Source of the DNA: Bryobacterales bacterium
Lineage (GTDB): Bacteria > Acidobacteriota > Terriglobia > Bryobacterales > Bryobacteraceae
Assembly: GCA_003167495.1 (NCBI GenBank)
Contig: PMSX01000069.1
Location: forward strand, 1 to 44,442
Reading direction: 5' to 3'
Length of the DNA: 44,442 bases
Shown here piece after piece: positions 1 through 44,442 of the stretch. The translations under genes and the position numbers were made by a program. Numbering within the stretch: the first letter of the stretch is position 1; every line of letters starts with the position of its first letter. The notes beneath the pieces were generated by a model. That model searched no databases. It saw only the letters and a program-made list of their open reading frames with translations, and had not been told where the DNA came from.

Positions 1-1098
1 CGCCGAGGGAGCATAGCGCCCATAGTACTCGATCCATCCCCTGAGGTCACAGACGGACGCGTCGTCTTCGGCGCCGCTGACCCCGCGGTCGGCGTGCTTG
101 ATCGTTCGGGACATGCTCTGTGGCAGCACACCCCTGAAATCCTCAATTACCGCAGACCGGCAGGTTTGGTCAGCCTTTCGTTAGACGGCGCAATCGCCCA
201 GTTCCGATTCCTCGCGTCTTCGCAACAGCGTCTTGGCCGCTTCGACCTGACGCGCAGACAGATGTCGCTCAACGTCAGTACCGATTCCGCGCTCACCACC
301 CCGCGCACCACCGGCTTAGACATCAAAGATTGGGACTGCACCACTCACCCAACTCTCGACGGCAAAGCTCTGCCATTGGACCAATACGAAAGGTCCCGAA
401 GTCTAGCCATTTCCGCGAAAGAAGACAGGTTCCTGCTCGGCTCTGAATGGCATTTGCGTTTTTTCGACAACACCGGCCAGCTAGGTTGGCAAACCGACAC
501 TCCTGAGGTCCCCTGGGCCGTCAATCTCACTCCCGATGGCCAATACGCCGTCAGCGCCCTCGGCGACGGCACTATCCGCTGGTATCGCACCACCCAACGG
601 CCAGGAAGTCATGGCCCTTTTCGCCGACCCCGACGGCAAACGCTGGATTCTTTAGACCCCCGAAGGCTTCTACGATTCCTCCGAAAACGCCGACTCCCTC
701 ATCGGCTACCACCTCAACCACGGCCTCGATCACGAAGGCGATTCGTCCAAGTCGATCAGCTAAAAAAACTCTTCTACCGCCCCGATCTCCTCGCCCAACG
801 TCTCAAACCCGATAGCGACAAACTCTTCAGCAAAGCCCTCAACCAAATCGGCGACGTCTCCGCCGCCCTCCATTCCGGCTCCCCTCCCGAACTCGCTCTC
901 CTCTCACCACCGCAAGGCGTTTCCGATAACGGCCAATTCACCCTCCAGTTCAAAGTGACTGACCGCGGCGACGGCCTCATTCAAGTAAGCGCCCTCGCCG
1001 ACCGCGTCGAAAAACGCGTCCCCGAAATCACCCGCGACCAGCAGTTCCCCATGCGCCTCATCAAAGGTCAAAACTTTCCAATCGCGAAGAAGCAATAG
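1..1098 (+). pseudogene. Decayed WD40-caspase paralogue, caspase domain excised; 5' end outside window
   Basis: The reading frame is open from base 1, so the gene begins upstream of the window. It is a diverged copy of the C-terminal half of the neighbouring gene at 1348-4206 (base 64 aligns with about 2332). Three lesions are visible. An extra C near 594-596 (accacccaac against accaccaac in the intact copy) shifts the frame. A one-base loss near 740 restores it, leaving about 48 codons of arginine-rich nonsense. In the ancestral frame the Trp codon of the intact copy (tgg) has become tag at about 649-651, which the shifted frame passes over. Finally, about 830 bp covering the whole caspase catalytic domain is missing: the text jumps from the equivalent of about 3236 to about 4064, joined at a short GCCGG-like microhomology. 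The last residues (FPIAKKQ) match the intact copy. This is probably a non-functional tandem-duplication remnant. Confidence 0.85.
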
Positions 1099-1136
1099 CG
1101 CCTAGCGAAAACATCCTTGTTACCATGCACTGCCTC

Positions 1137-1168
1137 TAGCCGAGCCGCGGCTAAAAGGAGCGGTAACG
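1137..1168. repeat. REP-like element, copy A (tagccgagccgcg family)
   Basis: The segment begins tagccgagccgcg and ends agcggtaacg. A similar intergenic segment is at 6458-6490, and a looser relative sharing ccgagccgcg is at 10631-10660. All three lie outside coding regions, which fits a dispersed extragenic repeat. The two ends are partly self-complementary (ccgc against gcgg). Function is unknown. Confidence 0.45.
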
Positions 1169-1347
1169 ACCACTCAACGCAGCACATTCTCATCGCCGGG
1201 CACCCCCACGCCTCAGAACCGAACTTCTGCAAAACCATCTACTAACTTGCACTCCACCGCTACTACATCGAGTTATAGTAAAGAGACCATTGAGGAGGTC
1301 GCGTCCTGCAAACGTAACGTCGCAGAACGCCAAGCGAAGTAACCAGC

Positions 1348-4206
1348 ATGATCGTGCGTTTCGGGCTCGCTTTCGGGTTGTGGGCGGCACTCGTAGGTTT
1401 TTCGCGTTCAAACTTCGCCGCTGCCCAAACCGCCTATCCACCCACGACTCCCTTCCTGCGAATCGAAACCGGCATGCACACGGCGCCGATCACGAGAATA
1501 GACATCGATGCAGCCGAACGCTTCCTCGTCACCGCTTCAGACGATAAGACGGCTCGCGTCTGGGATCTGAAGACTGGAACGCTGCTCCAGATCTTACGTC
1601 CCCCAGAAGGTACCGGAAGTGAGGGAATGCTTTATGCAGTCGCCATTTCACCCGACGGCGCAACTGTCGCCGTTGCCGGCCTCACCGGGCCTGACAGCGG
1701 ACCTTGGTCCGTCTATCTCTTCGACCGCGCCAGCGGCACTCTAACTCACACCATTCCTGGCTCTCCAGGCGTCATCAACCACTTGTCCTACTCACTCGAC
1801 GGCCGCTATCTCGCCGTCGCCCTCGGACGTTCGAGCGGCATCCGCGTGTACCGCGCGCCGGACTACACCGAGGCCTCGCGCGACTCCGGCTACGGCGATT
1901 CGTGCGATTGGGTTGAGTTCGACCGAACCGGACGGTTGGTAACAACCAGCCGGGATGGCTTCCTACGGCTCTACAACCAGGGTTCCCAATTGATTGCAAA
2001 GAAGAAAGCACCCGCCGGGACGCGGCCCTTCTCCGCCCGCTTCTCACCCGACGGCAGCAAAATAGCCGTCGGTTTCCAAGACACCACCGCCGTAAGCATC
2101 CTTTCCGGCCGCGACCTCGCATTTCTATCTGCCCCACAAACGCCCAGTGGCGGAGGAAGCCTCGCAAACGTAGCTTGGTCGCACGACGGATACACGCTGT
2201 ACGCAGGCGGAACGTATGCAGCCGAATTGAGGGTGATCGCATCATGGCTCAATGCGCGCGGGGAGCCTGCTTACTGGCCTGCGGCGCGAAGTACGATCAT
2301 GGAGATCCGCACGCTCTCGGACGGGCGAGTCATCTTCGGCGCCCAGGATCCCGCCGTCGGCGTGCTGGATCGTGCGGGACGCGTCCTCTGGCAGCACTCG
2401 GCCGAAGTTCTCGACTACCGCACGCCCGCAGGTCTGGTAAACCTTTCGCCAGAAGGTGTCATCGCCGAGTTCCGATTCCTCGTGACATCTGAGTCGCGCT
2501 GCGGCCGCTTCGACCTCACGCGTAGGCAAATGGCCCTCAACGTCAGCGCGGATTCGACGCTCACCGGACCACGGACAACTGGCTTAGGCATCAAGGATTG
2601 GGACGGCACCACTCAACCAACTCTCAACGGCGACGCCCTGCCGTTGGACTCGTACGAAAGATCCCGAAGTCTCGCCATTTCCGCGAAAGCAGACACCTTT
2701 TTGCTGGGCTCTGAGTGGCACCTGCGCCTCTTCGAGAGCGCCGGCCATCTCCTCTGGCAAACTCCGACACCCGGAGTCGCCTGGGCCGTCAACCTCACTC
2801 CCGACGGCCAATTCGCCGTCAGCGCCCTCGGCGACGGCACCATCCGCTGGTATCACACCACCAACGGCCAAGAAGTCATGGCCCTCTTCGCCGATCCCGA
2901 CGGCAAACGCTGGATTCTCTGGACCCCCGAAGGCTTCTACGATTCCTCCGAAAACGCCGACTCCCTCATCGGCTATCACCTCAACCACGGCCCCGATCAC
3001 GAAGGTGAGTTCGTCCACGTCGAACAACTCAAGCAACTCTTCTACCGCCCCGATCTCCTCGCCCAACGCCTCAAACCCGAAAGCGATAAGCTCTTCAGCG
3101 AAGCCCTCAACCAAATCGGCGACGTCTCCGCCATCCTCCACTCTGGCTCCCCTCCCGAACTCGCCCTCCTCTCACCACCCGAAAGCGACTCCGACAACGG
3201 CCAATTCACTCTCCAATTCAAAATCACCGATCACGGTGCCGGCCACGGACGCCTCGTCTATCGCATCGATGGCCAGGAGATGGAGGGACGAACCATTGCG
3301 CCTACCGGTGGCAAGAACACCGACACCGTTTCGCTCTTGTTTAATCTGCCTCCCGGCCGCCACACCCTTTCCGCATCGGCATACAACGGCGCTGGTAAAC
3401 TCGAATCCCGCTCGATTTCGTCCGTCGTAAACGTCAGGCAGCCTCAGCAGCGCCCCGCCCTCTATGTCCTCGCGGTCGGCATCAGTAATTATCGCGACCA
3501 TTCGCTCAATCCAGGCGTCAAATTCGCAGCCAACGACGCCGATATTATCGCCGCCCGTCTCAAGCAACAAGGCACTGGCCTCTTTCGCGAAGTCACCACG
3601 TACGTCTTGAAAGACGCCAACGCCTCCCGCGACAACATCGAGAAAACCGCCGCCCAAATTGCCGCAACCATCGGCCCCGCCGACGAATTCGTTTTCTATC
3701 TGGCAGGCCACGGCACCGCCATCAACGGCGAATACACGTTTGTACCGTGGAACGCAATCTATAGCGGCAGCGACGCCCTTCACGATCAAAGCCTGAATGA
3801 AGAACGGTTGCAAAACCTGCTCAAGAGCATTCCCGCCAGCAAAACCCTGCTGCTCCTCGATACGTGTAGCGCTGGTTCTGCCATCGCCGGACGCGATCCA
3901 ATCCTAAGCGAAAAAGGTTCCATTGAACGTTTATCCAAGCTCACCGGCCGCGCCACCATCGCGGCGTCAAGCAGCGACCAAATGGCGCTGGAGGGCTACG
4001 ACAATCACGGCGTCTTCACCTCCGCGTTGCTCGAAGGGCTCATCACTGCCGTCGATAAGGCCGGACTCATCCAGGTGAGCACACTCGCCGATTACGTCGA
4101 AGAACGCGTTCCAGCCATCACCCGCCAGCGCTGGGGTTACGAGCAATTCCCCATGCGCCTCATCACAGGCCAAACCTTCCCCATCGCAAAGAAGCAATCC
4201 CCTTGA
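1348..4206 (+). CDS. Secreted WD40 beta-propeller protein with C-terminal caspase (C14) domain
   Basis: This 952-residue protein starts with a hydrophobic signal-like segment ending near AAAQ (residues about 1-27), so it is probably exported. Residues about 35-690 carry WD40/quinoprotein-like blades (for example VWDLKTG and repeated 'SPDG' turns), a sensing or scaffold propeller. From about residue 705 the caspase/metacaspase domain follows: the first strand is YVLAVGISNY, the catalytic His lies in YLAGHGT (H788) and the catalytic Cys in LLDTCSAG (C840). Both dyad residues are present, so the peptidase should be competent, presumably cleaving after basic or acidic residues as C14 relatives do. 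A weak -10-like TATAGT lies at 1274-1279. The stop codon overlaps the TTG start of the TIR gene, which suggests translational coupling. The target and trigger are unknown. The remnant at 1-1098 is its paralogue. Confidence 0.9.
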   Translation: MIVRFGLAFGLWAALVGFSRSNFAAAQTAYPPTTPFLRIETGMHTAPITRIDIDAAERFLVTASDDKTARVWDLKTGTLLQILRPPEGTGSEGMLYAVAISPDGATVAVAGLTGPDSGPWSVYLFDRASGTLTHTIPGSPGVINHLSYSLDGRYLAVALGRSSGIRVYRAPDYTEASRDSGYGDSCDWVEFDRTGRLVTTSRDGFLRLYNQGSQLIAKKKAPAGTRPFSARFSPDGSKIAVGFQDTTAVSILSGRDLAFLSAPQTPSGGGSLANVAWSHDGYTLYAGGTYAAELRVIASWLNARGEPAYWPAARSTIMEIRTLSDGRVIFGAQDPAVGVLDRAGRVLWQHSAEVLDYRTPAGLVNLSPEGVIAEFRFLVTSESRCGRFDLTRRQMALNVSADSTLTGPRTTGLGIKDWDGTTQPTLNGDALPLDSYERSRSLAISAKADTFLLGSEWHLRLFESAGHLLWQTPTPGVAWAVNLTPDGQFAVSALGDGTIRWYHTTNGQEVMALFADPDGKRWILWTPEGFYDSSENADSLIGYHLNHGPDHEGEFVHVEQLKQLFYRPDLLAQRLKPESDKLFSEALNQIGDVSAILHSGSPPELALLSPPESDSDNGQFTLQFKITDHGAGHGRLVYRIDGQEMEGRTIAPTGGKNTDTVSLLFNLPPGRHTLSASAYNGAGKLESRSISSVVNVRQPQQRPALYVLAVGISNYRDHSLNPGVKFAANDADIIAARLKQQGTGLFREVTTYVLKDANASRDNIEKTAAQIAATIGPADEFVFYLAGHGTAINGEYTFVPWNAIYSGSDALHDQSLNEERLQNLLKSIPASKTLLLLDTCSAGSAIAGRDPILSEKGSIERLSKLTGRATIAASSSDQMALEGYDNHGVFTSALLEGLITAVDKAGLIQVSTLADYVEERVPAITRQRWGYEQFPMRLITGQTFPIAKKQSP

Positions 4207-5519
4207 GCACCGCTGCCCAGCCTGCCATCGCCAAACCGCAACCCATCCGCGTCTTCGTCTCCTATTCCCGCCAAGACGATGCGCTTTGTGATGAGTTCGT
4301 CAGGGCCCTCAGCGTCCTGCAAGACGAATCTGTTGAAGTCTGGCGCGACCGTGGGATCGCACCAGGGGCGGACTGGGCCGGAGAGATTGACGAGCGCCTC
4401 AAATCGGCGCAGATTGTCGTCTTCTTGGTCACTAGAGATCTCTTGGCGACTGAGTACTGCAAGATGGAAATGAGGGTCGCACTCGAACGGAACCAAGCTG
4501 GGAACGCGCGCGTAATTCCGGTCATTCTTCGCTCGTGCGATTGGCAATCGTCGCCCCTCGGAAAATTGCAAGCTCTGCCTAAACGCGGCCGGCCCGTCGT
4601 CAAATGGAAAGACGATGCACTCCTGAACGTGGTGCAAGGCCTACGCTCCGTCGTAACGAATCTGCGCACAGCCGGCAACGAACGAAAGGGCCTCGGAGTC
4701 GCCCCTCACAAGATTCACCGCCGCTGGCCCATTGTCGTTGGCTTCGTCGCTCTCGCAGCAATTCTGCTAGCCTGCGCCTTTCTCTGGAGACAATACACCA
4801 TCCGGCTCTCAGCCCAGTCAGTCGCGCGGGGCAACCAGTTCTACAGTCAGCAAAAATGGGACGCCGCCAAAACCGCCTACACAAACGCCAAAGACCTCGA
4901 TCCCCAAAACCACGAAGCCTATTTCGGTCTCGGCACCATTTACGACCTCAAAAAAGATCCCGATAACGCCGCCAAAATGTTCGAGCGCGCCGCCAACCTA
5001 TCGCCCCTTCCCCAATACAGAAACAACCTCGCCGACGAATATTTCAAACTCGGCGAGTACAAACGTGCCACCGAAGAATACGACAAGATCGACGAGTTCC
5101 CCTCCGCCGCTCTCGAAAGCGCCAAAATCAACCGCCTCCTGAATGACCTCAACATCGCCGAAGCCCGAAATTACCGAGCGCTTCGCTGGCTCCAAGACAA
5201 CTTCATCGCCAACTCACCCGAAAACCAATTGGCGTGGTACTACATCATCAACGACAATAAAGGCATCACTCTCACAACCCACGACGAAAAACTCTGCTAC
5301 GCCCAACTTGAGTTATCCATCACTCTTTTCCTGAGGGGCAGTCTTTCCGATGCCCAGAAATTTTCTAAACTCGGCGGCCAAACCTGCGGCCCCGACCTCT
5401 TGCCCGACGTCAAAACCGAACTAGAATCCGAACTGGACCGCCTCGCCAACGAGCGCCCCGAACTAGCCGACCGCAGCAAAGCGTACATCCTCCAATTCCT
5501 GACAGCTCAGCACCCTTAG
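4203..5519 (+). CDS. TIR domain - transmembrane - TPR protein
   Basis: The start is TTG within the TTGA that overlaps the caspase stop. Residues about 15-150 form a TIR domain: the first strand is RVFVSYSRQDD, and the sequence EYCKME places a glutamate (E89) three residues after a Cys, matching the WCxxE-type catalytic glutamate of NAD-cleaving TIR domains. A single membrane helix spans about 175-195, preceded by a basic stretch (HKIHRR), so by the positive-inside rule the TIR is cytosolic and the C-terminus outside. Residues about 205-305 are TPR repeats (NQFYSQQKWDAA, HEAYFGLGTIYDL). The C-terminal 130 residues are helical but unassigned. With its overlap with the exported caspase, it looks like one half of a signalling or cell-death pair; NADase activity is inferred from the motif only. 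Confidence 0.88.
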   Translation: MSTAAQPAIAKPQPIRVFVSYSRQDDALCDEFVRALSVLQDESVEVWRDRGIAPGADWAGEIDERLKSAQIVVFLVTRDLLATEYCKMEMRVALERNQAGNARVIPVILRSCDWQSSPLGKLQALPKRGRPVVKWKDDALLNVVQGLRSVVTNLRTAGNERKGLGVAPHKIHRRWPIVVGFVALAAILLACAFLWRQYTIRLSAQSVARGNQFYSQQKWDAAKTAYTNAKDLDPQNHEAYFGLGTIYDLKKDPDNAAKMFERAANLSPLPQYRNNLADEYFKLGEYKRATEEYDKIDEFPSAALESAKINRLLNDLNIAEARNYRALRWLQDNFIANSPENQLAWYYIINDNKGITLTTHDEKLCYAQLELSITLFLRGSLSDAQKFSKLGGQTCGPDLLPDVKTELESELDRLANERPELADRSKAYILQFLTAQHP

Positions 5520-5630
5520 CCCCGTTCACGAACCCTAATAAGAAATCTTCCTGATTCCTTTCAACCACTTCCCGCCAAAATCCCGAATTCTCCGAACACC
5601 CCTCTGCTCCAATCAAATCGGAAATACTCT

Positions 5631-6326
5631 ATGCCAACCGAAGCTCAAATCAACGCAAACCGCGCGAACGCGCAGCACTCCACCGGCCCGTCGTCAACGG
5701 AGGGCCGTCTCAAATCGTCTCATAACGCCGTCAAAACCGGCCTCACCGGTCGCACCGTTCTGCTGCCGGGCGACGACGTCGCCGCCTACGAAAACTTCGT
5801 CGCTCTCATGAACGAAAAACACCAACCCGAAAACGATTACGAAAAACACCTCGTTCAAACCATCGCCGATACCGAATGGCGTCTCCTCCGCATCCCCACC
5901 CTCGAAGCTGCCACCTACGCTCTCGGCCGTCACGAACTCGCCGACGAATGCGCTTACGAATCGGATCAAACCGTCCGTGCCGCCATGATCGAAGCTCTCA
6001 TAGCACGCACGTACAAGAAGGATTTACAAAATATTACCCTGCAAGAACGCCGTCTCCGCGGAACTCTCGCCAAGCACGTCGCCGAACTCGCAGAACTGCA
6101 CACCAAGCCCGACGACCCCATCCAATTCCACCGCCGCAACAAGGCCATGCGCGAATCTCGCGGCGTCTTCACTTTCAAGAGCCCCGGCCCAGCCTCCGAA
6201 TTTGGCTTCGAATTTACCAAAGAATATCTTGACCTCCGCGTAGACGTCTGGAATTCCCTCGGTGAAGCCGCTTTACCCCAATTTGACCGCGATTGGAAAA
6301 CAAAACTCCGAAAAAAGGCAACCTAA
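5631..6326 (+). CDS. Conserved hypothetical with NANRANAQHSTGP N-terminus
   Basis: A 231-residue soluble protein with no signal peptide or membrane helix. The N-terminal motif (INANRANAQHSTGP, then EGRLKSSHNAVKTGLTG) belongs to a family I recall as occurring in many copies in acidobacterial and planctomycete genomes, with no established function. The middle of the protein is helical and rich in charged residues (EYEKHLV, TEWRLLRIP), and the C-terminal part is basic. It sits alone between the TIR gene (111 bp upstream) and the ABC-F gene. Some relatives may travel with repeats or mobile DNA, but nothing in this sequence shows that directly. ATG 5631 is the first start in the open frame. Confidence 0.7.
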   Translation: MPTEAQINANRANAQHSTGPSSTEGRLKSSHNAVKTGLTGRTVLLPGDDVAAYENFVALMNEKHQPENDYEKHLVQTIADTEWRLLRIPTLEAATYALGRHELADECAYESDQTVRAAMIEALIARTYKKDLQNITLQERRLRGTLAKHVAELAELHTKPDDPIQFHRRNKAMRESRGVFTFKSPGPASEFGFEFTKEYLDLRVDVWNSLGEAALPQFDRDWKTKLRKKAT

Positions 6327-6560
6327 ATAGGAAGAAAGAATAAATATCGAATCGCCTCGAGTCACTGTAGCGGCCTACCTGTGCCCCATTTCGTCTCCTA
6401 TCTCCTGTCTTCTTCTCTTCTCTCCGGTAACTCGCCCTCGATTCATACGAAAACCGCTAGCCGAGCCGCGACTGGGAATAAGCGGCAACGTATTTTCGGA
6501 GCCCCGCGCGTTTCTGTCTTCTATCTTCTATTTCCTGTCGTCGTCAATAATAGTTGAAGG
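6327..6560. other. Intergenic region with pyrimidine-rich tracts and a REP-like copy
   Basis: No gene was seen here. Two similar C/T-rich tracts (about 6388-6424 and 6511-6544, with words such as tcttctatcttc) flank a REP-like copy at 6458-6490. A T/C-rich stretch of the same look occurs at about 21999-22045. A short GAAGG at about 6555 serves as ribosome-binding site for the ABC-F gene. Confidence 0.4.
6458..6490. repeat. REP-like element, copy B
   Basis: The segment reads tagccgagccgcgact, then a variable middle, then aagcggcaacg. It matches copy A at 1137-1168 at both ends (tagccgagccgcg and agcgg.aacg). The two ends can pair over a short stem (ccgc/gcgg). It is extragenic. Confidence 0.45.
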
Positions 6561-8489
6561 ATGCTGCAACTCTCCGGCGCCGGCAAGCGCTTCGGCCACA
6601 AACTGCTCTTCGAAAACCTCGATTGGCTCATCACGCCCAAAGAGCGCACCGGCTTGGTCGGCGGCAACGGCACCGGTAAATCCACGCTCCTCAAAGTCAT
6701 CGCCAGTATGGATCAGCTAGACTATGGCAACCTCACGGCCATGAAGGGCATCCGCCTCGGCTATCTGCCGCAAGACGGCCTGACAATCAGCGGGCGCAGC
6801 GTGTTTGCCGAATGCATGAGCGTTTTCGCGGACGTCAAAGATCTCGAAATCGAACTCGAAACGCTCACCGGCAAAATGAGCGACCTCGATCCCACCAGCG
6901 AAGACTACCGCCTCGTGGCCGAGCGTTTCGAACGCGCCGATAGCGAATTCCGCGCACGCGATGGCTACGCTGTGGAAGCCCAGGTGGGCGCAGTCCTCGC
7001 TGGCTTAGGCTTTCGCAAAGAAGATTGGCATCGGCAGACGGAAGAATTCTCCGGCGGCTGGCAAATGCGCTTGGCCCTTGCCAAATTGTTGCTCGAAAAA
7101 CCCAACCTTCTCCTGCTCGACGAACCCACCAACCATCTCGACCTCGAAGCCCGCAACTGGCTCGAACAATATCTCACCAACTACGAATTCGCCTACATTC
7201 TGATCTCGCACGACCGCTATTTCCTCGATGTCACCGTGAAAAAGATCGCCGAAATCTGGAATAAGCGCGTCACTTTCTACACCGGCGGCTACGAAAAATA
7301 CCGCAATCAGAAAGCCGAACGCCTGGCCCAGCTTGAATCGGCCTACAAAAACCAGCGCGATAAGATCGAACAACTCGAAGCCTTCATTAACCGCTTTCGC
7401 GCCCAGGCCACCAAAGCCAAACAAGTGCAAAGCCGCATCAAGGAACTTGAAAAAATCGAGCGTATCGAACTCCCGCCCGAAGAAGCCACCATCCATTTCA
7501 CTTTCCCCCAGCCCAAAGCCAGCGGCCGCATTGTGGCCGAGTTCAAAGGTGTTTCCAAACACTACGGAGCCAAGCGCGTTCTCGACAACGTTAACTTCAT
7601 CATCGAGCGGGCCGAGCGCATCGCCCTTGTCGGCGTCAACGGCGCGGGTAAATCCACTCTTATCAAACTGCTGGCGGGAGCCGAAGCCCTCACCTCCGGC
7701 GACTACACGCTCGGCCACAACGTCGACGCCGACTATTTCGCGCAAGATCAATACAAAGAACTCGACGTGAAAGCGCGCGTGCTCGACGATTTGTCTTCCG
7801 CCGCTCCGCGCAGCACCCAAACGGAATTACGCAACCTCCTCGGCTGCTTTCTTTTCAGCGAAGACGATGTCTTCAAACGGATAGCCGTCTTGTCCGGCGG
7901 CGAGCGCAACCGCTACGCCCTCGCGCGCATGTTGCTGCATCCCGCGAATTTCCTGCTTCTCGACGAACCCACCAACCACCTCGACATTCGCGCCAAAGAC
8001 GTTTTGCTCGACGCACTCGAAAAATTCACCGGCACGGTAGTCTTCGTTTCGCATGATCGCTACTTCATCGAACATCTGGCCACCCGCGTCTTCGAAATCG
8101 CCGACGGCGAAGTGCGCGTTTTCCCCGGCAACTATGCAGATTACTTGTGGCGCAAAGAAGGCGGTCACGAAAAAACGCCAACCCTAAATGATGTGCTGAT
8201 CGGCGTGCCGGCGGCCGTTCCTATTCCCATGCCGCTGCGCAGCGACGCCCCGGCCAAACGCATTAATCCCATCAAACTGAAACAAATGCAAGACCAGGCC
8301 CGCGAATTGGAACAACGAATCGCCCAGTTGGAATCAAGCATCCAACAGGCCGAGGCCAAGTTGTCCGAATTCGTAAGCGCCGATGAAGCCGTTCGACTAT
8401 CGAAAGAACTGGAGCTAAACCGAAATGAATTGGAAGCAACCATGGCACAGTGGGAACAGGTCACGCAGGAGATCGAAGCCACGGCATAA
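6561..8489 (+). CDS. ABC-F family ATPase (Uup/EttA-like)
   Basis: A 642-residue protein with two ATP-binding cassettes and no membrane helices, the hallmark of ABC-F ribosome-associated factors. Cassette 1 has Walker A GGNGTGKST (about 34-42), signature FSGGWQMRL and Walker B LLLLDEPTNHLD. Cassette 2 has Walker A GVNGAGKST (358-366), signature LSGGERNRY and a second DEPTNHLD. Between them is the ABC_tran_Xtn linker, rich in Lys, Glu and Gln, that contacts the ribosome in this family. The C-terminal 75 residues are a predicted coiled coil, as in Uup, which binds DNA or ribosomal RNA. ABC-F proteins act in translation or resistance; this layout fits a housekeeping Uup-type member better than an antibiotic-resistance one. 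ATG 6561 follows GAAGG. Confidence 0.92.
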   Translation: MLQLSGAGKRFGHKLLFENLDWLITPKERTGLVGGNGTGKSTLLKVIASMDQLDYGNLTAMKGIRLGYLPQDGLTISGRSVFAECMSVFADVKDLEIELETLTGKMSDLDPTSEDYRLVAERFERADSEFRARDGYAVEAQVGAVLAGLGFRKEDWHRQTEEFSGGWQMRLALAKLLLEKPNLLLLDEPTNHLDLEARNWLEQYLTNYEFAYILISHDRYFLDVTVKKIAEIWNKRVTFYTGGYEKYRNQKAERLAQLESAYKNQRDKIEQLEAFINRFRAQATKAKQVQSRIKELEKIERIELPPEEATIHFTFPQPKASGRIVAEFKGVSKHYGAKRVLDNVNFIIERAERIALVGVNGAGKSTLIKLLAGAEALTSGDYTLGHNVDADYFAQDQYKELDVKARVLDDLSSAAPRSTQTELRNLLGCFLFSEDDVFKRIAVLSGGERNRYALARMLLHPANFLLLDEPTNHLDIRAKDVLLDALEKFTGTVVFVSHDRYFIEHLATRVFEIADGEVRVFPGNYADYLWRKEGGHEKTPTLNDVLIGVPAAVPIPMPLRSDAPAKRINPIKLKQMQDQARELEQRIAQLESSIQQAEAKLSEFVSADEAVRLSKELELNRNELEATMAQWEQVTQEIEATA

Positions 8490-10605
8490 GACAACGCCCG
8501 CTTGGCTCTCTGGCATATTCATCTTGACTAACTTATCGAACGCTCAAAATAACCCCGTCCCTCCCGTCGCCCCGCAAGTGGAGCATCAGGAGTTGCGCCA
8601 CGGCGCAACCGTTACCGACAACTATTTCTGGCTTCGCGAGAAGTCCAATCCCGATGTCAGGAAATATCTCGAAGCGGAAGATGCCTACACCGAAGCGATG
8701 ACAAAGGACATCCAACCCTTCGCCGACAACTTATACAAAGAAATGCTGAGCCACATCAAGCAGACCGACTTGGATGTGCCCGTGCGGCGTGGCGAATATC
8801 TTTACTATGTGCGCACCGAAGAAGGCAAGCAGTATCCCATTCGCTGCCGCCGCAAAGGCAGCATGGACGCACCCGAAGAAGTGCTGCTCGATCTGAACCA
8901 ACTCGCCGCAGGAAAGAAGTTCGTCGGCTTGGGCTCGGCCGTTTTGAGTGACGACCAGAACCTCTTGGCCTACACACTCGATTTCACCGGTTTCCGCCAG
9001 TACACGTTGCAAGTGAAAGATCTGCGCACTGGTCAAACCTATGCCGATAGCGCCCCGCGTGTCACCTCCGTTGAATGGGCCGCCGACAACAAAACCCTTT
9101 TCTTCACCACTGAAGACGCTATAACCAAGCGTCCCGATACACTCTTCCGTCACTCGCTGGGAGACAAATCGTCCGAGAAAATCTATCACGAAGACGACGA
9201 ACTCTATGACATTGGCGTTGACAAAACGCGCGACAAGAAATTCCTCCTTGTCGAGATCGAAAGCAAAGACACCACCGAGTTCCGCTATCTCCGCGCCTCC
9301 CAACCGGCCAAAGACTTCGCCGTCTTCCTTCCGCGCGAGAAGAAACATCGTTATTATGTCGACCATCGCGAGAACGAATTCTTCATTCGCACCAACCGCG
9401 CCACCGACGGCAAAGAGCTTAAAGACTTCCAGCTTGTCACTGCTCCCGATACTCTCCCCGGCCGCGAACATTGGCAAACCTTCGTCGCCCACACGCCTGG
9501 CACATTGATAGAGGATGTCGAGCCCTTCAAAGACTTCGTGGTGTTGGCCGATAAAACCGAAGCGCTCAATCGTTTGCGCATCTACAAGTTCAGCACCTCA
9601 CAGTGGAGTGAAATCCCCTTCCAAGAACCGGTATATGCCGCTTCAGTGGGGGCGAATCCTGAATACGCCACAGAGACGTTCCGTTACAACTATCAAAGTT
9701 TCACTACTCCGCCCAGCGTTTTCGATTACTCTCTCACAACCGGTCAAAGTGTTCTCATGAAGCGGCAGGACGTGCCCGGCGGATACGATCCCAGCCAATA
9801 CGCGTCCGAACGCCTTTGGGCTACGGCACGTGACGGTACAAAAGTTCCCATCTCCATCGTCTACAAGAAAGGCTTCCCGCGCGACGGCTCAGGCCCATTG
9901 TTCCTGTATGGCTATGGCTCCTACGGCATCGGCATGTCGGCCACTTTCTCTAGCTCGCGGCTGGCGCTGCTCGATCGCGGCATGGCTTATGCCATAGCCC
10001 ACATCCGCGGCGGCAATGAAATGGGCGAGCAATGGCGCGAAGACGGCATGCTGATGAAAAAGAAAAACACGTTCTATGATTTCGTCGATTGTGCCGAATA
10101 CCTGATCAAAGACAAATGGACCACCAGCCAGCGCCTTGTGATCGAAGGAGGCAGCGCCGGCGGTCTGCTCATGGGAGCTGTCGTGAATCTCCGGCCCGAT
10201 CTCTTCCGCGCCGTCCACTCAGCCGTCCCCTTCGTAGATGTGATGAATACCATGCTCGACGCCACGCTCCCACTCACCGTTGGCGAATATCTCGAATGGG
10301 GCAACCCCAACGAAAAGGCAGCTTATGACTACATGAAGACGTACAGTCCTTACGACAACCTCGAAAAGCGCGCCTATCCCGCCATGCTCGTTACTAGCAG
10401 TTTCAACGACAGTCAGGTGATGTATTGGGAGCCGTCCAAGTACGTCGCCCGCCTGCGCACGCTGAAGACCGACAACAATCCCTTGCTTCTCAAAATGAAG
10501 ATGGACCCTGCGGGACACGGCGGCGCTTCGGGGCGCTATGACCGCCTCAAAGATACCGCCTTCGAATACGCCTGGCTCCTCACCCAGGTCGGCATCAGCA
10601 AGTAA
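8425..10605 (+). CDS. Prolyl oligopeptidase family serine peptidase (S9A)
   Basis: The N-terminal propeller (residues about 40-440) opens with VEHQELRHGATVTDNYFWLR, typical of S9A enzymes, and the alpha/beta-hydrolase domain closes the protein. The catalytic triad is visible: Ser577 in GGSAGG, Asp662 in SFNDSQV and His698 in AGHGGASG. Such enzymes cleave short peptides after proline. ATG 8425 lies inside the end of the ABC-F gene (65-bp overlap) with GGAG about 10 nt upstream. Only this start or a TTG at 8524 is available in frame, and the 8425 start includes a hydrophobic stretch (AWLSGIFILTNLSNAQ) that looks like a signal peptide, so I favour 8425. The enzyme is probably periplasmic and coupled to the upstream gene by overlap. 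Confidence 0.92.
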   Translation: MNWKQPWHSGNRSRRRSKPRHKTTPAWLSGIFILTNLSNAQNNPVPPVAPQVEHQELRHGATVTDNYFWLREKSNPDVRKYLEAEDAYTEAMTKDIQPFADNLYKEMLSHIKQTDLDVPVRRGEYLYYVRTEEGKQYPIRCRRKGSMDAPEEVLLDLNQLAAGKKFVGLGSAVLSDDQNLLAYTLDFTGFRQYTLQVKDLRTGQTYADSAPRVTSVEWAADNKTLFFTTEDAITKRPDTLFRHSLGDKSSEKIYHEDDELYDIGVDKTRDKKFLLVEIESKDTTEFRYLRASQPAKDFAVFLPREKKHRYYVDHRENEFFIRTNRATDGKELKDFQLVTAPDTLPGREHWQTFVAHTPGTLIEDVEPFKDFVVLADKTEALNRLRIYKFSTSQWSEIPFQEPVYAASVGANPEYATETFRYNYQSFTTPPSVFDYSLTTGQSVLMKRQDVPGGYDPSQYASERLWATARDGTKVPISIVYKKGFPRDGSGPLFLYGYGSYGIGMSATFSSSRLALLDRGMAYAIAHIRGGNEMGEQWREDGMLMKKKNTFYDFVDCAEYLIKDKWTTSQRLVIEGGSAGGLLMGAVVNLRPDLFRAVHSAVPFVDVMNTMLDATLPLTVGEYLEWGNPNEKAAYDYMKTYSPYDNLEKRAYPAMLVTSSFNDSQVMYWEPSKYVARLRTLKTDNNPLLLKMKMDPAGHGGASGRYDRLKDTAFEYAWLLTQVGISK

Positions 10606-10630
10606 GTACTCCAGTCCACTAACTCCGAAA

Positions 10631-10660
10631 CCGAGCCGCGAGCGTAAGCGAGCTAGCCCG
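10631..10660. repeat. REP-like element, divergent copy C
   Basis: The segment ccgagccgcg-agcgtaagcg-agctagcccg shares ccgagccgcg with copies A and B and contains GAGCGTAAGCGAG, a word I recall from dispersed acidobacterial and planctomycete repeats. It lies between the converging ends of the oligopeptidase and propeller genes, where it may act as a bidirectional barrier, but no T-run marks it as an intrinsic terminator. Confidence 0.4.
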
Positions 10661-10670
10661 GCGTTGCAAG

Positions 10671-11738
10671 TTAATGCCGCTCCACCCAAGTCAAACCATC
10701 AGGCTGCTTCCCAGCCTCTATACGGCCAGCCACTTCGAGCGAACTTAGATCTATAATCGCCACGTAGCTGTCCGGCGTACAAGCTACATATGCCACCTTG
10801 CCGTCCGGGGCCATCTGTATCCCTGCCGCTCCGTGGCCAATCTTCACGCGCTTCATAGTTCCCCGAGTGGCCGCATCTAGTATCACTAATTCCGTGCCTC
10901 CCAGCGTGGATACTAATACTCGCCTCCCATCTGGCGTGAACTTCAATCGGTTCGCCCCCTTCACATCGGCGTCCAGCGTCGCCACAACTTTCTTCGCCCC
11001 TAAGTCCAAAACGGAAACCGTCCCATCCTGCGCATTCGCCGCCCACAATTCCTTGCCATCGGGCGACACATCAAATCCTTCGGCACCGCGTCCCACCGCA
11101 ATCACGGTCTCCTCCCAATCCGTTCTCGATCCACCAGGCGGCGGACCTCCAGGAGGAGGGCCACCTGGTCCAGCACCCTGGGGAGGAGGACCTCCCGGCG
11201 GTGGGCCCATCTGACGAGTTACTTTCTCAAGAATCGTCATCGTCGCTGAACTCACATTTGACGTGATGATCGTCTTCAAATCTCGATTCACCCAAACCAT
11301 GTGCGTACGGTCCTGCCCCGTGCCCATCACCCAGTCAATCTTCTGCGAAGCAGGATCATAAGTGCCAATCACCTTGGCCGCTTCCGCCGTGAAGTAGACC
11401 TTGCCCCCGGCAAAGTCCAACCCGTGTGGTCCCCGCAACGCGCCTAAGTCAATCGTCCCGATCGTTTTCTGCCGAACCAAATCCACCACGGTCAGCGTAT
11501 TGTACGCCCCGCCGCCGTAGTTCGAAATAAACGCCAGTTTCCCATCGTCGGTAGCGATCACTTCGTGCGGATCGGGTCCCGACGGCATACTCGCAATCAC
11601 TTTCAAACTAACGGGGTCTACAATCGAAAGCGTGTGATCACCCTTTGAGAGAACCAGCAACGCTTTCGGCGGAGTTGTTTCCGCATGCAAAAAGCTAGCC
11701 AGCGCCAAGCCGGTCGCGATCCAATATGAATTTCTCAT
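10671..11738 (-). CDS. Secreted YVTN-family beta-propeller protein
   Basis: The start chosen is the ATG whose product begins MRNSYWIATGLALASFLHA, a clear signal peptide; the open frame extends 31 codons further upstream without a signal. About 355 residues encode repeated blades of the 40-residue YVTN/YncE type (TLSIVDPVSLKVIASMPSG, GTVSVLDLGAKKVVATLD, SYVAIIDLSSLEVAGRIEAG). Between blades, at about 11145-11215 on the plus strand, a Pro/Gly-rich insert of GGPPP units interrupts one blade. It is the last gene of a minus-strand run with the membrane protein (16 bp away) and the reverse transcriptase. Such proteins are periplasmic or surface propellers of unknown partner; no catalytic residues are expected. 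Confidence 0.85.
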   Translation of the reverse strand: MRNSYWIATGLALASFLHAETTPPKALLVLSKGDHTLSIVDPVSLKVIASMPSGPDPHEVIATDDGKLAFISNYGGGAYNTLTVVDLVRQKTIGTIDLGALRGPHGLDFAGGKVYFTAEAAKVIGTYDPASQKIDWVMGTGQDRTHMVWVNRDLKTIITSNVSSATMTILEKVTRQMGPPPGGPPPQGAGPGGPPPGGPPPGGSRTDWEETVIAVGRGAEGFDVSPDGKELWAANAQDGTVSVLDLGAKKVVATLDADVKGANRLKFTPDGRRVLVSTLGGTELVILDAATRGTMKRVKIGHGAAGIQMAPDGKVAYVACTPDSYVAIIDLSSLEVAGRIEAGKQPDGLTWVERH

Positions 11739-11754
11739 AGGATTTGAATGTATC

Positions 11755-12249
11755 TCAGTTCTTCCCCGCTTGCTCAATGCGCGCAACGTACCGCGTGCAA
11801 ATCCACAAGGGTATGGCTCCAAGAACACCAAAGCTGCAATCGATCAAGCGCCAATAAAACGGTATGTCCCGAGCTTCGCCGGCAATCAGGGCGAATGGCA
11901 CCACCGCCGCGCAGTTCAGCAAGCCGAATGTGAATAACCATTTATTCCGGACCGGATCGCGCCACGCACCGATGAACGCCGCCGCAATCACCAAATGCGC
12001 AAACCCCAGCCAATCGGTGCCATAAGCCAGAAATGGATATTGTTGGCCAGTCGATTCCAGAACCTCATCCACCTTGTTCAGCCACAGTATCAACGCCGAT
12101 TGCGCAGGCGCGCCCAAATGCCGAAGGACACCAATCACCATAGGCAGTTCTGTCCGTAGCGGGAAAGCCGTCAAACCGCTGAGCACGAGACCCAGCATGA
12201 AAACTCCCAGGTAAATGCGCAACCTGTTTACCAATTGGCTTATCGGCAT
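11755..12249 (-). CDS. Four-helix membrane protein downstream of retron RT
   Basis: A protein of about 164 residues with four predicted membrane helices (around LGVFMLGLVLSGL, FAHLVIAAAFIGAW, WLFTFGLLNCAAVVPFALIAG and FGVLGAIPLWICTRYV) and an N-terminal amphipathic start (MPISQLVNRLRIY). The ATG used leaves 8 nt after the reverse-transcriptase stop; an earlier in-frame start at 12282 would overlap the RT end. Either way the two are almost certainly co-transcribed. Retrons commonly pair with an effector gene, and Ec48-type retrons use a two-helix membrane protein, so this could be the effector. Against that, I recall similar proteins ('GTDWL.FAH...RDPVRN') as a widespread family not tied to retrons, so the effector role is only a hypothesis. 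Confidence 0.75.
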   Translation of the reverse strand: MPISQLVNRLRIYLGVFMLGLVLSGLTAFPLRTELPMVIGVLRHLGAPAQSALILWLNKVDEVLESTGQQYPFLAYGTDWLGFAHLVIAAAFIGAWRDPVRNKWLFTFGLLNCAAVVPFALIAGEARDIPFYWRLIDCSFGVLGAIPLWICTRYVARIEQAGKN

Positions 12250-12257
12250 GTCAGACT

Positions 12258-13577
12258 CTATTGTCCCCCGTTCGGCTCCCATTCAATCCCCTCCAGTATT
12301 CTTTCCAGCTTCGTTCCCTTCTCTAGATGAATCGCTTTCACAAACGCCACTCTGCCCTGCAAATGCGCCCGGAAATCCACGTGTCCCTCGCGGTTCTGGC
12401 TCGCCGGCCCCACTCGCAGACAATTCGTCAAGATCGCCTTCAACTCATCAAAATCCGTGCGCCTCACATTCAAACGCTCATTCACTACCAGCCCGGCCAC
12501 GTGTTGCCGCACACTCTGCCGCATGATCCGCGTCTTCCGGTGATGAACCGCAAACCCTTCTTCCGCCACAATCGCCGCGGCGTGAATGCCGAATCGTTCC
12601 GCGCACTTTTCAAAATCCTCGCCGCCGGAAAAAGCAAGATCATCGGCATAACGCGTATAGCGCGCGCCCGCCACCTCCGCTAGCCCGCTTAGGCGGCAGT
12701 CTACATGATATGCGCACAAGTTGGCTAGCGCCGGCGACGTCGGAGCGCCCTGCGGCAAATGCGGCCGGCAATAAAGCAGTTGCGTTTTCCGGCCAACTGC
12801 CTTCCAAATCTCCTTCGGTGCGGCATTGCTGCACAAGCCGCCCAACAAATCCGCCACTCCCTCCGGATATCCAAACGTGCGAAACAGGCTTTGTACCCGC
12901 GCGCCCGAAATCGAGGGAAAGAAGTCCTGCAAATCCATCTTCAAGACAATGCGCTGCCCCACATGCGGAGCGCAAAATGTTTGAATTGACCGGCCCTTCC
13001 GAAAACCATGCACCGCATCGTGCATCGGTATCCGCTCCAGAATCCCGCCCAGTATCCGTTGCTGCAGCTCTTTCAACCTTTTTTTCGGAGCTTCAATCAA
13101 CCGCGCGCTAGCTGAATCCTTCTGCAAAACGCGGTACCAATAATGCTGCAGTCTCGGATTCCGTTGTTTGTTGCCCAACTCATCCAAATCGGCGAACCAC
13201 TCCAACTCACCAGGCGTCACGTCCAACCAAGTTGCCAGTTTGCCTATCGTCTCAATGCGGGGTAGTTTCCAATTCCGCGCCGCTGCCACCGGCTGCATCG
13301 TCGGCGAGTCTTCCAGCCACTGACTGATCTCAAGAGTCTTTGAGTGACGCTCAATGGCGCGACAAAACCGCTTGTCCGCGTGCAGGAAACCGACAACGTC
13401 GGAATGCCGGGGCCGAGTGCCTTTGGCGAGCGCCTTCTGATAGCGCACCGCTAGCGGCCGAAGCCACCGCCAACGCCGTCCCAAGACTCGAATGCTTCGT
13501 TCGACGATCGCGTCCGGCGCGGCGTCGCCCGCCACAAACGCGCTTGCCAACAGCTGGACCAACGACGGTGTGAACAT
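12258..13577 (-). CDS. Retron-type reverse transcriptase
   Basis: A 439-residue protein. The RT core runs from about residue 160 to the end: HGFRKGRSI, the first catalytic Asp in KMDLQDFFPSI (D215), LPQGAPTSP (Q276), TRYADDLAFSG (YADD 310-313) and a thumb with VAGLVVNERLNVRR (360-362 in the place of the retron VTG motif). Fingers, palm and the LCAYHVDCRL helix closely resemble the myxobacterial Mx162-type retron RTs as I recall them, and so does the long N-terminal extension (about 150 residues, with LGRRWRWLRPLAVRY). The NAxxH position appears as FCAPH. ATG 13577 follows the a2 repeat by 12 nt with AGAG upstream; 18 extra codons upstream in frame fall inside the ncRNA and are rejected. It should copy the msd part of the RNA at 13590-13756 into msDNA. 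Confidence 0.93.
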   Translation of the reverse strand: MFTPSLVQLLASAFVAGDAAPDAIVERSIRVLGRRWRWLRPLAVRYQKALAKGTRPRHSDVVGFLHADKRFCRAIERHSKTLEISQWLEDSPTMQPVAAARNWKLPRIETIGKLATWLDVTPGELEWFADLDELGNKQRNPRLQHYWYRVLQKDSASARLIEAPKKRLKELQQRILGGILERIPMHDAVHGFRKGRSIQTFCAPHVGQRIVLKMDLQDFFPSISGARVQSLFRTFGYPEGVADLLGGLCSNAAPKEIWKAVGRKTQLLYCRPHLPQGAPTSPALANLCAYHVDCRLSGLAEVAGARYTRYADDLAFSGGEDFEKCAERFGIHAAAIVAEEGFAVHHRKTRIMRQSVRQHVAGLVVNERLNVRRTDFDELKAILTNCLRVGPASQNREGHVDFRAHLQGRVAFVKAIHLEKGTKLERILEGIEWEPNGGQ

Positions 13578-13589
13578 GCGATCTCTATT

Positions 13590-13606
13590 ACGGCGGAACG
13601 CTCCAA
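13590..13606 (-). repeat. Retron a2 arm
   Basis: On the minus strand this reads ttggagcgttccgccgt and pairs with a1 at 13739-13755. Only two of 17 positions differ from perfect complementarity, and one of those is a G-U wobble. In retrons the a1/a2 duplex places the branch G beside the start of reverse transcription, which here would be opposite about base 13607. Confidence 0.85.
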
Positions 13607-13620
13607 CGAGTCTCACTCTG

Positions 13621-13659
13621 CGCGAACACAACTGCCTGCAGGGCAGAGCAGTTCACGCG
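13621..13659 (-). other. Candidate msd hairpin
   Basis: In the minus-strand RNA, CGCG (13659-13656) pairs with CGCG (13624-13621), and AACTGC (13653-13648) pairs with GCAGTT (13635-13630). An alternative fold pairs CGTGAAC with GTTCGCG, with an inner CTGCC/GGCAG stem. Both give an imperfect stem of about 39 nt, short but of the kind seen in small msDNAs. Which fold is used cannot be decided by eye. Confidence 0.6.
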
Positions 13660-13683
13660 ACGAAATCTTACTCATCCACGTTC

Positions 13684-13702
13684 CCTTGGGGTAACCCCAA
13701 AG
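13684..13702 (-). other. msr stem-loop 2
   Basis: On the minus strand CTTTGGGG pairs with CCCCAAGG around a TTA loop: eight pairs, one of them G-U. It lies in the middle of the ncRNA, between stem-loop 1 and the msd hairpin. No T-run follows, so it is not a terminator. Confidence 0.7.
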
Positions 13703-13707
13703 AGGCA

Positions 13708-13729
13708 CAATCAAACCGAAGTCCGACTG
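13708..13729 (-). other. msr stem-loop 1 with UUCG tetraloop
   Basis: On the minus strand CAGTCGGAC pairs with GTTTGATTG around TTCG: nine pairs, three of them G-U, closed by C(UUCG)G, one of the most stable RNA tetraloops. The G-U pairs would not form in DNA, which points to an RNA function. It starts 8 nt after the branch-site G. Confidence 0.72.
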
Positions 13730-13738
13730 ACACCAAGC

Positions 13739-13755
13739 TTGTAGCGCTCCGCCGT
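13739..13755 (-). repeat. Retron a1 arm followed by AGC branch motif
   Basis: On the minus strand this reads acggcggagcgctacaa and is complementary to a2. The duplex stops exactly at the AA before G13738 (G13738 faces G13607 and cannot pair), leaving an unpaired AGC as in characterised retrons. Confidence 0.85.
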
Positions 13756-13762
13756 CATCGGC

Positions 13763-13790
13763 ATCATAACAATTTCTTTGAGATTGTGAA
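13763..13790 (-). promoter_or_regulatory. Promoter of the retron ncRNA-RT operon
   Basis: On the minus strand TTCACA (13790-13785, five of six matches to the -35 consensus) and TATGAT (13768-13763, five of six to the -10 consensus) are separated by 16 bp. Initiation 6-7 nt downstream falls at about 13757-13756, exactly the 5' edge of the a1 arm. The coincidence of promoter and ncRNA end supports both calls. Confidence 0.7.
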
Positions 13791-13807
13791 TCATTGCCAT
13801 ATCTCAA
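13778..13807. promoter_or_regulatory. Inverted repeat around the retron -35 box (operator candidate)
   Basis: On the plus strand TTGAGAT (13778-13784) and ATCTCAA (13801-13807) are perfect inverted half-sites 16 bp apart; the -35 hexamer of the retron promoter lies immediately inside one of them. The geometry suits a dimeric repressor or activator. No regulator gene is adjacent. Confidence 0.4.
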
Positions 13808-13818
13808 GCCTCGACGAA

Positions 13819-13907
13819 GCAAAATTGGGGACTGCCACAGCGCCCGGAATCGGCCCGATACGAAGCCGCCCGCCCAACCATCGCGTGCTGGCTGTCCCCA
13901 TTTTTGC
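13819..13907. repeat. 89-bp imperfect palindrome (REP/MITE-like)
   Basis: The plus strand starts gcaaaattggggactgcc (13819-13836) and ends ggctgtccccatttttgc (13890-13907). The arms are complementary over 18 positions with two A-A mismatches, and the 53-bp middle has further short inverted stretches (ATCGGGCCGAT). The TGGGGAC/GTCCCCA ends resemble dispersed REP-type repeats I recall from several phyla. No other copy lies in this window. Because it lies upstream of the retron promoter, it is unlikely to be part of the ncRNA, though that was considered. Confidence 0.6.
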
Positions 13908-14010
13908 GCTGTTCGCTGCCTCATCGCTCCATCGCCGAAAGTCACCGCCCGTTCAAGCAGCACCCCGTCTTCGCCGTTCTTCTCGGCTTCTGTCTCCCAG
14001 CCATGCCGTT
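13908..14010 (-). other. Open non-annotated stretch, possible coding remnant
   Basis: On the minus strand one frame is open from the stop codon at about 14011 into the palindrome (residues such as GWETEAEKNGEDG). It has no credible start and runs straight into the inverted repeat. It could be the tail of a degraded gene carried with the REP-like element, perhaps a REP-associated transposase, but there is no recognisable motif. Confidence 0.2.
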
Positions 14011-14054
14011 AGGCAGGGCTAGCCTTCTTTCGGCACCTCCGGACAAAAAATCTA

Positions 14055-14060
14055 TATAAT
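14055..14060 (+). promoter_or_regulatory. Candidate -10 box of the DUF1592 operon
   Basis: A perfect TATAAT lies 34 bp before the TTG start of the large cytochrome-type gene, within an A/T-rich stretch that is unusual here. No good -35 box was found at 16-18 bp, so the promoter is only partly supported. Confidence 0.4.
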
Positions 14061-14094
14061 AATAAAGACCCCACAGAGTCGAGAAGGAGTGAGG

Positions 14095-16485
14095 TTGGGA
14101 CATCTAACCGAACGAACGTCTATTTTCGCGTGCGCCGTCGTTCTTTCGGCGGCCTGCGTCTTCGCTGCGGACGCTCCTCAGTCCAAACCCGCAAAGAGTG
14201 TCGCCGTCGATACCGCGGGGTTCGACGCGAATGTTAAACCCATTCTCAAGAACACCTGTTCCGCCTGCCACAACGCAACCCTGACTTCCGGCGGCGTCAA
14301 CCTTCTCCCCTATCTCGACGCCTCAACCCTTTCTGACGACCGCGCTTCTTGGGAAAAAATCTTGCAGAAGATCGAGTCCGGCGAAATGCCTCCCAAAGGA
14401 ATTCCCCGCCCCCCGCAAGCGAAAATCTCCGCTCTTGTCGATTTTCTTCACACTGAGTTTGACAAGGCCGACGCTGCCATCAAACCAGATCCGGGCCGCG
14501 TTACTGCCAAGCGCCTGAATCGCAACGAGTATCGCAACACCATTCGCGACCTTCTCGCTGTTGAATTCCGCGCCGAAAAAGATCTGCCAACTGACGATTC
14601 CGGTTACGGCTTCGATAACATCGGCGACGTTCTGAGTGTCTCTCCGATTTTAATGGAGGGTTATCTCAAAGCAGCCGAAACCATCGCCTCCCGGGCAATG
14701 GGTGCCGATCCGCTGCCCAAGAAACCCATTGAAAGCGCCTGCGACCTCAAGACCAGAACCCTCCGCCGCTTGGATTACAGCACTGTTGAAGCATCCCACC
14801 GGGTGGATTTCGACGGCGAATACACTGTCCGTTTCGGTTTTCCAGGTGAGCGCGCCGCCGATGCGAAGCCCGTCAAAATGGCTTTTTTTATGGACGGCCA
14901 GCTTCTTGACACCATTGATGTCGAAACCAAGCCTTCCAAGTTGGTTTACTTCAATCCATTCTCCGATGGTGAGATGCGCGTCTATCTGCCGGAAGGCGAC
15001 CACGTCTTCCGTGCTGCTTTTCTCAACGACGATTTTGTCAAAACTTTCACTAGCGATAAAGAAGCGTACAGCGACAAGAAGAACAAATATATAGGCTCCA
15101 TCACTTTTGTCGGTCCGTTCCCAGCCAAAGTCGAAAAGGCCAGCCGCAAAAAGATTCTCATCTGCGATCCAGCTACCGGGCAAAAGTGTGTAGAGCGCAT
15201 AGTCGGAAACCTCGCACACCACGCTTTTCGCCGGCCTGTAACAAACAAAGAAGTTGCGGCCTACATGAAATTTGTCGCCTTGGCCAAAGCACATGGTCAA
15301 TCAACCGAGCAAGGCATTCAACTCGCCCTGGAGGCGATGCTCGTGTCTCCCGATTTTCTATTTCGCATTGAGCGCGACCCCAACCCGGTCGATCCCGCGG
15401 GAGTTCATCGTCTCTCCGATACCGAACTCGCGACACGGCTGAGTTACTTCCTCTGGAGCTCCATGCCCGACGACGAGCTACTCAATTTGGCCGAAACGAA
15501 CAAACTCCACGAACCCGCTGTCCTCGACGCACAAGTCAAACGGATGATGACGGACAAAAAAGCCGCTGCCTTCGCCGAAAACTTCGCCGGTCAGTGGCTG
15601 GAAGTACGAAACCTTGACTCCATCACACCCGACCCCGACAAATTCCCTGAGTGGACTCCCGGACTGAAAGAAGACCTCCGTACAGAAACCAGGATGTTCT
15701 TTCAGTATGTGCTGAGTGAAAATCGGCCCATCTCTGAGATGATCAACGCCAAGTACACTTTCTTGAATGAATCGCTGGCGAAATTCTACGGCATTGACGG
15801 CGTCAAAGGACCGGACTTTCGCAAAGTAGATCTCACCACAGATCAGCGCGGCGGCATTCTCACCCAGGGCGCCGTTCTGGCTGTCTCCAGCTATCCGAAT
15901 CGCACATCGCCTACCATTCGCGGCAAGTATGTTCTCAGCAACGTGCTCGGCACGCCGCCTCCGCCTCCGCCGCCAGATGTCCCGGCGCTCGATGTTTCGA
16001 AAGTAGGCAGCGATATTTCTCTGCGCAAGCAATTGGAAGCTCATCGCTCAAATCCCGTCTGCGCTTCTTGCCACAGCAAAATGGATGTGCTTGGCTTCGG
16101 TTTGGAGAACTACAACGCTATCGGCAAGTGGCGCACGATGGATGGAAAATTTCCCGTTGACGTAGGCGGCACCATGCCAAATGGCAAATCATTCGAAACG
16201 GCGGCCGAAATGCGCGCCGTTCTTCAGGGAAATGATATGCCGCAAATCACCCGCTGTCTAACGGAAAAGGTCATGACATATGCCTTAGGGCGCGGCATGC
16301 AGACTTACGATAACCGGACCATCAATCAAATCACGAAAACCGTGGAAGCCGATGGTCAGCGCTTTCAGACTTTAATCTATGAAGTAGTGCGAAGCCTCCC
16401 GTTCCAATCGCGGCGCGGCGAACTCGTCACCACCCTTCATAAAGACAACAGCATCGCCACGACCAAGGAGATAGCCAGCAAGTGA
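14095..16485 (+). CDS. Secreted c-type cytochrome protein, DUF1587/1595/1592/1588/1585
   Basis: TTG 14095 is preferred because AAGGAG ends 5 nt before it; a GTG at 14089 lies inside that ribosome-binding site. A signal peptide ends near CVFAAD. The heme motif CSACH is at about residue 55, followed by the planctomycete-type cytochrome segment (GEMPPKG, FLHTEFDKAD). Then come the DUF1587 (RLNRNEYRNTIRDLL), DUF1595, DUF1592 (ELATRLSYFLWSSMPDDEL), DUF1588 (GGILTQGAVLAVSSYPNRTSPTIRG, with its characteristic run of prolines in GTPPPPPPP) and DUF1585 modules. A second CASCH motif is at about residue 656. The family occurs in Planctomycetes and Acidobacteria, always near DUF1552 proteins, and is thought to act in the periplasm in oxidative polymer or sugar metabolism; the exact reaction is unknown. 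It overlaps the next gene by 4 bp. Confidence 0.93.
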   Translation: MGHLTERTSIFACAVVLSAACVFAADAPQSKPAKSVAVDTAGFDANVKPILKNTCSACHNATLTSGGVNLLPYLDASTLSDDRASWEKILQKIESGEMPPKGIPRPPQAKISALVDFLHTEFDKADAAIKPDPGRVTAKRLNRNEYRNTIRDLLAVEFRAEKDLPTDDSGYGFDNIGDVLSVSPILMEGYLKAAETIASRAMGADPLPKKPIESACDLKTRTLRRLDYSTVEASHRVDFDGEYTVRFGFPGERAADAKPVKMAFFMDGQLLDTIDVETKPSKLVYFNPFSDGEMRVYLPEGDHVFRAAFLNDDFVKTFTSDKEAYSDKKNKYIGSITFVGPFPAKVEKASRKKILICDPATGQKCVERIVGNLAHHAFRRPVTNKEVAAYMKFVALAKAHGQSTEQGIQLALEAMLVSPDFLFRIERDPNPVDPAGVHRLSDTELATRLSYFLWSSMPDDELLNLAETNKLHEPAVLDAQVKRMMTDKKAAAFAENFAGQWLEVRNLDSITPDPDKFPEWTPGLKEDLRTETRMFFQYVLSENRPISEMINAKYTFLNESLAKFYGIDGVKGPDFRKVDLTTDQRGGILTQGAVLAVSSYPNRTSPTIRGKYVLSNVLGTPPPPPPPDVPALDVSKVGSDISLRKQLEAHRSNPVCASCHSKMDVLGFGLENYNAIGKWRTMDGKFPVDVGGTMPNGKSFETAAEMRAVLQGNDMPQITRCLTEKVMTYALGRGMQTYDNRTINQITKTVEADGQRFQTLIYEVVRSLPFQSRRGELVTTLHKDNSIATTKEIASK

Positions 16486-17828
16486 TTACCAGGAAAACTT
16501 TGCCAAGACGAACCTTTCTTAGAGGTATGGGCAGCGCAGCCGTCGCTCTTCCTTTCCTCGATGCTATGTCGCCTGCCTTCGCATCCAGCACCATACCTGG
16601 CGGCGCTCCTGTCCGCATGGCATTCTTCTACGTGCCTAACGGCATGGTTATGGACGGCTGGAATCCCACCTACGAAGGCAAATTTCAAGAGCTGCCGCGT
16701 GCCCTCAAGCCACTTGAGCCCTTCAAGGACGACATTCTTCAGATTGGCAACCTCACACACAACGCCGGCCGCGCCCTCCTTGATGGAGCCGGCGACCACG
16801 GCCGCTGCTGTGGTTCTTACCTCACCGGAGTACAGGTTAAAAAGTCACTCACTGAAATCAAGGGTAGTGTTTCCTTTGACCAGATCGTCGCCAATGAAAT
16901 AGGCAAGCAGACGCGTTTTCCCTCACTCGAACTAGGAATGGAAGACGCGCGTCAAGCGGGAGATTGCGACAGCGGCTATTCTTGCGCCTACACCAATAAC
17001 CTGGCATGGCGCGGCGAATCGCAGCCACTTCCTCCCATGCTTGATCCGCGCGCCCTCTTTGAACGCATGTTCGGTACAGGGCAGCCAATGACACCGCAAG
17101 AGCGTGCACGCCAATCCGTCTACCGCCGCAGTATTCTCGATTTCGTTACGGAAAGTACCCACAAACTCGAATCGTCGCTAGGTCCCACCGACCGCCGCAA
17201 ACTCGATGAATATCTCTCAGCCATCCGTCAGGTCGAACGCCAGATCGAGCGTGCTGAAAAGGATACGACTCCCATCGAGCCGGGTATGGACAAACCCTAT
17301 GGCATTCCCGCCGATTTTAGCGAACATTTCAAGCTCATGTCCGACATGATCGCCATCGCGTTCCAAGCTGACCAGACGCGTGTCATTACCTTCCTGATGA
17401 CTCGCGAAGGCACTTCCCGGCCTTATCGCGAACTCGATATTTCCGACGGCCATCATCCTCTCACACACCATCGCAACATACCTGAGTTGATGGAGAAAGT
17501 TCGCAAAATTAACGAGTATCACGTGCGCCAATTCGCCGGCTTCATTGAGAAGATGAAAGCCACGAAAGAAGGCGACGGCACTCTGCTCGATAATTCCATG
17601 ATCGTCTACGGGGCCGGTCTCTCAGACGGGAACTCTCACCTTCACGAAGATCTCCCAACGCTCATCGCCGGCCGCGGCGGCAGCTACATCAAGACGGGAC
17701 GCCGCATGGTCGTGCGCCGCGAAACGCCTATGTGCAACCTGTTCCTGACTATGATGGACCGCATGGGCGTTCATATGGACAAATTTGGCGATTCCACAGG
17801 CCGGCTTCAAGGCCTGGATCTAGGCTAG
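16482..17828 (+). CDS. Tat-exported DUF1552 protein
   Basis: The start is GTG in the GTGA overlapping the stop of the previous gene. The N-terminus has a twin-arginine signal (PRRTFLRG, then a hydrophobic stretch to about AFAS), so it is exported folded. The body matches DUF1552: MAFFYVPNGM near residue 45, DHGRCCGSYLTG at about 105 and the family's HXXSHH-type motif as HHPLTHH at 324-330. The C-terminal part (MIVYGAGLSDGNSHLHEDLP) resembles sulfatase/alkaline-phosphatase-like folds. The partner DUF1592 protein is always nearby in this family, so the two probably work as one periplasmic system. Function is not established. Confidence 0.93.
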   Translation: MITRKTLPRRTFLRGMGSAAVALPFLDAMSPAFASSTIPGGAPVRMAFFYVPNGMVMDGWNPTYEGKFQELPRALKPLEPFKDDILQIGNLTHNAGRALLDGAGDHGRCCGSYLTGVQVKKSLTEIKGSVSFDQIVANEIGKQTRFPSLELGMEDARQAGDCDSGYSCAYTNNLAWRGESQPLPPMLDPRALFERMFGTGQPMTPQERARQSVYRRSILDFVTESTHKLESSLGPTDRRKLDEYLSAIRQVERQIERAEKDTTPIEPGMDKPYGIPADFSEHFKLMSDMIAIAFQADQTRVITFLMTREGTSRPYRELDISDGHHPLTHHRNIPELMEKVRKINEYHVRQFAGFIEKMKATKEGDGTLLDNSMIVYGAGLSDGNSHLHEDLPTLIAGRGGSYIKTGRRMVVRRETPMCNLFLTMMDRMGVHMDKFGDSTGRLQGLDLG

Positions 17829-17832
17829 CGCC

Positions 17833-18849
17833 GTGCAGTTCGCTAAGGGCAAGCCATCGGCAGGCGCGTTTTTCGACAGTGACTTCTCCACTATCGATAG
17901 CGTTCTTGCCACGGCCATTCTCTTCGGCCTGCAAGGCAAGAACGATTGCCGTGTCGCCATTGTCAGTATGAGTCGGCCGAATCTGGCCGTCGCTGGCTTC
18001 GCTGATGCCGTCGAAAGGTTTTATCGGGGGCCTGCCGGGAATTTCTCCCAGGTTCCTCCCATTGGGATGCGGACCGAAGGTCCAGCGGGAGGGACTTCCC
18101 CAGCCTTCACTGTTCCGTTCCAAAAGAAGAATCCCGACGGAACGCCTGTATACAAAAATCAAGTCAAAAGTGTGATCGATACGGGAGATCCTTGCACCCT
18201 CCTGCGCAATTATCTGGAAGCCCAATACGATCAAAACGCCTTCTTCGTTCTCGGCGGTCCGGCATCAAATCTAACTGAAGCCTTAGACTTCCCCGGGATC
18301 CCCGATCTCATCGCGGCAAAAATCAAATACCTTGTCGTCTCCGCTGGATCTTTTCCCAAAGGTCCTCCCGACACTCGCATTACGGCGGATATCGCCGCCG
18401 CACGAAGAGTCTTCGCGGAGTGGCCCACACCTGTCGTGGCCTGTGGACGTGAGGTGGGAGCAGATCTCCCATTTCCCGGCGCAAGCATCGACAAGGAGTT
18501 CGCCGAGGCCGTGAAAGACAACCCCATCGCTGACGCATACCGCGCTTATCAAACCATGCCCTATAACGCGCCCTCGTGGGACTTGGCTGCCGCCCTCTAC
18601 GCGGGACGGCCCAAAGAGGGTTACTTCAAACTGTCGGATCCCGGCACCATCTCTATTCATGACGATGGCCGCACTTCGTTCCTCGCGTCAGATAAAGGCA
18701 AGCATCAATATCTGATTCTCGATCCAGCGCAAAAGGATCGAATCCTGAAGACCTATGTGGAACTCACCAGCGCCAAACCCGTGCCCCCTCGCCGCCGCCC
18801 GGACGCTGCCGTCGATGCGCAGCAGCCAGACCAGCAGAAACCTAAGTAA
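17833..18849 (+). CDS. Nucleoside-hydrolase-like protein
   Basis: A 338-residue protein resembling inosine-uridine nucleoside hydrolases. The N-terminal calcium-binding motif appears as DSDFSTIDSVLA (residues 15-26), one residue longer than the family's DxDxGxDDALA and with the last Asp replaced by Ser. Other family-like blocks are FFVLGGPASNLTEAL at about 137 and SWDLAAALYAG near 250, in the position of the C-terminal Asp motif. The C-terminus is a proline- and glutamine-rich tail. No signal peptide is obvious. It begins 4 bp after the DUF1552 gene and abuts the GH39 gene, so it is in the same operon. A ribohydrolase role is uncertain because of the altered motif. The start is GTG 17833. Confidence 0.75.
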   Translation: MQFAKGKPSAGAFFDSDFSTIDSVLATAILFGLQGKNDCRVAIVSMSRPNLAVAGFADAVERFYRGPAGNFSQVPPIGMRTEGPAGGTSPAFTVPFQKKNPDGTPVYKNQVKSVIDTGDPCTLLRNYLEAQYDQNAFFVLGGPASNLTEALDFPGIPDLIAAKIKYLVVSAGSFPKGPPDTRITADIAAARRVFAEWPTPVVACGREVGADLPFPGASIDKEFAEAVKDNPIADAYRAYQTMPYNAPSWDLAAALYAGRPKEGYFKLSDPGTISIHDDGRTSFLASDKGKHQYLILDPAQKDRILKTYVELTSAKPVPPRRRPDAAVDAQQPDQQKPK

Positions 18850-20520
18850 ATGCGAACCGCTCTTTTGTTAGCTGTCGCCTCGTGCGCGTTGGCTCAACAT
18901 TCAGTCGCCATCCACGTCGACGCCGCTAAATCACTCGGTCCGTACCACCCAATCTACGCTTACTTTGGCTACGACGAACCGAACTATACATACACGGCGA
19001 ACGGCAAGAAGCTTATTCGCGAACTAGCGGCACTCAGCGGCACACCTGTCTACATTCGCACTCATTTCATGCTCGCCTCGGGAGATGGCACACCGGGTCT
19101 GAAATGGGGCTCTACCAATGCCTATACGGAAGATTCTTCTGGCAAACCAGTTTACGACTGGACCATCGTCGACCGCATCTTGAGCACCTATCTCGACGCC
19201 GGCGCGAAACCCTTCGTCGAAATCGGCTTTATGCCGCAAGCGCTTTCCACCAAACCCGATCCCTATCACCCAACCTGGGTGCCTGGCGCAAAAAACGATC
19301 AGTACAGCATTGGTTGGACCTATCCGCCAAAAGACTACGAAAAATGGCGCTCGCTCGTTAACGAGTGGGTTAAACATGTCGTCGCCAAATGGGGAAAGAC
19401 GGAAGTTGAGACGTGGTATTGGGAGGTTTGGAACGAACCAGACATCAGCTACTGGCACGGCACTCCGGAAGAGTACGACAAGCTGTATGATTACGCGGCA
19501 GATGGTGTGAAGCGCGCCCTTCCCTCGGCCAGAGTGGGAGGTCCAGCCACTACCGGTCCTTCCGGTGAACATGCTGCGGCATTCTTGCAGCAGTTTCTGG
19601 AACACTGTGTCGGAGGTAAGAACTACGCCACGGGCGCAACGGGAGCACCTATTGATTTCATCACCTATCACGCCAAGGGCCGGCCCGAAAATGCCGGGTC
19701 GCACATTCGCATGGGGATCGCTAAGGAAGTGTCGGACGTGCGGCGTGGTTTTGAAATCGTTCATTCCTTCCCCGCTCTCAAGAACCTGCCCATCGTTCTC
19801 AGTGAAGCCGACCCCGAAGGTTGTGCCGCGTGTTCTTCGCGCGTTTATCCGCAAAACGCTTACCGCAACGGAACGCTCTATCCCGCATACACGGCCCTCA
19901 TGTTGAAAAATATTTTAGACTTGGCTGATAACCAGAAAACAAATATCGCCGGCATGTTGACTTGGGCCTTCGAATTCGAAAATCAACCCTATTTCGACGG
20001 TTTTCGCACGCTAGCCACTAATGGCATCGACAAACCGGTACTGAACGTTTTCCGTATGGCTGGACTCATGCAAGGCGACCGCGTCGCAGTCGAAAGTTCC
20101 TCCCATTTGCCGCTGGAAACCATTGCCAGCCAGGGTGTCCGCGGCGGCACTATAGACGTTGACGCATTTGCTGCCCGTTCGGCGCACAAAGTCTCTGTCA
20201 TGGTTTGGAACTATCAAGACGAAGACGTACCCGGCGACGATTCGCAAATCGAGCTACACATCGCCGGCATCCCTCGAACCTCCCAACGTGTCTTGGTTCA
20301 TCACTACCGCATCGATCAGACTCACAGCAACGCCTACACTGTTTGGAAAGACCTTGGCTCTCCCGCGGCGCCCACCGCCGAGCAATACGCCAAGCTGGAA
20401 TCCTCCGGACAACTCCAACTCATAGGTTCCCCGTATTGGAACGAATTACAAGACGGTGCCGCCCTACTCCACTTCACTCTCCCGTTGCAAGCCATCTCCT
20501 TAGTGGAACTGAGCTGGTAG
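18850..20520 (+). CDS. Secreted GH39-like beta-xylosidase/glycosidase
   Basis: ATG directly follows the upstream stop codon. A signal peptide ends near ALAQ (residue 16). The catalytic (beta/alpha)8 barrel has the general acid/base in WEVWNEPD (E196) and the probable nucleophile in IVLSEADPEG (E319), as in family 39 glycosidases; VGGPATTG and FITYHAKG are further family blocks. The C-terminal beta-rich part starts near residue 400. GH39 enzymes release xylose, iduronate or related sugars from polymers in the periplasm or outside. Operon position suggests it supplies the sugar that the DUF1592/DUF1552 system acts on. At 556 residues it is normal for the family. Confidence 0.88.
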   Translation: MRTALLLAVASCALAQHSVAIHVDAAKSLGPYHPIYAYFGYDEPNYTYTANGKKLIRELAALSGTPVYIRTHFMLASGDGTPGLKWGSTNAYTEDSSGKPVYDWTIVDRILSTYLDAGAKPFVEIGFMPQALSTKPDPYHPTWVPGAKNDQYSIGWTYPPKDYEKWRSLVNEWVKHVVAKWGKTEVETWYWEVWNEPDISYWHGTPEEYDKLYDYAADGVKRALPSARVGGPATTGPSGEHAAAFLQQFLEHCVGGKNYATGATGAPIDFITYHAKGRPENAGSHIRMGIAKEVSDVRRGFEIVHSFPALKNLPIVLSEADPEGCAACSSRVYPQNAYRNGTLYPAYTALMLKNILDLADNQKTNIAGMLTWAFEFENQPYFDGFRTLATNGIDKPVLNVFRMAGLMQGDRVAVESSSHLPLETIASQGVRGGTIDVDAFAARSAHKVSVMVWNYQDEDVPGDDSQIELHIAGIPRTSQRVLVHHYRIDQTHSNAYTVWKDLGSPAAPTAEQYAKLESSGQLQLIGSPYWNELQDGAALLHFTLPLQAISLVELSW

Positions 20521-20536
20521 AGATACTGGAGCTGAC

Positions 20537-21484
20537 ATGCCCTCACCTTTCACTCGACTCCTGAAATACCTGGGCATAGCTCTGCTCATCTCCTGCTCGG
20601 CGCTCTCTGACAAACTCCCATCGCGGCCACGCATCACGGGCCTTGCCCACATTGCCATCTACGCCCACGATTTTGAGAAATCGCGCGCATTCTATCGTGA
20701 TTTTCTGGGCTTTACCGAGCCGTATTCGCTAAACAATCCCGATGGCTCGCCTTCCATGACGTTTTTCAAAATCAACGAACGCCAATACATAGAGTTATTT
20801 CCAGAACGGCAAGCCGGCAGCGACAGATTGAGCCACATCTCATTCGAAACAGATGATATTGAAGCACTCCGATTCTACCTTGCGTCCAAAGGCGTAAAAG
20901 TGCCAAACGCAGCTGGCCGCGGCAGAATTGGGAATCTCAGCTTCAACATCACAGATCCCGCAGGCCACACTCTGGAAATGCTTCAGTACATGCCCGATGG
21001 CTGGACAGTTCGCGAACAAGGAAAAGCTCTTGGCGCCGTCCGCATCTCCGAACACATGATGCATGCCGGCATCATCGTCACAGACCTGACGGCCGAATAT
21101 CAGTTCTACACCGATATTCTAGGTTTCAAGGAGACATGGCGCGGCAGCAAGTCCGGCACCGAACTCTCGTGGGTGAATCTAAAAGTTCCCGACGGCGATG
21201 ACTACGTTGAGTTCATGTTATACAAGGATCAACCCGCGCCCGCTCAGCGCGGAAGCGCCCATCACCTGTGTCTGCAAGTTCCCAATATCGAGACAAGTGT
21301 TGCGGCCTTGAAGTCAAAGCCTTCCGAAATGTACGTGCGGCCTATTGAGGTTCGGTTGGGAGTGAACCGAAAACGTCAGGCCAATCTCTTCGACCCAGAT
21401 GGCACTCGGACGGAACTCATGGAACCCGGCACAATTGACGGCAAAGTGACCCCTTCTTCAACCGCGCCCCCGCCCAAGCACTAA
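20537..21484 (+). CDS. VOC (glyoxalase-fold) lipoprotein with two domains
   Basis: The N-terminus is a hydrophobic segment ending in LISC (residues 17-20), which fits a lipobox. Two VOC modules follow: the first at about 35-150 (GLAHIAIYAHDFEKSRAFYRD, then ITDPAGHTLEML) and the second at about 175-305 (HAGIIVTDLTAEYQFYTDILGF, then FDPDGTRTELMEP). Metal-ligand-type His and Glu residues sit at the usual strand positions. VOC proteins include dioxygenases, isomerases and lyases; no specific reaction can be read off. It lies 16 bp after GH39 in the same operon. Confidence 0.82.
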   Translation: MPSPFTRLLKYLGIALLISCSALSDKLPSRPRITGLAHIAIYAHDFEKSRAFYRDFLGFTEPYSLNNPDGSPSMTFFKINERQYIELFPERQAGSDRLSHISFETDDIEALRFYLASKGVKVPNAAGRGRIGNLSFNITDPAGHTLEMLQYMPDGWTVREQGKALGAVRISEHMMHAGIIVTDLTAEYQFYTDILGFKETWRGSKSGTELSWVNLKVPDGDDYVEFMLYKDQPAPAQRGSAHHLCLQVPNIETSVAALKSKPSEMYVRPIEVRLGVNRKRQANLFDPDGTRTELMEPGTIDGKVTPSSTAPPPKH

Positions 21485-21563
21485 AGAGTTGCAAATCTCG
21501 GCTATGTCTGCTACAAAGATCAAGTGGCGGTCATAACAATTAACGCCACCAAGGAGTAGTAAC

Positions 21564-21941
21564 GTGAGTGACACATTAGAAGTCGGAAAGAAATTGGTGG
21601 AACTTTGCCGCCAAGGCAAGATTATGGAAGCCGTCGAAACGCTGTACAGTCCCGACATAGTTAGCATCGAGGCAGTCAGTAGTCCGAGCATGCCGGCCAG
21701 GATGGAAGGCATCGCGGCGATTAAGGGCAAGTCAACCTGGTGGGAGGAGAACCATGAGGTGCATAGTGCAGAAGCGGAAGGGCCGTTCCCGCATGGGGAT
21801 CGCTTCATCGTCCGTTTCAAATACGATGTCACCGCCAAAGCGGGTCCCATGGCCGGCAAGCGTATCCTTTTGGACGAAGCTGCGCTGTACACGGTTAAGG
21901 ATGGCAAAGTGGTCCACGAAGAATTCTTCTACAACATGTAA
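21564..21941 (+). CDS. SnoaL/NTF2-like fold protein
   Basis: A 125-residue protein starting at GTG with AAGGAG 7 nt upstream. The pattern of an N-terminal helix (LEVGKKLVELCRQGKIMEAVETLYSPDIVSIEA) followed by curved strands ending VVHEEFFYNM fits the SnoaL-like polyketide-cyclase/NTF2 superfamily. Such small proteins bind or isomerise hydrophobic ligands; the substrate is unknown. It lies 79 bp after the VOC gene and may be transcribed separately. Confidence 0.75.
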   Translation: MSDTLEVGKKLVELCRQGKIMEAVETLYSPDIVSIEAVSSPSMPARMEGIAAIKGKSTWWEENHEVHSAEAEGPFPHGDRFIVRFKYDVTAKAGPMAGKRILLDEAALYTVKDGKVVHEEFFYNM

Positions 21942-22070
21942 TTTTTTGGGGCGGGACCGCTCACCGCGCTCTCGCCCCACAGCCACGCCGCCGGACTCAC
22001 GGCGATCTTTCGTCTTTCTTAGCTTCTATGTTCTTAGCTCCTATATTCCGGCCCGGGCTGGCGCTTAGGG

Positions 22071-22085
22071 CGGATCGTCGATCCG
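22071..22085. other. Perfect 7-bp inverted repeat cggatcg-t-cgatccg
   Basis: It lies in the 21942-22172 gap, which otherwise holds a T/C-rich stretch and no gene. The one-base loop makes it a poor RNA hairpin, so a protein-binding site upstream of the MutS-like gene is more likely than a terminator. Confidence 0.35.
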
Positions 22086-22172
22086 TTCGGCTACCATTGG
22101 GAAATTGGTAAGCCCCATCCACAAGGCACTTAATCGCTTACTCCCACGCTCCTCGGCTATGCTAGGCCTTTG

Positions 22173-23957
22173 ATGGAGCCACTCCCCGAATATGAAGCCC
22201 GCCGTTCTGCCTGGCTTGCCAAACAGAATCTTTTGCAGCGGAAATTCATGCGCCTTGGCAACGCACGTCTTGCGCTTGCAGTCATAACGGCCTTATTGGC
22301 GTGGCTAGCCTATGGCCCGGCAATGCTCTCTGCTTGGTGGCTGTTGCTTCCACTCCTCGCGCTTGTGCTGCTCTTCGGCCTGCATGCACGCGTCGTGCGC
22401 AATCGTGCCTTTGCCGAACGCGGCCTGCGCTACTGCGACCGCGGCATCCAACGCATCAAGAATCAATGGCAAGGAAAAGGCGAGGCCGGTGAGCGCTTTC
22501 GCGATGCGAATCATGTCTACGCAGAAGATCTGGATCTCTTTGGCAAAGGCAGTCTGTTCGAATTGCTTTGCACCGCTCGCACTGCCGCCGGCGAAGACGC
22601 GCTCGCCCAGTGTCTGCTCCACCCGGCAACTCTCGAAGAGGCCGCCGCTCGCCAGCAAGCTGTCCGTGAGCTTGCCTCGCGGATCGATCTGCGCGAAGAG
22701 GTCGCTTTACTGGGCGAAGATGTCCGTTCACAAGTACGGGCCGACGTAATCACGCATTGGGGCTCTCGGCCTCCCATACTGTTCCCTCCACTTTTGCGGC
22801 CGCTCGCGCTCCTCCTTTCTATCGCCGCGTTCGCTTGCGCCATCGCTTTGCTGTTTGGGTGGCTGCCTCTGTGGCCTCTAGCCCTGGCCTTGCTCATCAA
22901 CGGACTCACTCTCTTTCTCACGCGCCACATCGTGTCACAGATCATCGCCTCCGTTGAAACACCAGCCAGCCACCTCGCCATTCTGGCCCTTCTCATACAA
23001 CGCATCGAACAGGAGACTTTTCAATCGCCACTTTTGCAACAGTTGATTGGGAGGCTCCGCGCGGGCGCACTACCCGCGGCACGGCAAATCCGCCGCTTAG
23101 AACGTTGGATCGATTGGCTCGGAATGGGTTCTCATCCCTTGATGTTGCTCGTGCAGGTAGCCTTTCTCTGGCCGTTGCAGGTCGCCATGGGCATTGAAAT
23201 GTGGCGTCGCCAATCGGGTTCCCACGTCGGCGAATGGATCAAAGCACTCGGCGAGTTTGAGGCGCTCTCCGCGCTTGCCTCACTGGCCTTTGAACGTCCG
23301 TCTTGGACCTTTCCCGAACTGCTTCCACCCGCACATGCCAGCTTCACTGCAACTGCCTTGCGCCACCCATTAATCGAAGAGCGGCGCTGTGTACCGAACG
23401 ATGTTACGCTCAACAGCACGCCTCGTTTGCTTATTGTCAGTGGCTCCAACATGTCGGGCAAAAGCACCTTGCTGCGCAGCATCGGGCTTAACACTGTGCT
23501 GGCTTGGGCCGGATCAACAGTGAACGCCGCGCATCTCAAGCTCTCGCCGCTGCAGACGGGCGCCTCCATCCGCGTCACCGATTCTTTGCAGGACAACCGC
23601 TCGCGATTCTTCGCCGAAATCACTCGCTTGCGGCAGATCGTCGATTTGACACGCGAACCCACTCCTGTGCTTTTTCTCCTCGATGAGCTGCTAAGCGGCA
23701 CCAATTCTCACGATCGCCGCATCGGCGCCTCTGGCCTTGTGAAGGGCCTGTTGCGGGGTAACACCATTGGCCTGCTGACAACTCACGATCTCGCTCTCAC
23801 TGAAATCGCCGACGATCTCCAATCAGCGGCGACAAATGTTCATTTCGAGGATCGAATCACCGATGGCAAAATGGAATTCGATTATCGGCTTCGCCCCGGC
23901 ATCGTCACACACAGCAATGCGCTGGAGTTAATGCGGGCGGTGGGATTAGAGGTCTAA
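22173..23957 (+). CDS. Membrane-associated MutS-like ATPase
   Basis: The C-terminal third is a MutS domain V ATPase: Walker A SGSNMSGKST (about 423-432), then DSLQDNRSRFFAEI, Walker B LFLLDELLSGTNSHDR and the TTHDLAL switch. Unlike MutS1 there is no mismatch-recognition domain. The N-terminal part instead has two membrane helices (about 31-48 and 52-70), and a second pair at about 208-250. This architecture occurs in a MutS subfamily of unknown role, probably not classical mismatch repair. ATG 22173 is chosen over the adjacent TTG 22170. The gene is alone between a noncoding stretch and a convergent neighbour 6 bp away. Confidence 0.87.
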   Translation: MEPLPEYEARRSAWLAKQNLLQRKFMRLGNARLALAVITALLAWLAYGPAMLSAWWLLLPLLALVLLFGLHARVVRNRAFAERGLRYCDRGIQRIKNQWQGKGEAGERFRDANHVYAEDLDLFGKGSLFELLCTARTAAGEDALAQCLLHPATLEEAAARQQAVRELASRIDLREEVALLGEDVRSQVRADVITHWGSRPPILFPPLLRPLALLLSIAAFACAIALLFGWLPLWPLALALLINGLTLFLTRHIVSQIIASVETPASHLAILALLIQRIEQETFQSPLLQQLIGRLRAGALPAARQIRRLERWIDWLGMGSHPLMLLVQVAFLWPLQVAMGIEMWRRQSGSHVGEWIKALGEFEALSALASLAFERPSWTFPELLPPAHASFTATALRHPLIEERRCVPNDVTLNSTPRLLIVSGSNMSGKSTLLRSIGLNTVLAWAGSTVNAAHLKLSPLQTGASIRVTDSLQDNRSRFFAEITRLRQIVDLTREPTPVLFLLDELLSGTNSHDRRIGASGLVKGLLRGNTIGLLTTHDLALTEIADDLQSAATNVHFEDRITDGKMEFDYRLRPGIVTHSNALELMRAVGLEV

Positions 23958-23963
23958 GAAAGT

Positions 23964-24491
23964 CTAAGACCCTTTCTTTTCCTCTTCCTTCTCACACACC
24001 AGCGTGAGCGCGGCTTCGCCCTTTTCCGTGACGATATGGCTCGTGGTCGTCAGCGTATTGCCGTCCGCTGAAAGTTCCCAGCGGTCTTCAATCACTTCCT
24101 TCTCACCGTTGGCCATGATCATCTTTGTTCGCACTACCAGCGCCTGTCCGTCCCAGAAAGCCCGGCATTGCGCATCCCGGCCTTTGATCGTGTTCATCGT
24201 GACTGAGTTGTCAGTGAAATAGGAGACATCGGCCATCGTTGTCTGTTTGCCGGTGGTCTGGATCGTATGCAAGTTGATTACCGGATCGCGGTGGTCCACC
24301 ACCCGGATCACTGCGTCAGGCACTTTGAAGCCATTGAAATCACTCTTCTCCTTCACCATACGCCAGCGTCCCGAAAAGTTAGGCCGGACCGGCGGCGCAT
24401 CCGGCTGCTGACCCGTGAGTGGGGGCGTCAGCGACACAGTCAGAAGAGACAGGAGAATGATGGATTGGGACTTTCGGAAAAAGTGAGCCAT
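23964..24491 (-). CDS. Small secreted hypothetical protein
   Basis: The 175-residue product has a signal peptide ending near LTGQQP. The mature part starts FSGRWRMVKEKSDF and continues with strand-rich motifs (DHRDPVINL, SADGNTLTTTSHI) typical of a secreted acidobacterial family with a lipocalin-like or eight-strand barrel look. The tail is very acidic and lysine-rich. Its function is unknown. It converges with the MutS-like gene. The 266 bp upstream hold no supported gene: a hydrophobic 20-codon run at 24492-24560 has no start codon. Confidence 0.72.
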   Translation of the reverse strand: MAHFFRKSQSIILLSLLTVSLTPPLTGQQPDAPPVRPNFSGRWRMVKEKSDFNGFKVPDAVIRVVDHRDPVINLHTIQTTGKQTTMADVSYFTDNSVTMNTIKGRDAQCRAFWDGQALVVRTKMIMANGEKEVIEDRWELSADGNTLTTTSHIVTEKGEAALTLVCEKEEEKKGS

Positions 24492-24757
24492 TAGTTTTTT
24501 TGCGTTGCCACGAACACCACAACCAGAATCACGGCAAGAATCGCCAGCACGGCGAAGAATCTAGTAGCTCTTGTGTTAACTAGCCCACACGCAAGCCGCC
24601 GCCGCGCTCACGCTGCCTTCGCCTCTTCAATTTTTGCACGAATCTTACAACGCAGCATCTATGATAGATAATCGCGAACCAACAAAGGTCGACGTGAGCC
24701 ACCTTTCAAGAATCGTTTGGGCCGGCAAAGGCGCTCTAGCAGCTGTTCTAAAGTACC

Positions 24758-26041
24758 TCATCGAGATATCTTTGTCGTTCGCCAAGTCATCCGAAAACCT
24801 TTCGGAATGCTCGGAGTATCACTGAGAAAGAAAGCCGCTGCACCCGGAACCGCGTAGCCGAACGTGCTCTCGCTGGTTGTAAAGCTCGTCTTACCCGGCA
24901 ACGAATCTCTGCCGATTTCCCGGCTCCGAGAAATCTCCGATTGGATTCCCGGCAGTGGCTGCATTCCAACGAGCTCAGCGAAAAATCGATAGCTTTTCTC
25001 TCCCCACTCCAATTCCGAAAACCCAATCTCAACCAGATAAGTATTCGGCGGATCGTCCACTCTCGCGAATTCACGAATCCTCCCTGTGAGCATCGCCCCT
25101 GCCGGTATTTCCAACTCCGGCGAAGATCGAAGTGCCGATTCAAGTCGAGCGTGAATCCGATCGCCAACCCGGGCTGTCTTCGCAATCACCGGCTCGGCCA
25201 GCACCACCCGCAAATTCAACCCCGCCGGCAGCGACCCCTCGCTCTGCTTGTAGCGGCTCAGCATCGCCGCCATACCCGCCACATCGCCCGTCGACATCTT
25301 CGACTCTGCCGAGAACAAATGGCAATGCGAGAACGCCACTTTGTTGCGATACATCTTGCCTCCGCTTGTAACGGCCGTCAATGTGCCTCCGATCGGCAGC
25401 AAAGCCCGGCCGGACTCATCTTGAACAACTTCGTAATCCATTACAAGAGCGAGCGATCGCAGCAGCATTTGCGGCGGTATGTCTTGCGCATCCACTTTCA
25501 GCCGAATCAAGTGATAATCCTCCGCATCCACCCAGAACTCACCCGCCTCCTTCAATTCGCCCGCCTTCCCGTCCCAGTTGATCGTCCAGCGGGCTTCGAG
25601 CGAAGGCACTCGATAGGTAAATCGAAGAGCATCTCGGCCTTGAATCACGTCCCTCCCCGACTGCTGCACGAGCCCATGCCTGCCGACAAAGAGGCTATGC
25701 GCGAATCCGCTAAACATCCCGGTCGATAACAACCCATGCGTCACAAGCTCGGGCAAATTTAACGATGAAAAGCGGGTGTCGTCGGGCCACGAATACATCT
25801 CGCGCTCTTCGCCTACGCCCACGTCCACTTGCACCACATCGTTAGCGCTCGGCCGTCCATGCAGCTGCGGCCTTGCTCGTTCGATCGTCTCTAGGCACGT
25901 GTAGAACAGAATTGGCTTGAACAGATCGCGATTCGTATTCATCGCGTGAGCCAGGTTCAATACATCCGGCGAAAGTTCCTGCGTCCTTGCAGGCAGCGTA
26001 AGCAGAGCTGACAGCACTCCAATGATTCGCGCGGCATTCAT
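24758..26041 (-). CDS. Secreted hypothetical protein
   Basis: The start is the ATG giving MNAARIIGVLSALLTLPARTQEL, a signal peptide; 19 codons further upstream are open but lack a signal. About 400 mature residues follow. The N-terminal half is unassigned (NLPELVTHGLLSTGMFSGFAHSLF, ARWTINWDGKAGELKEAGEFWVDAEDYHLIRLKVDAQ), and its wording resembles outer-membrane lipoprotein carriers or secreted propeptides of Acidobacteria. The C-terminal half contains VGDRIHARLESAL and IPAGAMLTGRIREFARVDDPPNTYLVEIGFSELEW-type blocks (shortened here), similar to the beta-barrel part of TrbI/VirB10-like or flagellar-type modules; I am not confident of that. It is divergent from the deacetylase gene. Confidence 0.65.
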   Translation of the reverse strand: MNAARIIGVLSALLTLPARTQELSPDVLNLAHAMNTNRDLFKPILFYTCLETIERARPQLHGRPSANDVVQVDVGVGEEREMYSWPDDTRFSSLNLPELVTHGLLSTGMFSGFAHSLFVGRHGLVQQSGRDVIQGRDALRFTYRVPSLEARWTINWDGKAGELKEAGEFWVDAEDYHLIRLKVDAQDIPPQMLLRSLALVMDYEVVQDESGRALLPIGGTLTAVTSGGKMYRNKVAFSHCHLFSAESKMSTGDVAGMAAMLSRYKQSEGSLPAGLNLRVVLAEPVIAKTARVGDRIHARLESALRSSPELEIPAGAMLTGRIREFARVDDPPNTYLVEIGFSELEWGEKSYRFFAELVGMQPLPGIQSEISRSREIGRDSLPGKTSFTTSESTFGYAVPGAAAFFLSDTPSIPKGFRMTWRTTKISR

Positions 26042-26210
26042 CGGGAATACCAGGCGAACGTCTGCGCGCTTTCGCTCCATGCGAGTACTCCGCCACAATC
26101 ACCGCCAACTCGCCCGACAAATCGTCGCCCCGGCGATACCGCTTCCGCTTCAGGCTCTGCAGGTCCGGCTCTGTTGGCGAAATCAGATTTCAATACAAAT
26201 ATCCTTAGAA

Positions 26211-27137
26211 TTGGTAGATTTCCACCACTCGCAGAAACTTTCGAAGCTCAAACTCTTCTACTGCGATCAACATCATTTTCCCCTGCCGCCGGGGCACAAA
26301 TTTCCGCTGGCCAAATATCGATTATTGCGCGAACTGCTCACTGGCGTCGGAACCTTCGAACTGCACGAAGCACCGCTGGCGACTCGCGAAGAAGTACTGC
26401 GGGTTCATACCACCGAATATACCGATGGCTTCCTGAGCGGCACTCTGGAGCCGGCTGTAATGCGGCGCATCGGCTTTCCTTGGTCGCCGGAATTAGTAAA
26501 GCGCACTTTGGCGAGTGCCGGTAGTACCTTGCAGGCGGTGCGTACGGCCTTGGCTGCGGGCATGGCTGGAACCTTGGCCGGCGGCACGCATCATGCCTTT
26601 CGCGCCGAAGGTTCCGGCTTTTGCGTCTTTAACGACTTGGCGATTGCCATTCAGCAAGTGCGTGCGTGCAACGGCCTTCGGCGCGCCGCGGTAGTGGATC
26701 TGGACGTACACCAAGGCGACGGCACTGCTTCCATTTTTTCCGAAGACGCCGCCGTGTTTACGTTGTCCGTTCACGGCCAGAAGAATTTCCCGTTCCGTAA
26801 ACAAAAGAGCTGCCTCGATGTAGAGCTGGAAGATCAAACACAAGATGACGAATATCTCACAAAATTGAAGAAAGCTCTTGAAAGCGTTTGGAAATCGGCG
26901 CCCGAACTGATTCTCTATCAGTCGGGGGTGGACGGTTTGAAAAGTGACCGGCTGGGCCGCCTAGGTCTGACTGCCGAGGGACTAAGGCAGCGCGATGAAT
27001 TAGTCATCGAAGGCGCCAAGCGCCTAGGTATGCCGCTGGCAATTACGTTAGGAGGTGGGTATTCGGAACCGATTGAACTTACCGTTGCGGCGCACGCCAA
27101 TACTTTTCGCATAGCTTCTCGAATCTATAACCGATAA
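26211..27137 (+). CDS. Histone deacetylase superfamily protein (AcuC-like)
   Basis: The zinc deacetylase signatures are clear: GGTHHAF (H127, H128), VVDLDVHQGDGT (D165 and H167 as metal ligands), SGVDGLKSDRLG (D241) and LGGGYS near the C-terminus. Bacterial members remove acetyl groups from enzymes such as acetyl-CoA synthetase or from polyamines and drugs. No ATG lies near the conserved KLFYCDQHHFPLPPGHKF start; TTG 26211 is the best in-frame codon, and the longer open frame upstream lies in the promoter region shared with the divergent gene. The C-terminal part is complete. It stands alone. Confidence 0.85.
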   Translation: MVDFHHSQKLSKLKLFYCDQHHFPLPPGHKFPLAKYRLLRELLTGVGTFELHEAPLATREEVLRVHTTEYTDGFLSGTLEPAVMRRIGFPWSPELVKRTLASAGSTLQAVRTALAAGMAGTLAGGTHHAFRAEGSGFCVFNDLAIAIQQVRACNGLRRAAVVDLDVHQGDGTASIFSEDAAVFTLSVHGQKNFPFRKQKSCLDVELEDQTQDDEYLTKLKKALESVWKSAPELILYQSGVDGLKSDRLGRLGLTAEGLRQRDELVIEGAKRLGMPLAITLGGGYSEPIELTVAAHANTFRIASRIYNR

Positions 27138-27193
27138 GACTTTATGCAGGATTGCCGAACACAGCAATCAAAATAAACAAAGGTAGTTGCCTT

Positions 27194-27493
27194 ATGGGCC
27201 AAATCAACAGTACAAACTTGCCTGAGTACGTGCCGGATGCACGCCAGGCGGGAACAAATTCAAGAACCAACGGCGCGGCGGCTGGTTCCGGATCGGCGTC
27301 ACAAACCGATGCGCCGCAAGATGACTTGCAGCTGACGAAACTCAGTGGCGTCCTCAATAGCTTGAAAAATGGCGCTTCTGCCATGCGGAGCCAGCTAGTG
27401 CAAGTGATGACTGCAGTGCGAAGTGGCACATACCAAGTGGATCCGCTGCAAGTAAGCCGCAGCATTGTGGGCGAAAGCATAGCCGCGCGATAG
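27194..27493 (+). CDS. FlgM-like anti-sigma-28 factor
   Basis: A 99-residue protein. The N-terminal half is Ser/Gly/Ala-rich and probably disordered; the C-terminal half (LQLTKLSGVLNSLKNGASAMRSQLVQV, then GTYQVDPLQVSRSIV) matches the sigma-28-binding helices of FlgM, where GxYxVDxxxxAxxI is the family signature. ATG 27194 has AAAGG 10 nt upstream, whereas an upstream TTG start adds residues unlike FlgM. No flagellar gene is in the window, so it may regulate a flagellar or other sigma factor elsewhere. Confidence 0.75.
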   Translation: MGQINSTNLPEYVPDARQAGTNSRTNGAAAGSGSASQTDAPQDDLQLTKLSGVLNSLKNGASAMRSQLVQVMTAVRSGTYQVDPLQVSRSIVGESIAAR

Positions 27494-27503
27494 AACCACT
27501 CCA

Positions 27504-28520
27504 CTATTGCGACCGCGGATCGCTCCAGCCGAGATCCGCGCCACTCCCGTACGTGAACCACGACCTAATCACCTGGCCGTCCGGCTTCTCAACGGCGACG
27601 CAGTGAAAATCTCCACGGCCCGGTTCGCCAAAACGAAGGTCGGTTAACTCAATTCTCTTTCCAGCACCGTCCTGGAGATCCACCCGGTGTACAGACCAGA
27701 CGGGAAACCGCGCAAAATACAAGAAATATGAAAACTCGGGAGTCTTTGCCGCGTTGGCGGTGGCCTCCGATGTAGGAATCCGGAATAACGTTTCTCCGGC
27801 CTCCGTATTGAATTGGTCCAGCGGATTCAAATTAAATTGAAGAAAAGACGTTTTGGCTTTCACAATGCCGCGCCATCGCAGAGGATTGACGGACGTGGGC
27901 AATGCTGAAACCTCCAGCGGTGGAGCGCCGGCATACAAGCGCGATTCCAGTTGCGTTAGCGCGCGCTGATGCAGGCTATAGCGTCCAGCATCGTATGCAA
28001 CGCAAAGCAACAAAATCGCGATCGCGATTCCCTGCCCCGTGGACTTCTTAGCCTCACCAATCTCACTACTCACCAAACCCGAAAGCCAAGGCCATACCGC
28101 CGCCAAACCCAACGCCGCAAGCATGGGACCGTCCGTCAGCGAGTTTAGATCCAGGTGGAACCATTGCATCGAATACGGAATGAATGGGCGAATGCCGTAG
28201 TTGTTGGTCCAATCCAGCAGTAGATGGCTCAAAACCCCGATCACGCAAACCACCCAAGCACGAAACCAAGGCAAGCGCTGCCGGTAAATAGCAGCCACCA
28301 GCAAGACGCACCCTAACGCAAGAACAGGAACGGCCAGCAAAGAGTGCGTTGGCCCACGGTGAACTTCCAGATAAGTGAGCTGGCTCTTGGCAAGGGCAAC
28401 AATATCAATATCCGGAATGTTGGCCGAGAGCAACAGGAGCAGCGTTGCTCGCGGCGTGATGCGATTCAATCCAGCGCGGCTCAGCGCTAAGCCAGTCAGC
28501 GAGTGGCTTAGATTATCCAT
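27504..28520 (-). CDS. YdjM-like membrane metal-dependent hydrolase
   Basis: The N-terminus (MDNLSHSLTGLALSRAGL), the following hydrophobic helices and the blocks PDIDIV and HRGPTHSLL match the YdjM/LexA-binding inner-membrane hydrolase family. VIGVLSHLLLDWTNNYG is the second His/Asp motif. There are about five membrane helices, then a soluble C-terminal domain (about 190-338) ending FTYGSGADLGW that I cannot assign. It starts 4 bp after the lipid kinase stop, so the two form a minus-strand operon. Members hydrolyse an unknown substrate at the inner membrane. Confidence 0.82.
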   Translation of the reverse strand: MDNLSHSLTGLALSRAGLNRITPRATLLLLLSANIPDIDIVALAKSQLTYLEVHRGPTHSLLAVPVLALGCVLLVAAIYRQRLPWFRAWVVCVIGVLSHLLLDWTNNYGIRPFIPYSMQWFHLDLNSLTDGPMLAALGLAAVWPWLSGLVSSEIGEAKKSTGQGIAIAILLLCVAYDAGRYSLHQRALTQLESRLYAGAPPLEVSALPTSVNPLRWRGIVKAKTSFLQFNLNPLDQFNTEAGETLFRIPTSEATANAAKTPEFSYFLYFARFPVWSVHRVDLQDGAGKRIELTDLRFGEPGRGDFHCVAVEKPDGQVIRSWFTYGSGADLGWSDPRSQ

Positions 28521-28524
28521 GCAG

Positions 28525-32149
<3,625 letters not shown>

Positions 32150-32177
32150 AAGGCTGGAGTTTCGATAGTATAGATCC

Positions 32178-33059
32178 ATGTCGTCTAGATCCATGTCCAT
32201 CTCACGTCGGAACTTCGTCGTTCGATCAGCGGCCCTGCTGCCTGCCGCCAAAGCCCTGCTAGGCCGCGATGCCTTGACCGCCGCCAATCTCGGAGTGCAG
32301 TTGTACACGGTGCGCGACATTATCGGCGCCAATCCGGCTACAGTCTTGAAAGCGATTCAAGATATTGGCTATCGCGAAGTGGAGGCCACTTATGGCAACC
32401 TCAATCAGATTTGGTCTGCTCTGAAAGAGACGCAGCTGAAGCCCATAAGCATCCATCTCGATACGGCCCTGTTCTTCGAAGGCGGCAGCAAACTCGATGC
32501 GGCCATCGCCGACGTCAAGCAGCGCGGCTTCGAGTACGTTGTGCTCCCCTACATCCCACCCGAACAGCGCGGCGGCCTCGACGTGTTCAAAAAGCTGGCC
32601 GAGACGCTGAACAAAGCTGGTGAAAAGGCCAAGGCCGCCGGTCTGACACTCTGTTATCACAACCACGCGTTTGAATTTGAGCCCATGCAAGGAACTACCG
32701 GTTTTGAACTCCTCCTGAAAGACACTCACAAAGATTTGGTGTCACTCGAAATGGATGTGTTCTGGGTCAGCGTGGCGGGGCATGATCCGGTAGCGTTGCT
32801 CAAAAAATACTCGAACCGTGTGGCCCTGTTGCATTTGAAAGACAAAGCGAGCGGCACGGCGGTGCAGTACAACGAGCGCGTCCCCAAGGAAACGTTCAAA
32901 GAAGTGGGCAATGGAACGGTGGATATTCCGGCAGTTCTGGTCGCCGCTAAAAAGTCTGCCGTGAGGCATTATTTCGTGGAGCAGGATCAAACCGCTGGCG
33001 ACCCGATTGATAGTTTGCGGCAGAGCTACAAGTATTTAAGCGGCCGGCTGGCAACGTAA
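32178..33059 (+). CDS. Tat-exported sugar phosphate isomerase/epimerase-like protein
   Basis: The N-terminus (SISRRNFVVRSAALLPAA) is a Tat signal, and the remainder is an AP-endonuclease-2-type TIM barrel. Metal-ligand blocks are YREVEATYG, ISIHLD, VVLPYIP, CYHNHAFEFE, SLEMDVFWV (Asp) and LLHLKDK. Such exported members occur in Acidobacteria and Planctomycetes and probably epimerise or isomerise sugars. Two ATGs 15 bp apart (32178 and 32193) are offered by a direct repeat of tagatccatgtc; both give the same signal peptide. Confidence 0.85.
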   Translation: MSSRSMSISRRNFVVRSAALLPAAKALLGRDALTAANLGVQLYTVRDIIGANPATVLKAIQDIGYREVEATYGNLNQIWSALKETQLKPISIHLDTALFFEGGSKLDAAIADVKQRGFEYVVLPYIPPEQRGGLDVFKKLAETLNKAGEKAKAAGLTLCYHNHAFEFEPMQGTTGFELLLKDTHKDLVSLEMDVFWVSVAGHDPVALLKKYSNRVALLHLKDKASGTAVQYNERVPKETFKEVGNGTVDIPAVLVAAKKSAVRHYFVEQDQTAGDPIDSLRQSYKYLSGRLAT

Positions 33060-33068
33060 GACAGCCAC

Positions 33069-33929
33069 TCATACTGCGTGTGCTTTCCGCTTTTCCGCCG
33101 CGGTCTCGGTCCGTTTGAAAAATGCGAGCAAGTCAGTATTGATCTCGTCCGGGTGGGTCGTCGCCATGCCATGCGGAAAGCCCGGATAGACCTTGAGGGT
33201 AGCGTTCTTCAGTATCTTCGCGGACATGCGCCCGGCAGCGTCGATTGGCACAATCTGATCGTCGTCGCCATGCATCACCAGCACGGGGATATCGATCTTC
33301 TTCAGATCTTCTGTAAAATCCGTTTCTGAGAATGCCTTGATGCAATCGTAGTGAGCCTTGATCCCGCCCAGCATTCCCTGCAGCCACCAGTGCTCTCGAA
33401 TGCCCTCCGAGATCTTGGCGCCCGGCCGGTTGAATCCGTAGAACGGCAGCGTCAGATCTTTGTAGAACTGCGGCCGGTTGCTCGCTACTCCGGCTCGTAT
33501 CCCGTCGAAGACAGAGATCGGCAGGCCGCCGGGGTTCGCTTCCGTCTTCAACATGAGCGGCGGTACGGAGCTCACCAACACCGCCTTCGCAACCCGTTTG
33601 CTGCCGTGCCGGCCCAGATAGCGCGCAACTTCGCCGCCGCCGGTGGAGTGCCCAACCATAATGGCGTTCTGCAAATCGAGCGCTTCAAACAGCGCCGCCA
33701 AGTCGTCGGCGTAGGTATTCATTTCGTTACCATCCCAAGTTTGGCTCGAGCGGCCATGGCCTCGCCGGTCGTGGGCAATCACCCGGTAGCCATGTTGGCC
33801 GAAGAACAGCATCTGCCCGTCCCAGTCGTCTCCGCTCAACGGCCAACCGTGCGAGAACACAATCGGCTGCCCGGTGCCCCAATCTTTGTAGAAGATCGTC
33901 GTTCCGTCTTTTACCGTTATGGTGCTCAT
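33069..33929 (-). CDS. Non-heme chloroperoxidase-type alpha/beta hydrolase
   Basis: The 286-residue protein has the catalytic triad of cofactor-free haloperoxidases and esterases: nucleophile Ser95 in GHSTGGG, Asp224 in HGDDDQIVP and His253 in GFPHGM; the oxyanion [10 protein letters not shown] is at 27-36. It lacks a signal peptide, so it is cytosolic. Such enzymes hydrolyse esters or perform perhydrolysis. Neighbouring genes give no clear pathway. The ribosome-binding site GGAAGGA lies just upstream of the ATG. Confidence 0.92.
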
Positions 33930-34126
33930 TTTTTTCCTTCCTCAATAATGATCGAGTTAGCATTCGTTCTGTTTGAACTCGCGGCGATGCGAAACAACCT
34001 TTCGCGAAAATGGCTGTTGCTAGAGCGCCAGTCTATCGCGGAAACCACCCTCGCGATACGGGTAAAACTATCGGCTCCGGCAAAGGCGATCACATGGCGA
34101 ACCTGCTCGGCACCCATGAGCTGCGC

Positions 34127-34870
34127 CTATCGAATGTTTCCATCGAGCAGCACCACCCAATACTGAACGCTTTGAAGCGTGAAGCCGATCAGAATCAGAC
34201 CAACACCAAAGACTCCCATGCGCTTTTCGGGCAAATGATCGGCCATCCATTCAATGAAGGGAGTGCACGCGCCGGAGATCGCGGTGACAATGCCGATGGT
34301 GAGTCCCGCTCGCAGCCCGACGGCGATGGCATGTTCGCGCTGCTGTGCCACTAGGCTGCTGACGTAGCCGGTAACCGCGTAGCCAACCGTGCGATTCGCC
34401 GCCGCTAACAATTGGAACCGGGTAAAACGGGGACGAATCGCGGGTTTATATTCGACCGTCGGCCGAATGCCAATCCGATAGGCGAATAACTGTCCGGCCG
34501 TGCTCAACAAGCCAAATGTGACGCCGAATGGGAACCCGAACAAAAAAGATGAGCCCACGGCAAAACCGCACCCGCGTATGGCGCTCATAGCCGTGTCCAG
34601 CCAGAATCCCGGCTTCGGTCCACCTCTCGAAATGCGGGAAAACTCCCAAGCCAGCGTAATGCCATGCGCCGCTCCACTGGCCAGACCGAATATGGGCCCC
34701 AGGGCGAGACCGTAACCGGCTCCAAAAAGTGCCCCGTAGGTGACGGCGCGCGTCAGAGTTCGCAAAGGACCGTGTTCTCCGCCCAGCAAATCGTATGCAA
34801 GATACAAAGCTCCGAGCACGTCGAGCGAACTGCCGATAATGCTGATCAAAGCGAGTGTGTGCTTGTCCAT
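34127..34870 (-). CDS. Multi-pass membrane protein of unknown function
   Basis: The start is the ATG giving MDKHTLALISIIGSSLDVLG. The 247 residues contain about six or seven Gly- and Ala-rich helices (YGALFGAGYGLALGPIFGLASGAAHG, GCGFAVGSSFLFGFPFGVTFGLL, SSLVAQQREHAIAVGLRAGLTIG). The Gly-x-x-Gly spacing is like that of channel-forming or Tim17-type folds but no family is recognised. The 197 bp between it and the hydrolase, and the 203 bp upstream, hold no gene. Confidence 0.65.
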   Translation of the reverse strand: MDKHTLALISIIGSSLDVLGALYLAYDLLGGEHGPLRTLTRAVTYGALFGAGYGLALGPIFGLASGAAHGITLAWEFSRISRGGPKPGFWLDTAMSAIRGCGFAVGSSFLFGFPFGVTFGLLSTAGQLFAYRIGIRPTVEYKPAIRPRFTRFQLLAAANRTVGYAVTGYVSSLVAQQREHAIAVGLRAGLTIGIVTAISGACTPFIEWMADHLPEKRMGVFGVGLILIGFTLQSVQYWVVLLDGNIR

Positions 34871-35073
34871 AGTCAGCAGAGTGTCATTCGCTGAGCCGCT
34901 TCTTCTGTGCATCGAAACGGCCTGACGGCGCTGGGCGGCGACTCTTTATTTACTCACAGTTTCACTGCGGGCTGTCATGGCAAAGAGTCCAATCGCGAAA
35001 CTTTCTGAGACTGGGCCGAATCAAAGCCAGAAAGGAAAGATGCTTTCTCCCGAAAGGGATTGGTAACGACGAT

Positions 35074-35907
35074 ATGACGTACAAACTTGCAATCTCGGCC
35101 GCCCTAATCCTCCTACGATTTCATCCGTCCGCTGCTTCGGCCACGTTAAAGCCGGAGACCAAAGCAGCCTGGGAGGCCTACCTTGCAGAGGCAACCGCAG
35201 CCATGCAGGCCCGCCTCCAGCCTGGCGCACGCTTCCTTTGGCTTGATGACGAGCCTGACCGGATGGAAGATATTCACAAGAAAGGGCCTTACATATCGCC
35301 GGTGGGGCCGCATATTCCAAAGAAAGTTCCCTCCGGGCTGATCCACGATTGGCTCGGCGTGGGCTTCATCCCCAACGTAAAGATCGAGGACGTCCTGGTT
35401 ATTTTGCGGAATTACGACCGCTACCAGCAAATCTACCGTCCCGGTGTAATCGCCTCAATCTCACACGGTACGGATGGAGCGAAGGACTTATTTTCCCTGC
35501 GCTTGGTTAACAAATCCGCGGTAGCGAAAACGGCTCTCGATGCGGACTGCGAAGCTTCCTATATCCGCGTCGACGAACGGCGCTGGTACGGTGTTTCTAA
35601 TGTAACCCATATCCGTGAAGTCGACAAATTTGGAACACCCGAGGAACGAACCTTGCCCGAGGACCAAGGCACCGGTTTGATTTGGCGGCTATCCAGCTTC
35701 ACGCGGCTGGAAGAGCGTGACGGAGGCGTCTACGCGGAACTGGAGGCCATAGCGTTAAGCCGCGACATTCCGGCTGCGTTTCGCATGATCGTGACGCCCA
35801 TTGTGCGCCGCGTATCGAGAGATTCGCTCGCCACCTCTCTTCACCAGACGAAGGTAGCTCTAGATGAAAGTATGGCTCACCGCTCGCAGGAAACACCTGC
35901 TCAATGA
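35074..35907 (+). CDS. Secreted START/SRPBCC-like hypothetical protein
   Basis: A signal peptide (MTYKLAISAALILLRFHPSAASA) precedes a region with GLIHDWLGVGFIPNVKIEDVL, ILRNYDRYQQIYRPGV and GGVYAELEAIALSRDIP, a pattern I recall from a family of exported acidobacterial proteins that look like START/SRPBCC lipid-binding folds. The N-terminal 60 residues form a helix-rich module. Its ligand and role are unknown. It converges with the propeller gene (8 bp apart). Confidence 0.68.
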   Translation: MTYKLAISAALILLRFHPSAASATLKPETKAAWEAYLAEATAAMQARLQPGARFLWLDDEPDRMEDIHKKGPYISPVGPHIPKKVPSGLIHDWLGVGFIPNVKIEDVLVILRNYDRYQQIYRPGVIASISHGTDGAKDLFSLRLVNKSAVAKTALDADCEASYIRVDERRWYGVSNVTHIREVDKFGTPEERTLPEDQGTGLIWRLSSFTRLEERDGGVYAELEAIALSRDIPAAFRMIVTPIVRRVSRDSLATSLHQTKVALDESMAHRSQETPAQ

Positions 35908-35915
35908 GTGCAAGC

Positions 35916-37025
35916 TTATCCTTGGCCGCTTTCGCCCGGTGGCTCGACTAACATCTCAACGTTGACCGAATAAATTGCCGGTTTACCTTCTTCATCGCTT
36001 TGAAAATAAACCCGGCGGGCATCGGGTGAAAACACCGGTGAAACGCTGGCTGCATGGCTCGAGTGGTGCTGGCATAGAGTCATTTCTCTCTTGGCGGAAC
36101 GCAGCAGCAAAACCACGTTGGGTTGGGCCTTGCTCCGGCTCGCGCCAACGAAGACCGAACCGTCAAAATTAGGAGCAAAACTGGCGAATTGGCTGGTGGA
36201 TGTGACGCAATGCTCCCCCGTACCGTCTAGTCCCACCTCATGAATCTCGGCCAGCGTTACTTCGGACACCGTTACATCGCGGAGAAACAGAAGCGATTGA
36301 CCATCAGGCGACCAGAAAGGATCGGAAACGCTCCCTTTCGCGAGTAAAACCGGTTTCGGACCGCTGCCGGCCGTATACCAAAATTCGCGTTCGGAGGCAG
36401 AGATCTCGCGCGAAAAAAGACAGCCTTTGCCGCTGCCAGGTTGAGCCAGACACGTCTTCCCCACCGCGCCAGCGAGCGTTGCGCCCTCATTGCCGCCCTC
36501 CAGGCGTTGCAGATTGCCGGCGCGGATCAAGAAGACCTCGTTTCCGCTTGGAGCGATACTGAAACCGCTTACCTCGCTCGCTAGGGTTTCCAGCACCTGA
36601 CGCCTGGATTCTTTCTTAGTCAGCTCCGTCCGCTGTAGCCGGTCGCCATCCAGAAAGTACAGCCACCGCTCTTTCGGATCGAGGCACAAAGACTCTGCCG
36701 ACAAATGGACAGTGGTAGCCAGCTGGCGTACGGCGCCACCCCGCAAATCCACTTGGAATGGCGAAAGAGTGCCGCTGCGATCGGAAGAAAAGAGCAGGAA
36801 TCGATCTTTCAGCGAAATGAATCGATTCGCATTAGCCGGCAGGAAACTGGAACTGTTGAGACTAGTAAGCCGAACGACAAAAGTCTCCGTCGTTGGGTCG
36901 GAGAAACGAAAGAACTCGCCAACGTTGCCGAGCGGTTTCGTTTTTGAGCGGCTCCGAGCCGTCTGCGCATTCAGACAGGCTGGCAATGTCGCGAGCATCG
37001 CGCGACGCGTGATGCTTCTGTTCAC
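35916..37025 (-). CDS. Tat-type secreted TolB/PD40-like propeller protein
   Basis: GTG 37025 gives MNRSITRRAMLATLPACLNAQ, a twin-arginine-type signal; a TTG at 37109 overlapping the M23 stop (TTGA) would add 28 unlikely residues but is not excluded. The mature part has PD40/TolB-like repeats (LCLDPKERWLYFLDGDRL, FWSPDGQSLLFLRD, VFSPDARRVYFQSDEEG), a six- or seven-blade propeller also found in oligogalacturonate-lyase-like proteins. No active-site residues are claimed. It follows the M23 peptidase on the same strand, so it is likely co-transcribed. Confidence 0.75.
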   Translation of the reverse strand: MNRSITRRAMLATLPACLNAQTARSRSKTKPLGNVGEFFRFSDPTTETFVVRLTSLNSSSFLPANANRFISLKDRFLLFSSDRSGTLSPFQVDLRGGAVRQLATTVHLSAESLCLDPKERWLYFLDGDRLQRTELTKKESRRQVLETLASEVSGFSIAPSGNEVFLIRAGNLQRLEGGNEGATLAGAVGKTCLAQPGSGKGCLFSREISASEREFWYTAGSGPKPVLLAKGSVSDPFWSPDGQSLLFLRDVTVSEVTLAEIHEVGLDGTGEHCVTSTSQFASFAPNFDGSVFVGASRSKAQPNVVLLLRSAKREMTLCQHHSSHAASVSPVFSPDARRVYFQSDEEGKPAIYSVNVEMLVEPPGESGQG

Positions 37026-37105
37026 TAAAGAAGAGACGCCAAGAATCGCGGCCCGGTTGCGCTCCTCAGTGTCGCAATCCCCGGTGCCGCAATCCTCATT
37101 GGCAG

Positions 37106-38002
37106 TCAAAGGCCAAGATCGTTGTGCGATTTCGCGCCGGAGGATGCTACCTCTCTCAAACCCAAGTAGTGATACGGGTTCACTGGTGTCCCGTGAATCC
37201 GAATCTCGTAGTGCAGATGCGGTCCGGTGACACGACCGGTAGAGCCGCTTAAAGCCACCACTTCTCCTCGGCGCACCTCTTGTCCGGGAATCACCAGGAA
37301 CTGCGACAGGTGACCATAGTAGGTTTGCAAGCCACCCCCGTGATCCACCACAACCAACCGCCCATACCGGCCAACAGTTGTGACCACTTCCACAACACCA
37401 TCGGCAGTCACTTTAACAGGCGTACCCACGGAAGCGGAAAGGTCGATCCCGGCATGGAAAGCGCCCTCCCCGTTGAACGGATCGCTTCGCTGCCCAAAGG
37501 AGCTCCGCACAACACCGTTCACCGGCCAGATGCTTGGTTGCACCTTAGTTTGGAACTGGTGTGCGTAATGATGGAAGATATGCGAGAAATTGGCGGCTTT
37601 TAGGATATTAAATTCCTGAATGGATTCCTTAATCGAAGCGGACGAGTTGTCGTCTGAATCCATCGGCTGCAAATCGCCGCTCGTTTGCGGTGTTAAACCA
37701 TAAGCAACCGAAACTGTTTGCGCCACATTCTCTAGTTGGTTGAGCTGCTGCGTGCTCTTCAGCTTATCGACTTCAAGAATCTTGTTCCGACCGCGAACCC
37801 GCTGGAAATCGGCCTCTAGCCTGTCGAATTGCGTCGCCTTCCACAGTATTTGCATGTAGCTCGTGAAGGCTCCCGCCGCGACCAGAACGAGAATCAATAT
37901 CGAGCCAACGATCCATGCCAGTGATTTATAACTAATTCTAATATGCCTGTCTAGCTCGTGACCCGATTCATCAAGCTCGACTACCAAATGTTCATTCGTC
38001 AT
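37106..38002 (-). CDS. M23 (LytM) metallopeptidase, membrane-anchored
   Basis: A cytosolic tail and one membrane helix (29-50) are followed by a coiled coil (about 55-100) and the peptidase domain with H183 and D187 in HAGIDLSA, H231, and the HLH motif (H262, H264). All zinc-site residues are present, so it should cut cell-wall peptides in the periplasm. Similar proteins help cell division or wall shape. The promoter at 38110-38138 drives it. Confidence 0.9.
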   Translation of the reverse strand: MTNEHLVVELDESGHELDRHIRISYKSLAWIVGSILILVLVAAGAFTSYMQILWKATQFDRLEADFQRVRGRNKILEVDKLKSTQQLNQLENVAQTVSVAYGLTPQTSGDLQPMDSDDNSSASIKESIQEFNILKAANFSHIFHHYAHQFQTKVQPSIWPVNGVVRSSFGQRSDPFNGEGAFHAGIDLSASVGTPVKVTADGVVEVVTTVGRYGRLVVVDHGGGLQTYYGHLSQFLVIPGQEVRRGEVVALSGSTGRVTGPHLHYEIRIHGTPVNPYHYLGLREVASSGAKSHNDLGL

Positions 38003-38109
38003 TCATTTCCTCAGAGGTCGCTAAGAGTTATATTTCTGCCCGCTCACGGCCGCGCGTCAGTCCCCGAGATCCTTTAATTATTTCTTCTTAATTTAATAAA
38101 CGAATTATC

Positions 38110-38138
38110 AGACTAACGCTTCTAAGCTACCGTGTCAA
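38110..38138 (-). promoter_or_regulatory. Promoter of M23 peptidase gene
   Basis: On the minus strand a perfect TTGACA (38138-38133) is followed by 17 bp and TAGTCT (38115-38110), which keeps the key T, A and final T of a -10 box. It sits in an A/T-rich stretch about 110 bp before the start codon. Confidence 0.5.
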
Positions 38139-38406
38139 CCTATTCCTTGAGGGAGATGACCAGTATCGCTGGGCACATCCTGATTCTTGGAGGTCGGTTT
38201 CTGAAAACAGTATATCCCGGATCGACTCATGAATTTCGCTAATATTTCCCACTCGATAGTTAGGGGGGCATAAACGAAGTACGATTCCCCACCTCTCTTT
38301 CTCCTACGATCCTTCAAAGTCTTGTATAAGTGAGCCCTTTGGTAACCGGACTATTGGCGAACACAGTCTACAAGGCAGCGGTTCGAATAAAGGAGAACTC
38401 CCAAAT
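38139..38406. other. Intergenic region without recognised gene
   Basis: The stretch is A/T-rich by local standards and contains a minus-strand open frame of 60 codons (38135-38317) with no family resemblance and no ribosome-binding site. An AAAGGAG at about 38390 is the ribosome-binding site of the next gene. No RNA gene or repeat was recognised. Confidence 0.4.
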
Positions 38407-38784
38407 ATGAAAATGCTGAAACTAATGCTGGCTGGTTGCCTAGCCACAATGACGATGACGGCCGCCGATGCAACGGGCAAATGGACTGCGGAAATGCCGG
38501 GACGAGACGGCAATACTCAGACCGTGACCATGAGCCTGAAAGCGGACGGCAACAATTTGACCGGTTCGGTCAGCGGCCGCCGGGGCGAGACGCCTATTTC
38601 CGAAGGAAAAGTGGACGGCGTGAACGTAACGTTTGATGTAGTGCGCGAATTCAACGGCAACAAAATGACGCAACACTACGTCGGCACGCTCGATGGCGAT
38701 ACTATTCACTTCACGATTAAGATGGAAGGCGGCCAAGGGGGCGGCATGGAACGCAAGTTGGACGCGAAGCGCTCAACCACCTAA
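38407..38784 (+). CDS. Small secreted acidobacterial protein
   Basis: The 125-residue product has a signal peptide ending near TMTAAD. The mature strand-rich part opens GKWTAEMPGRDGNTQTVTMSLKADGNNLTGSV and closes VGTLDGDTIHFTIKM, a common pattern in small exported proteins of Acidobacteria and Planctomycetes. Its ligand is unknown. The AAAGGAG ribosome-binding site about 11 nt upstream supports ATG 38407. Confidence 0.8.
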   Translation: MKMLKLMLAGCLATMTMTAADATGKWTAEMPGRDGNTQTVTMSLKADGNNLTGSVSGRRGETPISEGKVDGVNVTFDVVREFNGNKMTQHYVGTLDGDTIHFTIKMEGGQGGGMERKLDAKRSTT

Positions 38785-38821
38785 CAAAAATCCAAAGTAC
38801 TAATGCTCTAGGACTGGTTTT

Positions 38822-41197
38822 CTAGAACTGGAGTTTAGCTTTCCCTTCCGCTTTGGCGGGGCCGCTGAACTCCTTTTCGTTTGGCGCACCCAACGGCTCA
38901 GCCTCTCTGATTGCGCTTTCAGAAGGGGATCTGCACAAAGATGACGCATGGCGGTAAGTGAGAACGTACAGCCATCCAGCAGAGACCGCCATTGTGAAAA
39001 GGGCGACACTATCGCTCAGTATGAATTGGGTATTTACGAACCGGTGATTGGTCCAGATAGAGGGAAGAAGCAGCATAAGTAGCGTTTCCACTCCGCGCAG
39101 CAGGAGCGCCACGCTGCAGGCGGCGCAGAAAACCTTGTGAGCCGCGAGCCGCCGCCACATCGCAACCGAAAAGAGGAGCAAGCTCAGAACCCATGGCTGT
39201 AACCCCTCGCGCAGCATACCCGCGCTGTTCGTTCCCCAATAAACGCTGAAGCACGCAAAAGGGATTACCAAAACCAGCATCAGCCAGGCGCGCGCTTCCA
39301 CGAAACCAACGTACAGACACCTAACCATGAAAAGGAAGTAAGTGATGCCAACACCAAAAGGGACTGTATTCCAATACTGAAAGTAGAAACGAACGACCGG
39401 AGGCGACGAGCGGAAAATCGAATTGATCGAGTGATGGTCACCATGCAGCAAAAACAGACTCAGGGGGAGTAACGTGTTGGCAACAGAGCTCCAACGCGAC
39501 TGAAGCCAAGCAGCGAGGCTGGGTTTTGCATCCCCATCGGCCATCTGCGCGTACCACAAAAATGAGATCTGGTTAAAGTCGTGACGGTTCACCAACACCC
39601 AAATCGCAATACAGAGGGTAAGGCCGGGGATAAGAGCGGCAGCCTGCAAGCCCCACGCATAGATCTCGCCGAATCGGGAGGCGGTCTTACTGACACGCTT
39701 GGATTGTGAGAGAAAGACAATTCCCAGCAAGGCCGGGGCCGAAAGCAGCGCGAGCGGGTGGCAAAGATAACCGAGCCCCCAAAACAGGCCAGCCATAAGC
39801 AATCGCCCGCGCAAAATCAGATATGCAGCCAAAAGGACAAACCAGGCAGACTCTAATTTCGGCCAAGTGAAGTAAGTTTCGTGGACGACGAACGGTGTCG
39901 TGGCAGTGACAAGAAACGCGAGCAAAGCCCATTGCTCGTCCAGAAAAAGGTTAGCCACTCCGAAAGCGGAAATCAGACTGCAACAGGCGATGACAATCAT
40001 GACGACTCGGAAAGCGCTGAAACCCTCCGGATCGAAAACCGTCCAAATCTGCTCCGGCAACCCTTGGGGCACGCGAACCGGGATAGCCAGAACGACAGGG
40101 CTGGCGGTGAGGGAAGCTAAGGGTGTACGCGCGGAAAAACCCCAATCGCCGAAGAGAGTGGTTGCCAGAGATCCGTGCGGATCGCTCCTGGCAGCGATCA
40201 GTTGAAGAACGTGATAGGGAATCCGGCTATCGCTTCTGTCACCCACCTCGATCGTCCGCGAGATCCGACCGCCGAATAGCTCTCCTATTGGTCCCAGTGA
40301 GTAGCTCGCTTTCGAGACGCTGAGCGCACTGAGTAAGAGAGTCGCCAGCAGGACACGCTGTTCCCATTTTGTTGTATAGGCGGTGAGTGGAAAACGCAGC
40401 GAGTGATACAGCGCATATGCGAAGAGCGGACCTAGAAATAACTGGGAGATGCGGCGGACTCCGACCGTGTGCGGTCCGATCCAACAAAGGAGTGCCACCG
40501 AGGCGAGAGCCATAAATCCAGGAACCGGTATCCAGACAAACTCGAGTCTAGGGCGCACACGGCGAAGCAGGAGCCCTGGAAAAAGCAGCGCCACAAGAGC
40601 GGCAGAGGCGGTCAGGGCAACCAGCGTAAGCAGTCCAGCTTGTTTCCAAAGCTCGCGCGCGTCTTCAATGAATTGGAAAGGTTGTGAGAAGCCCACCCAG
40701 CCGCCGGGCCCTGTCCCCGCGTCGATTGCTACGATACGGAATCTGGTCGCCGTCGGGGGTAATGAAATGGTCCGGACTTGCCAGGTCTCTCCAGGATCGT
40801 CGCCGGGCACTTCGATGCGCTGAACCGCTCCGCTCGGAGTCTCCGTTTCAATGTAAAGTTGACAACCATTACTATTTGGATAGCCCGAAACCTGAAGACT
40901 GAACTCGGGGACAAGTTGAAACCAGGCCGATTGAGCTTTTCCCATCGTGAAGTCGGCACCGAGCCAAGAACCGAAATGTCTCAAATTGAGGCCGATTCTT
41001 GGCGGCATCACCCCAACCCAAACCGCATTTTCCGCAAAGCCGCCTTGCGAAACAAAAAGTGCATTTCCGCCATCCGGAGCGAGTGGCAATAAGCGCGGTG
41101 TCGTTAGTTTGTCCAGTTTCAGATGGCCCGAAAACAGGAATAACAGCGCTGCGAAAGACAAGAGTACTGCCAGCGCGTTGGTGAGACGGGAACGCAT
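38822..41197 (-). CDS. Large multi-pass membrane protein, GT-C glycosyltransferase-like
   Basis: About 790 residues from the ATG giving MRSRLTNALAVLLSFAALLFLF; further upstream starts would run into the divergent phosphatase gene. About a dozen membrane helices alternate with loops, and a periplasmic beta-rich domain lies near the N-terminus (residues about 80-170). The order of helices and the block YLILRGRLLMAGLFWGLGYLCHPLALLS resemble GT-C fold sugar transferases, but the usual DD/DE loop motif is not clearly visible, so the call is structural rather than by sequence match. Confidence 0.65.
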   Translation of the reverse strand: MRSRLTNALAVLLSFAALLFLFSGHLKLDKLTTPRLLPLAPDGGNALFVSQGGFAENAVWVGVMPPRIGLNLRHFGSWLGADFTMGKAQSAWFQLVPEFSLQVSGYPNSNGCQLYIETETPSGAVQRIEVPGDDPGETWQVRTISLPPTATRFRIVAIDAGTGPGGWVGFSQPFQFIEDARELWKQAGLLTLVALTASAALVALLFPGLLLRRVRPRLEFVWIPVPGFMALASVALLCWIGPHTVGVRRISQLFLGPLFAYALYHSLRFPLTAYTTKWEQRVLLATLLLSALSVSKASYSLGPIGELFGGRISRTIEVGDRSDSRIPYHVLQLIAARSDPHGSLATTLFGDWGFSARTPLASLTASPVVLAIPVRVPQGLPEQIWTVFDPEGFSAFRVVMIVIACCSLISAFGVANLFLDEQWALLAFLVTATTPFVVHETYFTWPKLESAWFVLLAAYLILRGRLLMAGLFWGLGYLCHPLALLSAPALLGIVFLSQSKRVSKTASRFGEIYAWGLQAAALIPGLTLCIAIWVLVNRHDFNQISFLWYAQMADGDAKPSLAAWLQSRWSSVANTLLPLSLFLLHGDHHSINSIFRSSPPVVRFYFQYWNTVPFGVGITYFLFMVRCLYVGFVEARAWLMLVLVIPFACFSVYWGTNSAGMLREGLQPWVLSLLLFSVAMWRRLAAHKVFCAACSVALLLRGVETLLMLLLPSIWTNHRFVNTQFILSDSVALFTMAVSAGWLYVLTYRHASSLCRSPSESAIREAEPLGAPNEKEFSGPAKAEGKAKLQF

Positions 41198-41259
41198 CAA
41201 GCTTTTGAGGATAACACCCAAACGGTCTTCCCGAACGTTGCGTTCGCGATAATCGGAAC

Positions 41260-42027
41260 GTGGCATTTGAACAGGAAGTAGAGTTAGCGGTGGAAATGGC
41301 GCGCGAGGCGGGAAGCGTGGCGCTCGACTATCAAAGACGTGGCATAACCGCGGATACAAAAGAAGACGACTCGCCTGTCACCGCGGCCGATCGCGCCTGC
41401 GAAAAGCTGATCGTTGAGCGCATCGGGCGGGCATTTCCTGACGATGGTTTTCTCGGCGAAGAAGGCGCGAATCGTGAAAGCCGGAACGGCCGCAAATGGA
41501 TTGTCGATCCGATTGATGGCACGCGCGACTTTGTGCGAGGCATTCCGCTGTGGGCCGTGCTCATTGGCTTTGAACAAGATGGTGAGGTAGTTGCCGGTGC
41601 GGCATACTGCCCCGGCCAAGGACTTCTGGTCTCGGCCGGAAAAGGCGGCGGTACTTGGCAGGACGGGAAACGGCTGCGCGTGTCTGAGATAAGCGCGCTC
41701 GCCGATGCCGTTCTGTGTTTCAACGGGTTTAACAAGAAAGGCGTCGGCGGCATGCCCGGTATTTTGCCATGGGTAGAACAGTTTTGGGCAGTGCGCGGAC
41801 TCGGTGGCGCGGTAGACGCCATGCTTATTTCTTTAGGCAAGGCCGATGTTTGGATTGAGCCGAACGCCAAGCCTTGGGATTTTGCGCCCCTTAAAATAAT
41901 CGTGGAAGAAGCCGGCGGCCGCTTCGGCGCGTTTGACGGTTCGAGTTCCATCTACCAAGGCAACGGCTATGCTTGTACGCCGGCGCTGGAGCCGCATATC
42001 CTCGAATTTCTCAAACGCTCAAGCTGA
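41260..42027 (+). CDS. Inositol monophosphatase family phosphatase
   Basis: The 255-residue protein has all metal-site motifs: GEEG (66-69), DPIDGTRDF (D83, D86) and WDFAPLKIIVEEAGG (D207). Members dephosphorylate inositol phosphate, histidinol phosphate (HisN-type) or 3'-phosphoadenosine phosphate; the sequence alone does not decide among them. GTG 41260 is the first start; the gene is divergent from the membrane protein. Confidence 0.9.
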   Translation: MAFEQEVELAVEMAREAGSVALDYQRRGITADTKEDDSPVTAADRACEKLIVERIGRAFPDDGFLGEEGANRESRNGRKWIVDPIDGTRDFVRGIPLWAVLIGFEQDGEVVAGAAYCPGQGLLVSAGKGGGTWQDGKRLRVSEISALADAVLCFNGFNKKGVGGMPGILPWVEQFWAVRGLGGAVDAMLISLGKADVWIEPNAKPWDFAPLKIIVEEAGGRFGAFDGSSSIYQGNGYACTPALEPHILEFLKRSS

Positions 42028-42045
42028 CCGTTTAAGCTCACAGGT

Positions 42046-43443
42046 ATGCGTTCTCAAATTCAACTCGCAGTGTTCTTAACGGCTCTCCCGCTGCTCGCCG
42101 CGGATACCATGCCGCCGGACGCGGATCAACGCTTGGCGCGCGAGATTTACAAAGAAATGGTGGAAAGCAAGTCGGGCTTCACAACAGGCGCCACCACCCC
42201 AATTGCTAACGCCGTCGCCGCGCGACTGAGTGCGGAAGGCTTTGCCGATGCCGACATCTTTATTGGCGGCGCGCGTCCCGATAAGGCCAACCTGGTGGTG
42301 CGCTATCACGGCACGGGGCAACGCAAACCGATTCTCTTGCTCGCGCATACCGATGTGGTCGAAGCCAAACGCGAGGATTGGAGTACCGATCCGTTCGAAT
42401 TCATTGAAAAAGACGGCTATTTTTACGGTCGCGGCACAGCCGACGACAAAGCGCAGGCAGCAGTCTGGGTGGCGAATCTCATTCGCTATAAACGCGAGGG
42501 ATTCCGGCCTGATCGCGATCTGATTGTGGCGCTCACCGCCGATGAAGAAGGCGGCGGCCCAGCCAATGGCGTCGAGTGGCTGCTCAAAAATAAACGCGAA
42601 TTGATCGACGCCGATTTCTGTTTCAATGAAGGCGGCCGTGGTGAGATGCTCGACGGCAAGCGCATTGCCAACGACATCGGACTCGCCGAGAAAACATACA
42701 CCGATTTCCGTTTTGAAGTGCGCAATAAAGGCGGCCATAGCTCGCGGCCCGTCGCCGACAATGCGATTTATCATCTGGCCGGCGCGCTATACCGCCTTTC
42801 GTCCTTCAGCTTTCCTCTCCAATTGAATGATGTAACTCGCCTCTACTTTCAACAAGTGTCGAAAATTGAGAAAGGCGAGATGGCGGCCGATCTGGCCAAA
42901 ATCAGCGAAGGTTCGGAAGAAGCGATGCGCCGGATCGCGGCTGTGTCCCCCGGCATGAACTCGATGTTGCGGACCACTTGCGTCGCCACCCAACTCGAGG
43001 GAGGACATGCGCCCAACGCCCTGCCCCAGCTGGCGGCGGCCAACATAAACTGCCGGATTCTGCCGCAAGATTCGCTGGAAAACGTAATCAAAACATTGAA
43101 GGGCGTGGTGGCGGACGAGCAAGTGCAGATCACGGTAAAGCAGGATGAAGGAGCTGCGCCGGCTTCGCCTTTGCGGCCCGATGTGATGAAGGCCTTTACC
43201 CGCGTTACCGATACAATGTGGCCTGGAGTCATTACCGTGCCGACCATGGCCACCGGTGCTTCCGACGGCAGGTATCTGCGCGAAGCGGGAATACCCACAT
43301 ATGGAGTGCAAGGATTTTTCGGCGACCGCGACGATGTGCGAGCCCACGGCCGCGATGAGCGCATGTTAGTCCGCTCTTTCTATGAAGGGCAAACGTTTTT
43401 GTACGAGCTTGTAAAAACACTCTCTGCAAATCCTGTTCAATAA
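42046..43443 (+). CDS. Secreted M20 family peptidase
   Basis: A signal peptide ends near LLAAD. The zinc-binding motifs are HTDVVEA (H101, D103), GRGTADDK (D133) and ADEEGG (E167 catalytic, E168). A dimerisation domain (about 210-330) and a C-terminal His motif (RAHGRDERM) are present. M20 enzymes are dipeptidases or deacylases; the signal peptide puts this one in the periplasm. It lies 18 bp after the phosphatase and 2 bp before the next gene, so an operon is likely. Confidence 0.92.
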   Translation: MRSQIQLAVFLTALPLLAADTMPPDADQRLAREIYKEMVESKSGFTTGATTPIANAVAARLSAEGFADADIFIGGARPDKANLVVRYHGTGQRKPILLLAHTDVVEAKREDWSTDPFEFIEKDGYFYGRGTADDKAQAAVWVANLIRYKREGFRPDRDLIVALTADEEGGGPANGVEWLLKNKRELIDADFCFNEGGRGEMLDGKRIANDIGLAEKTYTDFRFEVRNKGGHSSRPVADNAIYHLAGALYRLSSFSFPLQLNDVTRLYFQQVSKIEKGEMAADLAKISEGSEEAMRRIAAVSPGMNSMLRTTCVATQLEGGHAPNALPQLAAANINCRILPQDSLENVIKTLKGVVADEQVQITVKQDEGAAPASPLRPDVMKAFTRVTDTMWPGVITVPTMATGASDGRYLREAGIPTYGVQGFFGDRDDVRAHGRDERMLVRSFYEGQTFLYELVKTLSANPVQ

Positions 43444-43445
43444 AG

Positions 43446-44411
43446 ATGTCGCGGGTTGCCATTATTGGAGCGGGTAACGTAGGCGCCTACCTTGGCACTC
43501 GACTCAGGGCTGCGGGACACGACGTGTTCTTCTGCGTGCGGCGCATGCCGGCGCCCCTCCGTTTTGAAGATTCGCCCGTGTGGCATTTCCCCTTCTTTTT
43601 TTGGCACCCGCCGGCAGCCGATATCGTTTTAATGACCGTGAAAGCGCATGACACCCCGGAGGCGATTGGCTGGCTGGAACACTTGTGCAAGAACAATCAA
43701 CCGGTCGCGGTAATTCAGAATGGCGTGGGCCATAGCAACCGGATTTCGCCCTACCCGGCCATACCGGTGCTTTCGTATGTGTATGTGGAGGCGCAGCAAG
43801 GCGTGTACCACGCGTTCTTGCCCCGGCATTCGCATTTCACGATTCCCTCCCAATCTTCCTGTAATCCGTTTGCCGACCTGTTTGTTAACACCACCATCCA
43901 AGTGGAGCGCGCCGGAGCGTTCCACACTGCGGCATGGCGCAAGATGCTGCACAATTGCGTCTCGAATCCACTGACCGCCATTGCCGGCAGGGGTTTGGAA
44001 ATTTTGCGTGAAGAAAAATATCTGGAGCTGGCGCAGGCCGTTCTGGCCGAGGCGTTTCCCATTGCACAGGCCGACGGAGCGCGAGTCCGCGCCACCGAAG
44101 CCAACAAAATTCTGACCATGCTGAGTTCCTATCCGCCAGGCACACGCACATCAATGTTGCAGGATTTTGAATTAGGCAAAAGGCTGGAATTAGATACATT
44201 AAACGGCGCGTTGATTGAGATGGGCAAAAAGTATGGCCTGCCAACGAGGGTGAACGAACAAGTAGTGGAAATGCTGAACACGCGGGTGAAAGAGGCAACG
44301 GAGATTAAGAAGCAGACGCCGGAGGTAGGATCACAAAACGGCGGGAAAGTGGATCGAGCATCTGTTCCTAGCACTCAAACAAGCCGCCGTGCACGAGCAA
44401 CATCCGAATGA
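43446..44411 (+). CDS. Ketopantoate reductase family oxidoreductase (PanE/ApbA-like)
   Basis: The N-terminal Rossmann fold has VAIIGAGNVGAYLGTRL (NADPH loop G8-G13). The middle has VKAHDT and IQNGVGH, and the C-terminal helical domain has WRKMLHNCVSNPLTAI, matching the PanE substrate-binding Lys/Asn/Ser pattern. PanE reduces ketopantoate to pantoate for coenzyme A, but paralogues with other 2-oxo acids exist. The C-terminus is extended by about 30 Lys-, Thr- and Ser-rich residues. It follows the M20 gene by 2 bp. Confidence 0.87.
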   Translation: MSRVAIIGAGNVGAYLGTRLRAAGHDVFFCVRRMPAPLRFEDSPVWHFPFFFWHPPAADIVLMTVKAHDTPEAIGWLEHLCKNNQPVAVIQNGVGHSNRISPYPAIPVLSYVYVEAQQGVYHAFLPRHSHFTIPSQSSCNPFADLFVNTTIQVERAGAFHTAAWRKMLHNCVSNPLTAIAGRGLEILREEKYLELAQAVLAEAFPIAQADGARVRATEANKILTMLSSYPPGTRTSMLQDFELGKRLELDTLNGALIEMGKKYGLPTRVNEQVVEMLNTRVKEATEIKKQTPEVGSQNGGKVDRASVPSTQTSRRARATSE

Positions 44412-44442
44412 TGGATTGAGCCGCTAGTGTAGTGTCCACGAA

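Follow-up and report, generated by a model that had tools for sequence, protein, structure and literature searches.

A predicted retron in a Bryobacterales genome, with a covarying msr-msd RNA and a helical N-terminal extension of its reverse transcriptase

A reverse transcriptase (RT) gene in the genome of a Bryobacterales bacterium is preceded by a segment whose predicted RNA resembles the msr-msd RNA of retrons. This raises the question of whether RNA and enzyme together form a retron and, if so, with what partner it would act. The window analysed here is the whole 44,442-nucleotide stretch of DNA that contains the locus. The RNA has the anatomy of a retron RNA, its pairs are kept by compensating changes, it is coupled to the RT in related genomes, and the RT matches retron RTs. 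We regard the locus as very probably a retron, an a1-msr-msd-a2 RNA with a retron-type RT, likely priming at G13738 and producing a branched DNA, about 60-75 nt long and linked to RNA. Its features are collected in Table 1.

Table 1. Features of the retron locus and of the open reading frame behind it, in window positions.
Feature	Position	Strand	Basis
Promoter-like TTCACA (13790-13785), N16, TATGAT (13768-13763)	13763..13790	-	10/12 matches; -10 kept in relatives
a1 arm of the a1/a2 duplex	13739..13755	-	Arm pairing, fold, covariation
AGC with predicted 2'-5' priming guanosine G13738	13737..13739	-	Invariant alignment columns; role as in PMC6868368
msr stem-loop 1, UUCG loop	13704..13734	-	Fold; stem recurs in relatives
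msr stem-loop 2, GGGGUUACCCC core, most conserved element	13683..13703	-	Fold, alignment, helix 2
Conserved AUUUCGUCGCG, msd 5' side, near predicted cDNA end	13656..13666	-	Consensus; role inferred
msd hairpin, template of the predicted cDNA	13620..13658	-	Fold; helices 3 and 4
Conserved GACUCG just ahead of a2, predicted first template bases	13607..13612	-	Consensus; role inferred
a2 arm	13590..13606	-	Arm pairing, fold, covariation
Predicted cDNA (msDNA) sense, at most about 74 nt	13607..13680	+	Inferred from anatomy
Retron RT, 439 aa, YADD, helical N-terminal extension of about 100 residues	12258..13577	-	Family, structure and motif matches
164-aa membrane ORF, 8 nt after the RT stop	11755..12249	-	Hydrophobic sequence

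The original prediction described the two arms as 17-nt repeats complementary at 15 positions plus one G-U, and a recount confirmed this: 15 Watson-Crick pairs, one G-U pair (13747/13598) and one A-G mismatch (13742/13603). They are the sole repeat in the window with at least 15 of 17 Watson-Crick pairs and a span of 132-200 nt. When G-U pairs were allowed, 16 placements on the minus strand, a1/a2 included, reached 16 of 17, so the arms alone are not decisive and the comparative evidence decides. The duplex had been said to end exactly beside an unpaired AGC. The AGC does lie at the end of a1, but A13739 is within the duplex, and the unpaired run therefore begins at G13738. Folding of the RNA from 13757 to 13588 gave -82.9 kcal/mol (z -6.1; none of 200 shuffles was as low), and the predicted fold contains all three hairpins proposed between the arms, those with the UUCG and UUA loops and the msd-like hairpin. 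The spacing of 12 nt between the a2 end and the ATG of the RT frame also agreed with what had been claimed, as did the YADD motif, at residues 310-313.

The promoter proposed ahead of a1 held in part. A scan found one such site against a shuffle mean of 0.7 (sd 0.9), and the site is therefore weak by itself; its -10 position is backed by the relatives, in which the best TATAAT-like hexamer ends 20-27 nt ahead of the branch G with a mean of 4.41 of 6 matches, compared with 3.46 in shuffles. This hexamer scores 5 of 6 in 17 of the 32 RNAs and merely 3 of 6 in four.

Upstream of the RT relatives a common order of elements recurs: a TATnnT-like box; a1, whose last letters are AA; GC; a hairpin, in many cases with a UUCG-like loop; the GGGGUUACCCC hairpin; AUUUCGUCGCG; the msd hairpin; GACUCG; and a2, which opens with UUGG. 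The alignment of these RNAs (A1) omits the duplicates L015, L028 and L036, locus L009 (the window itself), and L021, L033, L035, L041, L042, L048 and L053; the start of L049 was set manually. The A, G and C columns after a1 are invariant in all 26 aligned rows. Across the 32 pairs of the RNAalifold structure for 26 rows, 93.5% of cells are paired, against 81.9% in shuffles; double-sided changes that keep the pair occur at 22 of the 32 pairs (shuffle mean 10.4), and the covariation score is 0.360 (0.142 in shuffles). None of 500 shuffles matched the observed pairing, double-sided change count or covariation score. Sliding the partners by 1-3 columns lowered pairing to 38-50%, a control that favours this structure because the structure was derived from the same alignment. 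In helix 2, corresponding to msr stem-loop 2, 98.6% of cells are paired. The segment at the place of msr stem 1 was obtained from 31 of 35 RNAs, and 30 of these 31 have a stem of at least 7 pairs there; the stem-2 pattern missed the four that gave no segment (L048, L120, L121 and L122), and the stem-1 segments of the window and L010 start too early and contain a1 bases. The retron reading had been said to fail if homologous loci kept the RT and showed no compensating changes in a1/a2. Such loci do compensate: in helix 1, formed by the two arms, 88.4% of cells are paired and 10 of the 12 pairs carry double-sided changes.

The covariance search of RT loci that had been suggested was run with a model (R1) built from the aligned RNAs, and a full-length match was obtained in 33 of 54 sources. 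The 33 include seven loci outside training, the last seven of the omissions listed above; among them, the match at L021 is full-length by name only, with a large internal deletion, and L033 and L041 count for little as independent tests of R1, being near relatives of L032 and L040, respectively. Three of the 21 sources with no full-length match (L038, L045 and L051) begin at contig edges upstream of the RT, and the remaining 18 hold more distant RT matches.

The coupling of RNA and RT was followed through 237 genomes of the window's family, with the RT counted at E up to 1e-60. The RT is present in 34 genomes, the RNA in 38 and both in 32. In 31 of these 32 the RNA precedes the RT within one contig, and in the other (G134) the two are on separate contigs; in G136 a strong RNA match lies about 230 nt from the RT match. 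In both genomes with an RT and no RNA, the RT match begins at a contig edge. The six genomes with an RNA and no counted RT comprise one whose RT missed the E cut (G020), one cut by a contig edge, two with RT wrecks, one with a damaged RNA and no RT, and one with a 54-nt msd fragment. In the 237 genomes, no intact RNA lacking an RT or RT remnant was found on a sufficiently long contig.

L042 carries tandem RNA matches (2788-2936 and 3009-3190, minus strand) upstream of one RT, of which a 25.8-bit match adjoins the RT and a 98.2-bit match lies further up; the weak copy is possibly a decayed duplicate. At L115, L116, L118 and L119 the RT is broken, a remnant or missing and the RNA is truncated or damaged, and these decaying retrons suggest that some genomes have been losing the unit as a whole.

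The best PADLOC families for the RT are RT_other (PDLC02949, 488.7 bits) and RT_outgroup (PDLC03740, 460.1 bits), whose matches extend over almost the entire protein and take in most of its N-terminal extension; RT_XIII is next best at 332.7 bits and covers residues 97-429 only. RT_other matches also occur in 3 of 14 control genomes. The top 18 Foldseek matches are all retron RTs. Both aspartates of the YADD motif are present in 54 of 54 aligned rows, and dN/dS against a 72%-identical relative is 0.133. The extension forms five predicted helices ahead of the RT part. Pfam gave no match for this N-terminal domain, and a Foldseek search with the domain alone gave none below E 2.2 (model pLDDT 75.4). 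Its relatives number 191, and of the 120 listed, 116 carry an RT domain and four (P0122, P0146, P0154 and P0192; 254-359 aa) have no listed domain.

The original prediction knew of no description of this retron. None was found for this locus in the literature searched, where no paper listed for retrons with Acidobacteri or Bryobacter was on the topic, but the class of the RT is already represented by PADLOC RT_other and RT_outgroup. The window locus therefore belongs to a known kind, for which the model names give no type or effector. Rfam 15 returned no gathering matches for the RNA, and raising the limit to E 10 added only two without meaning; PADLOC, according to PMC9252829, has separate msr-msd RNA models.

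A tree of 41 RTs contains a clade of 34, supported at 100/100, into which every one of the 32 RNA-bearing rows falls. The remaining seven have RT_XIII as their best match and form the neighbouring group of the tree, but window-type RNA was found in none of these seven scanned relatives. Several named relatives belong to Terriglobia, Terriglobales or Bryobacteraceae. Farther afield, R1 matched Uliginosibacterium (L003) at 103.8 bits, a row used in its training, and three Burkholderia plasmid records outside training at 58-60 bits. In two actinobacterial plasmids (L123 and L124) R1 gave at best a partial match of 23.6 bits; examined by pairing, each has arms of 15 nt with one mismatch or none, hairpins between them and a span of 152 nt, with the a2 end 13 and 19 nt ahead of the RT and AGG and AGA, respectively, at the branch place. 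The RNA-like architecture of 152 nt is kept there with different letters. By covariance search the RNA family reaches Betaproteobacteria, and by pairing it extends to these two actinobacterial plasmids.

Other records were also inspected. A metagenome contig (L002) carries a window-type retron. The RTs of L054-L057, from the window's phylum, match RT_XIII best and have N-terminal extensions, and none is accompanied by window-type RNA. Viral contigs contained no RT relative and no exact stem-2 pattern, and the distant RT matches in 45 phage records included none covering 80% of the query.

As a rule, typed retrons come with an effector, which in some is a membrane protein. Most recent retron work, as presented in PMC12548924, concerns three-part systems whose effector kills the infected cell. 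A total of 348 neighbour ORFs around 29 retrons were clustered, with flanks up to about 8 kb and less on short contigs. The most widespread neighbour family occurs at 6 of the 29 loci and no family recurs more often; judged by their sequences, the recurrent families seem to be large groups of paralogs within these genomes. A beta-propeller gene adjoins the RT at three of the 29 loci (the window, L080 and L105), two of them orthologous (the window and G007) and one convergent, on the opposite strand (L105). Of 131 neighbour ORFs of at least 150 aa within 4 kb, 90 were family-scanned. Pfam names, for 25 listed of 101 families, mostly denote general metabolic, transport and housekeeping functions (among them aconitase, RecA, pyruvate kinase and permeases). 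PADLOC matches are scattered, with at most two members per family among 25 listed of 34 families, and PD-T4-6 models have one member each. A linked effector sought at the 29 loci among these scanned ORFs was not found, and the locus is therefore filed under no numbered retron type.

These neighbourhoods bear on two alternatives. The retron may be half of a split system whose defence effector is encoded elsewhere, a branch of the retron reading and not exclusive of it; the absence of any neighbour family above 6 of 29 loci, where typed retrons usually have an effector, is what favours this, whereas nothing ties any unlinked gene to the retron, and we hold the idea as possible though doubtful. 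A three-part retron with the 164-aa membrane protein as effector is improbable. The ORF is hydrophobic and follows the RT closely on the same strand, but searches of Pfam, PADLOC and NCBIfam gave no family for it, and in three further genomes of the genus its homologs lie apart from any retron: in G010 homolog and retron are on different contigs, and neither G012 nor G016 gave an RT match at the cut used. In G007, whose retron is 72% identical, the beta-propeller gene comes directly after the RT with no membrane ORF between. The candidate was rejected because its homologs lie away from retrons and it is missing behind the orthologous G007 retron. No empty site could be delimited: about 4.3 kb separate the G007 retron from the start of a cytochrome (PSD) gene, and tblastn gave no PSD798 match in the other genus loci fetched around the propeller gene. 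With no recurrent neighbour and a membrane ORF that does not travel with the RT, the locus appears to be a solo retron, the N-terminal domain of its RT being helical.

As judged from sequence, the features of a retron are present here, namely a YxDD RT, an a1/a2 repeat, AGC, msr and msd hairpins, and an RNA directly upstream of the RT, with two frequent RT motifs altered. According to PMC6868368, NAXXH (region X) is found in 14 of 16 validated retron RTs and VTG (start of region Y) likewise in 14 of 16. The window RT has FCAPH in region X and VAG in motif 7; both regions align with the Ec86 RT, and at position 361, 47 of 54 rows have A and three have T. These substitutions, together with the AGG and AGA triplets of the actinobacterial relatives, count against the retron reading, as does the modelled fold of the predicted cDNA alone, which is only mildly better than shuffles (z -2.06, with 9 of 200 as good). 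The altered motifs and a cDNA that is so far predicted also favour the idea that the RNA is a true partner or template of the RT and that the product is something other than classical 2'-5' branched msDNA (as in a DRT-like system with another kind of initiation, for example), which we consider very unlikely. That the RNA is a chance or regulatory fold, a leader or attenuator of the RT gene and not a template, would suit the several equally good arm placements but runs against the covariation, the conservation across phyla and the decay of RNA along with RT, and can practically be dismissed.

Solo retrons have long been known in myxobacteria, whose Mx162, Mx65 and Sa163 are not known to have a linked effector. 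The retron of the window resembles them; like it, they have an extended RT N-terminus and an AGC priming site (PMC6868368), the likeness being one of the N-terminal extension and not of an RT-to-RT comparison. The msDNA of Mx162 is 162 nt, compared with the much shorter product predicted here, and the same source gives msDNA in 27 of 28 myxobacterial strains, compared with the 34 of 237 family genomes that have a window-type RT. Relative to Ec86 (Eco1), the window RT has about 90-100 extra residues ahead of the aligning part; Ec86 has a linked effector (title of 7v9x), whereas none was found at the window.

For this presumed solo retron, a single transcript from about 13756 would run through RNA and RT from the promoter site at 13790/13763. 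The a1/a2 duplex would set G13738 beside the 3' end of the msd, and priming would occur at the 2'-OH of this guanosine, as expected from retron biology (PMC6868368 and PMC8989520). The RT would then start cDNA opposite 13607, copy the msd towards 13666-13680 and stop near the conserved AUUUCGUCGCG. The 5' end of the cDNA would read 5'-CGAGTC, from the GACUCG template, and its length would be about 60 nt if it ended at 13666. Host RNase H would strip the template to leave the RNA-linked DNA. With no linked effector, the complex of RT and msDNA might act through its own helical N-terminal domain or an unlinked host partner. We propose with low confidence that it senses phage attack, with the helical domain or such a partner as output; matches to defence models are few among the neighbours and a linked effector did not turn up, so that direct support for a phage role is lacking here. 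A wider conjecture, offered tentatively, is that of an effector-less retron class spanning Acidobacteriota, Betaproteobacteria and Actinomycetota, in which one RNA architecture would be paired with the RT helical domain as output, set among housekeeping genes and not in defence islands, and serving self-contained phage sensing or a housekeeping msDNA with no partner gene.

In this clade selection maintains RT and RNA, and no neighbour was found to recur beside them, so that an old question, the role of the myxobacterial-style solo retrons, becomes testable in a new group. The covariance model makes an untyped RT class searchable as an RNA family, and the compact msr-msd templates of about 170 nt might serve for making DNA inside cells.

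Close ahead of the promoter of the retron, at 13810-13915, the window contains a palindromic repeat of about 100 nt with CAAAATTGGGGAC / GTCCCCATTTTTG ends. Short, weak matches to it lie near only 2 of 9 Y1-transposase genes. The repeat has at least 40 matches in the same genome, its own copy included (40 of 63 candidates scored).
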